From: Nocardioides baekrokdamisoli
Lineage (GTDB): Bacteria; Actinomycetota; Actinomycetes; Propionibacteriales; Nocardioidaceae
Direction of reading: 5' to 3'
Assembly (NCBI RefSeq): GCF_003945325.1
Contig: NZ_AP019307.1
Coordinates: forward strand, 2,170,001-2,234,000
Length of the DNA: 64,000 nucleotides
Program-made: the position numbers and the translations under genes
In this document: positions 1 through 64,000 of the stretch, piece by piece
Layout: each line of letters opens with the position of its first letter
How positions within the stretch are numbered: the stretch's first letter is position 1
Notes under the pieces: model-generated
Seen by the model: only the letters and a program-made list of their open reading frames with translations
What the model was told of the DNA's origin: nothing
Database searches by the model: none

Positions 1-25
1 CGACGTCAGCGCACTCAAGTGGTGA
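1..25 (+). CDS. nuoK: NADH-quinone oxidoreductase subunit K, 3' end only
   Basis: The frame starting at base 2 reads D-V-S-A-L-K-W and then TGA at 23-25. This stop overlaps the GTGA start of nuoL by four bases, the same junction type used at nuoL/nuoM and nuoM/nuoN. Gene order in complex I operons puts nuoK directly before nuoL. Only seven residues are visible, so the name rests on position, not on sequence. Confidence 0.55.
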
Positions 26-1866
26 CGGCCGTTGTCGCAGTTCCGCTCGTGAGTGCGGTTCTCCTCCTGCTCGTCCCGCAACTGAAGCCCTTCGGTCACC
101 TGATCGGCACCGCTGCGGCCGGGATCTCGTTCGCAATCGCCCTCATCCTGCTGGGGGAGGGGCAGCGTACGGAACACCTCGGCACGTGGTTCCACGCCGG
201 TTCGGTGACTGTCGGAGCGGACCTGACGTACGACCATCTCAGCGCACTGTTCCTGCTGCTCATCACCGGAGTCGGTGGGCTGATCCACGTCTACTCGATC
301 GGCTACATGGCCCACGACGAGCGGCGTACGCGCTTCTTCGCGTACCTCAATCTCTTCATCGCGGCGATGCTCACCTTGGTGCTGGCTGGCAACTACGTGG
401 TGCTGTTCCTCGGCTGGGAAGGCGTCGGCCTGGCGTCGTATCTGTTGATCGGGTTCTGGCAGCACAAGCCGTCCGCGGCCGCCGCAGCGCTCAAGGCGTT
501 CGTGATGAACCGGGTCGGCGACATCGGTCTGGCGCTGGCGATCGCGTTGATGTTCGCGAAGTTCGGGACGACCGACATCGGCCAGGTGGCGACTCACTTC
601 GGTGGCTGGTTCAGCTACTCGCCGCTCGGGGATCAGCCCGACTGGTATCACCTCCCGATGAACTCGGGACTGGCCACCGCCCTCGGTCTCCTGCTCCTCC
701 TCGCCGCCTGCGGCAAATCCGCCCAGGTCCCGCTGCAGGGCTGGCTCCTGGACGCGATGGAGGGTCCGACCCCGGTCTCGGCACTGATCCACGCGGCCAC
801 GATGGTGACCGCGGGCGTCTACCTGATCGTGCGCAGCCACTTCATCTTCGACTTCAGCAGCACCGCGCGTACCGCCGTCATCGTGGTCGCCCTCGTCACC
901 ATCCTCTGGGGCGCCGCGCTCGGCTGCGTGAAGGACGACATCAAGAAGGTGCTGGCCGGCTCCACGATGAGCCAGATCGGCTACATGATGCTGGCCGCCG
1001 GGATCGGCCCGGCCGGGTATCCGTTCGCGATCTTCCACCTGCTCACCCACGGCGCGTTCAAGGCGAACATGTTCCTCGGTGCCGGTTCGGTCATGCACGG
1101 CATGGGCGACGACGTGAACATGAAGCACTACGGCGCGATCCGCAAGGCGATGCCGGTCACCTTCGCCACCTTCGCCTTCGGCTACCTGGCGATCATCGGC
1201 GTCCCGCCGTTCTCGGGCTTCTTCTCCAAGGACAAGGTCCTCGAAGCCGCGTTCCACGAGCACTTCTGGATCGGTGCGGTCGCGACGGTCGGTGCCGCGG
1301 TGACGGCGTTCTACATGACCCGCCTGATGCTCCTGACCTTCTTCACCACTGAGCGCTGGGAGAAGGACATCCACCCGCACGAGTCCCCGAGGGTGATGAC
1401 CGTCCCGCTGATTGCGCTCGCCGCCCTCTCGGCCGCCGGCGGTCTGCTCGTCATCAACGACTGGATCGTGCACTTCCTCGAGCCGGTCGTCGGACACACG
1501 CCCGTCCCCGGTCCGGACACCGGCCAGTGGCTGATCTCGGGGGCTGCCCTGATCGCTGTCGTGAGCGGTGCCGGTCTGGCCTGGCGGTTGTTCGGTCGCC
1601 GCGAGATCGACCGTGGAGTGACGAGGTACGTACCCGTCCCGCACATCGAGGACATCATCGTCCCCGGCTTCAGCCAGGTGGCCACCATGACCCGCACCGT
1701 CGACACGTACGGCGTGGATGTCCTGGTCTCTGGTGGCCCGGTCGCGGTCGCTGCGCTCGCCGGTGAACTCAGGAAGGGCCAGAACGGCTACGTCAGGTCG
1801 TACGCCCTCACGATGCTGGTCGGGGTCCTGATCGTGACCCTCGCGGCTCTGGCGGTGCACTGGTGA
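22..1866 (+). CDS. nuoL: NADH-quinone oxidoreductase subunit L
   Basis: Membrane antiporter-like subunit of respiratory complex I, which couples NADH:menaquinone electron transfer to proton export. About 614 residues, nearly all hydrophobic helices, which is the usual NuoL size. Family motifs include GWEGVGLASYLLIGFW near residue 130, NRVGDIGLALAI near 165, the segment around PLQGWLLDAMEGPTPVSALIHAATMV near 240-265, and THGAFKA near 345. Two GTG codons are possible starts (19 and 22). The second is preferred because it forms a GTGA overlap with the upstream stop. First complete gene of the nuoL-M-N run; the next start also overlaps by four bases. Confidence 0.96.
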   Translation: MTAVVAVPLVSAVLLLLVPQLKPFGHLIGTAAAGISFAIALILLGEGQRTEHLGTWFHAGSVTVGADLTYDHLSALFLLLITGVGGLIHVYSIGYMAHDERRTRFFAYLNLFIAAMLTLVLAGNYVVLFLGWEGVGLASYLLIGFWQHKPSAAAAALKAFVMNRVGDIGLALAIALMFAKFGTTDIGQVATHFGGWFSYSPLGDQPDWYHLPMNSGLATALGLLLLLAACGKSAQVPLQGWLLDAMEGPTPVSALIHAATMVTAGVYLIVRSHFIFDFSSTARTAVIVVALVTILWGAALGCVKDDIKKVLAGSTMSQIGYMMLAAGIGPAGYPFAIFHLLTHGAFKANMFLGAGSVMHGMGDDVNMKHYGAIRKAMPVTFATFAFGYLAIIGVPPFSGFFSKDKVLEAAFHEHFWIGAVATVGAAVTAFYMTRLMLLTFFTTERWEKDIHPHESPRVMTVPLIALAALSAAGGLLVINDWIVHFLEPVVGHTPVPGPDTGQWLISGAALIAVVSGAGLAWRLFGRREIDRGVTRYVPVPHIEDIIVPGFSQVATMTRTVDTYGVDVLVSGGPVAVAALAGELRKGQNGYVRSYALTMLVGVLIVTLAALAVHW

Positions 1867-3266
1867 ACGGGCAGTCAATGAACGCAGCCATCTGGATCCT
1901 CCCGCTGGTGCCGCTGCTCGGCAGCGGAGTCACCTTCCTCACCCGCAACCGCAGCGCTGCTCTTGGGTCGGCGCTGTTGACCCTCGCGGCAGGCATCGTC
2001 GCCGTCACTGGCGACAAGCACGTCGATGTGATGTGGATCCGCGACTTCGGCGTGCATTTCGCGCTCGGCCTGGACGGCATGGGTCGACTGATGGTCCTGC
2101 TGACCGTGTCGCTGGTGCCGATCGTTCTGGTCGCCGCCCGCAAGCACCCGCCGATGTGGATGGCCTGGGCGCTGATCCTGCAGGCGACCGCACTCGGCGT
2201 CTTCCTGGCCGAGGACCTCTTCACCTTCTACATCTTCTTCGAGGCCACGCTCATCCCGGCCTACTTCCTGATCGGACTCGTCGGTGGTCCAGACCGCGGC
2301 CGCTCGGCGATGAAGTTCCTGATGTATCAGGTCGGTGGCGGCCTGGTCCTCCTCGGTGGGCTGGTCGGCTACTACGCCGCCGGCGCGCACAGCTATCTGC
2401 TGAGCGATCTCCACCAGGTCCACCTGAGCACGACCGCCGAGCGCTGGCTGTTCGTCAGCTTCTTCATCGCGTTCGCGGCGAAGGCGCCGCTGGTCCCGCT
2501 GCATACCTGGCTCGCCGACACCACTGAACAAGCCACTCCGGCGACCTCGATCCTGTTGGTCTGCATCCTCGACAAGATCGGCACGTTCGCGATGATCCGG
2601 TATTGCCTCGGGCTGTTCCCGGACGCATCGCGCTGGGCCACTCCCGTCGTGCTCGCGATCGCGCTGATCTCGGTCGTGTACGGCGCCGTGCTCGCCCTCG
2701 CCCAGACGAACGTGCTGCGGCTGATCGGTCTGACCTCGTTGTCGCACTTCGGTCTGATCACGGTCGGCGTGTTCGTCGGGACGGCGACCGGCCTGCAGGG
2801 GTCGATTTCGTACATGGTCAACCACGGCATCGTCACCGGGGCGCTGCTCGCCGCCGCCGCCATGGTGATCGCACGCACCGGCACCCCGGAGTTGAGGGCG
2901 TACGCGGGGCTCGAGGGTCGCGCACCGCGGCTGGCGGCAGCGTTCCTGATCACCGCGCTCGCCACCGCTGGCCTGCCCGGTCTGTCCCAGTTCGTGTCGG
3001 AGGTGCTCGTCCTGATCGCCGGCTTCGCGTACTCACCCTGGGTCGGCGCGATCGCGGTCACCTCGATCGTGCTCGCAGCCGCGTACGCCCTGTGGACCTA
3101 TCAGCGGATCTTCACCGGGCCCGCCACGACCCGTGAGGGCGTCGTGGACCTCACCGCTTCCGAGGGACTGGTGCTCGTGCCGCTGCTGTCGGCGATGGTC
3201 GTGTTCGGTTTCTGGCCGCAGCCGATCCTGGATGCCGCGCACGCGGCGGTGGGGGTGCTCCGATGA
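1863..3266 (+). CDS. nuoM: NADH-quinone oxidoreductase subunit M
   Basis: Second antiporter-like membrane subunit of complex I, about 467 residues. Diagnostic segments are FEATLIPAYFLIG near residue 125 (with the conserved Glu), KAPLVPLHTWLADTTEQATP near 210-230, SLSHFGLITVG near 295 and AGLPGLSQFVSE near 365. The GTG start lies in a GTGA overlap with the nuoL stop. An in-frame ATG 15 bases later (1878) is the alternative start. Slightly shorter than many NuoM proteins but with no visible gap in the conserved core. Confidence 0.95.
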   Translation: MNGQSMNAAIWILPLVPLLGSGVTFLTRNRSAALGSALLTLAAGIVAVTGDKHVDVMWIRDFGVHFALGLDGMGRLMVLLTVSLVPIVLVAARKHPPMWMAWALILQATALGVFLAEDLFTFYIFFEATLIPAYFLIGLVGGPDRGRSAMKFLMYQVGGGLVLLGGLVGYYAAGAHSYLLSDLHQVHLSTTAERWLFVSFFIAFAAKAPLVPLHTWLADTTEQATPATSILLVCILDKIGTFAMIRYCLGLFPDASRWATPVVLAIALISVVYGAVLALAQTNVLRLIGLTSLSHFGLITVGVFVGTATGLQGSISYMVNHGIVTGALLAAAAMVIARTGTPELRAYAGLEGRAPRLAAAFLITALATAGLPGLSQFVSEVLVLIAGFAYSPWVGAIAVTSIVLAAAYALWTYQRIFTGPATTREGVVDLTASEGLVLVPLLSAMVVFGFWPQPILDAAHAAVGVLR

Positions 3267-4762
3267 CGATCGACGCTGGGCACATCAACTACGGAGTGCT
3301 GTGGCCGACGCTGACGGTCTTCGGTGCTGCCTGCGTGGCCGTCCTGGGTGAGGCGTTCCTCCCGCGTACGGCCCGCACCCGGTTGCAGCCGCTGCTCGCT
3401 CTCGCCGCGCTCGTCACGGCCTTTGTCGGAGTAGCCGCCAGCCACCCGAGCCACACCACCGAGCTCACGCTCGACGGCCCCGGGCTGGTCTGGCAGGGGC
3501 TCGCGCTGCTCGCCTCGATCCTCGGCGTACTCCTCTTCACCGAGAACCGCCTCGACATCAGCCCGTTCGTCGGGCAGGCCGCTGTCCTGCCCGGAACGCG
3601 CGAGGAGGCCGCCGCCACCCACCGCCTCATCCACACCGAGGCGTACGCGCTGCTGCTCTTCGCCGCCGGCGGGATGATGCTGCTCCCGGTCGCGAACGAC
3701 GTGCTGCTGCTGTTCGTGGCGATCGAGGTGCTCAGCCTGCCGCTCTATGTGCTGACCGGTCTGGCCCGCAAGCGTCGCCTGCTGTCGCAGGAGGCCTCGC
3801 TCAAGTACTTCCTGCTCGGTGCCTTCGCCTCGGGCTTCCTCGTGTACGGCATCGCACTGGCGTACGGGGCGAGCGGCTCGATGCAGCTCGCGGACCTCGG
3901 CAAGGCTCATGGGGCGCTGGCGTGGACGGCGCTGGCTCTGCTCGCCGTCGGGCTGTTGTTCAAGGTCGGCGCGGTGCCGTTCCACACCTGGACCCCGGAC
4001 GTCTATCAGGGAGCGCCGACGCCGGTCGCGGCCTGGATGAGCGCCGCCACCAAGGTCGCTGCAGCCGGTGCGTTGACTCGCCTGCTGTGGATCGGTTTTG
4101 GTGCCGACCCGTCAGCGTGGCGGCCGGTGATCGCGATCATTGCGGCTCTGTCGATGGCCCTCGGGTCGGCTTTCGCTGTTGCGCAGACCGATGTTAAGCG
4201 ACTCCTCGCGTACTCAGCGATCGCACACACCGGATTCCTCCTCGTCGGCATCCTCGGCACCACCAGCGGCACGATGACTGCTTCGCGTGCGGTGATGCTC
4301 TACCTGGTGGCGTACGTGCCGTCCTCGATCGGCGCCTTCGCGCTGGTGTCGCTGGTGCGGAAGTCGAGCGGGGAATCCACCGACCTGGACTCGTGGGCGG
4401 GCATCGGCCGTCGGCACCCCTGGTTCGGCTTCGCGTTCGCGATCCTGCTGATCTCCATGGCCGGCATCCCGCCGACGGTCGGCTTCCTCGGCAAGTGGGG
4501 CGTCTTCGCGACCGCGCTCGCCGCGCACCAGTACGCGATCGTGATGATCGGTCTGGCCTGCAGCGTCGTCTCGGTCTTCTTCTATGCCCGGGTCCTGCTC
4601 ACCATGTTCTTTGCGCTGCAGCCGGGCCGCGGCCTGGTGCACCGGCCGGCCTGGCCGACGGTCGCGGTGATCGCGGTGTGCGTCGCGGCAACGCTGGCTT
4701 TCGGGTTGATCCCCGCCCCGATGCTGTCGGTACTGCGTCATGCGGGAGACTTGTTGGTGTGA
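3263..4762 (+). CDS. nuoN: NADH-quinone oxidoreductase subunit N
   Basis: Third antiporter-like subunit of complex I, 499 residues, the last of the nuo genes. Key segments are FKVGAVPFHTWTPDVYQGAPTP near 232-253, SAIAHTGFLLVG near 317 and SMAGIPPTVGFLGKWGVF near 398. The ATG overlaps the nuoM stop by four bases (ATGA). The downstream polyprenyl synthase also starts inside its stop codon, so the two are almost certainly cotranscribed. Confidence 0.95.
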   Translation: MTIDAGHINYGVLWPTLTVFGAACVAVLGEAFLPRTARTRLQPLLALAALVTAFVGVAASHPSHTTELTLDGPGLVWQGLALLASILGVLLFTENRLDISPFVGQAAVLPGTREEAAATHRLIHTEAYALLLFAAGGMMLLPVANDVLLLFVAIEVLSLPLYVLTGLARKRRLLSQEASLKYFLLGAFASGFLVYGIALAYGASGSMQLADLGKAHGALAWTALALLAVGLLFKVGAVPFHTWTPDVYQGAPTPVAAWMSAATKVAAAGALTRLLWIGFGADPSAWRPVIAIIAALSMALGSAFAVAQTDVKRLLAYSAIAHTGFLLVGILGTTSGTMTASRAVMLYLVAYVPSSIGAFALVSLVRKSSGESTDLDSWAGIGRRHPWFGFAFAILLISMAGIPPTVGFLGKWGVFATALAAHQYAIVMIGLACSVVSVFFYARVLLTMFFALQPGRGLVHRPAWPTVAVIAVCVAATLAFGLIPAPMLSVLRHAGDLLV

Positions 4763-5736
4763 GTTCGAGCACCTTGGCGATCGCTGTCGCGGACGAGGCT
4801 CTTGAGGCGCGCCTCCGGGCCCGGTTGGCCTCGGTCGAGATCGCGTTGGCGCAGGACGTACGCTCGCGGGCGCCGTTCGTCGCCGAGGCCGCATCGCACC
4901 TGATGGCCGCTGGCGGGAAACGCTTCCGCCCGCTGCTCGTGCTCCTCGCCGCCGAATGCGGCCCGCGCACCGAGTCAGCCGATGTCGAGGTCGCCGCGCG
5001 GGCGGTGGAGCTCGTCCATCTCGCCTCGCTCTATCACGACGACGTCATGGACGAGGCGCTCGTACGCCGCTCGGCCGACTCGGCCAACGCCCGCTACGAC
5101 AACCGCGTCGCGATCCTCACCGGCGACTGGCTGTTCGCCCGGTCCTCCGAACTCACCGCGCAGCTCGGTCCCGAAGCAGTCAGGATCCAGGCCGAGACCT
5201 TCGGTCGACTGGTCGAGGGACAGATCCTTGAAGGCGTGACACCGACCGGTGACGCGGTCGAACACCACCTCGAGGTCGTCGCGGGCAAAACCGGCGCGCT
5301 GCTGGCCACGTCCGCGCGCTACGGCGCGATGTTCTCGGGGGCGTCCGCGGAGATCGTCGCCGCCCTGACCGAGTACGGCGAACTCATCGGCACCGCGTTC
5401 CAACTGTCCGACGACATCCTCGACATCGCTTCCGACGAGTCCGGCAAGACGCCCGGAACGGACCTGCGCGAAGGCGTACCGACGCTACCGACGCTGCTTG
5501 CCCGGGCGAACGGCGAGACGGCCGTACTCGATGCCCTCGCCGGGGATCTGACCCAGGACGCCCCGCTCGCGGCGGCCGTCGCCGTCCTGCGCGAGTCCAA
5601 GTCGCTGCAGGCTGCGCGCGAATACGTCATCGGCGAGGCCGAGCGCGCGAAGGCCGTCCTCTCGGTGGTGCCTGACGGCTCGGTCCGCACGGCGCTGGTG
5701 GCCTTCGCCGACGCCGTCGCCACCCGCACGCGCTGA
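4759..5736 (+). CDS. Polyprenyl diphosphate synthase (menaquinone side-chain type)
   Basis: Trans-isoprenyl diphosphate synthase, about 325 residues, condensing isopentenyl units onto an allylic diphosphate. Both aspartate-rich motifs are present: LYHDDVMDEA near residue 93 and LSDDILDIASDES near 216, with GGKRFRPLLVLLAAE near 53. The GTG at 4759 is chosen because it overlaps the nuoN stop as GTGA; the open frame extends further upstream but only inside nuoN. Placement straight after complex I fits the polyprenyl chain of menaquinone, the likely quinone of this complex. Chain length cannot be read from the sequence. Confidence 0.88.
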   Translation: MSSSTLAIAVADEALEARLRARLASVEIALAQDVRSRAPFVAEAASHLMAAGGKRFRPLLVLLAAECGPRTESADVEVAARAVELVHLASLYHDDVMDEALVRRSADSANARYDNRVAILTGDWLFARSSELTAQLGPEAVRIQAETFGRLVEGQILEGVTPTGDAVEHHLEVVAGKTGALLATSARYGAMFSGASAEIVAALTEYGELIGTAFQLSDDILDIASDESGKTPGTDLREGVPTLPTLLARANGETAVLDALAGDLTQDAPLAAAVAVLRESKSLQAAREYVIGEAERAKAVLSVVPDGSVRTALVAFADAVATRTR

Positions 5737-5845
5737 CGGACGGCGCGTTCGCCGCGTTGTCGGACCACTCGACGGCCCAGGAGGCCGCCTTCGGGTCCTC
5801 CGCCTTGCGACCGCGCGCGTCCGGCACCGCGTGAACCGCTGATCC

Positions 5846-5909
5846 GCCGAGACCCGGCATCTGTCACGCCGAGACCCGGCATCCGTCACGCCGAGACCCG
5901 GCATCTGGC
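5846..5909. repeat. 22-bp tandem repeat, three units
   Basis: A unit beginning GCCGAGACCCGGCATC recurs at 5846, 5868 and 5890, an exact period of 22 bases. Units one and two differ by one base (CTGTCAC against CCGTCAC). The third is cut short after about 18 matching bases. No unique spacers lie between units, so this is not a CRISPR array. Function unknown. Confidence 0.85.
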
Positions 5910-5931
5910 GGGGTGCCGCTCGCCGGCGAAA

Positions 5932-5994
5932 CATTTCAGGGCATGTCGCGGACCGACGCACATATGTCCTCGACCCGTCGCATGTCCTGAATAG
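5932..5994. repeat. Palindromic dispersed element, copy 1 of 2
   Basis: A 63-bp intergenic element with imperfect inverted ends, CATTTCAGGGCATG at 5932-5945 and CATGTCCTGAATAG at 5981-5994. Its relative at 30271-30334 has the same end motifs, a near-identical length and a shared core, GACGCACATA. It could fold as a stem-loop in RNA or DNA. No open frame and no target-site duplication are evident. Confidence 0.7.
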
Positions 5995-6079
5995 TTGCGG
6001 GGGCTCGCCGCGGCCAGGTCCCTGCCGCGGTCTTGAATCGGTTCGCGCGTTCGGTGCCGCCGCAGATACGTTGGCGGAC

Positions 6080-7051
6080 ATGGACACGCGCCGGGGCATT
6101 GCGTACGGCGTCGCGGCCTATGTGATGTGGGGTCTGGTGCCCCTGTTCTGGCCGCTGCTTCAACCCGCCGGCGCGATCGAGTTGTTGTCGCACCGGTTCG
6201 TCTGGTCGCTGCTGCTCATGGTGTTCCTGATCGTCGCCCTGCGGCGCGTACGCCCGACGCTGGCTCTCGTGCGAAACCGCCGAACTGCCCTGCTGCTCGC
6301 GGTCGCCGCGGTCACGATCACCTCGAACTGGGGCTTCTACATCTGGGGCGTCAACACCGGCCGTGTCGTGGAGACGAGTCTGGGCTACTTCATCAATCCG
6401 CTCGTCTCGATCGCGATGGGGGTCCTGATCTTTCGCGAGCGCCTCCGCCGGATGCAGTGGCTTGCGCTCGGCGTCGCCATGGCAGCGATCGTCGTCCTCA
6501 CGGTCGACTACGGGCACGCGCCGTGGCTGGCACTCGTCCTGGCGTTCTCGTTCGGGACGTACGGACTGGTCAAGAAGGCCGCCGGCGCGGGTGCCTTCGA
6601 CTCACTCACGGTGGAGACCGCGTACGTCGCCCCGCTCGCGTTGGTCTACCTGATCGTCCTCGGCAGCCGCGGACACTTCGCAGGGAACCCCGGCCACATG
6701 CTGCTCTTCGCCGCCACCGGCATCGTGACGGCGTTGCCGCTGATCTGCTTCGGCGCAGCTGCGACTCGCGTCCCGATGGTCACGCTGGGACTGCTGCAGT
6801 ACCTCGCGCCGATCCTCCAGTTCGCGATCGGCGTGTTGATCCGTCACGAGCCGATGTCGACCGGGCGCTGGATCGGCTTCTCGATCGTGTGGGTCGCACT
6901 CGCGATCTTCGCGTACGACGCGGTGCGCGTGGCTCGCTCAGTGCGAGGTCCAGGCGTCCTCGTCAGCGGTCCGGGCGGTGACCTCGGTGGGCAGTTCGCC
7001 GGTGGCGAGCGCGGCGATGGAGACCTTCTCGAAGACGTCGCGCAGGGCTGA
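6080..7051 (+). CDS. rarD: EamA/RarD family membrane transporter
   Basis: Drug/metabolite transporter superfamily protein of about 323 residues with roughly ten predicted membrane helices. The opening RRGIAYGVAAYVMWGLVPLFW and the segment SNWGFYIWGVNTGRVVETSLGYFINPL are typical of RarD. The physiological substrate is unknown. ATG 6080 is preferred over the in-frame TTG at 6071. The last ~35 residues are glycine-rich, non-hydrophobic and encoded opposite the 3' end of the rrf2 gene, so the two genes overlap tail to tail by about 114 bp. The helical core ends around base 6945, so the tail may have no role. Confidence 0.85.
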   Translation: MDTRRGIAYGVAAYVMWGLVPLFWPLLQPAGAIELLSHRFVWSLLLMVFLIVALRRVRPTLALVRNRRTALLLAVAAVTITSNWGFYIWGVNTGRVVETSLGYFINPLVSIAMGVLIFRERLRRMQWLALGVAMAAIVVLTVDYGHAPWLALVLAFSFGTYGLVKKAAGAGAFDSLTVETAYVAPLALVYLIVLGSRGHFAGNPGHMLLFAATGIVTALPLICFGAAATRVPMVTLGLLQYLAPILQFAIGVLIRHEPMSTGRWIGFSIVWVALAIFAYDAVRVARSVRGPGVLVSGPGGDLGGQFAGGERGDGDLLEDVAQG

Positions 7052-7396
7052 CCGGGCGGCGATCCAGACGTGCTGGAGTACGCGGGCCTCGCCGGCGTAC
7101 TCGACCAGTTCCGGCCGGAGGCCGTACACGCTGACGAGCGGGCCGTCGACTGCGCGGATCACGTCGGCGATCGAGATGTCCTCGGGCTTGCGTGCGAGCC
7201 GCCAGCCGCCGGACTGGCCGCGCTGGGAGATCACGATGCCGCTCTTGCGCAGGTCGGCGAGGATCGCCTGGAGGAAGCCGTGCGGGATGTCCTGCGTACG
7301 CCCGAGTTCCTCGGCGCTCACAGCCTTGCCGTCCTCGCGAACGCTGATCGCAATCAACGCCCGGAGGGCATAGTCAGACTTGGCCGAAACACGCAC
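6938..7396 (-). CDS. Rrf2 family transcriptional regulator
   Basis: A 152-residue Rrf2-type winged-helix DNA-binding protein. The N-terminus KSDYALRALIAIS, the helix-turn-helix around EELGRTQDIPHGFLQAILADLRKSG and the wing RGQSGGWRLARKPEDIS are characteristic. It contains no cysteine at all, so it cannot bind an Fe-S cluster as IscR or NsrR do. The GTG start at 7396 gives the standard N-terminus. A perfect 9-bp-arm palindrome lies 20-40 bp upstream and is a likely autoregulatory operator. Signal and targets are unknown. Confidence 0.88.
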   Translation of the reverse strand: MRVSAKSDYALRALIAISVREDGKAVSAEELGRTQDIPHGFLQAILADLRKSGIVISQRGQSGGWRLARKPEDISIADVIRAVDGPLVSVYGLRPELVEYAGEARVLQHVWIAARSALRDVFEKVSIAALATGELPTEVTARTADEDAWTSH

Positions 7397-7415
7397 GAGT
7401 CCATCATTTCAGATG

Positions 7416-7436
7416 TGTCGATCAATCTGATCGACA
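7416..7436. promoter_or_regulatory. Probable Rrf2 operator palindrome
   Basis: Perfect inverted repeat with arms TGTCGATCA and TGATCGACA separated by three bases. It sits just upstream of the rrf2 start (7396) and 25 bp from the 3' end of the sigma-factor gene. Rrf2 regulators bind dyad sites of about this size, so autoregulation is the simplest reading. The binding itself is inferred. Confidence 0.6.
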
Positions 7437-7460
7437 TTCGGGCCGGGCAGCGAGCTGACC

Positions 7461-8720
7461 TCAGCTGGACGCTCCGTGATCGCTGTCCACGGCACGTCGG
7501 AGCAGCAACGCCCGTTCGCTCTCGTTGTCGGTCAGCTCGGCTGCCTCACGGAAGGCTGAGGCCGCCTCCGGGTGTCGGCCAGCCCGGTCCAGCAGGTCGC
7601 CGCGCACGCTGGGCGGCAGGTGCGATCCCGGAAGAGACACGCCTTCCAGGATCGCCAGGCCTTCCTCCGGCCCGAAGGCTCGCCCGTACGCAACCGCTCG
7701 GTTGACCTCCACGACGGGTCCCGGGGCGGCTTGCGCGAGGACGTCGTACAGATCGGCGATGGCGCGCCAGTCGGTCTCCGAGGGATCGGCGGCGCGGGCG
7801 TGATGGGCGGCGATGGCCGCCTGAAGGTAGTAGCGGCCGACCGGCTTGCCGGTCGCAGCGAGCCGCGACGCGCGATCCAGCGCCGCCAGGCCGCGCCGAA
7901 TGAGCAACTCGTCCCAGAGGCTTCTGTCTTGGTCGTCCAGGAGGACCGCATTCCCGGTCGCGTCCACCCGTGCCGGGCTTCGTGAGGCCTGCAGCTCCAG
8001 CAGAGCCTGCAGCCCGTGGACATCCGGCTCGTCGGGGATGAGACCTGCCAGCATTCGCGCCAGCCGGATGGCCTCGTGCGTGAGTTCGGGACGCATCCAA
8101 TCCCCGCCGGCGGTGGCGGTGTAGCCCTCGTTGAAGATCAGGTAGACGACGGTCATCACGTCGTCCAAGCGGGCTGCGCGCTCGTCCCCGACCGGCAACT
8201 CGAAGTTGGCGCGCGCGTCAGCGAGTGTCTTCTTCGCTCGTGAGATTCGCTGACCCATCGCGGACTCGGCCACGAGGAAGCTCCGGGCGATCTCCCCGGT
8301 GGTGAGGCCCCCGACGAGCCGCAGCGTCAATGCGGCCCGCGAGTCCGGGGTGAGCGATGGGTGGCAGGACAGGAAGATCAGCCGAAGGACGTCGTCCTCG
8401 ATGAAGTCGACCTGCGAGGTGAGGTCGGGCATCCCGTCCTCCTCTGTGAGGCCATGACCGAGCAGTTCGGTCTTGTGGCGCAGGTTCTCGGCGCGCCGAA
8501 AGGTGTCGATGGCACGGCGCTTCGCGGTGGTCATCAACCAGCCGCCGGGATTGTCGGGGACCCCAGCGGTGGGCCACGACTCGAGCGCGCTCAGCAGCGC
8601 ATCTTGGGCGAGGTCCTCCGCGAGGTCCAGGTCCCGGGTGATCCGCGTCAGCGCGCCGACCAGCCGGGCGGACTCGGCACGCCAGACCGCGGTGATGGTG
8701 TCGACCACGGTCTCGCCCAT
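7461..8720 (-). CDS. ECF sigma factor of the ECF42 type with C-terminal TPR-like extension
   Basis: RNA polymerase sigma factor of about 419 residues, twice the length of a simple ECF sigma. The N-terminal half has region 2 (DLAEDLAQDALLSALESWP, GGWLMTTAKRRAIDTFRR) and region 4 (ALTLRLVGGLTTGEIARSFL, ESAMGQRISRAKK). The remaining ~230 residues are helical repeat sequence ending ASAFREAAELTDNESERALLLRRA. A long TPR-like C-terminus plus a neighbouring DGPF protein marks group ECF42, which has no anti-sigma factor. ATG 8720 is chosen; an in-frame ATG at 8747 is possible. Cotranscribed behind the DGPF gene with a 41-bp gap. Confidence 0.88.
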   Translation of the reverse strand: MGETVVDTITAVWRAESARLVGALTRITRDLDLAEDLAQDALLSALESWPTAGVPDNPGGWLMTTAKRRAIDTFRRAENLRHKTELLGHGLTEEDGMPDLTSQVDFIEDDVLRLIFLSCHPSLTPDSRAALTLRLVGGLTTGEIARSFLVAESAMGQRISRAKKTLADARANFELPVGDERAARLDDVMTVVYLIFNEGYTATAGGDWMRPELTHEAIRLARMLAGLIPDEPDVHGLQALLELQASRSPARVDATGNAVLLDDQDRSLWDELLIRRGLAALDRASRLAATGKPVGRYYLQAAIAAHHARAADPSETDWRAIADLYDVLAQAAPGPVVEVNRAVAYGRAFGPEEGLAILEGVSLPGSHLPPSVRGDLLDRAGRHPEAASAFREAAELTDNESERALLLRRAVDSDHGASS

Positions 8721-8761
8721 GCGGTCAGCGTAGAGAGCCGACCGCATGGGCGCATCAACCG

Positions 8762-9139
8762 TCAGGCGTCGGAGGACTCCGGCTGCTCGTCGGAGATCTG
8801 GCGCAGAGTCGCGACCATCCGGCACTCGGGCCAGTACGTGGCGTGCAGGTCCGCGAACTCCTGCTGGCCCGCGATGGCCTCCTCGAGGGTGTCGTACTGC
8901 AGCAGTGCCCAACCGCCGACCACTTCCTTGGCCTCGGCGTACGGGCCGTCCACCCGGGTGACCTCGCCCTTCTTCACCACGAAGTTGACCGCGTCCTCGG
9001 TGCCGAACAGGCCGCCACCGTCCAGGAAGTGTCCAGCTCCGGCCTGCTCGCCGATGTACTTGTCCATCGCCTCGAACAGAGCCTGCGGCGGCAGTCCGCC
9101 GCCCTCTTCCATCTTCACGAATCCCATGAACCGCGGCAT
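8762..9139 (-). CDS. DGPF/YCII-related domain protein, partner of the ECF42 sigma factor
   Basis: A 125-residue YCII-superfamily protein. The name-giving motif appears as DGPY at residues 64-67, inside RVDGPYAEAKEVVGGW, after MPRFMGFVKMEEGG. Such proteins are routinely encoded beside ECF42 sigma factors and belong to their regulon, but their biochemical role is unsettled. A good Shine-Dalgarno (GAGGAG) precedes the ATG. A promoter matching the ECF42 consensus lies 55-80 bp upstream, so the pair is probably an autoregulated operon. Confidence 0.85.
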   Translation of the reverse strand: MPRFMGFVKMEEGGGLPPQALFEAMDKYIGEQAGAGHFLDGGGLFGTEDAVNFVVKKGEVTRVDGPYAEAKEVVGGWALLQYDTLEEAIAGQQEFADLHATYWPECRMVATLRQISDEQPESSDA

Positions 9140-9193
9140 TGCTTGCTCCTCACGATGGTGGCCGCCGCTGTTCGGCGGCCCGGTTGCTCATAC

Positions 9194-9220
9194 GTCGAAC
9201 GGCATCCTGCGATTTCGACA
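9194..9220 (-). promoter_or_regulatory. Candidate ECF42 promoter for the DGPF-sigma operon
   Basis: Reading leftward, TGTCGA (9220-9215) is followed after exactly 17 bases by CGAC (9197-9194). The ECF42 promoter consensus, recalled from Streptomyces work, is TGTCGA at -35 and CG(A/T)C at -10. The predicted start is about 9188, giving a ~50-base leader before the DGPF gene. Confidence 0.6.
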
Positions 9221-9260
9221 CGAGCTGTTGAAGATGTCGTACGGGCTTGGTCGGTGCGGG

Positions 9261-9752
9261 TCAGCGGTAGTTGACGAACTGGACCGCGAAGTCCCAGTCG
9301 GCACCGCGTACGAGCGTCTGCACGGCCTGCAGGTCGTCGCGTGACTTGGAGGAGACCCGGAGTTCATCGCCCTGGATCTGTGCCTTGATCGACTTCGGCC
9401 CCTCGTCCCGGATCAACTTGGAGACCTTCTTGGCGTCCTCCTGGGAGATGCCCTCCTTGAGCGAGATGGCGATCTTGGAGACCTGCCCGGACTGGCGCGG
9501 CTCGCCGGCGTCGAGGATCTTGAGCGAGAGCTGGCGCTTGATGAGCTTGTCCTGGAAGACGCTGAGTACGGCACTGGCGCGGTCGTCCGCCGAGGCGCTG
9601 ATCTCGATGGCGGAATCGCCCTTCCACTCGATCGTGGCGCCGGTGCCCTTGAAGTCGAAGCGCTGCGAGATCTCGCGGGCGGTCTGGCCGAGAGCGTTGT
9701 CGACTTCCTGGCGGTCGTACTTGCTGACGATGTCGAATGAGCTGTCGGCCAT
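9261..9752 (-). CDS. YajQ family nucleotide-binding protein
   Basis: A 163-residue protein of the YajQ/DUF520 family, two ferredoxin-like domains that bind nucleotides; some homologues bind cyclic di-GMP. The start [21 protein letters not shown] and the segment [14 protein letters not shown] are characteristic. The end [27 protein letters not shown] is the family terminus. The ATG is preceded by a strong AGGAGG. The open frame continues far upstream through the tRNA region, which is clearly not coding. Cellular role not established. Confidence 0.93.
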
Positions 9753-9839
9753 GGGTCCTCCTGAGGCAGTGACGTTTTCGGGCGTGCGCCCGACCTGCGC
9801 TATTCTTCCGAACCGTTGCCTACCTTGTGTAGGCGGCAT

Positions 9840-9920
9840 GGCAGATTGCCCGAGCGGCCAATGGGAGCGGACTGTAAATCCGTCGGGAAACCTCCGAAGG
9901 TTCGAATCCTTCATCTGCCA
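9840..9920 (+). tRNA. tRNA-Tyr (anticodon GTA)
   Basis: An 81-base tRNA with acceptor arms GGCAGAT (9840-9846) and ATCTGCC (9913-9919) and discriminator A. The anticodon loop CTGTAAA puts GTA at 9874-9876. A long variable arm marks it as class II, as bacterial tRNA-Tyr is. The T loop is GGTTCGAATCC. The 3' CCA is not encoded. It stands alone and is followed by a strong terminator; TATTCT at 9801 may be its -10 box. Confidence 0.96.
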
Positions 9921-9926
9921 CGGACT

Positions 9927-9955
9927 GGCCCCGAACGAGAGTTCGGGGCCTTTTT
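9927..9955 (+). terminator. Intrinsic terminator of tRNA-Tyr
   Basis: Perfect 10-bp stem GGCCCCGAAC/GTTCGGGGCC with a GAGA loop, followed directly by TTTTT. Starts seven bases after the tRNA. Confidence 0.95.
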
Positions 9956-9979
9956 CGTTCCTGTTTCCGTCAAGTTCTC

Positions 9980-10007
9980 TTGACTCATTCCAAACTGGCT
10001 GTAGGTT
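9980..10007 (+). promoter_or_regulatory. Candidate furA promoter, possibly giving a leaderless mRNA
   Basis: TTGACT (9980-9985) and TAGGTT (10002-10007) are separated by 16 bases. The furA ATG begins six bases after the -10 box, so transcription would start at or next to the initiation codon. A GGAGG lies only one base from the ATG, too close to act as a Shine-Dalgarno, which also favours a leaderless message. Confidence 0.45.
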
Positions 10008-10013
10008 GGAGGC

Positions 10014-12688
<2,675 letters not shown>

Positions 12689-12696
12689 GTTGATGC

Positions 12697-12736
12697 ACGA
12701 AGGGCCCCTGACCTTGATCGGTCAGGGGCCCTTCGT
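12697..12736. terminator. Bidirectional terminator between katG and aceF
   Basis: Perfect 17-bp inverted repeat (12697-12713 and 12720-12736, starting ACGAAGGGCCCC) with a six-base loop. It lies between two convergent genes. There is no long T-run on either strand, which is common for actinobacterial terminators. Confidence 0.85.
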
Positions 12737-12751
12737 CGTTGCGTCAGGAGA

Positions 12752-14044
12752 TCACAGCACGAGGCGGCGTACGTCCTCGACGATCCGACCGAAGTGGGCG
12801 ACGAACCGGGCGGCCAGCGCACCGTCGATGACCCGGTGGTCGTACGAGAGCGACAGCGGCAGCATCAGCCGCGGCACGAAGGCCTCGCCGTCCCAGACCG
12901 GCGCCATCTTCGACCGGACGACCCCGAGGATCGCGACCTCGGGCGCGTTCACGATCGGGGTGAACGAGGTGCCGCCGATGCCGCCGAGGCTGCTGATGGT
13001 GAAGCTGGCGCCCTGCATCTCGGCACCGCTCAGTTTGCCCTCGCGAGCACGTGACGACAGGTCGGCCAGTTCGTGGCTCAGCTCGGTGATGCCCTTGCGA
13101 TCCACGTCGCGGATCACCGGCACCACCAGGCCGCCCTCGGTGTCGACTGCGACCCCGATGTGGACGTAGTCCTTGAGAATCAGGTTGTCGCCGGAGAGCG
13201 AACTGTTCACCTCGGGGAACTTCCTCAACGAGGCGGCAGCGGCCTTCAGCAAGAAGCTCAGCAGCGTGACCCGATAGCCCTCGGCCTTCGCTGCCTCGTC
13301 GAGTTCGCGACGGTACGCGTCGAGGTCGGTGATGTCGGCCTCGTCGTTGTGGGTCACGTGCGGGATGTTGAGCCAGGAGCGGTGCAGGTACGGTCCCGAG
13401 ATCTTCTTGATTCGCGACAGCGGCACTTCGTGGATCGGGCCGAACTGCGAGAAGTCGACCGCCGGGATCGGCGGGATGCCCGAACCGCCGCCGGAGGCGC
13501 CGCGGGAGGTGTCGTACGCGGTGAGCACGTCCTGTTTCGTGACGCGGCCCCGTCCGCCCGAACCACTGACGCCGTCGAGGTTGATCTCCAGGTCGCGAGC
13601 CAGGCGGCGTACGAGCGGAGTGGCCCGCAGCCCGTCTGTGTCGCCGGCGTCGACAGCCGTCTCGGACGTGGCCCTCGTCGCGGTGGCTCCGCCGCGCGCG
13701 CCTTGCTCGCTTCGCTCGCTCGTGGGCGCGTCCTCGCCAAGGCTCCTGCGGGCCTCGTCCGAGACGACCGCCGACGCCGGCGCCCCTTCAGAGGCTGCTG
13801 GCGACTCAGTCGCCTCTTCGGGCTCGCCGATCGCGATCAGGTCGCCCTTGTTGAGCTTGTCGCCGAGCTTGACGGTCAGGCTGGTGATGGTGCCGGCGAA
13901 GGGTGCCGGGATGTCCATGGTGGCCTTGTCGGTCTCCAGGGTGACGAGCGGGTCCTCGGCCGCGACGACCTGTCCGGGCTCGACGAAGATCTCGATGACA
14001 GCGACGTCGGTGAAGTTGCCGAGGTCGGGAACCTTGATGTCCAA
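12752..14044 (-). CDS. aceF: Pyruvate dehydrogenase E2, dihydrolipoamide acetyltransferase
   Basis: E2 core of pyruvate dehydrogenase, 430 residues. It has one lipoyl domain (1-75; lipoylated K40 in LETDKATMD), a peripheral subunit-binding domain (about 130-175; TPLVRRLARDLEINLDGV), then the catalytic domain (about 200-430) ending with the acetyltransferase signature SYDHRVIDG. It follows aceE with a 10-bp gap. The linker (about 99-121) is encoded by a dispersed DNA repeat also found behind tuf, an unusual in-frame insertion. The substrate is taken as pyruvate because of the AceE neighbour; alone the sequence could be another 2-oxoacid E2. Confidence 0.93.
   Translation of the reverse strand: MDIKVPDLGNFTDVAVIEIFVEPGQVVAAEDPLVTLETDKATMDIPAPFAGTITSLTVKLGDKLNKGDLIAIGEPEEATESPAASEGAPASAVVSDEARRSLGEDAPTSERSEQGARGGATATRATSETAVDAGDTDGLRATPLVRRLARDLEINLDGVSGSGGRGRVTKQDVLTAYDTSRGASGGGSGIPPIPAVDFSQFGPIHEVPLSRIKKISGPYLHRSWLNIPHVTHNDEADITDLDAYRRELDEAAKAEGYRVTLLSFLLKAAAASLRKFPEVNSSLSGDNLILKDYVHIGVAVDTEGGLVVPVIRDVDRKGITELSHELADLSSRAREGKLSGAEMQGASFTISSLGGIGGTSFTPIVNAPEVAILGVVRSKMAPVWDGEAFVPRLMLPLSLSYDHRVIDGALAARFVAHFGRIVEDVRRLVL
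13683..13751. repeat. Dispersed repeat inside aceF (copy 1)
   Basis: This 69-bp stretch matches 42272-42340 at 63 of 69 positions on the same strand of the window. The shared heart is a run of 34 identical bases rich in CTCGCTTCGCTCGC. Here it is translated in frame as linker residues ~99-121 of AceF (SLGEDAPTSERSEQGARGG). Confidence 0.85.
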
Positions 14045-14054
14045 CGAAGTGTCC

Positions 14055-16697
14055 TTACGCGTGGGCCGGGGTCGGCCGGTCGGGGTTGATGCCGTACTTC
14101 TCGATCGCCGCGGCGACCACGTCGCGGGTGACGACCCGCTTGTCGGCGAGGTTGCTGAGCGCGGTGACCGCGATGAAGTAGCGGTCCACCTCGAAGTGGC
14201 TGCGCAGCTTCACGCGGTAGTCCGAGCGGCCGAATCCGTCGGTGCCCAGCGCTGTGAACGAGCCCGGCACGAAGCCGGAGATCTGGTCGGCGTACGACTT
14301 CATGTAGTCGGTCGCCGCGATCACCGGTGCCTTGCTCTTGCCCAGGCTCTGCTCGACGTACGACTTCCGCGGCTTTTCCAGCGGGTGCAAGGTGTTCCAG
14401 CGCTCGACCTCGAGTCCCTCGCGGCGCAACTCGGTGAAGCTGGGCACGCTCCACACGTCGGCGGAGATCCCGAAGTCGTCGCGCAACAGGTCGGCAGCGG
14501 CGATCACCTCGCGCAGGATCGTGCCCGAGCCGAGCAACTGCACCTGAGCCGTCTCCGCCGCCGGGCGCAGAAGGTACAGCCCCTTGAGGATGCCCTCCTC
14601 GACACCCTCGGGCATCGCCGGATGTTCGTAGTTCTCGTTCATCAGGGTCAGGTAGTAGAAGACATCCTCCTGATCGGCGTACATCCGTCGCAGGCCGTCG
14701 GCCACGATGACCGCGAGCTCGTAGGAGTACGTCGGGTCGTAGGAGACGCAGTTCGGGATGAGTGCGGCCTGCAGGTGACTGTGGCCGTCCTCGTGCTGGA
14801 GGCCCTCGCCGTTGAGGGTCGTACGCCCCGCGGTGCCGCCGAGGAGGAACCCGCGTGCGCGCATGTCGCCGGCGGCCCAGGCGAGGTCGCCGATCCGCTG
14901 GAACCCGAACATCGAGTAGTAGATGTAGAACGGAATCATCGGGGTGTCGCTGGAGGAGTACGACGTCGCGGCAGCGATCCAGGAAGACATCGCGCCGGGC
15001 TCGTTGATGCCCTCCTCGAGGATCTGCCCGCCGGCCGCCTCCTTGTAGAAGGCGAGCTGCTCGGCGTCCATCGGCTCGTACAACTGGCCCTGCGGTGCGT
15101 AGATGCCGACTTGGCGGAACAGTCCCTCCATGCCGAACGTACGCGCCTCGTCCGGGACGATCGGGACGATCCGCTTGCCGATCTCCTTGTCGCGCAGCAG
15201 TTTCGTGAGGATCTGGACGAACGCCATCGTCGTCGAGATCTCACGCCCGTTGGACCCGGCCACCTGAGCCGCGAACGCCTCGATCCCCGGCACAGCCAGA
15301 GCCATCGACGTACGTCGGCGCTGGGGGAGGTAGCCGCCGAGATCGGTGCGGTGCGCGTGCAGGTACGCGTGCTCGGGGGAGCCTTCGGGGAACGTGAGGT
15401 ACGGATAGCTGAGCAGGTCCTCGTCGCTCACCGGCACCGCGAAGCGGTCACGGAACGACCGCAGCGAGTCGTCGTCGACCTTCTTGGCCTGGTGCGCCGT
15501 GTTCTGCGCCTCGCCCGCCTTGCCGAGGCCGTACCCCTTGATCGTCTTGGCGAGGATCACGGTCGGCTCGCCGACATGCGCATGGGCCGCCGCGTACGCC
15601 GCGTACACCTTCTGTGGGTCGTGGCCACCACGGGTGAGGCGCCAGATCTGGTCGTCGGTCCAGTCGGCCACCATCGCGGCGAGCACGGGGTCGGCGTTGA
15701 AGAAGTGCTCGCGCACGTACGCACCGTCGCGGCTCTTGTAGGTCTGGTACTGCCCGTCGACGGCCTGCATCATCCGGCGCTTCAGCGCCCCGGTGGTGTC
15801 CTTGGCGAGCAGCTCGTCCCAGCCCGAACCCCAGATCACCTTGATGACGTTCCAGCCGGAGCCGGCGAAGTCGCCCTCGAGTTCCTGGATGATCTTGCCG
15901 TTGCCGCGGACCGGACCGTCGAGGCGCTGCAGGTTGCAGTTGATGACGAAGACGAGGTTGTCGAGGTTCTCGCGGCCGGCCAGCGAGATCGCGCCGAGCG
16001 ACTCCGGCTCGTCCATCTCGCCGTCGCCGAGGAAGGCCCAGACCTTGCGGTTGGAGGTGTCGGCCAGTCCGCGCGCGTGCAGGTATTTGAGGAAGCGTGC
16101 CTGGTAGATCGCCATCAGCGGACCGAGGCCCATGGAGACCGTCGGGAACTGCCAGAAGTCCGGCATCAGCCAGGGGTGGGGGTAGGACGACAGCCCGTGA
16201 CCGCCGGTCTCCTGGCGGAAGTTGTCGAGCTGGTCCTCAGTCAGGCGGCCTTCGACAAAGGCGCGCGAGTAGATGCCCGGTGAGCAGTGCCCCTGGATGT
16301 AGACGAGGTCGCCGCCGTGGCCCTCGGCCGGCGCGTGCCAGAGGTGCTGGAAGCCGGTCTCGTAGAGGGTCGCGGCCGACTGGTAGCTGGCCAGGTGGCC
16401 GCCCAACTCGCTCGACTCCTTGTTGGCGCGCAGCACCATCATCATCGCGTTCCAACGCACGACCGCCCGGATGCGGCGCTCCATCTCGATGTCGCCGGGG
16501 TACGCCGGCTCCTCTTCGGGCCAGATCGTGTTCACGTACGGCGTGGTCGCGGTGAACGGCACTCGCGCGCCGAGCCTGCGAGCCTCTTCGACCAGCTGTT
16601 CGAGCAGGAAGGCCGTACGCGGTTCGCCGTCGAATTCGAGCACGCTGGCGAGTGCTTCGCGCCATTCGGCTGTCTCGACGGGATCGATGTCGGTCAT
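14055..16697 (-). CDS. aceE: Pyruvate dehydrogenase E1, homodimeric type
   Basis: Thiamine diphosphate-dependent pyruvate dehydrogenase E1 of 880 residues, the usual length of the single-chain form. The ThDP-binding motif is GDGEMDEPESLGAISLAGRE ending in the conserved NCN of FVINCNLQRLDGPVRGNGK. HLWHAPAEGHGGDLVYIQGHCSPGIYSRAF is another E1 hallmark. It catalyses oxidative decarboxylation of pyruvate and passes acetyl to AceF, encoded 10 bp downstream. AAGGGG precedes the ATG. A CRP-like site lies 24-39 bp before the start. The E3 gene is not in the window. Confidence 0.96.
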   Translation of the reverse strand: MTDIDPVETAEWREALASVLEFDGEPRTAFLLEQLVEEARRLGARVPFTATTPYVNTIWPEEEPAYPGDIEMERRIRAVVRWNAMMMVLRANKESSELGGHLASYQSAATLYETGFQHLWHAPAEGHGGDLVYIQGHCSPGIYSRAFVEGRLTEDQLDNFRQETGGHGLSSYPHPWLMPDFWQFPTVSMGLGPLMAIYQARFLKYLHARGLADTSNRKVWAFLGDGEMDEPESLGAISLAGRENLDNLVFVINCNLQRLDGPVRGNGKIIQELEGDFAGSGWNVIKVIWGSGWDELLAKDTTGALKRRMMQAVDGQYQTYKSRDGAYVREHFFNADPVLAAMVADWTDDQIWRLTRGGHDPQKVYAAYAAAHAHVGEPTVILAKTIKGYGLGKAGEAQNTAHQAKKVDDDSLRSFRDRFAVPVSDEDLLSYPYLTFPEGSPEHAYLHAHRTDLGGYLPQRRRTSMALAVPGIEAFAAQVAGSNGREISTTMAFVQILTKLLRDKEIGKRIVPIVPDEARTFGMEGLFRQVGIYAPQGQLYEPMDAEQLAFYKEAAGGQILEEGINEPGAMSSWIAAATSYSSSDTPMIPFYIYYSMFGFQRIGDLAWAAGDMRARGFLLGGTAGRTTLNGEGLQHEDGHSHLQAALIPNCVSYDPTYSYELAVIVADGLRRMYADQEDVFYYLTLMNENYEHPAMPEGVEEGILKGLYLLRPAAETAQVQLLGSGTILREVIAAADLLRDDFGISADVWSVPSFTELRREGLEVERWNTLHPLEKPRKSYVEQSLGKSKAPVIAATDYMKSYADQISGFVPGSFTALGTDGFGRSDYRVKLRSHFEVDRYFIAVTALSNLADKRVVTRDVVAAAIEKYGINPDRPTPAHA

Positions 16698-16720
16698 GAA
16701 CGAGCCCCTTGAGGGTGGAG

Positions 16721-16736
16721 GGTGACGTGCGTCACC
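16721..16736. promoter_or_regulatory. CRP/GlxR-like binding site upstream of aceE
   Basis: GGTGACGTGCGTCACC, two 7-base arms around TG. It contains GTGA-N6-TCAC, the spacing of cAMP-receptor-type sites (TGTGA-N6-TCACA). It is 24-39 bp upstream of the aceE start, so a bound protein would probably repress or sit at the promoter. Cyclic-AMP control is inferred, not shown. Confidence 0.5.
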
Positions 16737-16843
16737 ATCCTTGCCTCATCGGGGTCGCGCGTCCAATGCCGAATTGGCGATCGACACATGCGTTCCATGC
16801 ATGAGTATTCGGAAATACATGTCGCATGCGATGAGTGTCGCCG

Positions 16844-17746
16844 TCACGAACGCGCAGCCAGCGCCTCCCGGGCGTGCGCCGCGACATGCGTACGGAAATG
16901 CTCGGACGCGGGCGGCAGTCGCCGGTCCTTCATCCAGGCCAGACCGATCTCGCGTACAGCCTTGACGTCACTGATCTGCAGATGCGGAGCGGTCGGCGCA
17001 CCCCCGCTGTGCGGGGCCGGCAGCAGCGCAACACCGAGGCCGGCGGCGACAAGGCCGCGGATCGTGTCGACCTCCTCGCCCTCGAACCCGAAGGTCGGTT
17101 CGAACCCGGCCTGGGCGCAGAGCGTCGTGGTGACGTCGCGCAGGCTGAAGCCCGGTTTCAGGGCGATGAAGGTCTCCCCGGCGGCCTCCTTGAGGCGTAC
17201 GCTCTTCCGCTCGGCGAGCCGATGATTGGGCGGGACCACCAGGCGCAGCGGCTCCTCGAGCAGCCGGATGCTCTCGATCTGGGGGTGCGTCGGGCGGTCG
17301 CCGGTGATGGCCATGTCGACGACGCCGCTCAGAAGGTCGTCCACGAGGCCGGCGTCACCGTGCTGGCGCAGGTCGAACCTGACGTCGGGGCGCTCGCGCC
17401 GGAACTGCTGGACGAGTTCGGGAACGAGCCAGGTGCCGAGGGTGTGCAGGAAGGCGACAGGGACGAATCCGCCGTCGGGCGCCGCCATGTCCTGCACGGC
17501 GCGCACGCCTCGGTCATAGGCCTCGACGATGCTCCGTGCGTACGGGACGAGCTCATGACCGGCGGGGGTGAGGACGACGCCCCGGCCGACGCGCTGGAAG
17601 AGCTCGGATCCGGCTTCGCGTTCCAGGCGCGCGAGGGCGCGAGACATCGCGGGCTGGGTCCGATTGGCCAGCTCGGCGGCTTCGGTCACCGTACGGCCGT
17701 CAGCCACGGCGAGGAATGAGCGAATCGTGTCGATCTCCACGAACAC
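16844..17746 (-). CDS. LysR family transcriptional regulator
   Basis: A 300-residue LysR-type regulator. The N-terminal helix-turn-helix (EIDTIRSFLAVADGRTVTEAAELANRTQPAMSRALARLEREAGSELFQR) is textbook for the family; residues ~90-300 form the effector-binding domain. It starts with GTG 18 bp after the lipoate ligase-like gene and points toward aceE, 146 bp away. The spacer before aceE holds imperfect dyads around 16775-16835 that could be its operator. Control of pyruvate dehydrogenase is plausible from position only. Confidence 0.88.
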   Translation of the reverse strand: MFVEIDTIRSFLAVADGRTVTEAAELANRTQPAMSRALARLEREAGSELFQRVGRGVVLTPAGHELVPYARSIVEAYDRGVRAVQDMAAPDGGFVPVAFLHTLGTWLVPELVQQFRRERPDVRFDLRQHGDAGLVDDLLSGVVDMAITGDRPTHPQIESIRLLEEPLRLVVPPNHRLAERKSVRLKEAAGETFIALKPGFSLRDVTTTLCAQAGFEPTFGFEGEEVDTIRGLVAAGLGVALLPAPHSGGAPTAPHLQISDVKAVREIGLAWMKDRRLPPASEHFRTHVAAHAREALAARS

Positions 17747-17764
17747 ATGCTCTCAGTGCATGAG

Positions 17765-18415
17765 TCAATCGACCAGCAGTCGACGGGTGATCGCGTCACG
17801 AAGTTCGCCGAGCCGGTCGCCGACTCCGCCCGCGACCTCAGCGAGGTCAGCGGAGATCGCGGCTCGTTCGACCTCGGTCAGGACCAGATGATCGACGACG
17901 TCGTGCGGGTCCCAGCGGTCGTACACGATGCACTGGAATCGTGCCCCGTCGCGCGTACGCCGCTGCGCGATCCCGACCGTCTTTCGGCCGGCGATGAGCA
18001 CCTCGCCCGGGCCGTTCGCGCCGAAGCACACCAGTCGTCCCCACGGGGTCTTCTCCAGGCCCTCGTCGTACACCTCGCCCTCGATGCCGATCGAACGGAG
18101 GGCCTCCGCCCACGCGCGGCCCAGCCAGTGGGAGGAGGTGCGTACGTCGTCGCTCCAGCGTGGATCGGTCGGTGGCACGATCACGTCCAACCACAAGCTG
18201 CGGGCCGGGTCGACGAAGACCGCTCCGCCACCGCTTCGGCGTCGGGCGACATCCATCCCGGGCGCGGCCTCGGCCAGGGCGACGTCTTGCGCGCTGCCCA
18301 TCACCAACACCGGTCCAGGTGCTTCGAAGAACCACGCCTCTGCCTCGCTCAGCCCCGACGGGATCGGTCGCTCGAGGAACGTCGCGACAGGTTCGGTGAA
18401 CCGGTGGATCTGCAT
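17765..18415 (-). CDS. Lipoate-protein ligase A-like protein (biotin/lipoyl ligase fold)
   Basis: A 216-residue protein of the BPL/LPL catalytic family. RRRSGGGAVFVDP (about 58-70) is the lipoate-binding loop and GRKTVGIAQRR (about 143-153) supplies the conserved catalytic lysine, K145. Such enzymes attach lipoate to carrier lysines or move octanoyl groups between carriers. Encoded in the same direction as lysR and the PDH genes, whose AceF carries a lipoyl domain, so lipoylation of AceF is the natural suggestion. It is shorter than E. coli LplA and lacks an obvious accessory domain; whether it ligates or transfers is open. Confidence 0.82.
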   Translation of the reverse strand: MQIHRFTEPVATFLERPIPSGLSEAEAWFFEAPGPVLVMGSAQDVALAEAAPGMDVARRRSGGGAVFVDPARSLWLDVIVPPTDPRWSDDVRTSSHWLGRAWAEALRSIGIEGEVYDEGLEKTPWGRLVCFGANGPGEVLIAGRKTVGIAQRRTRDGARFQCIVYDRWDPHDVVDHLVLTEVERAAISADLAEVAGGVGDRLGELRDAITRRLLVD

Positions 18416-18453
18416 GAGGTTGATTGTTGCTTGCTGAGCCGCAGAGGAGCGGG

Positions 18454-18711
18454 TCAGCCGGCAGCACGCGGCTGCGGCACACCCGCCCCAGGCACGATCA
18501 CCACCACCGCGTCGCCCTCCTGGACGATCTGCCCCGGCTCGACCGGGATCGAGGCGACCACCCCGGCGACCGTCGCGAAGATCGGGATCTCCATCTTCAT
18601 CGACTCCACGACCGCCAACATCGAGCCAGCCTCGACGTGATCGCCCACCGCGACTTCGATCTTCCAGACCGAGGCCACGATCGGTGCTACGTGAGGGACG
18701 GTGTCGCTCAT
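18454..18711 (-). CDS. Small biotin carboxyl carrier protein
   Basis: A stand-alone biotinyl domain of 85 residues. VVESMKMEIPIFATVAG contains the biotin-accepting K39 in the invariant MKM. It shows the lipoyl/biotinyl fold pattern and little else. The ATG overlaps the stop of the carboxyltransferase gene (ATGA), so the two are translationally coupled subunits of one acyl-CoA carboxylase. No biotin carboxylase gene is nearby and that subunit must come from elsewhere. Confidence 0.9.
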   Translation of the reverse strand: MSDTVPHVAPIVASVWKIEVAVGDHVEAGSMLAVVESMKMEIPIFATVAGVVASIPVEPGQIVQEGDAVVVIVPGAGVPQPRAAG

Positions 18712-20207
18712 GCGGTCAGCATCCGCAACGACGCCACCAAGCGGTCGCGGGTCTCCTCGGGCAGGATCACGTCGTCGACGATCCCGGCCTCGGCCGCGAT
18801 CCACGGGCGGGCGACGTTCTCGCGGTAGTCGGCGGCCAACGAGTCGCGCAGCGCGGCCGGGTCCTCGGCGGCGGCGAGTTCGCGCCGGTTGAGCAGCGCC
18901 ACCGCGCCACCGGGACCCATCACCGCGATCTCCGAACCCGGCCACGCCCAGCACGCATCGGCGCCGAGCGACGGCGAACCCATCGCGATGTACGCACCGC
19001 CGTACGCCTTGCGGACGATGACGGTCAGCAGCGGCCCGGTCGCCTCGGCGTACGCACGCAGCAACGTTGCGCCGTACGTGATCACGCCGCGGCCCTCCTC
19101 GACCGTTCCGGGCAGGAAGCCCGGGACGTCGACGAAGGTGAGGACGGGGATACCGAATCGGCCGCAGTAGTCCACGAACCGCGACGCCTTGACCGAGGTC
19201 TGGGTGTCGAGGATGCCGCCGCGGGCGTTCGGCTGGTTGGCCAGGATGCCGACCGGCTTGCCGTCGAGGCGGGCGAACATCGTCAGCACGCTGGGGGAGC
19301 GCGTGGGCATGATCTCGAACATCGAGCCCTCGTCCACGACACCGGCGATCACCTGCGTCATGTCGAAGCCGACGCTGGCCTTCGACGGCACCACGTACGG
19401 GAGCTCCGCAGCCGCAGCCGCGTCCGGGCCGACCGGCAACGACTCCGGCAGCGGGCCGCCGGCGTACGTCGGGGTGAAGGAGAGGATCTTGCGCGTTGCC
19501 TGGATCGCCTCGGCCTCGGAGTCGACCGCGAGGTGCGCGACGCCGGAGGTCTGGGTGTGCATGTCGGCGCCGCCGATCGCCTCGGCGGTGGCGTCCTCGC
19601 CGGTCGCGGCCTTCACGATGTCGGGGCCGGTGAGGAACATCTGCCCCTGCTCGCGGACCATGATCGTCCAGTCGGTGAGGGCAGGTGAGTACGCGGCGGC
19701 ACCGGCACACGGGCCGAGGATGACGCTGATCTGGGGCACCCGACGGGTCGCCTTCACGTTGAGCCGGAAGATGCCGCCACAGCCGTGCAGCGCGTGGATG
19801 CCGTCGTGGATCCGCGCGCCGCTGGAGTCGTTGAGGTAGATGATCGGGTAGCCGTGGTCGATCGCGAACCGCTGCGCGTCCTGGACCGCGTCTGCGAAGA
19901 CGGCCCCGATCGCGCCGGCGGCGACTGCCGCGTCGTGGCTGATGATGACCACTGGCCGACGGTTCACGGTTGCCCATCCGGTGAGGACGCCGGCGCCGAC
20001 GCCCGGCTCACGTGACCGCGCCGGGGCGAACGCCACGAAGGTGCCCTGGTCAGCGAGCTGCTCGGCGCGCTCCTTCGCGGTGAAGGTCCGGTTGCCCCGC
20101 GGCGCAACGCGTACGGCCTTGGCGGCGCGACGAGTGAGCAGGGCAGCGCGCTGCGGGTCCTCGTTGAAGTCGTCCAGATCCGCGGGTGCGGTGAGTTGCT
20201 GGGTCAT
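18708..20207 (-). CDS. Acyl-CoA carboxylase carboxyltransferase subunit (AccD/PccB type)
   Basis: Carboxyltransferase of 499 residues with both halves of the crotonase-like fold. IYLNDSSGARIHDGIHALHGCGGIF (about 124-148) and GPCAGAAAYSPALTDWTIMV are in the N-half. VDVPGFLPGTVEEGRGVITYGATLLRAYAEA and VRKAYGGAYIAMGS are in the C-half. It moves CO2 from biotin to an acyl-CoA, giving malonyl-CoA or methylmalonyl-CoA; specificity is not readable here. It heads an operon with the biotin carrier. Its promoter region carries the same double palindrome as the fas promoter, which favours malonyl-CoA supply for FAS. Confidence 0.92.
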   Translation of the reverse strand: MTQQLTAPADLDDFNEDPQRAALLTRRAAKAVRVAPRGNRTFTAKERAEQLADQGTFVAFAPARSREPGVGAGVLTGWATVNRRPVVIISHDAAVAAGAIGAVFADAVQDAQRFAIDHGYPIIYLNDSSGARIHDGIHALHGCGGIFRLNVKATRRVPQISVILGPCAGAAAYSPALTDWTIMVREQGQMFLTGPDIVKAATGEDATAEAIGGADMHTQTSGVAHLAVDSEAEAIQATRKILSFTPTYAGGPLPESLPVGPDAAAAAELPYVVPSKASVGFDMTQVIAGVVDEGSMFEIMPTRSPSVLTMFARLDGKPVGILANQPNARGGILDTQTSVKASRFVDYCGRFGIPVLTFVDVPGFLPGTVEEGRGVITYGATLLRAYAEATGPLLTVIVRKAYGGAYIAMGSPSLGADACWAWPGSEIAVMGPGGAVALLNRRELAAAEDPAALRDSLAADYRENVARPWIAAEAGIVDDVILPEETRDRLVASLRMLTA

Positions 20208-20252
20208 CGGTGGTCCCTCCGGAGGTGCATGTCATCCATGGAAACACAAACA

Positions 20253-20289
20253 TGAGGGTTTCCTCAAACTAAATGCGAGGAAAACCTCA
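20253..20289. promoter_or_regulatory. Double-palindrome operator between the carboxyltransferase and TetR genes
   Basis: Two 14-bp dyads, TGAGG-GTTT-CCTCA (20253-20266) and CGAGG-AAAA-CCTCA (20276-20289), start 23 bp apart. They lie between divergent genes, 46 bp from the carboxyltransferase start and 57 bp from the TetR start. The same pair, with identical spacing, recurs before fas at 30185-30221. The adjacent TetR protein is the obvious candidate to bind it. Confidence 0.75.
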
Positions 20290-20345
20290 TATTTATCTGC
20301 GCTCGAACGCGGAGTTCGATGGCTACTCCTCGGTAGCATCAGCGC

Positions 20346-20966
20346 ATGACCGAGGAATTGCTGGAGCCGCGGCGTCGACCGACGCAGGATCGGAGCCAGA
20401 AGAAGTTCGACGAACTGCTGCGCGTCGCGCGACGTTTGTTGATCGATGTGGGCTTCGAGTCGTTCACCTGTGAAGAGGTCGCCCATCGCGCGGGACTGCC
20501 GATCGGCACCCTCTACCAGTTCTTCGCCAACAAGTACGTGATCGTGTGCGAGCTCGACCGGCAGGATGCCGTCGACGTCCGCGAGCAGGTCCGAGAGCTG
20601 ACAGCCCAACTCCCGACGCTCGACTGGCCGGCCTTGGTCAACCAGGTGGTCGATCGGATGGCGGCGATGTGGGTGGCCGATCCGTCGCGTCGTGCGGTCT
20701 GGCACGCCGTACAGTCCACGCCTGCGACCCGGGCCACGGCGACGGTGATCGAGCGCGACCTCGCGGCCAGCGTCGCCCGTACGCTCGCACCCCTGACGCC
20801 CGGCACCCCCAGGGAGCGCCGCACGATCATCGCCGAGGTGCTGGTCCATGTCGTCTACTCGATGCTCAACTTCTCGGTTCGCGACGGGCAGGAGCACGCC
20901 GAGGCCGTCACGGAACTCAAGCGACTGCTCGGTGCGTACCTGCATGCCGCCGAGAGCACCACGTAG
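20346..20966 (+). CDS. TetR family regulator, candidate regulator of fatty acid synthesis
   Basis: A 206-residue TetR repressor-type protein. The helix-turn-helix covers about 20-65 (DELLRVARRLLIDVGFESFTCEEVAHRAGLPIGTLYQFFANK), followed by a helical ligand domain. It is divergent from the carboxyltransferase operon and near fas-acpS, with a shared operator at both promoters. Mycobacterial FasR is a TetR protein controlling fas-acpS, so a similar role is likely, though orthology is unproven. TAGCAT ends six bases before the ATG, suggesting a leaderless mRNA. Its last ~112 bp overlap the 3' end of acpS in the opposite direction. Confidence 0.85.
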   Translation: MTEELLEPRRRPTQDRSQKKFDELLRVARRLLIDVGFESFTCEEVAHRAGLPIGTLYQFFANKYVIVCELDRQDAVDVREQVRELTAQLPTLDWPALVNQVVDRMAAMWVADPSRRAVWHAVQSTPATRATATVIERDLAASVARTLAPLTPGTPRERRTIIAEVLVHVVYSMLNFSVRDGQEHAEAVTELKRLLGAYLHAAESTT

Positions 20967-21367
20967 GCCGCAGCGATCGGACCGTCGTGGCTCAGGGAGA
21001 CCTGGATCTCGTAGTCGCTGAGCTCGAGCCGCAGTGCTCCGTGGGTCGCGAGCCGTGGTCGTCCCCAGCCGTCGCTGACGACCTCGACGAGTCCGAGGGA
21101 GTCGTCGGCCAGGATCGGCGGGCGGCCGTAGAACAGCGTCGACCAGGCCTTGATGAGCGCCTCCTTGGCGGCCCAGCGGGCGGCCCAGTGCTCAGCTCCA
21201 CCGCCGCGGGCGGCGATCTCGGCCCTCTCGCCGGTCCGGAAGAACGTGCTGAAGCGCGACCCCGGCAACGCCAGTTGCTCGGCGAACGACGCGACGTCGA
21301 CGACGTCGAGTCCGACGCCGACGACGTGGCCGTCGATCGCCTCGGGTGAGAAGGCTGTCAGCGGCAT
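20855..21367 (-). CDS. acpS: Holo-[acyl-carrier-protein] synthase
   Basis: 4'-phosphopantetheinyl transferase that activates the ACP domain of FAS-I. GVGLDVVDV (D21) and RWAAKEALIKAWS (K68, E69) are the AcpS magnesium and catalytic motifs. The ATG lies inside the end of fas, a 10-base overlap, indicating coupled translation. The normal fold ends near residue 140 (AAAYVVLSA). About 30 extra residues follow, rich in Ser, Arg and Cys and encoded antisense to the TetR gene; they look like read-through into non-functional sequence rather than a domain. Confidence 0.92.
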   Translation of the reverse strand: MPLTAFSPEAIDGHVVGVGLDVVDVASFAEQLALPGSRFSTFFRTGERAEIAARGGGAEHWAARWAAKEALIKAWSTLFYGRPPILADDSLGLVEVVSDGWGRPRLATHGALRLELSDYEIQVSLSHDGPIAAAYVVLSAACRYAPSSRLSSVTASACSCPSRTEKLSIE

Positions 21368-24300
21368 GCGTACGCGCCGTCCTGAGCCAGTCGCGCCGTC
21401 GGGTTGATCAGGACCTCGGCCTCGCGCTCGCGGTACCCGGCTGCGTCGCCGAGACGGCGACCCTTCGGGCGTACGTACGCCGGCTCGTCGAGCATCGCCC
21501 GGGTGATCCGGAGACGGCCGTCGACCTGGCGGGCGCGGGCTCGAGCGCGGTAGTCTTCACGTTCGTCGGCCGGGAGACTCTGGATGAACGCCTCCGGGTG
21601 GACCACCGCGACCAGGCCGGAGACGTGTCCGAAGCCGAGGCTGGTCACCAGGCCGGCACGAAGCGGGCCGGTGTGCAACGGCTGGCGCAGCCACACGAGT
21701 CGGCGGTACTCCTCCAGAGCCGGGTCGAGACAGTCCAGGCTGCGGTTCGGCGGGACGACGCCCTGCGTCAGGACCTGGCAGAGGCCGATCAGCTGGAACG
21801 CCGCGGCACCACCCTTGGCGTGACCGGTCAGCGACTTCTGCGAGACCACCAGAAGGGGGTTGTCCGCGTGCCGGCCCAACGCGTCGGCGAGACGTTCGTG
21901 CAGCTCGGACTCGTTCGGATCGTTGGCGGCCGTTGACGTGTCGTGCTTGGAGATCACGGCGACGTCGTCGGCGGTCAGACCGAGGCCGTTCAGGGCCTTC
22001 GCGAGCATCGAATCCTGCCCGCCGAGGCCGGCGCTCAGCGCGCCCAGGCCAGGGGCCGGGATCGAGGTGTGGATGCCGTCCGCGTACGAACCGGCGTACG
22101 CCACGACGCCCAGGACCGGCAGGCCCATCCGGGCGGCCACGTCACCGCGGGCCAGGAGCAGGGTGCCGCCGCCCTGGGACTCGACGAACCCGCCGCGGCG
22201 GCGGTCGTTGGCTCGGCTGATGTATCGGTCCGATATACCTTGCGCTCGCATCGCCTCGGTGTCGGCCGTCGCGGACATGGCCGCGAAGCCCACCACGCCC
22301 TCGGTGCTCAGGTCGTCGAAGCCTCCTGCGACGACGACATCGGCCTTACCGACACGGATCTTGTCGACACCCTCCTCGACGCTGACCGCGGTCGTGGCGC
22401 ATGCCGCCACCGGGTGCACCATCGCGCCGTATCCGCCGACGTAGGACTGCATCACGTGCGCGGCGATGACGTTCGGCAGAGCCTCCTGCAACAGGTCGTT
22501 CGCCGTCGACTCGCCGAGCAGCGTGTCGACGTACAGCGACTGCATCGACGTCATGCCGCCCATACCCGTGCCCTGCGTGTTCGCCACACGAGCCGGGTGG
22601 ACCCAGCGCATCAACTCACTCGGCGTGAAGCCGCTGGAGAGGAACGCATCCACGGTGCAGACCAGGTTCCACAGGGCGACCCGGTCGATCGCCTCGACCA
22701 TCTCGCCGGGGATGCCCCAGACGCGCGGATCGAAGCCTGTCGGCAACTGACCACCGACGGTCCGGCTGACACTCACCCGTCGCGGGACCCGGATCTCCGT
22801 CCCGGCCCGACGCGTCACTGTCCACTCGCCGTCGGCGTTGGTGGCGATGGCGGTGTGCTCGGGGTTGGCCTCACGCATCGCCTGCGCCTCGGCCTCACTG
22901 CTCACCGTGAACGTGAGGTCCTCGGGCAGGAACACCGACGCCAGCAGGGGAGCGGAGCCCGGGGTGATGGCACCGTCCTCGACATAGTCGCGTACTCCGC
23001 ACCGCTCAAGCACGGCGTCGTTGTAGCGATCGAAGATCTCCGCCTCGTCGACTGCCTCGTCGGAGGCGACGTCGAACCAGCTGCCGGCCACCGCGTCCCA
23101 GCGCACCAGGCCGGTCGTCCAGGCGAGTTCGAGTACGCCCGCGGCACTTAGTTCGCCGCTGACCTCGACCTCGAAGCGAGTCCGCGACGAGCCATACGGA
23201 CCGAGCTCGCCCGCGCCGACGATGACCACCAGGTCCTCGGGTCGCACCTCGAGGGTCGGCCACTCGGGGATGTGCGGTTCGTGCAGGTCGGCAGGCGATC
23301 CGGGGAGCGCGTCGATCCGAGACACGGTCTCGGCGGCGACTTCGTCATCGGCGCTTGCGGAGTCGGCGACCGACTTGGCCAGTTCGCGCAGATTGATCGC
23401 GTCGAGGCCTCCGGTCAGGTCGACGGTGAGCGGCTCAACCGCTGCCTTCTCCCGAGCTGCAACCGAGCAGAGGGCCAGCAGCTCGGCGGCCATCTCAGCG
23501 TTCGACCAGGTGCGTACGCCGGCTGCCTCGACGGCCTCGACGAGCGGGTCGTTGCTCTTCATCAGGCCGGTGCCGCGGACCCAGCCGATGATGGCGTGGG
23601 CCAGCGTCACGTTCTCGGCCCAGTCGCGCTCGGCCTTCCATCGGGTCACGAGTGCATCCAGGGCGGCCTTTGCCTCGCCGTACGCGCCGTCGCCACCGAA
23701 TCGGCCGCGGTTCGGGGAGCCGGGGAGGACCACGTGCAGCGAGCGGCCCCAGTCGGCGGTCACGAGTCGCTCGACGGACCACAGCAGGATGCGGGCCTCG
23801 ACCTCAGCGCGTGGGCCGACGTCCGCGGCGTCGCCGCGTACCGATCCGGCTGCGAACGGGAGCAGCAACGTCGGGCGCAGAGCCGGCTTGGTCACCTTCG
23901 TGGTCGGACCCACGGCGGTGGTCTGCTCGCCGGTGACCCAGGCGACGAACGCGTCGATGTCGGCGAACGATGCCATGTTGGCCGGCACGACCCAGAGCTT
24001 CGCCCCGACCTGTGCGTGCTCGCGGTAGAGCTGCTTGAAGAACGCCAGCCGGGCGTCGTCGAGTCGCGACGTGGTCGCGATGACGGTGGCGCCACCGGCC
24101 AGGAGCTCACCGGCGACCGCCGCCGCGATCGATCCGACCGAAGCCCCGGTGATGATCGCAGTGTCCTCGGCCCAGGTACCGACCTGAGTCGTCTCCGCAG
24201 CGCTGGCGACGTCGTCGAGTTCGAGCCAGCGGGCGATCGCGGCCGCGTTGTCGCCAGCCGCGTCGATGTTGGCCGAGTCCTGCTCGCCGTACGCGATGCG

Positions 24301-27300
24301 CACGATGTCCTCGCGCACGCTGGCCCAGCGGTCGTCCAGCAGGACGGCGCGCTTGGCATCGAATGCCGGCGCGGTCGCGGTGATCCACCCGGTGCCGAGC
24401 TCGCGTTCGACGTGGGCGATCAGGGCAGCGTCGTCGTTGGCGTCCTCCGCCGTTGCGACCGCAGCCGGTTCGAACTTCGCGAGCAGGTGCTTGGCCGTCG
24501 ACACCAGTGCATCGGTGATGCCACCGGTGATCCCGGCGAGCGCTCCGGCGTCGACGGAGGCACTCTCAGCCACCGGCGCCGCGACACTCACGCCGTGGCG
24601 TGCTGCGACCGCGGTGACCGCCGCGTCGATGATCGCTGTGGCCTCACCCGCGTTGCCTGGCGCAGCACCGGCGGCCAGGTCGCCACCGCGTACGCTCGCG
24701 CCCTCGCGGGTCCGCAGCGCCACCTCGACGAGGACGTGGTGCGCCCAGCCTGCGCCCAACTGCCAGTGGCCGGTGACGCGGTCGGCGATGGCCGACTGGC
24801 GTACGCCTGCAGGACCGAGAACCTTCTTGAGGTGGTCGGCCAGAGTCACGGAGAGCACCGGGCCGAACGGCTTGTAGCCGCGCGCAAGAGCGTTGACCTG
24901 GCCGGACAGCGTGCCGAGATCGGCTTCGGCGGCACCGTCGATCGCGCCGAGGGAGAGCTCGGTTCCGAGGTCGACGAGCAACTGGTTGCGGCGCGAGGAG
25001 GCACCATCGGTGAGAGCCTCGATCGAGTCGTTGCCGGCGAGTTGGTCGGCACGGATCTTGGTCCACCAGGTGAGCAGCAGACGTGTGGCGTCCGCGGCGG
25101 TGAAGGGGAGGTCGGCGATGTTGGCGGAGGCAGCGGCCGGTGCGGCGGCGACGGGGGCGGCTGCCGCAGGGGCCGAGTCGGCCGGGGCCGCAGCCTCCGG
25201 CTCGTCGTCGTCGATCACGACGTCCTCATCGGTGGAGAAGCACCGTGCGGCGTCGCGCTCGAGGTTGTACACGTCAACGGCGCGGTCCAGCCGTACCCGC
25301 ACGCTCGGGACCTTCAAGGTCTGCGAGGCGAGGTTGGCCAGGGTCGGCGACTTCCCGACGCCGACCTCGATCAGCTGGGTCACGCCCAGGCCGCCGTACG
25401 TGGTCGAACCGAAGAAGAGGTCCTGGGTCTCGATCCACCGCACCGGGCTGGCGAACTGCCACGCGAGCAACTCGACCAGCAGGAGCCGGGTCAGCGCGCC
25501 CGGCCGTGCGGCCCATGCGGCGAAGTCCGCCAGGGCAGCCTCGATCGGCTCCGCAGGCGCGACCTCGAGGATCGATCGAAGGAACTCCTCGTCGAGCGAG
25601 AACGGACGGGCGACCAGGTTCGGCACGTACCGACCCAGCAGCAGGGCCGGGTCGATCTCGGCCGGCAGGAGCGCCTCGAGGGAGGAACGGAAGTCCGGGA
25701 CACCGGCGCGCAGCACGGAGGAATGGAACGGCACGTCGATGCCCGGTACGAGAACGAAGGCGCCACGGCCACCGGCGGCGGCGCGACGGCGCTCGACCTC
25801 GGTCTCCAGGGCCTTGCAGCCGGCGACGGTGCCGGCGATCGCGTACTGCGAACCGCGCAGGTTGTAGTTCACGATCTGGAGGAACTCGCCGGACTCCGCG
25901 GAGACCGTCTCGACGAAGGCGAGCACGTCGTCATCGGCGAGGTCGATCTGGGACGGACGGATGGCGGCGAGGCGGTAGTCGCTGCGGCCCTCGGCGTCGC
26001 GGGGCACGAGTCGGTGCATCACCGATCCGCGCTGGTAGACGACCTCGACGACGGCCTCGAGCGAGATCACACCGGCGACGGCGGCGAGCGCGTTGTACTC
26101 ACCGACCGAGTGGCCGGCGACGTACGCGTCCTCGACGACCAGACCGGACTCGACCAGTTCGGCCATCTGCGCCGAGGCCAGGACGGCCATGGCGACCTGG
26201 GTGAACTGCGTGAGGAACAGGACGCCGTCCGGGTGCTTGTGGCGCCCGTCGGCGGCGTCCAGCTCGGTCGGGTTCGTACGCACGACCTCGAGGATCGAGA
26301 AGCCGAGGCGACTGCGGGTGTGCGCGTCCGCGCGGTCCCAGATCTCGCGCGCGGCCTTGCTGCGGCCGTACGCCTCCATGCCCATGCCCGGGTGCTGGAT
26401 CCCCTGGCCGGGGAAGACGTACGCCGTGGTCGGAGCGCCGACCAGTGCCTGGCCGGAGAAGACGGTGGTGCCGTCGACGGAGGCGACCACGGTGAGCAGT
26501 TCGCGCCCGGCGCGTACGCCGATCCGCGCAGCCTGGATGGTGACTTCCTGACCCGGCATCACCGGGGCGAGGAACTGACCGCTCCACGCCTCGATCGGGC
26601 GGTCGGTCTGTTCAGTGATCACGCGCTGGGCGACGGCGGAGATCCACATCCCGTGCACGATCGGGCCCTCGAGCCCGGCCAATTGCGCGACGGCGACGCT
26701 GGTGTGCAGCGGGTTGTGATCGCCGGTGACAGCGGCGAAGGCGTGCAGGTCGGTGGGTGCCGTGACGGTGGCACTGACGCGTACGACTCGCGGGGTGTCG
26801 CGGACGTCGGGAGCGATTGCGGTCGGGGGCGTCAAGCGCGCCGCACCGCTGCGGCCGCGGATGGCGAATCGCTCGTGGAGCGTGGCGACCGGAGCGCCGC
26901 CCCGGGTCAGTGAGACATCGACGGTGACGACTCGGCCGACCTCGGTGTCGGTGACCGAGACGATCTCGGCTTCAGCATCCAATACGCCCGGCTCGGTGGG
27001 GATCGAACCGGTGATGACGTGGTCGAGGTGGACCAGGTCGAGTACGCCCTCCACCACGTCGGGGCGCGTCGCCAGGGTGTGGAACACGGTCGGCCAGGTC
27101 AGTCCGACGAGCGCGTCCAGGACCGCGTCGGTCCCGTGGGCGCCGGTGTCGGTGACCAGCGCGTGCTCGGTGGCCAACCCCGGGTGGAACTGGGCGTGAC
27201 CGCCGCTGCGCTGACCGGCCATGGCATTGAGCAGGCCGATCATCGACTCGGCCGCGTCCTCGACGACCGGCGCTGCGCCAGTCGGCGTCCCATCCGTCGT

Positions 27301-30171
27301 ACGCAGGATCAGGGTGATCGCGGAGTCGCCGGTCGGGATCTGCAACTCGACGCTCGTCGGGCTGGTGGCGCTCAGGGTCGCTCCCGTTGCACGCTGCTCG
27401 GCTCGAGCGGCATCCACGACGTGCCAGTCCCCACCCAGTCGGTGGACCGGATTGGTGACGGTGCGCTCGCCCCAGACGACGTCTGGCGCGGCGAGTACGA
27501 GCGAGAGCGCGTCCTCGGCGTGCTCGTCGCGGCGGCGGCCCACCACGCGGGCCGGCCAGTCGCCGTCGGCCAGGACGGAGTCGACCACGGCGTCCTCGAA
27601 ACGCTGCAGCAGGTCGGCGACCGGCTCGTCGACCCGGGTGATGCCCGCGATCGCCACCGGACCGGGGATGACACAGACGGCATCGGCGTCGTACCGCTCG
27701 TCGTGGGCCTGCCACAAGGAGTCCGAACGCCACCAGCGACGTACCTCCGCGTCCAGGACCGGGACGAACGGGACGGGCTTGCCTGCCGTGCGGCAGACCT
27801 TCACGAAGAAGGAGACGTCCACGGGGTGGAGTTGGACGCTCTCCGCGGACGGGTAGTGCTCGATCAGGGCTGCAATCGCCGCGGCGCCGTCCTCGATCTC
27901 GGCCGATTCGGCCCACAGGGTCGGGATCTGGCCGTGGTCCTCGGGGGCGAGCCGCGCCTCGGCGCGCTGCAGGAGCGTGTGGAAGCGATCCCGCAGGGTG
28001 CTGTCGAGCCAGGTCGGTGTTCCGGCGAGGTCCACGAACCGCGTGAGCCATTCGGCGTACGTCATCTGTGCGGCGTCGCCGAAGTACGGCTTCGCGGTCT
28101 GGTTCAGCGCCTCGATGATTTCCCCGGCGCGCGCCTTCACGGCGTCGGCGTCGCCGGCGACCTCGTCCAGGAGGCGGCCGACGCGGGAGGCGGTGTTGTC
28201 GATCTCGTGGATGTCGGCGCCGAGCTGGCTGTGGCCCGATGCCATGCCGTTGCGGGCGGTGCCAGCCTTGACCCAGCCGTCAGTTCCGGGGGTGTCGACG
28301 AGGAGCTGCTTGACCTGGGGGGACGTGGTCGCCTCCAGGCAGGCCATCGCAGCCGTACCGATGAGGACACCGTCGAGGGGCATCGCCGGGTGGCCGAGCG
28401 CGATCGACCAGTCGCCGGTGATGTATCGGGCCGCTATATCCGGCGTTCCGATCCCGCCACCGACACACACCACCACGTTCTCGCGAGCACGGAGGTCGGC
28501 GTAGGTCTTGATCAGGAGCTCGTCGAGGTCCTCCCACGAGTGGTGCCCCCCGGCCTTACCGCCCTCGATCTGCACGATCAGTGGCGTCGGGGCGACCTCG
28601 TCGGCGATCGCGAGTACGTCGCGTACCTGAGCCAGCGTGCCCGGCTTGAAGGCGACGTACGGAACCCCGACCGCACGGAGGTCACCGACCAATCGCACCG
28701 CATCCTCCAGTTCGGGGACACCAGCCGTGACGATGACACCGTCGACAGCGGCGCCGGCCGCGCGAGCGCGGGGGAGCAGTCGCTTGCCCTCGACCTGCAG
28801 ACGCCAGAGGTACGGGTCGAGCAGGAGCGAGTTGAACGCCCACGTCCGACCCGGCTCGAGCAGGCCACCGAGGCGATCGACGTTCGCGGCGAAGATCTCC
28901 TCGCTGACCTGACCGCCGCCGGCAAGCTCAGCCCAGAAGCCGGCGTTCGCGGCTGCTGCGACGATCGCCGGGTCGACGGTCGTCGGGGTCATGCCTGCGA
29001 GCAGGATCGGTGAGCGACCGGTGAGTCGCGTGAAGGCCGTCTCGGCACGGGTGCTGCCGTCAGGCAGCGTCACCACCGTCGGGGCGTACGCGGTCCAACT
29101 CCTGGCGGGGGCAGGCGCGCCACCGGGCACCGTGAGCTCGCGCAGGCCGCGGTTCAGGGCGGTCGGGACCACGGTGAGGCCGTGTGCGCGAGCGTCGGTT
29201 GAGGTCAGTCGGCTGGCGACATCGGTCGGGCCGAGATCGAGGACCCAGGTCGCGGCAGACGACGTCAGGGTGGCCACGTCGGCGGCCCAGTCGGTCGGTT
29301 GCACAATCGCGCTGTCGGTCAGGCGTCGCGCGGCGTCCGGGTCGAGTCCGCACGCAGCAGCCCAGGTGGCGGCGAGATCCGACGCCGCGGCGAGCTCGGA
29401 GTGGTGGTACGCGGCGCCGATGTGGAGGTCGTCGATCACGGCACCGGGGATGAGGTCCTCGAGATGCCGCAGTTCCGCCGCCGGGCCGGTCACCACATGG
29501 CTCGTCGGACCGTTGTGCAGGCCGATCTCCAGACGTGACGGTTGCGGCGCAGCGGCGAGTGCCGCCTTGAGCTCGCTGTGCGAGGGCCCGGACACGCTAC
29601 GCATCCCCGCGCCCAGCAACCCGTGCTCGCGAGCAGTCCGCTCGACGGCCGCGCCGATCAGGATCGCGTACGCGAGGGCCTCGGCCTCATCCATGCCGCT
29701 CAGAAGTTCGACGGCGAGCCGTCCTTGGGAGTGCCCGATCGCCACGGTCGCGGCGGCTGGGTCCAGTCCGAGGCGACGCAGCCCGCGTACGAGTGCGATG
29801 TGTCCCAGCAGTACGCCCGGGATCGAGAGCGACGGTGCCACGACCTCGTCGGCCGAGGGCGCCGCCGAGGCGTCGTCGGACTCGATCGACTCGCTGTCGG
29901 CGAGTGCATTCAGCCACGGGATGGGGTCGAAGCGTTGTCCCGAACGCAGCAGTTCGCCGCCCACCGGGCTGGTCCGCTCCTGGGCGGCGGCGACCAGCGG
30001 TCCGACCTCGACGGCGTGCGTACGCACCAGCTCCGCCAACCCGGTCAGCCACGGCGCGCCCTGGCCGCCGAAGATCACCGAGAACGGAGTCCCGGACGCC
30101 AGCTGGTCCAGGAGCGTGCGTGAGGTCGAGGAAGTACGCGGAAGCGGGGGAGCGATCGACATGCCGTCCAT
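21358..30171 (-). CDS. fas: Type I fatty acid synthase (FAS-I)
   Basis: Single-chain bacterial FAS-I of 2937 residues that builds long-chain acyl-CoA from acetyl- and malonyl-CoA. Domains in order: acetyltransferase (S148 in GHSQG), enoyl reductase/DUF1729 region (about 390-650, GGGIGTPDIAARYITGDW), MaoC-like dehydratase (about 1140-1180, VTGDHNPLHTS), malonyl/palmitoyl transferase (S1355 in GHSVGE), ACP (S1725 or S1726 in GASSRRNQLLVDLG), ketoreductase (about 2005, TGASVGS), ketosynthase (C2591 in AACATTA, H2743 in KHDTST, H2784 in GHAKGG). The phosphopantetheinyl transferase is separate: acpS follows with a 10-bp overlap. ATG 30171 is used; ATG 30162 is possible. The double-palindrome operator ends 14 bp upstream. 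Confidence 0.97.
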   Translation of the reverse strand: MDGMSIAPPLPRTSSTSRTLLDQLASGTPFSVIFGGQGAPWLTGLAELVRTHAVEVGPLVAAAQERTSPVGGELLRSGQRFDPIPWLNALADSESIESDDASAAPSADEVVAPSLSIPGVLLGHIALVRGLRRLGLDPAAATVAIGHSQGRLAVELLSGMDEAEALAYAILIGAAVERTAREHGLLGAGMRSVSGPSHSELKAALAAAPQPSRLEIGLHNGPTSHVVTGPAAELRHLEDLIPGAVIDDLHIGAAYHHSELAAASDLAATWAAACGLDPDAARRLTDSAIVQPTDWAADVATLTSSAATWVLDLGPTDVASRLTSTDARAHGLTVVPTALNRGLRELTVPGGAPAPARSWTAYAPTVVTLPDGSTRAETAFTRLTGRSPILLAGMTPTTVDPAIVAAAANAGFWAELAGGGQVSEEIFAANVDRLGGLLEPGRTWAFNSLLLDPYLWRLQVEGKRLLPRARAAGAAVDGVIVTAGVPELEDAVRLVGDLRAVGVPYVAFKPGTLAQVRDVLAIADEVAPTPLIVQIEGGKAGGHHSWEDLDELLIKTYADLRARENVVVCVGGGIGTPDIAARYITGDWSIALGHPAMPLDGVLIGTAAMACLEATTSPQVKQLLVDTPGTDGWVKAGTARNGMASGHSQLGADIHEIDNTASRVGRLLDEVAGDADAVKARAGEIIEALNQTAKPYFGDAAQMTYAEWLTRFVDLAGTPTWLDSTLRDRFHTLLQRAEARLAPEDHGQIPTLWAESAEIEDGAAAIAALIEHYPSAESVQLHPVDVSFFVKVCRTAGKPVPFVPVLDAEVRRWWRSDSLWQAHDERYDADAVCVIPGPVAIAGITRVDEPVADLLQRFEDAVVDSVLADGDWPARVVGRRRDEHAEDALSLVLAAPDVVWGERTVTNPVHRLGGDWHVVDAARAEQRATGATLSATSPTSVELQIPTGDSAITLILRTTDGTPTGAAPVVEDAAESMIGLLNAMAGQRSGGHAQFHPGLATEHALVTDTGAHGTDAVLDALVGLTWPTVFHTLATRPDVVEGVLDLVHLDHVITGSIPTEPGVLDAEAEIVSVTDTEVGRVVTVDVSLTRGGAPVATLHERFAIRGRSGAARLTPPTAIAPDVRDTPRVVRVSATVTAPTDLHAFAAVTGDHNPLHTSVAVAQLAGLEGPIVHGMWISAVAQRVITEQTDRPIEAWSGQFLAPVMPGQEVTIQAARIGVRAGRELLTVVASVDGTTVFSGQALVGAPTTAYVFPGQGIQHPGMGMEAYGRSKAAREIWDRADAHTRSRLGFSILEVVRTNPTELDAADGRHKHPDGVLFLTQFTQVAMAVLASAQMAELVESGLVVEDAYVAGHSVGEYNALAAVAGVISLEAVVEVVYQRGSVMHRLVPRDAEGRSDYRLAAIRPSQIDLADDDVLAFVETVSAESGEFLQIVNYNLRGSQYAIAGTVAGCKALETEVERRRAAAGGRGAFVLVPGIDVPFHSSVLRAGVPDFRSSLEALLPAEIDPALLLGRYVPNLVARPFSLDEEFLRSILEVAPAEPIEAALADFAAWAARPGALTRLLLVELLAWQFASPVRWIETQDLFFGSTTYGGLGVTQLIEVGVGKSPTLANLASQTLKVPSVRVRLDRAVDVYNLERDAARCFSTDEDVVIDDDEPEAAAPADSAPAAAAPVAAAPAAASANIADLPFTAADATRLLLTWWTKIRADQLAGNDSIEALTDGASSRRNQLLVDLGTELSLGAIDGAAEADLGTLSGQVNALARGYKPFGPVLSVTLADHLKKVLGPAGVRQSAIADRVTGHWQLGAGWAHHVLVEVALRTREGASVRGGDLAAGAAPGNAGEATAIIDAAVTAVAARHGVSVAAPVAESASVDAGALAGITGGITDALVSTAKHLLAKFEPAAVATAEDANDDAALIAHVERELGTGWITATAPAFDAKRAVLLDDRWASVREDIVRIAYGEQDSANIDAAGDNAAAIARWLELDDVASAAETTQVGTWAEDTAIITGASVGSIAAAVAGELLAGGATVIATTSRLDDARLAFFKQLYREHAQVGAKLWVVPANMASFADIDAFVAWVTGEQTTAVGPTTKVTKPALRPTLLLPFAAGSVRGDAADVGPRAEVEARILLWSVERLVTADWGRSLHVVLPGSPNRGRFGGDGAYGEAKAALDALVTRWKAERDWAENVTLAHAIIGWVRGTGLMKSNDPLVEAVEAAGVRTWSNAEMAAELLALCSVAAREKAAVEPLTVDLTGGLDAINLRELAKSVADSASADDEVAAETVSRIDALPGSPADLHEPHIPEWPTLEVRPEDLVVIVGAGELGPYGSSRTRFEVEVSGELSAAGVLELAWTTGLVRWDAVAGSWFDVASDEAVDEAEIFDRYNDAVLERCGVRDYVEDGAITPGSAPLLASVFLPEDLTFTVSSEAEAQAMREANPEHTAIATNADGEWTVTRRAGTEIRVPRRVSVSRTVGGQLPTGFDPRVWGIPGEMVEAIDRVALWNLVCTVDAFLSSGFTPSELMRWVHPARVANTQGTGMGGMTSMQSLYVDTLLGESTANDLLQEALPNVIAAHVMQSYVGGYGAMVHPVAACATTAVSVEEGVDKIRVGKADVVVAGGFDDLSTEGVVGFAAMSATADTEAMRAQGISDRYISRANDRRRGGFVESQGGGTLLLARGDVAARMGLPVLGVVAYAGSYADGIHTSIPAPGLGALSAGLGGQDSMLAKALNGLGLTADDVAVISKHDTSTAANDPNESELHERLADALGRHADNPLLVVSQKSLTGHAKGGAAAFQLIGLCQVLTQGVVPPNRSLDCLDPALEEYRRLVWLRQPLHTGPLRAGLVTSLGFGHVSGLVAVVHPEAFIQSLPADEREDYRARARARQVDGRLRITRAMLDEPAYVRPKGRRLGDAAGYREREAEVLINPTARLAQDGAYACR

Positions 30172-30184
30172 GAGAACATAAACA

Positions 30185-30221
30185 TGAGGGAAACCTCAAA
30201 TAAAACGCGAGGAAAGCCTCA
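30185..30221. promoter_or_regulatory. Double-palindrome operator at the fas promoter
   Basis: TGAGG-GAAA-CCTCA (30185-30198) and CGAGG-AAAG-CCTCA (30208-30221) start 23 bp apart, as at 20253-20289. The flanking bases AACA before the first dyad and TATT after the second are also kept. It sits 14-50 bp upstream of the fas ATG, so it must overlap the core promoter; binding would block transcription. Confidence 0.75.
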
Positions 30222-30270
30222 TATTGAGAGGGAATTCACTCCCGCGACGCCTCCGGGCCGGTGATCGCGA

Positions 30271-30334
30271 CAATTCAGGACATGTTGCGCGCCGGACGCA
30301 CATACGCCCTTCGGTCCCGTCATGTCCTGAATTG
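30271..30334. repeat. Palindromic dispersed element, copy 2 of 2
   Basis: A 64-bp element with perfect 14-bp inverted ends, CAATTCAGGACATG (30271-30284) and CATGTCCTGAATTG (30321-30334). The core GACGCACATA is shared with the copy at 5932-5994. It lies between the fas operator and the SRPBCC gene, outside any coding sequence. Confidence 0.8.
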
Positions 30335-30384
30335 TTGAGCGGTCACCTCGGTCGGAGACGCAGGGCACGCCTTAGGGTGAGGCC

Positions 30385-30813
30385 ATGACCGCTCCCGTAC
30401 GCGTCCGCGTCGTCCACCGCTTCTCCAGCGACCCCGCCACCGTCTTCGCCGCGCTCGGTGAGCACGAGAACCTCGGCAAGATCTTCGCTCCGTTCAAGAT
30501 CACCCGCCTGAACGACGGCTCGACCTCGCGCAACGGCGCCGGCTCGGCGCGTACGCTCCGCCTCGGCCCGGTCGCCTTCGTCGAGACGGTCACCAACGCC
30601 GTTCCGGACGAGCTCATCGAGTACGCGATCACCAGCGGTGTCACCCCGTTGCGAGGCCACTGGGGCAAGCAGGTTCTGGCTCCCACCTCCGACGGCGGCA
30701 CCGAACTGATCTACACGATCGGCTTCAACGCGATCGCCCCCGGTCTGGCCGCAGCGATCGGCGTGGGCCTGTCGAACGGCATCAAGCGCGGGCTCCCCAA
30801 GCTCGTTCCCTGA
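30385..30813 (+). CDS. SRPBCC family (polyketide cyclase/START-like) protein
   Basis: A 142-residue single-domain protein with the START-like pattern. It opens with a beta strand (VRVRVVHRFSSDPATVFAALGEHENLGKIFAPF), continues with beta-rich middle strands and ends with a long helix from AAAIGVGLSNGIKRGLPKLV. Such folds bind hydrophobic ligands; no specific function can be assigned. It lies 40 bp before the FHA gene in the same direction. Confidence 0.75.
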   Translation: MTAPVRVRVVHRFSSDPATVFAALGEHENLGKIFAPFKITRLNDGSTSRNGAGSARTLRLGPVAFVETVTNAVPDELIEYAITSGVTPLRGHWGKQVLAPTSDGGTELIYTIGFNAIAPGLAAAIGVGLSNGIKRGLPKLVP

Positions 30814-30853
30814 CGGTCCTCGATGACCATGGGAGCGTTCCTCCCATGATGGA

Positions 30854-32002
30854 ATGGCCCTCGTGACCATCTCGTACGCACCTGGTTCCTGGATCCTCAT
30901 CGCCGGACGTGACGTCAACGTCCTGCTGCCGGAGTCCGAGAAGCAGCGTGCTGCGTCGGTGTGGGCCACCATCGACTCCGGTGCCGGATTCTCGGAGGCT
31001 CTGGACGCGATCGTGAGCGCGGGCCTGGCCGGCTTGAGTGCCTTCGCGCTGGTGGCTGAGGAGGGCGATCTCACGCGCGCGGTCGTACGCGGCGACCTGC
31101 GCGTCGAGTTGCGGACCGCTCACGACAGCACGGTGGTGGCCGGCACCGGCACGTGGGCCGAGGAGTCGCTCAGCGGCGTGCAGGGTGTGTCCGTCTGGGC
31201 CGAGTCGGCCGGCGAGGCTCGACTGACGTTGGCTGAGGGGCTCGTCCGCGCTGCTGGGTATGAGAGCGGAACTGCCATCGCGGCTGCTGCGGATTCGTCC
31301 CCGCTCGCTGCGCCCGTGCCTGCGGCTCCTGTGCTGTCGCTGGTCCCGTCCGTGTCGCCGTTCGGCCTCGGGTCCCCTGCGGGCCTGGCTGAGGACGAGT
31401 TCGACGAGGACGTCAATGACCTGAGCGATTCCGCGGAGGAACCGCTGGATGCGCCCGAGATCCTGGGCGACGCGGACTACTTCGATGACAGCGCCACCGA
31501 CGACTTCGGTGCGCTCGGCATCCTGCCCGAACCCGAGCCCGAACCCGAGCCCGAGCCCGAACCAGCTCCGGACTTCGGGATGATTCCCCCGCCGCCGGCT
31601 TTCCCGCCGCCGGGCCCCGCCCACGATGTGGTTCCGGTGCACGCGCCGGAGCCCGTGGTCTCGCAGGAATCCGTCCGCCTCGCGTTCTCCCACGGCGACA
31701 ACGTGGAGGTCACGGGTCCGGTGGTCGTGGGTCGTGCCCCGCACCCCGACCGTTTCAGCCATCTGGTCGACCCGCTGGTCGTACGGGTGCCGAGTCCGCA
31801 CCAGGAGATCTCGGGCACACACGTCGCGATCGCGCCGAACGATGACGGCGGCGTGCAGGTTACTGACCTCGGCTCCACGAACGGGACCCTGATCATTCGC
31901 GGCGGGGGTGCGCCGGAGGAGCTTCGTCCGGGCGTGGGCGTGAGCATTGCCCGCGGAGACGTGATCGACCTGGGCGACAGCCTCACCATCCGCGTCGTCT
32001 GA
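30854..32002 (+). CDS. FHA domain-containing protein
   Basis: A 382-residue cytosolic protein. Residues 1-135 form an uncharacterised globular region. Residues ~135-265 are a low-complexity acidic and proline-rich linker including an uninterrupted (Glu-Pro) run at about 226-237 (31529-31564). The C-terminal ~100 residues are a forkhead-associated domain with VVVGRAP, SGTHVAI and DLGSTNGT, which binds phosphothreonine peptides. It is probably a reader of Ser/Thr kinase signalling, but no kinase gene is present nearby. Confidence 0.85.
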   Translation: MALVTISYAPGSWILIAGRDVNVLLPESEKQRAASVWATIDSGAGFSEALDAIVSAGLAGLSAFALVAEEGDLTRAVVRGDLRVELRTAHDSTVVAGTGTWAEESLSGVQGVSVWAESAGEARLTLAEGLVRAAGYESGTAIAAAADSSPLAAPVPAAPVLSLVPSVSPFGLGSPAGLAEDEFDEDVNDLSDSAEEPLDAPEILGDADYFDDSATDDFGALGILPEPEPEPEPEPEPAPDFGMIPPPPAFPPPGPAHDVVPVHAPEPVVSQESVRLAFSHGDNVEVTGPVVVGRAPHPDRFSHLVDPLVVRVPSPHQEISGTHVAIAPNDDGGVQVTDLGSTNGTLIIRGGGAPEELRPGVGVSIARGDVIDLGDSLTIRVV

Positions 32003-32027
32003 GGCGTACGCCCGGCGTCAGCGTCCG

Positions 32028-32849
32028 TCAATTGATGCTGGCGAAGGCGCTGGGTCGACTCAGGAATTTGAACCGATTGGCCGGCCACAGCACTGCGACC
32101 ACCTTGCCGACGATGTCGTCGATCGGCACGAACGCGGTGATCCCCGAGCAACTGGTGACGAGAGGGTGACTGTTCGCCGCTGCGGCGTCGTTCGTCGGCC
32201 TGCAGAGGTGGGCTGCCGAGTCGCGTGAGTCCGCTCGGTTGTCCCCCATCACGAAGACGGTGCCTGCTGGGACCTTGACCTTCCACCCGACCACACACGG
32301 CTGGACTCCCAGGCCCGAAGCGTCGATGCCGTCGCAGCTGTACGGCGGCATCACCGCGTTGAGGCCATCTCGTGGCGCGAGGAACCCGCTGCCGTCCAGC
32401 AGATGGCCGTTGATGATCAGGTCACCGGTCTTCTTGTCGCAACACACGATGACGTCGCCACCGATGCCGATCACCCGCTTGACCAGGTGGCCACCGCCGG
32501 GGAACAGCCCGATCGTGGCCATCAGGCCGGTGAGACCGTGGGTCGGGGTGGAGGACTCCTCCCCGCTGAGCCAGCCGCCCGGGTCCTTGAAGACCACGAT
32601 GTCGCCGCGCGAGGGTCCGCCGAACCAGTACGACGGCTTCTCCACGAGGATCCGGTCCGACTTCACGCCCGACCCGCCCTGGAGCGTGGGGTACATCGAG
32701 CCTGACGGGACGTAGAACGCCTGCACGAAGAACGATTTGATGAACAGGGCGAGGCAGACCGCCACGACAACGAGCACGACGGCTTCGGCACCGGCACGTG
32801 CGGGTCCCGGGAGCCGGCGGAATCGCGTACGCGTCGACGACAGGTTCAC
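32028..32849 (-). CDS. lepB: Signal peptidase I
   Basis: Membrane serine protease that removes signal peptides, about 273 residues. One N-terminal membrane helix (about 23-45) is followed by the nucleophile S51 in YVPSGSMYPTL, the general-base K124 in HLVKRVIGIGGD, and the GDNRADSRDS box near the end. The open frame reaches further upstream, but that part is arginine-rich repeat DNA. The GTG at 32849 (VNLSSTRTRFRRL) gives a normal short cytoplasmic tail and is preferred. Confidence 0.92.
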   Translation of the reverse strand: MNLSSTRTRFRRLPGPARAGAEAVVLVVVAVCLALFIKSFFVQAFYVPSGSMYPTLQGGSGVKSDRILVEKPSYWFGGPSRGDIVVFKDPGGWLSGEESSTPTHGLTGLMATIGLFPGGGHLVKRVIGIGGDVIVCCDKKTGDLIINGHLLDGSGFLAPRDGLNAVMPPYSCDGIDASGLGVQPCVVGWKVKVPAGTVFVMGDNRADSRDSAAHLCRPTNDAAAANSHPLVTSCSGITAFVPIDDIVGKVVAVLWPANRFKFLSRPSAFASIN

Positions 32850-32917
32850 GAGGCCCGAGACTATCCGCCGATGACAACCGGGGCGGCACCGCCGGGCCGC
32901 CGCGAATAATCCGGTAC

Positions 32918-33017
32918 CGGGACCTCGCTCGCTTCGCCGAGCGCCCGATGGGCGCTGGCTCACTCGCTCGGCGCCCGTGCACGCATAAATGCGGCACGGG
33001 ACCTCGCTCGCTTCGCC
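32918..33017. repeat. Direct repeat pair upstream of the cold-shock gene
   Basis: A 21-base sequence beginning CGGGACCTCGCTCGCTTC occurs at 32918-32938 and again at 32997-33017, 79 bp apart. The intervening DNA holds a small stem AGCGCCC-GAT-GGGCGCT. The CTCGCTTCGC motif is also the heart of the dispersed repeats at 13683 and 42272. The second copy is followed directly by TAGACT (33018-33023), a good -10 box for the cold-shock gene. Confidence 0.75.
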
Positions 33018-33038
33018 TAGACTCCTAGGTCGATCAAC

Positions 33039-33059
33039 GTGCCGCCGCTGTGGCGGCAC
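33039..33059 (+). other. Hairpin in the probable 5' leader of the cold-shock mRNA
   Basis: Perfect 8-bp stem GTGCCGCC/GGCGGCAC with loop GCTGT, 27 bases before the GTG start of the cold-shock gene and ~10 bases after the expected transcription start. Structured leaders are known to regulate some cold-shock mRNAs; the role here is inferred. Confidence 0.5.
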
Positions 33060-33085
33060 ACCGCGTTTACAGAAGAGGTCTCCCC

Positions 33086-33484
33086 GTGCCGACTGGCAAG
33101 GTGAAGTGGTTCGACGTCGAGAAGGGTTTCGGCTTCCTGTCGCAGGACGGCGGTCAGGACGTGTACGTACACGCCGACGCGCTGCCGGCGGGCACTGCGG
33201 CGACCCTGAAGGCGGGGACCCGCGTCGAATTCGGGATCGCCCAGGGCCGTCGGGGCGACCAGGCGCTGCAGGTACGCCTGCTCGAGGCGCCCACGTCGGT
33301 GACCCGCAACCAGGCTGCCGCGCGTCGTCGCAAGCCGGAGGAGATGGTCCTGATCACGGAGAACGTGATCAAGCTGCTCGACGGCATCCGTGAGGGGTAC
33401 GAGCACGATCGTTCGCCGTCGCGCGACATTGCGAAGAAGGTCGCTCCGGCGCTGCGTGCGCTCGCGGACGAGTTCGAGCTCTGA
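33086..33484 (+). CDS. Cold-shock domain protein with C-terminal extension
   Basis: A 132-residue protein. The first ~68 residues are a cold-shock domain (TGKVKWFDVEKGFGFLSQDGGQDVYVH, with the RNP1-like KGFGFL and RNP2-like VYVH). The rest is a helical tail (RRKPEEMVLITENVIKLLDGIREGYEHD) typical of the longer actinobacterial CspB-type proteins. It binds single-stranded nucleic acid as an RNA chaperone. The GTG at 33086 is chosen because it gives the exact CSD start; the frame continues upstream without support. Confidence 0.92.
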   Translation: MPTGKVKWFDVEKGFGFLSQDGGQDVYVHADALPAGTAATLKAGTRVEFGIAQGRRGDQALQVRLLEAPTSVTRNQAAARRRKPEEMVLITENVIKLLDGIREGYEHDRSPSRDIAKKVAPALRALADEFEL

Positions 33485-33489
33485 TCTCT

Positions 33490-33538
33490 TCAACGTCGAA
33501 GCTTTCGTCCACCACGTGGCCGGAATCTTCGACGTTGA
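33490..33538. terminator. Inverted repeat between convergent csp and MFS genes
   Basis: Perfect 12-bp arms TCAACGTCGAAG (33490-33501) and CTTCGACGTTGA (33527-33538) with a 25-base loop containing the palindrome CCACGTGG. It fills the gap between two convergent stops, so it probably ends both transcripts. No T-run. Confidence 0.65.
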
Positions 33539-33539
33539 T

Positions 33540-34907
33540 TCATGTCGGCAGGACCGGTGCCGGCGTCGCCGTGCGTCGGCTGAGCACGTACGCGCCCCAG
33601 CCGCTCAGCACGACGCCTGCTGTCCAGAACCCGATGTGCGCGTTGTGCGTGAGCGGGAGGGCGATGCCGACGAATCCGCCGACCACCCACGCGAGTTGCA
33701 GGGCAGTCTCGGCACGCGCGAACGCGGACGTCTGGATGTGGGCCGGGATGTGTTGCTGGATGGTCGAGTCGAGTGCGAACTTGGCGAGTGACTGACCCAG
33801 TCCTGCGACGAGCGCGAAGGCGATCACCGTCCAGGTGTTGAACGCGATGGCCGCGATGATCGCGACCACGGCGTCGGCGACGACCACCACGGACACCGTC
33901 AGACGCGGCGGCACGTTGCGCAGCAGTGACGCTGCCGTGACGCCGATCAGGTTGCCAAGACCCGCGGCGCCGGCCAGGAGTCCGAGCGACATCAGGATGC
34001 TCAGGCCTGGCAGCGGGTACTTCTGCAGGTAGAACGACATGAACATCAACATGAACCCGCTGGTCCACTTCGGTGCGCAGTTCGCGCGCAGTGCGTACGT
34101 GACCGGCGGCGGGATGCGCAGTCGACCGCCCTCGAGGCCGCGCAGGTGGGAACCTTCTTCGCCGGCGCTGTGATCGACCTGCGCAGGCAGCCTGATCGCG
34201 GCAATGGTCGCGAGGACGAAGAGCAGGAAGCCCCATCGCAGCACCCATTCGGCCCCGATCAGCGACATCAGCCCGGCCATCGGGGCTGACACGGCGACGC
34301 CGACCATGCCGGCCATCGAGACGCGGCCGTTGGTCTTGACCAGCGTGAATCCTGCAGGGATGAGTCGCGGGACCGCCGCCGCTTTCGTGACGCCGTACGC
34401 CTTGGACATCACCAGGATCCCCAGCGCCGCGGGGAACATCCACACCGTTTGGTGCGGCAGGGCGGTGGAGAGCACCCAGCAGAGGAACGCGCGCGCAGCC
34501 ATCGATCCGCCGATGGCCCAGCGGCGCCCGTGGGCGAACCGGTCGAGGAAGGGCCCGAGCAGCGGGGCGACGACGGCAAACGGCAGCATCGTGAGCAGGA
34601 GATAGAGCGCCACGCTGCCGCGTCCGCCGTGGCCGCCCGTCGCGGGCGTGGCGAACAGCGAGCCGGCGAGCGAGATCGCCACGGCAGCGTCGGCCGCTGC
34701 GTTGACGGCGTGGACCTCGAGCAGGCGGTTCAGTCCCGAGACGTCGGCGCCCTGCGCGTCAGCTGCGCGGCGGGCCGTACGCGCCGCCCAGACCCCGGTC
34801 CGCCCGAGGCCACGAGCCACCGCAGCTCCGCGCCGCCGGCGACGAGCCTCCTGCTCGAGCGGAGGTGGCGGGTCGCCGTACGGGGGAGGAGGGGCCTGCC
34901 AGGACAT
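33540..34907 (-). CDS. MFS transporter
   Basis: Major facilitator superfamily permease of about 455 residues, with a proline-rich cytoplasmic N-terminus (SWQAPPPPYGDPPPPLEQEARRRRRG) and roughly 12 helices from about residue 65. The substrate is unknown. ATG 34907 is preferred; ATG 34916 and longer starts are possible. In several actinobacteria a cold-shock gene, this MFS type and a DUF3027 gene are neighbours, as here. Confidence 0.82.
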   Translation of the reverse strand: MSWQAPPPPYGDPPPPLEQEARRRRRGAAVARGLGRTGVWAARTARRAADAQGADVSGLNRLLEVHAVNAAADAAVAISLAGSLFATPATGGHGGRGSVALYLLLTMLPFAVVAPLLGPFLDRFAHGRRWAIGGSMAARAFLCWVLSTALPHQTVWMFPAALGILVMSKAYGVTKAAAVPRLIPAGFTLVKTNGRVSMAGMVGVAVSAPMAGLMSLIGAEWVLRWGFLLFVLATIAAIRLPAQVDHSAGEEGSHLRGLEGGRLRIPPPVTYALRANCAPKWTSGFMLMFMSFYLQKYPLPGLSILMSLGLLAGAAGLGNLIGVTAASLLRNVPPRLTVSVVVVADAVVAIIAAIAFNTWTVIAFALVAGLGQSLAKFALDSTIQQHIPAHIQTSAFARAETALQLAWVVGGFVGIALPLTHNAHIGFWTAGVVLSGWGAYVLSRRTATPAPVLPT

Positions 34908-34977
34908 GAGGTACATCCTGCCGCGCGCCGACACGTCTGGGTCGCACGCGCCGTGCCGAACTGACATTTCCTCTCCG

Positions 34978-35757
34978 ATGGTCGATCATGGCGCGGTGAC
35001 CTCCACGACTTCGCCGACCGACGCCGCTGCGATTGACGCTGCACGCGCGGCGCTGGTGGAGGAGGCCGGCATCCCGGACATCGGGGAGCACCTCGACGCC
35101 GTCGCCGAGGACACTGGTGCGGTCACTCATCGCTTCGCGAGTCTGCGCGCCGGTTACGTCGGCTGGGCCTGGTCGGTCACGATCAACCAGCTTCCCGACG
35201 CTGCGATCACCATCGATGAGATCGTGCTCATGCCCGGCGAGGGTGCCATCACGGCCCCGGCCTGGGTTCCGTACCGCGACCGGATCAAGCCGGGCGACCT
35301 CTCGCCGGGTGACCTCCTCCCGGTGGCCGACGACGATCCGCGCCTCGTTCCGACGTACTCCTTCGGCGACGACCCGCTGGATCAGGACGCCCGCGGTCAG
35401 ATCCGTGCGGTCGGCAAGGACCTCGGTCTGGGGCGCGTACGCACCTTGGGCCAGGAAGGTTTCGACGACGTCGCCGAGCGCTGGTACGACGGTCAGGGCG
35501 GTCCGGACAGTGCGCTGGCCCAGGCGGCGCCCGACCAGTGCCACAGCTGCGGGTTCCTGGTGCGTCTCAACGGACCGTTGGGCCTCACCTTCGGGGTGTG
35601 CGCGAACGGCGACGCCAACGACGACGGCCGCGCGGTCTCACTGAACCACGGCTGTGGTGCCCACTCCGAGGTACGACTGGCGAAGCGTCACGAGGCGCAG
35701 CCGTTGCCGCCACCGGTGTGGGACACCCTCACTCCGGACGACCTGGATCGTCTGTAG
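34978..35757 (+). CDS. DUF3027 domain-containing protein
   Basis: A protein of about 259 residues, or 253 if the GTG at 34996 is the start. It has the DUF3027 pattern RFASLRAGYVGWAWSVTINQLPDAAITIDEIVLMPGEGAI with WVPYRDRIKPGDLSPGDLLP. Towards the C-terminus CHSCGF, FGVCANGD and NHGCGAHSE give cysteines suited to metal binding. The function is unknown; the family is actinobacterial. Divergent from the MFS gene, with its 3' end overlapping the DUF2530 gene by 29 bp. Confidence 0.85.
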   Translation: MVDHGAVTSTTSPTDAAAIDAARAALVEEAGIPDIGEHLDAVAEDTGAVTHRFASLRAGYVGWAWSVTINQLPDAAITIDEIVLMPGEGAITAPAWVPYRDRIKPGDLSPGDLLPVADDDPRLVPTYSFGDDPLDQDARGQIRAVGKDLGLGRVRTLGQEGFDDVAERWYDGQGGPDSALAQAAPDQCHSCGFLVRLNGPLGLTFGVCANGDANDDGRAVSLNHGCGAHSEVRLAKRHEAQPLPPPVWDTLTPDDLDRL

Positions 35758-35965
35758 TCCGGTCCTGGCGACGTCGGCAGATGTCGATGCCGACCAGACC
35801 GAGACCTGTGCCCACGAGGCACGTCCACACCCACCAGAGGTGGCCGTCGGTCTGAAGTCGTCCCCAGAAGGGCAGCAGGCCGAGGCAGGCAACGGCGAAG
35901 GCAGCCGTGCCGATCTGGACCGCGCGTACGCCGAAGGGATCGATCGGGCGGGGTTCGACGGCCAT
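35729..35965 (-). CDS. DUF2530 small membrane protein
   Basis: A 78-residue protein with two membrane helices (about 15-34 and 44-62). Its pattern LPFWGRLQTDGHLWWVWTCLVGTGLGLVGIDICRRRQ is typical of actinobacterial DUF2530. Function unknown. It converges on the DUF3027 gene with a 29-bp overlap. Confidence 0.8.
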   Translation of the reverse strand: MAVEPRPIDPFGVRAVQIGTAAFAVACLGLLPFWGRLQTDGHLWWVWTCLVGTGLGLVGIDICRRRQDRTTDDPGRPE

Positions 35966-36013
35966 GTCAGTGACGATATCGAACCTTGCGGCGACTCTCC
36001 CCGCGTGGAATAG

Positions 36014-36026
36014 TTAGCAATGCTAA
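36014..36026. promoter_or_regulatory. MarR operator palindrome
   Basis: TTAGCAATGCTAA, a perfect dyad around a central A, 15 bp before the GTG start of the marR gene. MarR proteins bind dyads of this size at their own promoters; repression of the marR-MFS pair is inferred. Confidence 0.65.
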
Positions 36027-36041
36027 GGAGTTGAGGTCATC

Positions 36042-36470
36042 GTGACTCTTGCCAATGCTGAACTTGCCGCCGGGCTGCGGGTCGCCGTCATGCGCTTGCG
36101 CCGTCGCCTCGCCAACGAGCACGACCCCGAGCACGACCTGTCCATCGGCTCGATGGCCGTCCTCGGGGGGCTGTACCGCCACGGCGAGCTCACCCTGGGG
36201 GAGCTCGCCGAGCGGGAGCGCGTACGCCCGCCGAGCATGACCCGGACCATCAAGTGCCTGGCTGAGGGTGGGTACGTGACCCGTTCCTCCGGTGAGTACG
36301 ACCGTCGTCAGGTCGTGATCGCACTAACAGACCTGGGTCGGTCGGCAGTGATTGCCGACCGTCGCAGGCGCGATGCCTGGTTGAGCGAGCGACTGGGCGA
36401 ACTGACGGTGCAGGAACGCGACGTCCTGCGGGCAGCTGCCCCGATCCTGGAAAAGCTGGCGGAGGCATGA
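36042..36470 (+). CDS. MarR family transcriptional regulator
   Basis: A 142-residue winged-helix regulator. The recognition region is LTLGELAERERVRPPSMTRTIKCLAEGGYVTRSSGEYDRRQVVIALTDLG (about 49-100), including the wing residues DRRQ. The GTG at 36042 follows AAGGAG. Its stop overlaps the MFS start (ATGA), so it very probably controls that exporter in response to a small aromatic or drug-like ligand. Confidence 0.92.
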   Translation: MTLANAELAAGLRVAVMRLRRRLANEHDPEHDLSIGSMAVLGGLYRHGELTLGELAERERVRPPSMTRTIKCLAEGGYVTRSSGEYDRRQVVIALTDLGRSAVIADRRRRDAWLSERLGELTVQERDVLRAAAPILEKLAEA

Positions 36471-37708
36471 GCCCGACCTTCCGAGCCCTCCACAACCCCA
36501 ACTACCGGCTGTACCTGGCCGGCAGCGTCGTCTCCAACACCGGCACCTGGATGATGCGGGTGGCACAGGACTGGCTGGTTCTCCAGCCCCTCCACGGTGG
36601 CAGCGCGGCCGTCGGCATCACCACCGGCCTTCAGTTCCTCCCGATCCTTCTGCTCACGCCGTACGCCGGAGTCGTCGCTGATCGGGTGCCCAAGCGTCGG
36701 CTCCTGCAGATCACGCAGGCCACGATGGGTGCGGCCTCCCTCATCAGCGGCGCGGTGGCGGTCAGCGGCCACAGTGCACTGTGGATCGTCTATCTCTGCG
36801 CCCTCGGCCTCGGTGTGGGTGCGGCCTTCGACGCGCCGGCGCGACAGAGCTTCGTCTCGGAGATGGTCGAGGTCGAGGATCTCACCAACGCCGTCGGCCT
36901 CAACTCGGCGAGTTTCAACGTCGCGCGACTGATGGGCCCGGCGGCCGCCGGGCTTCTGATCGCCGCCCTGGGTTCCGGGCAGCGCGCCACGGGCGTGGTC
37001 TTCCTGGTCAACGCCGCCTCGTACGCCGCCGTCATCCTGCAGCTGCGCCGGATGGACCCGACGCTGCTGCACCCCGCAGACCGCCGGGCGCGCGGGCCGC
37101 ACGACCTCCTCGAGGCTGTGGCCTATGTCCGCTCCCAACCCAGAATGTTGTTCGTCCTGATCGTGATCTTCTTCGTCGGCACGTTCGGGATGAACTTCCA
37201 GCTCACCTCCGCCCTGATGGCGACTCAGGTGTACGGCAAGGGAGCCGGTGAGTTCGGGCTGCTCGGCTCGGCCCTGGCGGTGGGTTCGCTGACCGGCGCG
37301 CTGATGGCCGCCCGGCGTACCTCGATCCGACTGCGTCTGCTTGTTCTGGGTGCGCTCGGGTTCGGTGCCGCCGAGGTGGTGGCCGCCTTCCTGCCGTCCT
37401 ACGGACTTTTCGCGCTCTGCTGCCCACTCATCGGGTTCTCCGCGCTGACTGTCGCGAACACTGCGAACTCGACGTTGCAGTTGAGTGCCGACCCGGCCTA
37501 CCGGGGCCGCGTGATGGCCCTCTACATGACGGTTTTCCAGGGAGGTACGCCGCTGGGCGCCCCGCTGATCGGCTGGATCGGGCAGGCGTACGGCGCTCGC
37601 TGGACGCTGATCGTCGGTGGTGCACTCGTCCTCGTGGGCGCCGGCATCGCAAGCACGGCGTACGCCGCGGCGGCGCAGCGCTCGCGTACCCCTGTTGCAG
37701 CGTTTTGA
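36467..37708 (+). CDS. MFS exporter (EntS/DHA3-like) controlled by the adjacent MarR protein
   Basis: Major facilitator permease of 413 residues with about 12 helices. The opening FRALHNPNYRLYLAGSVVSNTGTWMMRVAQDWLVL and LTPYAGVVADRVPKRRLLQITQ are typical of the DHA3/EntS group of efflux proteins. The substrate is unknown. The ATG overlaps the marR stop by four bases. The str-operon -35 box begins inside its last codons. Confidence 0.88.
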   Translation: MSPTFRALHNPNYRLYLAGSVVSNTGTWMMRVAQDWLVLQPLHGGSAAVGITTGLQFLPILLLTPYAGVVADRVPKRRLLQITQATMGAASLISGAVAVSGHSALWIVYLCALGLGVGAAFDAPARQSFVSEMVEVEDLTNAVGLNSASFNVARLMGPAAAGLLIAALGSGQRATGVVFLVNAASYAAVILQLRRMDPTLLHPADRRARGPHDLLEAVAYVRSQPRMLFVLIVIFFVGTFGMNFQLTSALMATQVYGKGAGEFGLLGSALAVGSLTGALMAARRTSIRLRLLVLGALGFGAAEVVAAFLPSYGLFALCCPLIGFSALTVANTANSTLQLSADPAYRGRVMALYMTVFQGGTPLGAPLIGWIGQAYGARWTLIVGGALVLVGAGIASTAYAAAAQRSRTPVAAF

Positions 37709-37733
37709 CCCTCCCCAGACGCGCAGGTAGCCT
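37705..37733 (+). promoter_or_regulatory. Promoter of the str operon
   Basis: TTGACC (37705-37710), a 17-base spacer and TAGCCT (37728-37733), a close match to the housekeeping sigma consensus. The start would be near 37740, leaving a ~150-base leader before rpsL. An 8-bp inverted repeat (CCCCAGAC at 37713-37720, GTCTGGGG at 37744-37751) brackets the -10 box and may bind a regulator. Confidence 0.7.
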
Positions 37734-37887
37734 TTCAGATCGTGTCTGGGGATTCCTGGACATGCTTTCGCGCCCTCACGGGCCTGGGCACCACCACCGC
37801 GGTTGAAACGCTGCGGCGGCAGTTCCCACTTGACCGCTTCGGCAGAGCGCCGCTGCGAGATAGATGACAAAGAAAGGGAACCACTCG

Positions 37888-38262
37888 GTGCCCACTATTA
37901 ACCAGCTGGTCCGCAAGGGCCGCGAGGACAAGGCGTCCAAGACCAAGACGCCGGCCCTCAAGGGATCCCCGCAGCGTCGCGGCGTCTGCACGCGCGTCTA
38001 CACGACCACCCCGAAGAAGCCGAACTCCGCCCTCCGCAAGGTTGCCCGTGTGCGCCTTTCGTCCGGCGTCGAGGTCACGGCCTACATCCCGGGTGTGGGT
38101 CACAACCTTCAGGAGCACTCGATCGTGCTCGTCCGTGGCGGCCGTGTGAAGGACCTTCCCGGTGTCCGCTACAAGATCATCCGCGGCACGCTTGACACCC
38201 AGGGTGTGAAGAACCGCAAGCAGGCTCGCAGCCGCTACGGCGCCAAGAAGGAGAAGGCCTAA
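37888..38262 (+). CDS. rpsL: 30S ribosomal protein S12 (uS12)
   Basis: Decoding-centre protein of 124 residues, the standard length from the GTG at 37888 ([12 protein letters not shown]), with AAAGGGA upstream; the longer frame from 37864 is not supported. K43 (TPKKPNS) and K88 ([11 protein letters not shown]), the classical streptomycin-resistance positions, are both wild type. First gene of the str operon; the stop shares a base with the rpsG start (TAATG). Confidence 0.98.
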
Positions 38263-38732
38263 TGCCTCGCAAGGGTCCCGCTCCGAAGCGGCCGATCGAC
38301 GTCGACCCGGTCTACGGATCGCAGGTTGTCACCCAGCTCGTCTCGAAGGTTCTGAAGGACGGCAAGAAGCAGGTTGCCCAGCGCATCGTCTACACCGCGC
38401 TTGAAGGCACCCGCGACAAGACCGGCGCCGACCCGGTGATCACGCTCAAGCGTGCGCTGGAGAACGTCAAGCCGGCCATCGAGGTCAAGTCCCGCCGTGT
38501 CGGTGGCGCGACCTACCAGGTTCCGGTTGAGGTCAAGGGCACCCGTGGCAACACGCTCGCCCTGCGTTGGCTCGTCGGCTACGCCGCCGACCGTCGCGAG
38601 AAGACCATGGCCGAGCGCCTCATGAACGAGATCCTCGACGCCAGCAACGGCCTGGGTGCCGCTGTGAAGAAGCGTGAGGACACTCACAAGATGGCCGAGT
38701 CCAACAAGGCCTTCGCGCACTACCGCTGGTGA
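38262..38732 (+). CDS. rpsG: 30S ribosomal protein S7 (uS7)
   Basis: A 156-residue head protein that nucleates assembly of the 16S 3' domain and contacts E-site t[33 protein letters not shown] opens it and [15 protein letters not shown] is the conserved terminus. It overlaps rpsL by one base (TAATG). A small 8-bp hairpin (38739-38767, CGGGTGGG/CCCACCCG) lies in the spacer before fusA. Confidence 0.98.
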
Positions 38733-38805
38733 TTTTCCGGGTGGGGCGGCTACCGCTGCCCCACCCGACACCCCATCTACCTGCTACCTAAGGAATCCAG
38801 AGACT

Positions 38806-40920
<2,115 letters not shown>

Positions 40921-40988
40921 TCGTCTAGGTTCTTCGGCAGCACCCAGCAAGTACGAGTCAGTAGAAACATTCATCAGGAGGAGCCCCA

Positions 40989-42182
40989 GTGGCTAAGGCA
41001 AAGTTCGAGCGGACCAAGCCGCACGTCAACATCGGCACGATCGGTCACATCGACCACGGCAAGACGACGCTGACCGCGGCGATCACCAAGGTCCTGCACG
41101 ACGCGTACCCGGACCTCAACGAGGCCTCGGCATTCGACCAGATCGACAAGGCTCCTGAGGAGCGCCAGCGCGGTATCACGATCTCGATCGCGCACGTCGA
41201 GTACCAGACCGAGGGGCGTCACTACGCCCACGTCGACTGCCCTGGTCACGCTGACTACATCAAGAACATGATCACCGGTGCGGCCCAGATGGACGGTGCG
41301 ATCCTTGTCGTCGCCGCCACTGACGGTCCGATGCCGCAGACGCGTGAGCACGTGCTGCTCGCCCGCCAGGTCGGCGTGCCGTCCCTGGTCGTGGCGCTCA
41401 ACAAGTGCGACATGGTCGACGACGAGGAGCTCATCGAGCTCGTCGAGATGGAGGTGCGCGAGCTCCTCTCCGAGTACGAGTTCCCGGGCGACGACATCCC
41501 GGTCGTTCGCGTTGCCGCCTTCCCGGCGCTGCAGGGCGATGCCAAGTGGGGCGAGTCGGTCCTCGAGCTGATGAAGGCCGTCGACGACTACATCCCGACC
41601 CCGGCCCGTGAGACCGAGAAGCCGTTCCTCATGCCTGTCGAGGACGTCTTCACGATCACCGGTCGTGGCACCGTCATCACCGGTCGTATCGAGCGCGGCA
41701 TCGTCAAGGTCGGTGAAGAGGTCGAGATCGTCGGCATCCGCGAGACCTCGCAGAAGTCGACCGTCACCGGTGTCGAGATGTTCCGCAAGCTCCTCGACGA
41801 GGGCCAGGCTGGCGAGAACGTCGGTCTCCTCCTTCGTGGTACGAAGCGCGAGGACGTCGAGCGCGGCATGGTTGTCATCAAGCCGGGCACCACGACTCCT
41901 CACACGGAGTTCGAGGCGAACGTCTACATCCTGTCCAAGGACGAGGGTGGCCGTCACACGCCGTTCTTCAACAACTACCGTCCGCAGTTCTACTTCCGTA
42001 CGACTGACGTGACCGGTGTTGTGACCCTGCCTGAGGGCACCGAGATGGTCATGCCGGGTGACAACACGGAGATGTCCGTGCAGCTCATCCAGCCGATCGC
42101 CATGGACGAGGGTCTTCGCTTCGCGATCCGTGAGGGTGGCCGCACCGTGGGTGCTGGTCGCGTCACCAAGATCAACAAGTGA
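40989..42182 (+). CDS. tuf: Elongation factor Tu
   Basis: Aminoacyl-tRNA-delivering GTPase of 397 residues. [40 protein letters not shown] and NKCDMVDD are the nucleotide-binding motifs. Domains 2 and 3 are complete, ending with [13 protein letters not shown]. The GTG start follows a strong AGGAGGAG. Last gene of the str operon; a terminator follows 16 bases after the stop. Confidence 0.98.
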
Positions 42183-42198
42183 TCTAGCTTCACCTCAT

Positions 42199-42232
42199 CG
42201 AAGGCCTCCCACCGCAAGGTGGGGGGCCTTCG
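42199..42232 (+). terminator. Terminator after tuf
   Basis: A 15-base stem, CGAAGGCCTCCCACC (42199-42213) against 42218-42232, with one G-T wobble and a GCAA tetraloop. Only a short T-rich stretch (GTGCTTTCG) follows. Confidence 0.85.
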
Positions 42233-42375
42233 TGCTTTCGGGCCGGTTTCGCATCGGCCCCTCGTCGCCAAGTGGGACCGCCGCGCGCGCCTTGCTCGCT
42301 TCGCTCGCTCGGGGGCGCGTCGGCCCCAAGGCTCCTGCGGAGCCGCGCGAAGCCGGCCCGAAAACACGAAGGCCC
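42224..42375. repeat. Large inverted repeat enclosing the dispersed repeat behind tuf
   Basis: The arms 42224-42246 and 42353-42375 are complementary at 22 of 23 positions (GGGCCTTCGTG, then CTTTCGGGCCGG on the left). The left arm overlaps the tuf terminator and the right arm overlaps the terminator of the opposite methyltransferase gene. The 106-bp interior contains the repeat copy at 42272-42340. Confidence 0.75.
42272..42340. repeat. Dispersed repeat behind tuf (copy 2)
   Basis: Intergenic copy of the repeat found inside aceF at 13683-13751: 63 of 69 bases are identical and the same orientation is kept. No gene is encoded here. Confidence 0.85.
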
Positions 42376-42408
42376 GGTTCCTCCTTGTGGGTGGGAGCCG
42401 GGCCTTCG
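42367..42408 (-). terminator. Terminator of the methyltransferase gene
   Basis: Perfect 11-bp stem CGAAGGCCCGG (42367-42377) and CCGGGCCTTCG (42398-42408). Read leftward it is followed by TGTTTTCG, a modest T-run. It starts 15 bp after the methyltransferase stop. Confidence 0.75.
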
Positions 42409-42422
42409 TCACGTGGGCCTGA

Positions 42423-43199
42423 TCAGCGCTTGCGCACCTCGAGGAAGATCGACGGGCCGAAGTTCTTCTTGGCCAGGCGCTTCTGGAGCGGCTTCTCGAT
42501 CGCAACCATGAGGCCGGTCGGCAGGATCTTCTTCAAGGTCTCACTGCGCAGGTTCGACACCGAGAGCTTGTTGATGATCTTGAAGCCTTGGTCCTGGAGT
42601 GCCTCGGTCACCGTGTCGACGTTGTGGTTCACGAAGGCGATCGCGTCCGGCTCGTCGGCAGTCACCGTGCGGATCGACACGGGTTCCTTGGGGAGTTCCT
42701 TGCCGGCCTTCTTGAACGCGCGACGGTTCTTGTAGTGGCCGTAGTTGGCGACCTCGATGATCGCGGTCCCGCCCTGGCGCAGGACGCGGTAGATCTCGGC
42801 GAACTCCTTGGAGGGCTCCGGGATGTGGTGCATGACCCGGACCATCGTGATCAGGTCGAGGGAGCCGTTGGGGAACGCGAGGTCATCTGCCTGCGTCTGG
42901 AGCATCTGGATGTCGGTGCCCGCGAGGACTGACTTCGCGGCCTCGAGCTGGGACGCGGCTGGTTCGGCCAGCGTCACCTTGTCCGCGTACTGCCTCAGCA
43001 GCAGGCAAAGCCGCCCGAATCCGCCGCCGATGTCGGCGGCGTGGTTGAAGCTCTTGCCCTTCAGGAGCGTACGCAGGGCGTGCTCCTCGGCGGCGTGCTC
43101 GTAGTCGCGGTTGTCCCAGTACTTCGTGTAGTCGTAGCCACGCTCGTACTGGTTGGCGACCTTCTTGCCGCTGCCGTTGGTGGGGGTCGTCTCGCTCAC
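42423..43199 (-). CDS. Class I SAM-dependent methyltransferase
   Basis: A 258-residue protein with a Rossmann methyltransferase core. Motif I is ADIGGGFGRL (about 55-64). The acidic residue of TLAEPA ends strand 2, and ITMVRVMHHIPEP and LRQGGTAIIEVANYGHYKNR are the post-motif strands. The substrate is unknown; the pattern resembles Methyltransf_11-type small-molecule or quinone methyltransferases. It interrupts the str-S10 cluster on the opposite strand, with its own terminator, and is richer in Lys, Asn and Tyr than its neighbours. Confidence 0.82.
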   Translation of the reverse strand: MSETTPTNGSGKKVANQYERGYDYTKYWDNRDYEHAAEEHALRTLLKGKSFNHAADIGGGFGRLCLLLRQYADKVTLAEPAASQLEAAKSVLAGTDIQMLQTQADDLAFPNGSLDLITMVRVMHHIPEPSKEFAEIYRVLRQGGTAIIEVANYGHYKNRRAFKKAGKELPKEPVSIRTVTADEPDAIAFVNHNVDTVTEALQDQGFKIINKLSVSNLRSETLKKILPTGLMVAIEKPLQKRLAKKNFGPSIFLEVRKR

Positions 43200-43265
43200 C
43201 CGAGCAGCCTACCGGCGTAGGGGCGTGGCTTGGGCGCTGGCGACACCGTCGGCGAGGATGGGCGC

Positions 43266-43982
43266 ATGACACAGCGCGTCGCCCCCGCCCGCCCTGGTGG
43301 CAGCCTCACTGAGGACGGACGCCAGATGCGCGAGATCGTCTCGTACGCGCGGCGCGGCGCGCGGTTCAGCGACAGGCAACAGCGGATCTGGGATGAGTAC
43401 GCCCCGCAGTGGGTGATCGACCCCGCAGCGGTCGAGGCCGACGATTTCGACTGGTCGAGCGTCTTCGGACGCGATGCCCCGTTGATCCTGGAGATCGGCT
43501 CGGGCGTGGGGGAGACCCTGGGGGCGGTGGAGCGACCCGATGCCAACATCCTCGGTGTCGAGGTCTGGGTGCCGGGCGTCGCCGATACGCTCGGGCGTCT
43601 CGCAGCTGCAGGACGCACGAACGTGCGCATGCTCAGCATCGACGCCGTCTGGTTGCTCAGGGAGCGAATCGCGCCCGGTGCGTTGCAGGAACTCTGGCTG
43701 ATGTTCCCTGATCCGTGGCACAAGGCCCGTCACCACAAGCGCCGCATCGTGCAGCCGGGGTTCGCCGAACTCGTCACGGATCGCCTGGTCGACGGCGGGA
43801 TCTGGCGCCTGGCCACGGATTGGTTGCCCTACGCCGAGCACATGCAGGACGTCATCGATCCTGCTCCGGGGCTGCGCGGAGGAGTGGTCGACAGGTGGCC
43901 CGAGCGACCACTGACCAAGTTCGAGCGCCGCGGGATCGCCAAGGAGAGGCAGATCACAGACCTCGCCTACCTCAAGGGGTAG
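43266..43982 (+). CDS. trmB: tRNA (guanine-N7-)-methyltransferase
   Basis: TrmB of about 238 residues, forming m7G46 in tRNA. The SAM motif LILEIGSGVGETLG, the signature MFPDPWHKARHHKRRIVQPGFAELV and the end LTKFERRGIAKER are diagnostic. ATG 43266 (TQRVAPARPGGSLTEDG) is preferred over an in-frame upstream start at 43230. It is divergent from the methyltransferase gene, with 66 bp between the starts. Confidence 0.93.
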   Translation: MTQRVAPARPGGSLTEDGRQMREIVSYARRGARFSDRQQRIWDEYAPQWVIDPAAVEADDFDWSSVFGRDAPLILEIGSGVGETLGAVERPDANILGVEVWVPGVADTLGRLAAAGRTNVRMLSIDAVWLLRERIAPGALQELWLMFPDPWHKARHHKRRIVQPGFAELVTDRLVDGGIWRLATDWLPYAEHMQDVIDPAPGLRGGVVDRWPERPLTKFERRGIAKERQITDLAYLKG

Positions 43983-44341
43983 CCGACGAATTTGGTGCCA
44001 CGCGGGGATCGTGACAAGATTCTCTGGTTGCTCCGGCGGATCGCCGGGGTGCGCACAACTTTGACTTTTGAATCGCGTCTCCATCAGGGCCGTTGTCTGA
44101 ACGGACACAGTGCCCGGAGCCCATTTGCTTGTCATGTGTGCGTTCCCTGGAGATCCGATTCGCTCTCGATTCGTTTCGGGGGACCGCCAATGCCGATCAG
44201 TTCCATGGTCACGTGAAGCCAAAACAGGCGACACGCCCGACCTCGGGGGTCGGCGGTGGGGAGTGACGGGACTGACTCAAACCCGAGGACGTTCCCGAAG
44301 ACGCACGCGGTAACGCAGAGTAAGTAAAGGACGAGGCACAG
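43983..44341 (+). other. Non-coding leader region of the S10 operon
   Basis: A 359-base gap without a credible gene; it must contain the S10 promoter. TTGGTG (43992) and CAAGAT (44015) are spaced by 17 bases and are the best, but weak, promoter pair. There are two small stems: CCGGCG-GAT-CGCCGG (44033-44047) and one at 44237-44253 (CCGACC/GGTCGG). The leader could carry ribosomal-protein autoregulation, but no known fold is recognised. Confidence 0.5.
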
Positions 44342-44650
44342 ATGGCGGGACAGAAGATCCGCATCAGGCTCAAGGCCTATGACCACGAGGTGATTGACTC
44401 CTCGGCGCGCAAGATCGTGGACACGGTCACCCGTACGGGTGCGAAGGTTGCCGGCCCCGTGCCGCTGCCGACCGAGAAGAACATCTACGTCGTCATCCGG
44501 TCGCCGCACAAGTACAAGGACTCGCGCGAGCACTTCGAGATGCGTACGCACAAGCGCCTCATCGACATTCTCGACCCCACGCCGAAGACGGTCGACTCGC
44601 TGATGCGTCTCGACCTGCCGGCCGGTGTTGACATCGAGATCAAGCTCTGA
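44342..44650 (+). CDS. rpsJ: 30S ribosomal protein S10 (uS10/NusE)
   Basis: A 102-residue head protein that also acts as NusE in transcription antitermination. [27 protein letters not shown] and [35 protein letters not shown] are the whole family pattern. It opens the S10 operon; AAAGGA lies upstream. Confidence 0.98.
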
Positions 44651-44658
44651 GGTCTGAC

Positions 44659-45315
44659 ATGAACAACGATCGCAATGTGAAGGGGCTGCTGGGCACCAAG
44701 CTCGGCATGACCCAGCTGTGGGACGAGAACAACAAGATCGTCCCGGTCACCGTCGTGGACGTGTCGACCAACATCGTGACCTTCGTCCGCGACCTTGAGA
44801 AGGACGGCTACACGGCCATCCAGATCGGTTACGGCGAGATCGAGGGCCGCAAGGTCATCAAGCCGGTTGCCGGCCAGTTCGAGAAGGCGGGCACCACGCC
44901 GCGCCGTCACCTGGTCGAGCTCCGCACCGCTGACGCGGCGAGCTACGAGGTCGGCCAGGAGCTTCCGGTCGACACCTTCGGCGCGGGCGACGTCATCGAC
45001 GTCACCGGCACCTCGAAGGGTAAGGGCTTCGCCGGTGGCATGAAGCGTCACGGTTTCCACGGTGTCAGCGCCTCCCACGGTGCCCACCGCAACCACCGCA
45101 AGCCGGGTTCGATCGGTGCCTGCGCCACGCCGGGCCGTGTCTTCAAGGGCACGCGCATGGCTGGCCGTATGGGTACCGACACCGTCACCACCCAGAACCT
45201 GACCGTCCACGCCGTTGACGCGGACAAGGGTGTCGTGCTGCTCAAGGGTGCCATTCCCGGCCCCAAGGGTGGTCTCGTGATCCTCCGCTCGGCTGCCAAG
45301 AAGTCGGAGGCCTGA
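44659..45315 (+). CDS. rplC: 50S ribosomal protein L3 (uL3)
   Basis: A 218-residue early-assembly protein near the peptidyl transferase centre. [15 protein letters not shown] opens it, and the long loop [41 protein letters not shown] (about 128-168) reaches into the centre. Eight bases after rpsJ. Confidence 0.98.
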
Positions 45316-45320
45316 TCACC

Positions 45321-46235
45321 ATGGCGAACAACACTGTGCTCAGCACCGTCAAGGTGTCCCTGCCCGGAGAGATCTTCGAGGCTCCGGTCAACATTCCGTT
45401 GATCCACCAGGTCGTCGTGGCCCAGCAGGCTGCGGCTCGCCAGGGTACGCACAAGACCAAGAACCGCGGCGAAGTCTCCGGTTCGGGTGTCAAGCCGTTC
45501 AAGCAGAAGGGCACCGGTCGCGCCCGTCAGGGTTCGGTCCGTGCTCCGGAGCACCGCGGCGGTGGCGTTGTCCACGGTCCGGTTCCGCGGGACTACAGCC
45601 AGCGCACCCCCAAGAAGATGAAGGCCGCCGCCCTGCGCGGTGCCCTCTCCGACCGCGCCACCAACGGCCGCGTGCACGTCGTGGAGTTCGCTCTCGACAA
45701 GCCGTCGACCAGGACCGCGCTCAAGGGTCTGGCTTCGCTCACCGACCGCACCAAGTTCCTGGTCGTCCTGGACCGCTCCGAGTCGGTTGTGTGGCTGTCG
45801 CTGCGCAACGCGCCTGAGGTGCACGTCCTCGCTGTCGACCAGCTGAACACCTACGACGTCCTGCGCTCTGACGACCTGGTCTTCTCGAAGACCGCGTACG
45901 AGACGCTGGTCGGCGGTGCCCCGGTGGTCGCCAAGTCCACGAAGGCCGCTCCGAAGGCCGCCAAGGCTGCCGAGAAGGTCGTCGACAAGGCCGTCGCCCT
46001 GGCGCCGGTTGCCGACGCCGAGGTTCCGGGTGCGGCTCTGCCGCTCGAGGATGGTTCGGCTCCCGAGGGTTACCTCATCAAGGGCAACAAGGACTCGATG
46101 AAGTTCCACGCCCCGGGCGGTCGCTGGTACGACGCGACTGTCGCCGAGGTGTGGTTCAAGACCGCTGAGGACGCCATTGCTGCCGGCTTCGTCGAGGCTG
46201 GCAAGAAGGCTGCGAAGAAGGAGGACGGCGAATGA
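45321..46235 (+). CDS. rplD: 50S ribosomal protein L4 (uL4) with an extra C-terminal domain
   Basis: The first ~205 residues are ordinary L4, including the exit-tunnel loop [31 protein letters not shown]. Then comes a Lys/Ala helix-forming linker (about 206-245, [19 protein letters not shown]) and a compact module at about 248-292, [18 protein letters not shown] followed by [18 protein letters not shown]. It resembles what NCBI calls the sunset domain (recalled, not searched). At 304 residues it is ~85-90 longer than usual L4. It is not a frameshift: codon use is unchanged and the stop overlaps the rplW start. Confidence 0.95.
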
Positions 46236-46528
46236 GCACGCTCCACTACGACCCGCGCGACATCCTGATCGCCCCGGTTGTGTCCGAGAAGAGCTACAGC
46301 CTTCTCGACGCCAACAAGTACACGTTCCTGGTCCGCCCGGACGCCAACAAGACCCAGATCAAGATCGCGGTCGAGCAGGTGTTCAACGTCAAGGTGACCT
46401 CGGTGAACACGATCAATCGCGTGGGTAAGACCAAGCGCACCCGGACTGGTCTGGGCAAGCGCAAGGACACCAAGCGTGCGATCGTGAGCCTCGCCGAGGG
46501 CCACCGGATCGACATCTTCGGGGCCTGA
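46232..46528 (+). CDS. rplW: 50S ribosomal protein L23 (uL23)
   Basis: A 98-residue protein at the tunnel exit, the docking site for trigger factor and [41 protein letters not shown] is diagnostic. The ATG overlaps the rplD stop by four bases. Confidence 0.97.
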
Positions 46529-46543
46529 GGGAGATAGAGAACC

Positions 46544-47383
46544 ATGGCTATTCGTAAGTACAAGCCGACGACCCCGGGCCGTCGAGGCTCCTCGGTCGCC
46601 GACTTCGTCGAGATCACCCGCACCACGCCGGAGAAGTCGCTCACGCGTCCGCTCCCCAAGACCGGTGGCCGCAACAACCAGGGCCGCATCACCACCCGTC
46701 ACAAGGGTGGCGGTCACAAGCGTGCCTACCGCATCATCGACTTCCGTCGTTACGACAAGGACGGCGTGCCGGCAAAGGTTGCTCACATCGAGTACGACCC
46801 GAACCGCACCGCCCGCATCGCCTTGTTGCACTACGCGGACGGCGAGAAGCGCTACATCATCGCGCCGAAGGGTCTCGAGCAGGGCACCGTCATCGAGTCG
46901 GGCCCGAACTCGGACATCAAGGTCGGCAACAACCTGCCGCTGCGCAACATCCCGGTCGGTAGCACGATCCACGCGATCGAGCTCCGTCCCGGCGGTGGCG
47001 CCAAGATCGCCCGCTCCGCTGGCATCTCGGCTCAGCTGGTCGCCCGTGAGGGTAGCCGCGCCACGCTGCGTATGCCGTCGGGCGAGATGCGCTACGTCGA
47101 CGTACGCTGCCGCGCCACGATCGGCGAGGTCGGCAACGCCGAGCAGTCGAACATCAACTGGGGCAAGGCCGGCCGCATGCGGTGGAAGGGCGTACGCCCG
47201 ACCGTCCGTGGTGTCGTGATGAACCCGGTCGACCACCCGCACGGTGGTGGTGAGGGTAAGACCTCTGGTGGTCGTCACCCGGTCAGCCCGTGGGGTAAGC
47301 CCGAGGGCCGCACCCGCTCGAAGAAGAAGGCGTCGAACGCCCTCATCATCCGTCGTCGCAAGACTGGCAAGGGTAGGAAGTAA
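46544..47383 (+). CDS. rplB: 50S ribosomal protein L2 (uL2)
   Basis: A 279-residue peptidyl transferase-associated protein of usual length. [27 protein letters not shown] and the conserved C-terminal loop [28 protein letters not shown] (with the functional His) are present. Fifteen bases after rplW. Confidence 0.98.
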
Positions 47384-47388
47384 CCGAT

Positions 47389-47670
47389 ATGCCTCGCAGC
47401 CTGAAGAAGGGCCCCTTCGTCGACGGCCACCTCCTCAAGAAGGTGGACGCCGAGAACGAGAAGGGCACCCACAGCGTCATCAAGACCTGGTCGCGCCGCT
47501 CCATGATCCTGCCGTCCTTCATCGGACACACGATCGCGGTGCACGACGGTCGCAAGCACGTCCCGGTGTTCGTGTCCGACTCCATGGTCGGCCACAAGCT
47601 GGGTGAGTTCGCCCCGACGCGTACCTACAAGGGTCACGTCAAGGAAGACCGGAAGGGGAAGCGTCGATGA
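47389..47670 (+). CDS. rpsS: 30S ribosomal protein S19 (uS19)
   Basis: A 93-residue head protein forming a complex with S13. [18 protein letters not shown] and the end [23 protein letters not shown] are conserved. The stop overlaps the rplV ATG by four bases. Confidence 0.98.
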
Positions 47671-48077
47671 CTGCCACTGAGCGCACTCGCGTCAGCGACC
47701 GCCGCAAGTCTCTCCTCGGCGAAGAGGTCGGCGCGTTCGCGTCGGCTCGCTACCAGCGCATCACACCGATGAAGGCCCGCCGCGTCGTGGACCTCATCCG
47801 CGGCCTCCAGGTCGACGAGGCTCTGACGATCCTGCAGTTCGCTCCGCAGGCTGCGTCGGAGACCGTCTACAAGGTTCTGGAGTCGGCTGTTGCCAACGCC
47901 GAGACCACCGAGGGCCTGTCCCGCGGTGACCTCCACGTGACCGTCGCCCAGGTGGACGAGGGCCCGACGATGAAGCGTTGGCGTCCGCGTGCGCAGGGTC
48001 GTGCGACCCGCATCAACAAGCGCACCAGCCACATCACCTTGGCTGTTCAGCCGGTCGCGAAGAAGGGCGGCAAGTAA
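47667..48077 (+). CDS. rplV: 50S ribosomal protein L22 (uL22)
   Basis: A 136-residue exit-tunnel protein. The core [20 protein letters not shown] and the tunnel loop region [26 protein letters not shown] are present; the N-terminal ~25 residues before the core are an extension common in actinobacteria. ATGA overlap with rpsS. Confidence 0.97.
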
Positions 48078-48079
48078 CC

Positions 48080-48895
48080 ATGGGTCAGAAGATCAACCCG
48101 AATGGGTTCCGCCTCGGCATCTCCAAGGACCACACCTCGCGTTGGTACGGCGGCAAGCTGTACAAGGACTACGTTCGCGAGGACGTACAGATCCGCAAGC
48201 TCATGTCGAAGGGCATGGAGCGCGCCGGAATCGCTCGCGTCGAGATCGAGCGCACCCGCGATCGCGTCCGTGTGGACATCCACACCGCGCGTCCGGGCAT
48301 CGTGATCGGCCGCCGCGGCGCCGAGGCCGACCGGATCCGTACGGACCTGGAGAAGCTCACCGGCAAGCAGGTTCAGCTCAACATCCTCGAGGTCAAGAAC
48401 CCGGAGGTCGACGCTCAGCTCGTCGCCCAGGGCATTGCCGAGCAGTTGTCGGGCCGTGTCCAGTTCCGTCGCGCGATGCGCAAGGCCATGCAGACCACGA
48501 TGCGCTCGGGCGCCAAGGGCATCCGTGTCCAGTGCTCCGGTCGTCTCAACGGTGCCGAGATGTCGCGTACCGAGTTCTACCGTGAGGGTCGCGTTCCGCT
48601 CCACACCCTCCGTGCGGACATCGACTACGGCTTCTACGAGGCCCGTACGACCTTCGGTCGCATCGGCGTGAAGGTCTGGATCTACAAGGGCGAGGTCGCC
48701 GGCACCCGTGCCGAGCGTCAGGCTCAGCAGGCTGCCCGCGCCGGTGTTCCCGGTCGCAGCGGCCGTCCGACCCGTGGCGGCGAGCGCCCGAGCCGCGGCC
48801 GTCGTGAGGACGCTGCTCCGGTCGAGGCCGTGGCCGAGGCTCCGGTCGAGTCGACCGAGGCTGTTGTCGTCGAGACTGCAGGACAGGAGGGCTGA
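48080..48895 (+). CDS. rpsC: 30S ribosomal protein S3 (uS3)
   Basis: A 271-residue mRNA-entry protein with a KH domain ([31 protein letters not shown]). The ATG at 48080 ([13 protein letters not shown]) is the normal start; the frame runs upstream inside rplV. From about residue 215 an Arg-rich then Ala/Glu-rich tail ([20 protein letters not shown]) extends it beyond the ribosomal fold. Confidence 0.97.
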
Positions 48896-48898
48896 TCC

Positions 48899-49318
48899 AT
48901 GTTGATGCCCCGTCGTGTCAAGCACCGCAAGCAGCACCACCCCCAGCGCGATGGCGCTGCCAAGGGCGGCACCAAGCTGGCTTTCGGTGACTACGGGATC
49001 CAGGCTCTTGAGCCCGCGTACGTGACGAACCGTCAGATCGAGTCCGCTCGTATCGCCATGACGCGTCACATCAAGCGTGGCGGCAAGGTGTGGATCAACA
49101 TCTACCCGGACCGCCCGCTCACGAAGAAGCCGGCCGAAACCCGCATGGGTTCCGGTAAGGGTTCGCCGGAGTGGTGGGTCGCCAACGTCAAGCCGGGCCG
49201 TGTCATGTTCGAGCTCTCCGGTGTTCCGGAGGACGTCGCTCGTGAGGCGATGCGCCGCGCCATCCACAAGCTGCCGCTGAAGGCACGCTTCATCACGCGA
49301 GAGGCTGGTGAGTTCTGA
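48899..49318 (+). CDS. rplP: 50S ribosomal protein L16 (uL16)
   Basis: A 139-residue A-site tRNA-contacting protein. [17 protein letters not shown] opens the family fold and [30 protein letters not shown] is diagnostic. The start could be ATG 48899 or the in-frame ATG 48905, which matches the usual MPRRVK. Confidence 0.97.
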
Positions 49319-49557
49319 TGACGAACCTGGCGCACGAGCTCGAGGAGCTCAACGACGTCGACCTCGCTTCGAAGCTGAAGGAGGCCAAGGAGGAGCTCTT
49401 CAACCTGCGCTTCCAGGCCGCCACCGGTCAGCTGGAGAGCCACGGCCGCCTTCGTACCATCAAGAAGGACATCGCCCGTATCTACACCGTGCTGCGTGAG
49501 CGTGAGCTCGGCATTCGTACGGCTCCGGGCACGAGCAACGAGGACGGTGCCGCATGA
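49318..49557 (+). CDS. rpmC: 50S ribosomal protein L29 (uL29)
   Basis: A 79-residue two-helix protein at the tunnel exit beside L23. [50 protein letters not shown] is the family core. It overlaps rplP by one base and rpsQ by four. Confidence 0.97.
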
Positions 49558-49829
49558 GCGAGAGCACGGAGACCATCGAGCGGAACTCGCGCAAGACCCG
49601 TGAGGGCCTGGTCGTGAGCGACAAGATGGACAAGACGGTCGTCGTGACTGTCGAGGACCGCGTCAAGCACGCGCTCTACGGCAAGGTCATGCGCCGCAGC
49701 TCCAAGCTGTCGGCCCACGACGAGAACAACGACGCCCACGTGGGCGACCGCGTTCTGGTCATGGAGACCAAGCCGCTGTCCAAGACCAAGCGCTGGCGCG
49801 TCGTCGAGATCCTCGAGCGCGCCAAGTAA
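49554..49829 (+). CDS. rpsQ: 30S ribosomal protein S17 (uS17)
   Basis: A 91-residue OB-fold 16S-binding protein. [45 protein letters not shown] and [26 protein letters not shown] are conserved. ATGA start overlap with rpmC. Confidence 0.97.
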
Positions 49830-49845
49830 CAACCGTTCCGCAAGG

Positions 49846-49869
49846 CTCCGCCGCAAACAGGTGGCGGAG
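49846..49869 (+). other. Intercistronic hairpin between rpsQ and rplN
   Basis: A 7-bp stem CTCCGCC/GGCGGAG with a 10-base loop, in the 67-bp gap between the S10 and spc blocks. It is weak as a terminator; it may mark partial termination or RNA processing. Confidence 0.4.
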
Positions 49870-49896
49870 AACCGGCAGACAACCAGGAGATAACCA

Positions 49897-50265
49897 ATGA
49901 TTCAGCAGGAGTCGCGACTCAAGGTCGCCGACAACACGGGCGCGAAGGAAATCCTTTGCATCCGCGTTCTCGGTGGTTCCGCTCGTCGCTACGCCGGCAT
50001 TGGCGACGTCATCGTCGCCACGGTCAAGGACGCGATCCCCGGCGGCAACGTCAAGAAGGGTGACGTCGTCAAGGCTGTCGTCGTGCGTACCGTCAAGGAG
50101 CGTCGTCGTCCGGACGGTTCGTACATCAAGTTCGATGAGAACGCTGCGGTGATTCTCAAGAGCGATGGCGAGCCGCGTGGCACGCGCATCTTCGGCCCGG
50201 TCGGCCGTGAGCTGCGCGAGAAGAAGTACATGAAGATCATCTCGCTCGCACCGGAGGTGCTGTGA
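49897..50265 (+). CDS. rplN: 50S ribosomal protein L14 (uL14)
   Basis: A 122-residue intersubunit-bridge protein, the normal length. [40 protein letters not shown] is the full signature. Preceded by AGGAGA; first gene of the spc block. Confidence 0.98.
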
Positions 50266-50633
50266 TGGCTAAGGACACGCAGAACCACCTGCACGTGAAG
50301 ACCGGTGACGAGGTCATCGTGATCGCGGGCAAGGACAAGGGTGCCAAGGGCAAGATCATCGGCATCAACCGTGAGACCGAGCGTGTGGTCGTTGAGGGCG
50401 TCAACGTCATCAAGAAGCACACCAAGACGGTTCAGGACGGCAGCGGGACCACCGGCGGCATCATCTCCACCGAGGCCCCGATCCACGTCTCGAACGTCAT
50501 GCTCCTCGAGGGCGGCAAGCCGGTCCGTACCGGCTCCAAGCGCGAGACGGTCACCAAGCGTCGCCCGGACGGTTCGACCTACGAGTCGGAGCGCTCCGTG
50601 CGTATCTCCCGCAAGTCCGGGAAGGAGATCTGA
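50265..50633 (+). CDS. rplX: 50S ribosomal protein L24 (uL24)
   Basis: A 122-residue assembly-initiator protein with a KOW motif ([44 protein letters not shown]). ATG 50265 shares its first base with the rplN stop (TGATG). A GTG three bases earlier is the alternative start. Confidence 0.96.
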
Positions 50634-50634
50634 G

Positions 50635-51201
50635 ATGACTGAGACCATTGAGAAGGTCACCCCGCGTCTCAAGACCAAGTACCGCGAGACCATCGCGCCG
50701 GCGCTCAAGGAGCAGTTCGAGCTCGGCAACGTCATGCTGGTCCCCGGTCTGACGAAGATCGTCGTCAACATGGGTGTCGGCGACGCCGCCAAGGACTCGA
50801 AGCTCATCGAGGGCGCGATCAAGGATCTGACCGCGATCACCGGCCAGAAGCCGCTGGTGAACAAGGCCCGCAAGTCGATCGCCCAGTTCAAGCTGCGCGA
50901 GGGCATGCCCATCGGCGCCCACGCGACGCTGCGTGGCGACCGCATGTGGGAGTTCCTGGACCGCCTCCTGTCGCTCGCGCTTCCCCGTATCCGCGACTTC
51001 CGCGGTCTGAACCCGGGCCAGTTCGACGGTCGTGGCAACTACACGTTCGGTCTGACCGAGCAGGTCATGTTCCACGAGATCGACCAGGACAAGATCGACC
51101 GCCTCCGCGGTATGGACATCACGATCGTGACCACGGCCACGAACGACGAGCAGGGTCGCGCGCTTCTCAAGGCGCTCGGCTTCCCCTTCAAGGAGAAGTG
51201 A
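50635..51201 (+). CDS. rplE: 50S ribosomal protein L5 (uL5)
   Basis: A 188-residue 5S rRNA-binding protein of the central protuberance. [29 protein letters not shown] and the C-terminal [29 protein letters not shown] are diagnostic. ATG 50635 is two bases after rplX; the longer frame lies inside rplX. Confidence 0.98.
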
Positions 51202-51202
51202 C

Positions 51203-51388
51203 ATGGCGAAGACCGCCCTCAAGGTGAAGCAGGCTCGTACGCCGAAGTTCGCCGTGCGTGGCTACACCCGCTGCCAGCGCTGCGGCCGTCCGCGTGCCGT
51301 CTACCAGAAGTTCGGCCTGTGCCGTATCTGCTTCCGTGAGATGGCCCACCGCGGCGAGCTTCCCGGCATCACCAAGTCGAGCTGGTAA
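51203..51388 (+). CDS. rpsZ: 30S ribosomal protein S14, zinc-binding type
   Basis: A 61-residue S14 of the Zn-ribbon form. CQRC and CRIC supply the four zinc ligands in [44 protein letters not shown] zinc-free long paralogue may exist elsewhere for zinc starvation, but is not in this window. Confidence 0.97.
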
Positions 51389-51457
51389 CAGGACCTAACC
51401 GCGAAGAAGGTCGTGCCTCCTGATGGCGCGAAACCGTTTCGAGAAAGAACACACATC

Positions 51458-51865
51458 ATGACGATGACTGACCCGATCGCAGACATGCTCACGCGTCTGC
51501 GCAACGCGAACCAGGCGCACCACGACGCCGTTTCGATGCCGTACTCGAAGATCAAGCAGGGGGTCGCGGAGATCCTCCTCCAGGAGGGTTACATCGCGAA
51601 GTTCGACGTGACCGAGCCGGCCGAGGGCGAGGTCTCCAAGACCCTCACCCTCACCCTCAAGTACGGCCGCAACCGTGAGCGCTCGCTCGCTGGTGTACGC
51701 CGCATCTCCAAGCCGGGCCTCCGCGTGTACGCCAAGCACACCGGTCTCCCGAAGGTGCTCGGTGGTCTCGGTATCGCGATCATCTCCACGAGCTCCGGCC
51801 TCCTGACCGACCGTCAGGCCAACGCGAAGGGCGTAGGTGGGGAAGTCCTCGCCTACGTGTGGTGA
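51458..51865 (+). CDS. rpsH: 30S ribosomal protein S8 (uS8)
   Basis: A 135-residue 16S central-domain protein, the spc autoregulator in E. coli. [21 protein letters not shown] and the conserved [26 protein letters not shown] terminus are present. ATG 51458 is used; ATG 51464 would also give the normal start MTDPIAD. Confidence 0.97.
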
Positions 51866-51871
51866 TCTGAG

Positions 51872-52411
51872 ATGTCGCGTATTGGCAAGATGCCCGTGCC
51901 GGTTCCCGGCAACGTGGACGTGCAGATCGACGGTCAGCTGGTGACGGTCAAGGGCCCGAAGGGCACCTTGACGCACACCGTGGCCGAGCCGATCACCGTC
52001 GAGAAGGGTGAGGGCGTCCTGGACGTCGTTCGTCCGAACGACGAGCGGATCGCCAAGTCCCTGCACGGCCTGAGCCGCACCCTGATCAACAACATGGTCA
52101 TCGGTGTCACCGAAGGTTACGAGAAGAAGCTCGAGATCGTCGGCGTTGGTTACCGCGTTCTCCCGAAGGGTCCGACCCAGCTGGAGTTCCAGCTCGGCTA
52201 CTCGCACCCGATCATCTTCGACGCTCCCTCTGGGATCACGTTCACGACCGAAGGCCCCACCAAGCTCGGCGTCGTCGGGATTGACAAGCAGCAGGTCGGC
52301 GAGGTTGCGGCCAACATCCGCAAGCTGCGCAAGCCCGAGCCCTACAAGGGCAAGGGTGTTCGTTACGCCGGCGAGAACGTCCGCCGCAAGGTCGGAAAGG
52401 CAGGCAAGTGA
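51872..52411 (+). CDS. rplF: 50S ribosomal protein L6 (uL6)
   Basis: A 179-residue protein with two related RNA-binding domains near the factor-binding site. [32 protein letters not shown] opens it; [41 protein letters not shown] is the family end. Confidence 0.98.
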
Positions 52412-52794
52412 TGGGTATCGAGATCTCGAACCACAAGCACACCTCGCCGCGAGTCCGGGCGCGCCTCAAGCGCCAGGTCCGTGGTCGCAAGAAGATTGCC
52501 GGCACCGCCGAGCGTCCCCGCCTGGTGGTCACCCGGTCCGCTCGCCACATCGTGGCGCAGATCGTCGACGACAACCTGGGCACGACGCTCGCGTCGGCCT
52601 CGTCGCTGGAGGCGGACCTGCGTGCCGCTTCTGCCGACAAGACCGCCAAGGCCAAGCAGGTCGGCGAACTCGTCGCCTCGCGTGCCAAGGCTGCGGGTAT
52701 CGAGTCGGTCGTCTTCGACCGTGCAGGCAACAAGTACACCGGCCGCGTCGCGGCGCTCGCTGAGGGCGCCCGCGAGGGTGGCTTGGCGTTCTGA
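52411..52794 (+). CDS. rplR: 50S ribosomal protein L18 (uL18)
   Basis: A 127-residue 5S rRNA-binding protein. [41 protein letters not shown] and [26 protein letters not shown] are conserved. The ATG shares one base with the rplF stop (TGATG). Confidence 0.97.
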
Positions 52795-52839
52795 TCACTC
52801 CGCCTATCCAGAAGCTTTGAGAGAATTAGAGGAACTCCG

Positions 52840-53481
52840 ATGAGCGGAACAGCTCCCCAGCGCGGCGGCGAACGCGGCCAGCGCGACGGCCAGCGCCGCG
52901 ACGGCCGTGGTCGTGACAACCGTCGCGACAACGCCGCCGAGAAGAACCAGTACATCGAGCGCGTCGTCGCGATCAACCGCGTGGCCAAGGTCGTGAAGGG
53001 TGGTCGTCGCTTCAGCTTCACCGCCCTCGTGATCGTCGGCGACGGCAACGGTCTGGTCGGCGTCGGCTACGGCAAGGCCAAGGAAGTCCCGGCTGCGATC
53101 GCCAAGGGTGTCGAGGAAGCGAAGAAGCACTTCTTCCAGGTCCCGCGCATCCAGGGCACCATCCCGCACCCGGTCCAGGGCGAGAAGGCTGCAGGCGTCG
53201 TCCTGCTCCGTCCGGCAGCCCCCGGTACCGGTGTGATCGCCGGTGGTCCGGTCCGCGCCGTGCTCGAGTGCGCCGGTATCCACGACGTCCTGAGCAAGTC
53301 GCTCGGTTCGTCGAACCAGATCAACATCGTCCACGCGACGGTTGCTGCACTGCAGCAGCTCGAGACGCCGCAGCAGGTTGCTGCTCGTCGTGGCAAGGCT
53401 GTCGAGGACGTGGCTCCGGCCGCGCTCCTGAAGGCCGCTGCCGAGCCGTCGCCGTCACCGGTCACGGAGGTTGCAGTCTGA
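52840..53481 (+). CDS. rpsE: 30S ribosomal protein S5 (uS5)
   Basis: A 213-residue mRNA-entry and fidelity protein. An Arg/Gly/Asp-rich N-terminal tail (about 1-32, [20 protein letters not shown]) precedes the S5 core ([46 protein letters not shown]). A short Ala/Pro-rich C-tail follows. Both tails exceed the minimal S5 fold, as in other actinobacteria. Confidence 0.97.
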
Positions 53482-53663
53482 TGGCGCAGCTGAAGGTCAC
53501 CCAGAAGCGAGGCCACGTCGGCCTCAAGCAGAACCAGCGCGAGACCCTGCGTACGCTCGGTCTCAAGCGCATCAACGACGTGGTCGTCAAGGAGGACCGC
53601 CCGGAGATCCGCGGCATGGTCCAGACGGTGCGCCACCTCGTGACTGTCGAGGAGGTCGACTAA
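53481..53663 (+). CDS. rpmD: 50S ribosomal protein L30 (uL30)
   Basis: A 60-residue protein. [56 protein letters not shown] is the complete L30 pattern. One-base overlaps on both sides (TGATG with rpsE, TAATG with rplO). Confidence 0.97.
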
Positions 53664-54112
53664 TGACTGATGGACCGCTGAAGCTCCACAACCTGTCCCC
53701 GGCTCCGGGGTCGAAGAAGGCCAAGACTCGCGTGGGTCGTGGTGAGGGCTCGAAGGGCAAGACGGCCGGCCGTGGTACCAAGGGTACGAAGGCTCGCTAC
53801 AACGTTCCGGTCGCCTTCGAAGGTGGCCAGATGCCGATCCACATGCGTCTGCCGAAGCTCAAGGGCTTCAAGAACCCGTTCAAGGTCGAGTTCCAGGTCG
53901 TGAACCTGGACAAGCTTGCGGAGACGTTCCCCAAGGGCGGTGCGATCTCCAAGGAGGACCTCGTCGCCAAGGGTCTGGTTCGCAAGAACCAGCCGGTCAA
54001 GGTTCTTGGCGCGGGCGACATCACCGTCAAGGTCGAGGTCTCCGTGGACGCCTTCTCGGCGTCCGCCAAGGAGAAGATCGAGGCCGCTGGCGGGTCGATC
54101 ACCGCTCTCTGA
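53663..54112 (+). CDS. rplO: 50S ribosomal protein L15 (uL15)
   Basis: A 149-residue large-subunit assembly protein. [35 protein letters not shown] and [34 protein letters not shown] are diagnostic. ATG 63-65 of TAATG at 53661-53665 is the start; the frame continues upstream inside rpmD. Confidence 0.97.
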
Positions 54113-54121
54113 CGGATTGTG

Positions 54122-54167
54122 GACCGACGGCGTACGCCCACCTGTTGTGGGGAGTACGCCGTCGGTC
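54122..54167 (+). terminator. Strong hairpin between rplO and secY
   Basis: Perfect 14-bp arms, GACCGACGGCGTAC (54122-54135) and GTACGCCGTCGGTC (54154-54167). The 18-base loop itself can pair (CCCAC/GTGGG). No T-run. It may be an attenuator or processing site that lowers expression of secY and the genes after it. Confidence 0.65.
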
Positions 54168-54259
54168 TCCGTCGTTACGCGGCCCCTGTTAGGCTGCGTC
54201 GGATTCTGCGGGGGCTCGACTGAGCCGCCCGTATGTCGCCCTGAAATGAGGAACTAGCA

Positions 54260-55573
54260 GTGCTCAGCGCCTTCGCCAATGCCTTCCGGACTCCGGACCT
54301 GCGGCGCAAATTGCTGTTCGTTCTCGGGATCATCGTGATCTTCCGGCTCGGCTCCCAGTTGCCGGCTCCGGGCGTCAACTACGCGAACGTCAACACGTGC
54401 ATCGGTGTCGTCAAGGGCCAGGGCCTCTACAGCCTGGTCAACCTGTTCTCGGGTGGAGCGCTGCTGAAGCTCTCGATCTTCGCGCTCGGGATCATGCCGT
54501 ACATCACCGCCTCGATCATTCTGCAGTTGCTCGTCGTGGTCATCCCGCGCCTCGAGGCACTCAAGAACGAGGGTCAGGCCGGCAACGCCAAGATCCAGCA
54601 GTACACCCGGTACCTCACGCTCGGCCTCGCCGTACTTCAGGCGACCGGCATCGTTGCGCTTGCCCGCTCCGGCACCCTTCTCCAGGGCTGCAAGGACGCT
54701 CAGGGCAACGCCCTTCCGCTCCTCCACCGTCAGGACAGCACGGTGACCTTCCTGGTCATGGTTGCGACCATGACGGCCGGCACCGCCGTGATCATGTGGC
54801 TGGGCGAGCTCATCACCGATCGAGGCATCGGCAACGGTATGTCGATCCTGATCTTCACCCAGGTCGTCGCGACCTTCCCCGGTGCGATGTGGGGCATCAA
54901 GCAGGCTCGCGGTTGGACCATGTTCTCGATCGTGGTCCTGGTCGGGCTCGTCATCGTGGCAGCCGTCATCTTCATTGAGCAGGCGCAGCGCAGAATCCCG
55001 GTTCAGTACGCCCGCCGGATGGTCGGTCGCCGCATGCTCGGCGGCTCGTCCACCTACATCCCGATCAAGGTGAACCAGGCCGGCGTCATCCCCGTCATCT
55101 TCGCCAGCTCGCTGCTCTACCTGCCGGCGATGGCTGCGCAGTTCAACAGCAACGGCGGCGGCTGGGTCGACTGGATCAACCGCTATCTCGTACGCGGTGA
55201 CCACCCGCTCTACATGCTGGCGTTCTCGCTGCTGCTGATCTTCTTCACCTACTTCTACGTCTCCATCACGTTCGACCCGGTCGAAGTGGCGGACAACATG
55301 AAGAAGTACGGCGGCTTCATCCCGGGCATTCGCGCCGGTCGCCCGACGGAGGAGTACCTGCGGTACGTACTCAATCGACTGACGTTCCCGGGTTCGCTCT
55401 ACCTCTGCGTCATTGCGCTCATCCCGATGGTCGCGGTGGCGATGGTCAACGCGAGCCAGAACTTCCCCCTCGGTGGCACCTCGATCCTGATCATCGTCGG
55501 CGTCGCGCTCGACACGGTGAAGCAGATCGAGAGTCAGCTGCAGCAGCACAACTACGAAGGGTTCCTGAGATGA
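54260..55573 (+). CDS. secY: Protein translocase subunit SecY
   Basis: Main channel subunit of the Sec translocon, 437 residues with ten membrane helices. LLFVLGIIVIFRLGSQLPAPGVN, SILIFTQVVATFPG and GRPTEEYLRYVLNRLTFPGSLYL are family segments; the cytoplasmic loop AYARRMVGRRMLGGSSTYIPIKVNQAGVIPVIFASSLLYLP is close to consensus. GTG start with AGGAA upstream. The stop overlaps the adk start. Confidence 0.98.
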   Translation: MLSAFANAFRTPDLRRKLLFVLGIIVIFRLGSQLPAPGVNYANVNTCIGVVKGQGLYSLVNLFSGGALLKLSIFALGIMPYITASIILQLLVVVIPRLEALKNEGQAGNAKIQQYTRYLTLGLAVLQATGIVALARSGTLLQGCKDAQGNALPLLHRQDSTVTFLVMVATMTAGTAVIMWLGELITDRGIGNGMSILIFTQVVATFPGAMWGIKQARGWTMFSIVVLVGLVIVAAVIFIEQAQRRIPVQYARRMVGRRMLGGSSTYIPIKVNQAGVIPVIFASSLLYLPAMAAQFNSNGGGWVDWINRYLVRGDHPLYMLAFSLLLIFFTYFYVSITFDPVEVADNMKKYGGFIPGIRAGRPTEEYLRYVLNRLTFPGSLYLCVIALIPMVAVAMVNASQNFPLGGTSILIIVGVALDTVKQIESQLQQHNYEGFLR

Positions 55574-56142
55574 GGCTTCTGATCATGGGTCCGCCAGGAG
55601 CGGGCAAGGGCACGCAGGCCGTGGACCTGGCCGCTCGCGTAGGCGGTGCGCACATCTCGACCGGTGACATCTTCCGTGCCAATGTCTCCCAGGGCACTCC
55701 GCTCGGCGTCGAGGCGAAGAAGTACATGGACGCCGGCCAGTACGTGCCGGACGAGGTCACCAACGCGATGGTGCGTGACCGTCTGGCGCAGGACGACGCC
55801 AAGGCGTTCGTGCTCGACGGCTATCCGCGTACGGCTGACCAGGTCAGCGAGCTCGACAACATTCTGGAGGGTCTCGGAGCCAAGCTGGACGGCGTCCTCG
55901 AGCTGATGGTCGCGGACCGCGAGGAGCTCGTTCAGCGCATGATCAAGCGCGCCGAGACCAGCGGCCGGGCAGATGACACCGAAGAGGTGATCCGTCACCG
56001 TCAGGACGTGTACGACCAGGAGACTGCAGCGTTGGTCCCGATCTACCGCGAGCGCGGGTTGCTGCACGAGATCGACGGCATCGGCAGCATCGACGAGGTC
56101 GCCCAGCGCATCGCCTCGGTGGTCGACAGCCTCCAGGGATAG
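55570..56142 (+). CDS. adk: Adenylate kinase
   Basis: Phosphotransferase interconverting ATP, ADP and AMP, 190 residues. P-loop GPPGAGKGTQ (7-16), AMP-site ISTGDIFRANV and FVLDGYPRTADQV. The short length indicates the form with a small lid. ATGA overlap with secY. Confidence 0.97.
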   Translation: MRLLIMGPPGAGKGTQAVDLAARVGGAHISTGDIFRANVSQGTPLGVEAKKYMDAGQYVPDEVTNAMVRDRLAQDDAKAFVLDGYPRTADQVSELDNILEGLGAKLDGVLELMVADREELVQRMIKRAETSGRADDTEEVIRHRQDVYDQETAALVPIYRERGLLHEIDGIGSIDEVAQRIASVVDSLQG

Positions 56143-56151
56143 GCGCTCCTC

Positions 56152-56967
56152 GTGTTCGGATCCCGCGGGATCGAGCTCAAGACGCCCGAGCAACTGCGGG
56201 CCATGCAGCGAAGCGGTGCGATCGTGGCCGAGGCGCTTGCGGAGGCGCGGGCTGCCGTACGACCTGGTGTCACGCCGCGCGAGATCGATGCGTTGTGCGA
56301 ACGGATCATTCGTGACCGCGGGGGAGTTCCGAACTTCCTCGGCTACCACGGCTTCCCGGCGACCATCTGCGCGTCGGTGAACGACGTCGTCGTGCACGGT
56401 ATCCCGGGCGACACCCCGCTGGTGGAGGGTGACGTGATCTCCATCGACTGCGGCGCCATTCTGGACGGCTGGCACTCGGACTCGGCGATCACGGTGCCGG
56501 TTGGCGAGGTTCGCGCGGAGGTGGCCGAACTCCTCCGGGTCACCGAGGAATCGATGTGGCGAGGCATCGCCGCTGTACGTCAGGGCGGCAAGGTCGGCGA
56601 CATCGGCCATGCCATCGAGACCTACGTCCGCGGCGAGGGTGCGTACGGAATCGTGGAGGAGTACGTCGGCCACGGCATCGGTACGGCGCTTCACCAGCCG
56701 CCGAATGTCCCGAACTTCGGGCGCGCCGGACACGGGCCCAAGATCACTCGTGGGATGGCGCTGGCGATCGAGCCCATGCTCACGTTGGGGACGATCGAGA
56801 ACCGCACCCTGGCTGACGACTGGACGGTCGTGACGAGCGACGGCTCCTGGGCGGCCCATTTCGAACACAGCGTCGGTGTTTTCGCCGACGGCCTGGTCGT
56901 GCTCACCGCACCCGATGGCGGCAGGGCCGAACTCGCGCGGCTCGGTGCCGCGTACGCCGGAGATTGA
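56152..56967 (+). CDS. map: Methionine aminopeptidase, type I
   Basis: Metallopeptidase that removes initiator Met, 271 residues. The five metal ligands are visible: Asp in ISIDCGA, Asp in GWHSDSA, His in GHGIGTALHQPP, Glu in AIEPMLT and Glu in FEHSVGV. GTG start nine bases after adk. It lacks the N-terminal zinc/SH3-like extension of some actinobacterial paralogues. Confidence 0.97.
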   Translation: MFGSRGIELKTPEQLRAMQRSGAIVAEALAEARAAVRPGVTPREIDALCERIIRDRGGVPNFLGYHGFPATICASVNDVVVHGIPGDTPLVEGDVISIDCGAILDGWHSDSAITVPVGEVRAEVAELLRVTEESMWRGIAAVRQGGKVGDIGHAIETYVRGEGAYGIVEEYVGHGIGTALHQPPNVPNFGRAGHGPKITRGMALAIEPMLTLGTIENRTLADDWTVVTSDGSWAAHFEHSVGVFADGLVVLTAPDGGRAELARLGAAYAGD

Positions 56968-57172
56968 GTTTCCCGGCAGGTTCGGCGATTAGGTCGCGCC
57001 AGAAAGGCACGCCTAAACTGGCGTGTCGGCCCAACGTGGGTCTGTCTCCGTGTGCCTTGTGGCTTACCTAAGGCGTGCGGAACGGCTTGACGAGGTCCAC
57101 CGGTCGCAAGGCCGGAGGTTCGCGGTCCGATGCATCAGACGATAGTCATTCGAACCACACGGATTGAGGGAC

Positions 57173-57394
57173 ATGCCGAAGAAAGACGGCGTACTCGAAC
57201 TCGAGGGCACGGTCGTAGAGGCCCTGCCCAACGCGATGTTCCGCGTTGAGTTGAGCAATGGCCACAAGGTCCTTGCTCACATCAGCGGCAAGATGCGCCA
57301 GCACTACATCCGAATCCTCCCCGAGGACCGGGTTGTGGTGGAGCTTTCTCCGTACGACCTCACCCGCGGTCGGATCGTCTACCGCTACAAGTAA
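57173..57394 (+). CDS. infA: Translation initiation factor IF-1
   Basis: A 73-residue OB-fold A-site factor. The complete family pattern is [74 protein letters not shown] 57173 follows GAGGGAC. The 205-bp gap before it likely holds a promoter; CACGCC/GGCGTG around TAAACT (57009-57025) is the only obvious small dyad. Confidence 0.98.
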
Positions 57395-57421
57395 GTAAGC
57401 CACGAGAAAGAAGGGCCGACC

Positions 57422-57535
57422 ATGAAGGTCAACCCGAGCGTCAAGAAGATCTGTGACAAGTGCAAGGTGATCCGTCGCCACGGACGCGTCATGGTGATCT
57501 GCGAGAACCCGCGTCACAAGCAGCGTCAGGGCTGA
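57422..57535 (+). CDS. rpmJ: 50S ribosomal protein L36 (bL36), zinc-binding type
   Basis: A 37-residue protein encoded between infA and rps[22 protein letters not shown] opens it and [15 protein letters not shown] ends it. Three cysteines and the histidine form the zinc knuckle, so this is the zinc-dependent (C+) form. AAGAAGGG precedes the ATG. Confidence 0.96.
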
Positions 57536-57692
57536 TCCAGCCCTCCCCTGCGGCAAGACAACTGAATACACATTTACGACGTACTACCTGCGGATCTGCT
57601 GCAGGGAATCACCTCCGGAGCAGAGGCCGGAGCTGGGGCGCCACCCCAGATGTTCGTCGACCGAGACCTCCGCAGAACCGTAAGGAACACAC

Positions 57693-58067
57693 ATGGCACG
57701 CCTTGTCGGCGTAGACCTGCCGCGCGAAAAGCGCGTCGAGATCGCGCTCACCTACATCTACGGCATCGGCCGTACGACCTCGAAGCAGCTCCTTGCTGCC
57801 ACCGGCGTCTCCCCGGACACCCGCGTCCACGCCCTCGCTGAAGAGGAACTGGTCGCGCTTGCCAAGGAGATCGAGTCCCGCAACCTCACCATCGAGGGTG
57901 ACCTCCGTCGTGAGGTCCAGGCGGACATCCGTCGCAAGATCGAGATCGGCTCCTACCAGGGCCGCCGTCACCGCATGGGCCTCCCGGTCCGCGGTCAGCG
58001 TACGAAGACCAACGCTCGTACCCGCAAGGGCCCGAAGCGCACCGTTGCCGGAAAGAAGAAGAAGTAA
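57693..58067 (+). CDS. rpsM: 30S ribosomal protein S13 (uS13)
   Basis: A 124-residue head protein bridging to L5. [44 protein letters not shown] and [28 protein letters not shown] are conserved. Opens the alpha block; its stop overlaps the rpsK start (TAATG). Confidence 0.98.
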
Positions 58068-58474
58068 TGCCTCCGAAGACTCGCGCCGCTGCGGCCAAGA
58101 CCAAGGTCCGTCGCAAGGAAAAGAAGAACATCGCTCAGGGCGAGGCCCACATCAAGAGCACGTTCAACAACACCATCGTCACGATCACCGACCCGACCGG
58201 TGCGGTGATCTCGTGGGCGTCGGCCGGCACCGTCGGCTTCAAGGGCTCCCGCAAGTCCACTCCGTTCGCTGCTCAGATGGCCGCTGAGGCTGCTGGTCGC
58301 CGCGCGATGGATCACGGCATGAAGAAGATCGACGTTTTCGTCAAGGGCCCGGGTTCGGGCCGCGAGACCGCGATCCGTTCACTGGGTGCGATCGGCCTCG
58401 AGGTCGGCACCATCCAGGACGTGACCCCCACGCCGCACAACGGCTGCCGCCCGCCCAAGCGCCGCCGCGTCTGA
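58067..58474 (+). CDS. rpsK: 30S ribosomal protein S11 (uS11)
   Basis: A 135-residue platform protein near the E site. [46 protein letters not shown] and [16 protein letters not shown] are diagnostic. Confidence 0.98.
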
Positions 58475-58500
58475 TCACCGAGACCGAAGGAGACTGAAAG

Positions 58501-59109
58501 ATGGCCCGTTACACCGGACCCATGACCCGCAAGTCCCGCCGTCTCGGCGTGGACCTCGTCGGTGGCGACTCGTCGTTCGAGCGCCGCCCGTACGCGCCTG
58601 GCCAGCACGGCCGCGCGCGCATCAAGGAGAGCGAGTACCGCACTCAGCTGCAGGAGAAGCAGAAGGCTCGCTTCACCTACGGCGTGCTCGAGAAGCAGTT
58701 CGCCAACTACTACGCCGAGGCCAAGCGTCGCCAGGGCAAGACGGGTGACAACCTGCTTGCACTGCTCGAGGGCCGCCTCGACAACGTGGTCTACCGTGCC
58801 GGCTTCGCCCGTACGCGTCGCCACGCGCGCCAGCTCGTCAACCACGGACACTTCCTGGTCAACGGCGTGAAGGTGAACATCCCGTCGTACCAGGTTGCGG
58901 CTCACGACGTCATCGACGTCAAGGCCAAGTCGTGGGACACGACTCCGTTCATCGTGGCTCGTGAGACCCACGGCGAGCGCGTCGTTCCGGCGTGGCTCGA
59001 GGCGTTCCCGAACCGCATGCGCATCTTCGTGCACCAGCTCCCGGTGCGTGCCCAGATCGACCTGCCGATCCAGGAACAGCTCATCGTCGAGTACTACTCG
59101 AAGCTCTGA
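58501..59109 (+). CDS. rpsD: 30S ribosomal protein S4 (uS4)
   Basis: A 202-residue primary 16S-binding and fidelity protein with an S4 RNA-binding domain (about 92-155, RLDNVVYRAGFARTRRHARQLVNHGHFLVNG). The N-terminus has no cysteine zinc motif, the zinc-free form. A tetraloop hairpin follows the stop. Confidence 0.98.
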   Translation: MARYTGPMTRKSRRLGVDLVGGDSSFERRPYAPGQHGRARIKESEYRTQLQEKQKARFTYGVLEKQFANYYAEAKRRQGKTGDNLLALLEGRLDNVVYRAGFARTRRHARQLVNHGHFLVNGVKVNIPSYQVAAHDVIDVKAKSWDTTPFIVARETHGERVVPAWLEAFPNRMRIFVHQLPVRAQIDLPIQEQLIVEYYSKL

Positions 59110-59116
59110 TCTCATC

Positions 59117-59148
59117 CCCTGTGTCCCGGCTTCGGCCGGGGCGCAGGG
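59117..59148 (+). other. UUCG-loop hairpin between rpsD and rpoA
   Basis: Inner stem CCCGGC-TTCG-GCCGGG (59125-59140) flanked by an outer CCCTG/CAGGG pairing (59117-59121, 59144-59148). No T-run. It is probably an RNA stability or processing element in the 111-bp rpsD-rpoA spacer, or a weak terminator. Confidence 0.6.
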
Positions 59149-59219
59149 ATCCGTCTTCCGCAACACCACCTGAAGTTCGGGCCCTCAAATAGCGGTCGGC
59201 CCGGGAAGGAAAGAACACA

Positions 59220-60242
59220 GTGCTCATTGCACAGCGCCCCACCCTGTCGGAAGAGTCCGTCGACCAGTTCCGTTCGCGGTTCATCATTGAGCCGCTGGAG
59301 CCTGGCTTCGGCTACACCCTCGGCAACAGCCTTCGTCGTACCCTCCTGTCCTCGATCCCCGGCGCGGCTGTGACCTCGCTCAAGATCGACGGCGTACTTC
59401 ACGAGTTCTCGACCGTGGAGGGCGTCAAGGAGGACGTCACCGAGCTGATCCTCAACCTCAAGGGTCTGGTCGTCTCCTCGGAGCACGACGAGCCCGTCGC
59501 CGTCTACCTGCGCAAGTCGGGTGCCGGCGTCGTCACCGCAGCTGACATCACCGCCCCGGCGGGTGTCGAGGTGCACAACCCGGATCTCGTGATCGCGAAC
59601 CTGTCCGACAAGGGCAAGCTCGAGATCGAGCTCATCGTCGAGCGTGGCCGCGGCTACGTCTCGGCCGTCCAGAACAAGGGCGCCGACAACGAGATCAGCC
59701 GCATCCCGGTCGACTCGATCTACTCGCCGGTCCTCAAGGTCTCGTACAAGGTCGAGGCGACCCGTGTCGAGCAGCGCACCGACTTCGACCGCCTGGTCAT
59801 CGATGTCGAGACGAAGACCTCGATCGTGCCGCGGGACGCCCTGGCGTCGGCCGGCAAGACCCTGGTCGAGCTGTTCGGTCTCGCTCGCGAGCTGAACGTC
59901 GAGGCCGAGGGCATCGACATCGGTCCGTCGCCGGTCGACGAGCAGCTCGCTGCTGACCTGGCCCTGCCGGTCGAGGACCTGCAGCTCACGGTCCGGTCGT
60001 ACAACTGCCTCAAGCGCGAGGGCATCCACACCGTGGGTGAGCTCATCGGTCGCTCGGAGCAGGACCTGCTCGACATCCGCAACTTCGGTTCGAAGTCGAT
60101 CGACGAGGTCAAGGCCAAGCTCTACGAGATGGGCCTGTCCCTCAAGGACAGCGCTCCGGGCTTCGACCCGGCCGCTGCCCTGGCTGCGTACGACGAGGAC
60201 GAAGACCTCGACGAGGACTTCTCCGAGACCGAGCAGTACTGA
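59220..60242 (+). CDS. rpoA: RNA polymerase alpha subunit
   Basis: A 340-residue subunit that dimerises to seed polymerase assembly. N-terminal domain: [51 protein letters not shown]-terminal promoter- and activator-contacting domain at about 245-310: [38 protein letters not shown]. An acidic tail ends the protein ([12 protein letters not shown]). GTG start after GGAAGGAAAG. Confidence 0.98.
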
Positions 60243-60329
60243 TTTTCAACTAGTCGGTGTGGGCGCCTGATGGGCGCCCACACCACCTACCCCGGTACCT
60301 GACACGGCCGGAGAGGAAAGGAAGGCGAC

Positions 60330-60860
60330 ATGCCTACTCCCAAGAAGGGTCCCCGCCTCGGCGGTAGCCCGGCGCACCAGCGCCTGATTCTGTCGAACCT
60401 TGCCACCCAGCTCTTCGAGCACGGCAAGATCACGACGACCGAGAGCCGCGCACGTACGCTGCGCCCGCTCGCGGAGAAGCTCATCACCAAGGCCAAGGTC
60501 GGCGATCTGCACAACCGTCGCGAGGTCCTCAAGACCGTCCGTGACAAGGGCGTCGTGCACGTTCTCTTCACCGAGATCGCGCCGCTGATGGCCGAGCGTC
60601 CGGGCGGCTACACCCGCATCACCAAGATCGGTCCGCGCAAGGGCGACAACGCCCCGATGGCGGTCATCGAGCTGGTGACCGAGGCGTACGCCCCGAAGCC
60701 GAGCAACAAGAAGGCCGAGAAGGCCGCTGCGCCGGCTCCGGTCGTCGAAGAGGCTCCGGTCGAGGAGACCGTCGTCGACGAGGCCGCTGAGGCGCCCGCC
60801 GAGGACGTCGTCGCCGAGGCTCTGGCTGAAGAGACTGAGGCTCCGGCCGAAGAGGCCTGA
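60330..60860 (+). CDS. rplQ: 50S ribosomal protein L17 (bL17) with acidic C-terminal tail
   Basis: Residues 1-118 are standard L17 ([50 protein letters not shown]). The last ~55 residues are an Ala/Glu/Pro/Val tail ([22 protein letters not shown]), making it 176 residues against 115-130 in most bacteria. Last gene of the alpha block, followed by a strong terminator. Confidence 0.97.
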
Positions 60861-60875
60861 TCTCTCGCGTTCGTC

Positions 60876-60914
60876 GGCCCGCCACCCGCTGCTGTTGAAG
60901 CAGGGTGGCGGGCC
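60876..60914 (+). terminator. Terminator after rplQ
   Basis: Perfect 12-bp stem GGCCCGCCACCC (60876-60887) and GGGTGGCGGGCC (60903-60914), with a 15-base loop that can pair further (CTGC/GCAG). Followed by TTCGCGCTTTC. It closes the ribosomal superoperon. Confidence 0.85.
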
Positions 60915-60951
60915 TTCGCGCTTTCACCGGCGCCGATGCGAGAATCCTGCC

Positions 60952-61785
60952 GTGCGCATCCGGATCGATCTCGCCTACGACGGGACCGACTTCAAGGGCT
61001 GGGCGCGCCAGCCGGACCTGCGTACGGTCCAGGGCGAACTCGAGGCTGCGCTCGGTTCCGTGGTGCGCGAGCCGGTCGCCGTCACCTGTGCGGGGCGTAC
61101 GGACACCGGCGTGCACGCCCGCGGACAGGTGGTGCACATCGACCTCACCCCAGAGCTCCTGACGGCTGTTGCCGGGCGGTACGAGGGGCTGCCGACGGAC
61201 GCCCTCGTACGGCGGCTCAACGGCCTCCTGCCGGGCGACATCCGGGTTGCGCGGGCGTACGTGGTGCCGGATGAGTTCGACGCCCGCTTCTCGGCGCTGT
61301 GGCGCCGGTACGCCTACCGCATCGTCGACTCCGTGGAGCTCGTCGACCCCCTGACCCGGAACCACGTGCTCGCCTGGCCGCGGGCCCTGGACATCGAGGC
61401 GATGAACGCGGCCTCGGCGCCGCTGGTCGGGCTCAACGACTACGCGTCGTTCTGCAAGAAGCGTGAGGGTGCCACCACGATCCGGCAGGTCACCGAGTTG
61501 TCGTGGCGTCGCCAGAGCGACGGGATCATCGTCGGCACGGTGGTGGCCGATGCGTTCTGCCACTCGATGGTGCGGTCGCTGGTCGGTTGCCTGATCGCCG
61601 TGGGCGAGGGGCGCAAGCCGGTCGAATGGGCGGAGGAGGTCCTGGCCGGGCGCGTCCGCGAGTCTGCCGTGATCGCCGCCCACGGACTGACGCTGGAAGA
61701 GGTCGGCTATCCGGCGGACGAGGACCTCGGCGCGCGCCTGGCGATCACCATGAACCGACGGACCGAGGACGAACTCGATGGTTGA
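60952..61785 (+). CDS. truA: tRNA pseudouridine(38-40) synthase
   Basis: A 277-residue pseudouridine synthase. The catalytic Asp is D51 in CAGRTDTGVHARGQVVH; LAYDGTDFKGWARQPDLRTVQGELE opens it. GTG 60952 gives this standard start; the open frame upstream lies in the terminator. It is often linked to rplQ, as here. The stop overlaps the next gene by eight bases. Confidence 0.95.
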   Translation: MRIRIDLAYDGTDFKGWARQPDLRTVQGELEAALGSVVREPVAVTCAGRTDTGVHARGQVVHIDLTPELLTAVAGRYEGLPTDALVRRLNGLLPGDIRVARAYVVPDEFDARFSALWRRYAYRIVDSVELVDPLTRNHVLAWPRALDIEAMNAASAPLVGLNDYASFCKKREGATTIRQVTELSWRRQSDGIIVGTVVADAFCHSMVRSLVGCLIAVGEGRKPVEWAEEVLAGRVRESAVIAAHGLTLEEVGYPADEDLGARLAITMNRRTEDELDG

Positions 61786-62392
61786 GCAACGCCCCGCCCG
61801 CGGGACGGACGAGCAGTACTTCACCGCGGATCCCAGCGTCCCCTTCGAGCGAGAGACATTTGAGACCGTCGTGTGGGGCAACCGGCTGCGGTTGACCTCC
61901 GGATCCGGGGTGTACGCCAAGGGGCGCCTCGATCTCGGCACCGGCGTGTTGCTCGAGGAGGAGCCCCCGGCCGCCGGGCGCGTACTCGATCTCGGGTGTG
62001 GCTACGGGGTCATCGGGCTAGCCATTGCGAAGGCTTCCCCGGAGACGACCGTCGTGGGCGTCGACGTGAACGAGCGCGCCGTACGTCTTGCGACGGAGAA
62101 TTCGAAGGCACTCGGCCTCGCCGATCGATGCATCTTCACGACAGGTGCCGTGGACGGGGAGTTCGACGAGATCTGGTCCAACCCGCCGATCCGGATCGGC
62201 AAGGAGGCCCTGCATGCGCTGTTGCTCCAGTGGCTTCCACGACTGAAGCCGGGTGGCCGCGCCGTGATGGTCGTCGGCAGGAACCTCGGCTCAGACCCGC
62301 TCCAGCGCTGGTTGATCGAGCAGGGCTATCCGACGGAGCGTGTCGGCTCGTCGAAGGGATTCCGCGTACTCGAGACGCGACCCTCAGGTTGA
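61778..62392 (+). CDS. RsmC-like small-subunit class I methyltransferase
   Basis: A 204-residue protein with SAM motif I LDLGCGYGVIG (70-80) and the base-methylating signature NPPI (135-138) in EIWSNPPIRIGKEALHALLLQWLPRLKPGG. This matches the catalytic half of RsmC/RlmG guanine-N2 rRNA methyltransferases without the N-terminal pseudo-domain. The rRNA target is inferred. Overlaps truA by eight bases. Its TGA lies within the left arm of the 35-bp inverted repeat. Confidence 0.88.
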   Translation: MVEQRPARGTDEQYFTADPSVPFERETFETVVWGNRLRLTSGSGVYAKGRLDLGTGVLLEEEPPAAGRVLDLGCGYGVIGLAIAKASPETTVVGVDVNERAVRLATENSKALGLADRCIFTTGAVDGEFDEIWSNPPIRIGKEALHALLLQWLPRLKPGGRAVMVVGRNLGSDPLQRWLIEQGYPTERVGSSKGFRVLETRPSG

Positions 62393-62494
62393 GGGGTCAC
62401 TTCTCGCACGTTGAAGGGTCAGCCGCGGTGGCGCGTACGACCCCTCAATGGTGCGTCAGTGACCCTTCAACGTGCGAGAAGTGACCCCTCAACC
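62387..62494. repeat. Perfect 35-bp inverted repeat at convergent gene ends
   Basis: Arms 62387-62421 (starting GGTTGAGGGGTCAC) and 62460-62494 (ending GTGACCCCTCAACC) are perfectly complementary, with a 38-base centre. The motif GACCC(C/T)TCAA also recurs at 62439, 62461 and 62483, a 22-bp period. The stops of both convergent genes lie in the arms. The right arm encodes the last ~8 residues of the P450. It is probably a bidirectional terminator and possibly a dispersed element. Confidence 0.9.
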
Positions 62495-63819
62495 AACGAG
62501 GAGTCGAGGCGGACCGGGAGGTTGGCGACCGAATAGACGATGGACAGTTCGGCGAAGCCCAGATCGCTGAGGTCGTCGGTGGCCATCGCCAGGTTCGGGA
62601 AACGGTTGGCGAGGGCGACGAGCGCCGTACGCATCTCCATCCGGGCCAGTTCGGCGCCGACACAGCGGTGAAGACCGTGGCCGAAGGCGAAGTTCTGGGT
62701 GCCGACGTTGCGCAGGTCGAACTGCTCGGGGTGCGGCACGACCTTCGGGTCACGGTTGGCCCCGGACAGCGAGACCATCACGATCGCGCCCTTCTTGACC
62801 TGGTGACCGAAGAGGTCGTGGTCCTCGCGCGCGAATCGCGCGAACGCGATCTGCACCGGGCACAGGTAGCGCAACAGTTCCTCGACGACGGCGTCGATCT
62901 GCGCCTTGTCGCCGCTGCGCAGGGCTGCGTACGCCTCGGGGTTCTGAGTCAGGACGTATGCGCCCATCGAGAGCATCGCGGCGGAGGTCTCGTATCCGCC
63001 GAGGAACACGCCGTCCGCGAGGCCGCCGAGTTCGACGTCGTCGAACTCCTCGCCGCGGGTCCGGATGATCTCGCCGATCAGGCCCTCACCGGGGTTCGCC
63101 CGCTGGTGCTTGACCTCGTTGATCAGGAAGGTACGGGTCTCGTTGGCCGCGCCGAACGCACCGGCCGCGCCGCTCTCGGCCAGGTCGAAGCGCGCGGCAC
63201 CGAGCTTGTGGAACTCGTCGCGTACGTCCTCGTCCATCCCGAGCAGGTCGCAGATCACCCGGAAGGGGATCTCGAAGCCGAACTTCTGGACCAGATCGAC
63301 GACCGGGCCGTTGGCCTCCATGTCGTCGAGCGAGTCCGCGACGATCTGGTCGATCTTCTCGTCGAGGCGCTTGAGCCGGCGCATGGTGAACTCCGGGGTC
63401 AGCAGCCCGCGGAGCTTGGTGTGGTCGGGGGCATCGGTCATGCCGAGTCCACCGATGCCCTCGGCGTCGGTCCGCTTGCGAGTGCCGAGCAGGTGGCGCA
63501 TGTCGTTGGAGTACGACTTCGAGTCCGCCAAGACCTGCTTGGACTCCTCGTGGCCGGTGATCAACCAGATGTCCAGCCCGAGGACGCTGCCGAGCTTGTG
63601 CACCGGGTCGATGGTTCGCTGCTCGGCCAGTGCCGGCACCGGGTCGACGCCGTCGCGACGCAGCGGGTACGTGAGGTGCTCCGGAATCTTGTTGAGCGTG
63701 GTGATGTCCATGGGGTTGGACTTGCCACGCATCGCCAAGCGAAGAGCCGCGGTGCGTACGCGCGCGCCAAGGGCTGCGAACGGGTTGAAAGCCATGCGTT
63801 CAGTGTGACGGTTAGTCAT
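62467..63819 (-). CDS. Cytochrome P450
   Basis: Soluble bacterial P450 monooxygenase of 450 residues. The haem-ligand segment is FAFGHGLHRCVGAELARMEM (C386). The I-helix motif is FLGGYETSAAMLSMG, and the ExxR helix appears as EELLRY. Substrate and redox partner are unknown. ATG 63819 is used; ATG 63795 (AFNPFAALG) is also possible, and neither has a clear Shine-Dalgarno. The natural end is probably near LPVRLDSSL. The following VEGSLLAR is encoded by the inverted repeat. Confidence 0.93.
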   Translation of the reverse strand: MTNRHTERMAFNPFAALGARVRTAALRLAMRGKSNPMDITTLNKIPEHLTYPLRRDGVDPVPALAEQRTIDPVHKLGSVLGLDIWLITGHEESKQVLADSKSYSNDMRHLLGTRKRTDAEGIGGLGMTDAPDHTKLRGLLTPEFTMRRLKRLDEKIDQIVADSLDDMEANGPVVDLVQKFGFEIPFRVICDLLGMDEDVRDEFHKLGAARFDLAESGAAGAFGAANETRTFLINEVKHQRANPGEGLIGEIIRTRGEEFDDVELGGLADGVFLGGYETSAAMLSMGAYVLTQNPEAYAALRSGDKAQIDAVVEELLRYLCPVQIAFARFAREDHDLFGHQVKKGAIVMVSLSGANRDPKVVPHPEQFDLRNVGTQNFAFGHGLHRCVGAELARMEMRTALVALANRFPNLAMATDDLSDLGFAELSIVYSVANLPVRLDSSLVEGSLLAR

Positions 63820-63849
63820 CGTCGAAGCGAAAACGCTCAGACGAACCTT

Positions 63850-64000
63850 TCAGGAACTGGCGGATGCAGCGTCGGAGTCCAGTGTCACTTGGGCCGTCGC
63901 GGTCTGGCCGTTGCGGACGTACGTCACCGTCACCTTGTTGCCGGGCCGGTAGGCGCGGATCGTCGCGACGAGGCCGTCCGAGGTGGTGACCGGGTGGTTG
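63850..64000 (-). CDS. Probable HtrA-type serine protease, C-terminal PDZ end (partial)
   Basis: Fifty codons up to a TGA at 63850-63852, cut by the window edge. The reading NHPVTTSDGLVATIRAYRPG followed by NKVTVTYVRNGQTATAQVTL is the end of a PDZ domain as found in trypsin-like HtrA/DegP/PepD proteases, with a short Asp/Ala/Ser tail. The protease domain is outside the window, so another PDZ protein is possible. It is 30 bp upstream of the P450 in the same direction. Confidence 0.7.
   Translation of the reverse strand, partial: NHPVTTSDGLVATIRAYRPGNKVTVTYVRNGQTATAQVTLDSDAASASS

Follow-up and report, generated by a model that had tools for sequence, protein, structure and literature searches.

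Paired operators before fas and a carboxyltransferase operon in Nocardioides baekrokdamisoli suggest a regulon of the Corynebacterium glutamicum FasR type

Introduction

In Nocardioides baekrokdamisoli, a gene for a TetR-family regulator lies between a carboxyltransferase-biotin carrier operon and the genes for type I fatty acid synthase (FAS-I) and AcpS, and the same pair of inverted repeats occurs before both operons. This arrangement raises the question of whether a single regulator controls the supply of malonyl-CoA together with its use, and to which family such a regulator would belong. We addressed the question in a stretch of 64,000 nucleotides (positions 2,170,001 to 2,234,000 of NZ_AP019307.1, hereafter the window), starting from an original prediction that was made from the DNA letters and that took the mycobacterial FasR as its comparator.

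Several TetR proteins are relevant to the question. Excerpts of the literature describe the FasR of Mycobacterium tuberculosis as an activator of fas-acpS that is taken off the DNA by its ligand, long-chain acyl-CoA, with three inverted repeats in the promoter. In Corynebacterium glutamicum, FasR represses accBC, accD1, fasIA and fasIB, according to excerpts of PMC6460773 and PMC7316851. AccR of Streptomyces avermitilis is described, again in excerpts, as a TetR repressor that binds acc genes at the operator GTTAA-N6-TTAAC, its targets being accD1A1-hmgL-fadE4, echA8, echA9 and fadE2.

Results

The genes of the locus and the four repeat elements are listed in Table 1. The start of the biotin carrier gene overlaps the stop of the carboxyltransferase gene (ATGA), and the start of acpS likewise overlaps the stop of fas. 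The acpS and TetR genes are convergent, their 3' ends overlapping by 112 bases (20855-20966). Beyond the biotin carrier gene, positions 14055-17746 contain a gene for pyruvate dehydrogenase E1 and one of the LysR type, with no double dyad there.

Table 1. Coordinates of genes and operator elements in the window
Feature	Position	Strand	Evidence
Biotin carrier protein, 85 aa, ESMKMEI	18454..18711	-	PF00364 in longer frame containing it; bases read
Carboxyltransferase, AccD/PccB family, 499 aa	18708..20207	-	PF01039 E 2.2e-137; Ile at acyl-specificity position
Putative carboxylase operator, proximal dyad TGAGG-N4-CCTCA	20253..20266	-	Pattern scan
Putative carboxylase operator, distal dyad TGAGG-N4-CCTCG	20276..20289	-	23-bp spacing here vs 27-30 bp in relatives
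TetR-family regulator, 206 aa, C. glutamicum FasR type	20346..20966	+	Pfam TetR_N + TetR_C_22; 49% identity to C. glutamicum P0150
AcpS (holo-ACP synthase)	20855..21367	-	NCBIfam NF000831 146.4 bits, cut-off 124
Type I fatty acid synthase, 2937 aa	21358..30171	-	PF08354 E 1.4e-108 and other FAS domains
Putative fas operator, proximal dyad TGAGG-N4-CCTCA	30185..30198	-	Pattern scan; pair in 20/23 relative fas loci, 23-bp spacing
Putative fas operator, distal dyad TGAGG-N4-CCTCG	30208..30221	-	Pattern scan and relatives

The two pairs, at 20253-20289 and 30185-30221 (37 bp each), match YGAGGN4CCTCA-N9-YGAGGN4CCTCA without a mismatch. With up to three mismatches allowed, a scan of the window returned these two places only (on both strands each), whereas 100 shuffles gave 0.02 on average. 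Across the genome, a single contig of 2,965,302 bases, the 37-bp pattern was found elsewhere at just two places with three mismatches and at none with two or fewer. The original prediction was thus exact as to the coordinates, the start-to-start distance of 23 bp at both places and the absence of the pair elsewhere in the window, and the genome-wide scan proposed with it returned two sites only at up to two mismatches. Both operators face minus-strand genes, the first being separated by 45 bases from the carboxyltransferase ATG (20207) and the second by 13 bases from the FAS ATG (30171). On its other side, the first operator is separated by 56 bases from the TetR ATG (20346). These distances agree with the predicted placement between the carboxyltransferase-biotin carrier operon and a divergent TetR gene and at the start of fas, respectively. 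A sigma-70 scan of the two promoters found none.

Single dyads (YGAGGN4CCTCA) are found elsewhere in the genome too. Three of them (window position 46064, genome positions 1196854 and 1405515) were inspected as marks of further regulon members and rejected, since they lie inside or at the end of reading frames, the latter placement being our reading of the bases; we treat all three as chance occurrences.

Conservation of the elements was analyzed in 20 genome stretches and 80 loci retrieved through a TetR profile, the two upstream counts that follow being based on rows L089-L145 minus seven rows that repeat a genome. The dyad pair (at most three mismatches in total) was present in 20 of 23 fas upstreams of the Nocardioidaceae, every one with the 23-bp spacing. 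The three loci without a pair at this threshold (L103, L104 and L107) belong to more distant genera, and their genomes carry a TetR protein of 57-58% identity despite the missing fas pair; the best fas pair of L107 has five mismatches and again a spacing of 23. Upstream of the carboxyltransferase, the pair was present in 36 of 37 cases, the exception being a carboxyltransferase beside TetR (L122), and the spacing was 28 bp in 21, 29 bp in ten, 30 bp in four and 27 bp in one. The spacing thus depends on the target, being 23 bp at fas and 27-30 bp at the carboxyltransferase. The hexamer TATAGT lies between the two dyads, immediately before the proximal one, in 21 of the 36 carboxyltransferase promoters. 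We read it as a likely -10 element, which would put the promoter under a bound protein. As to the flanks, ACA stands before the pair in 16 of the 20 fas rows, and TGT stands after it in 17 of these 20 and in 33 of the 36 rows for the carboxyltransferase.

A search for the pattern in 149 genomes of the family located a double dyad 1.60-1.76 kb before the FAS helical domain, which corresponds to the start of fas, in 36 of 37 FAS-I genomes, 37 being those of the 51 FAS-I genomes among the matches listed; G199 is the one FAS-I genome among the matches listed that lacks it. In rows L146-L188, with titles mostly from Gordonia, Nocardia, Williamsia, Hoyosella, Lolliginicoccus and Dietzia, a perfect dyad was observed in all 21 readable fas upstreams, a count that is not independent because these rows were drawn through TetR. 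Of these 43 rows, 39 include FAS-I in the stretch and none a carboxyltransferase; no FAS-I is present in the examined stretch of the locus from Corynebacterium (L187). In the loci from Mycobacteriales, about 90-310 bp separate the dyad from fas downstream of it.

The regulator co-occurs with FAS-I. In the family sample of 149 genomes, FAS-I was identified in 51 and the TetR protein (E <=1e-30) in 53, including all 51 FAS-I genomes; of the two genomes with TetR only, one is 62% complete (G074) and the other is in 220 contigs and contains the double dyad (G178). In a class sample of 394 genomes, 53 had a FAS-I match (52 of them over the cut-off) and 25 a TetR match, all 25 with FAS-I, in a TetR search that scored only seven candidates per genome. 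The fas upstreams of 20 class genomes were read. A perfect dyad precedes fas in all eight genomes read from groups g63, g104 and g109, where TetR is present, and in none of the eight read from g36, where it was not found. Group g36, presumably Mycobacterium, comprises 25 FAS-I genomes, and TetR was found in none of them at E 1e-30. No dyad with up to one mismatch was seen before fas in L213 and L214, where no TetR was found, nor in L215 and L216, where TetR is 36% and about 60% identical, respectively. Taken together, eight of the ten genomes in which a TetR relative was found had the perfect dyad before fas, as compared to none of the ten without one (Fisher p 0.0007, uncorrected for relatedness).

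FAS-I and TetR are patchy within the genus, either being found in none of 35 other same-genus genomes of the family draw, and records titled Nocardioides jejuensis (L138) and N. phosphati (L143) carry both. A record titled Kitasatospora arboriphila (L171) contains a TetR-acpS-fas block with coordinates and identities equal to those of Williamsia muralis (L173), which is probably due to contamination or mislabelling.

The family of the regulator was analyzed by comparison with both proteins that are named FasR. Against the mycobacterial FasR model NF053731, the window TetR scored 23.8 bits, far below the cut-off of 330, and over residues 16-83 only. The M. tuberculosis family was therefore rejected, and the mycobacterial protein named in the original prediction is the wrong comparator. 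In contrast, the window TetR is 49% identical over 202 residues to the C. glutamicum protein P0150, with an identical recognition region, PIGTLYQFFANKYV. An S20N mutation is reported for C. glutamicum FasR in an excerpt of PMC7316851; with a translation start at residue 10, it would fall on Ser29 of P0150, within QQRS. P0150 is thus probably the C. glutamicum FasR, an assignment made from the S20N fit and not from a locus tag.

The operator points to the same protein. In an excerpt of a 2024 review (PMC10933834), the C. glutamicum FasR site is printed as AAAANATGACNANNTCCTCATNTTT, citing Irzik 2014, and the native fasO letters were not found in the excerpt of PMC6460773. The cores TGACNANNTCCTCA and TGAGGNNNNCCTCA have 14 letters each and are in register with one another, flanked by A-rich and T-rich stretches. 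Scored against the FasR consensus, the distal dyads of fas and of the carboxylase reach 15 of 20, the carboxylase proximal dyad 14 and the fas proximal dyad 13. Scores of 14 or more occur in the window only on the three dyads other than fas proximal. Among 100 resamples of the window, 85 reached 13 somewhere, 19 of those reached 14 and none 15. The consensus by itself would thus not have picked out the sites; what agrees is the register. In the class sample, the best score before fas was 15-17 in eight genomes of g63, g104 and g109 versus 9-12 in eight of g36, and the upstream of L216 contains TGACACACTCCTCA, which scores 14 and is close to the Corynebacterium form.

The relationship of the regulator, the fasO-type operator and the target positions hence all agree with a FasR of the C. 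glutamicum type, and we consider it very probable, from these comparisons, that both 37-bp elements are tandem operators of the fasO type, to which the TetR protein encoded beside them binds. A different regulator could bind the dyads, TetR being merely a neighbour whose place beside fas is misleading. This is improbable, given that the dyads are found at fas and at the carboxyltransferase even in G182, where 1.6 Mb of the same contig separate fas from the TetR gene, that the perfect dyad before fas goes with a TetR relative among the 20 upstreams read, with kinship uncorrected, and that the element is in register with the published FasR site. Even less credible are leader RNA hairpins acting as attenuator or terminator: all four dyads were called terminator-like on the minus strand (two per region versus 0.2 expected), but the stems have five pairs only and the T run is weak, the symmetry extends to the flanking ACA and TGT, as is usual for a site bound by protein, the Mycobacteriales dyad is distant from fas, and the TATAGT between the dyads of 21 of 36 carboxyltransferase promoters would place the distal dyad upstream of transcription.

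The likeness of the FasR-type regulon to that of C. glutamicum extends from the TetR Pfam domains and the core and flanks of the operator to the targets, which are FAS-I and acetyl-CoA carboxylase genes in both, here by position only. Set beside C. glutamicum, the tandem dyads with fixed spacings are seen here from the sequence. Unlike in C. glutamicum as described, acpS follows fas, the regulator gene is located beside both targets, and the carboxylase target is the carboxyltransferase-biotin carrier pair, the probable biotin carboxylase gene being apparently outside the regulon. With M. tuberculosis FasR (Rv3208), the window TetR shares the fold (best match 6o6o_B, TM 0.64) and the presumed target fas-acpS, but it is not an orthologue, and in the presumably mycobacterial FAS-I genomes of g36 neither a window-type TetR (at E 1e-30) nor, in the eight fas upstreams read, the dyad was found. 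With AccR of S. avermitilis it shares the tie of a TetR protein to acc genes, whereas operator and targets differ.

The acyl specificity of the carboxyltransferase was assessed at residue 422, which differs among S. coelicolor PccB structures and at which we take a non-acidic change to shift the enzyme towards acetyl-CoA. The window protein has Ile at this position and the genome's own paralogue (L218) has Asp; Ile was also found in all 36 motif matches among loci L089-L145, where some genomes count twice. By sequence, the non-acidic residue points to an acetyl-CoA rather than a propionyl-CoA carboxyltransferase, and since Ile stands where the paralogue has Asp, the enzyme is likely to serve malonyl-CoA supply. 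L223 probably encodes its biotin carboxylase partner, as one of the two remaining matches is a frame of 1140 codons and the other adjoins another carboxyltransferase (L220). No dyad with up to two mismatches occurs in the 492 bases before the L223 reading frame, so the biotin carboxylase gene (accBC), as judged on this probable partner, appears not to belong to the regulon. An operator was likewise rejected for the remaining genes of the two enzyme types, carboxyltransferase and biotin carboxylase (L218-L223), the sole dyad with up to one mismatch in the examined stretches lying inside the L223 frame.

Discussion

The claim that a shared operator and one TetR regulator link malonyl-CoA supply to FAS-I has strong comparative support from conservation and co-occurrence. 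In the mechanism that we propose, two TetR dimers would bind the two dyads, overlapping the core promoter, and would repress both operons, carboxyltransferase-biotin carrier and fas-acpS, in concert, the direction being suggested by the promoter overlap. Long-chain acyl-CoA would tune the repression, giving end-product feedback on both the supply and the use of malonyl-CoA. The acyl-CoA response is taken by analogy from C. glutamicum, and a figure legend in the excerpt of PMC7851686 gives acyl-CoA-bound FasR as the repressing form. The structure model of the window TetR (mean pLDDT 88.4) has as fold neighbours M. tuberculosis FasR (6o6o), DesT with palmitoyl-CoA (TM 0.75) and Bacillus subtilis FadR with stearoyl-CoA, weak matches (best E 2e-5, about 19% identity) that give a hint only.

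The carboxylase had been presented as a new element of the circuit, a view that does not hold because acc and fas genes are both among the reported targets of C. glutamicum FasR. What is distinctive here is the paired-site layout and the copy-like second site. The regulon would extend that of C. glutamicum FasR to Nocardioidaceae, Gordonia, Nocardia, Williamsia and Hoyosella, and provides a sharply defined operator. Among the matches listed, the literature on FasR with Aeromicrobium or Nocardioides gave no account of this regulon, and that on Mumia no FasR paper. The results further suggest that the name FasR covers two non-orthologous TetR proteins, a Corynebacterium type and a Mycobacterium type, which take each other's place at fas. 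The presence of two spacing classes on two targets allows a direct test of how spacing affects repression.

The window itself appears to be a case where the spacing of one target was switched, since the 23-bp spacing of its carboxylase operator was observed in none of the 36 relatives. The carboxylase promoter lacks TATAGT, and its operator is identical to that of fas at 30 of 37 positions, followed by 16 of the next 20 bases towards the genes. Only two of 128,021 places in the window agree at 20 positions with the 29 bases that follow the fas operator, and one of the two is fas itself. From these likenesses, we hold with about even confidence that a transplanted copy of the fas promoter-operator replaced the ancestral 27-30-bp TATAGT type at the acetyl-CoA carboxylase operon. 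A short deletion in the ancestral pair, the loss of 4-7 bp being a simple event, is a possible but rather doubtful origin, as it is opposed by the likeness to fas both within the operator and beyond it, by the rarity of the downstream match and by the missing hexamer. If the operator is indeed a copy of that of fas, the supply and the use of malonyl-CoA would be under one identical switch, beside the regulator's own gene.

The original prediction also placed the TetR gene in its own circuit, and the short distance between the first operator and the TetR ATG is consistent with the protein repressing itself as a third arm, as is a perfect dyad 43 bp before TetR in N. jejuensis (L138). However, out of 95 TetR loci, among which some genomes appear twice, just three have a dyad with up to one mismatch within 300 bp upstream, in one case at a distance of 265 bp, and in the four relatives measured the TetR gene and the carboxyltransferase are separated by 1.8-2.2 kb with other genes between them. 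The position of the operator next to TetR thus seems to be a local arrangement that is not conserved, and autoregulation is somewhat unlikely.

Two minor observations concern short genes. In the carboxyltransferase leader, an 11-codon reading frame (20204-20239, minus strand) ends with a TGA that overlaps the carboxyltransferase ATG. Its start, ATGGA-G-CATG, resembles that of fas, and the frame is possibly a remnant of a copied fas start. Among six selected single dyads in relatives, two (L191 and L192) are near other genes and four are perfect dyads near a small gene (G120, G184, G170 and G183; sites L108:9196, L189:2452, L190:2674 and L193:2452), with TGAGGATATCCTCA in three and TGAGGTTATCCTCA in one. 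A similar 58-aa reading frame begins 22-33 bases past the dyad in three of these loci, and a like start, ATGGACGAGTCCACG, is visible in L190. Judging from these sites, the small gene is possibly a third target of the same regulator.
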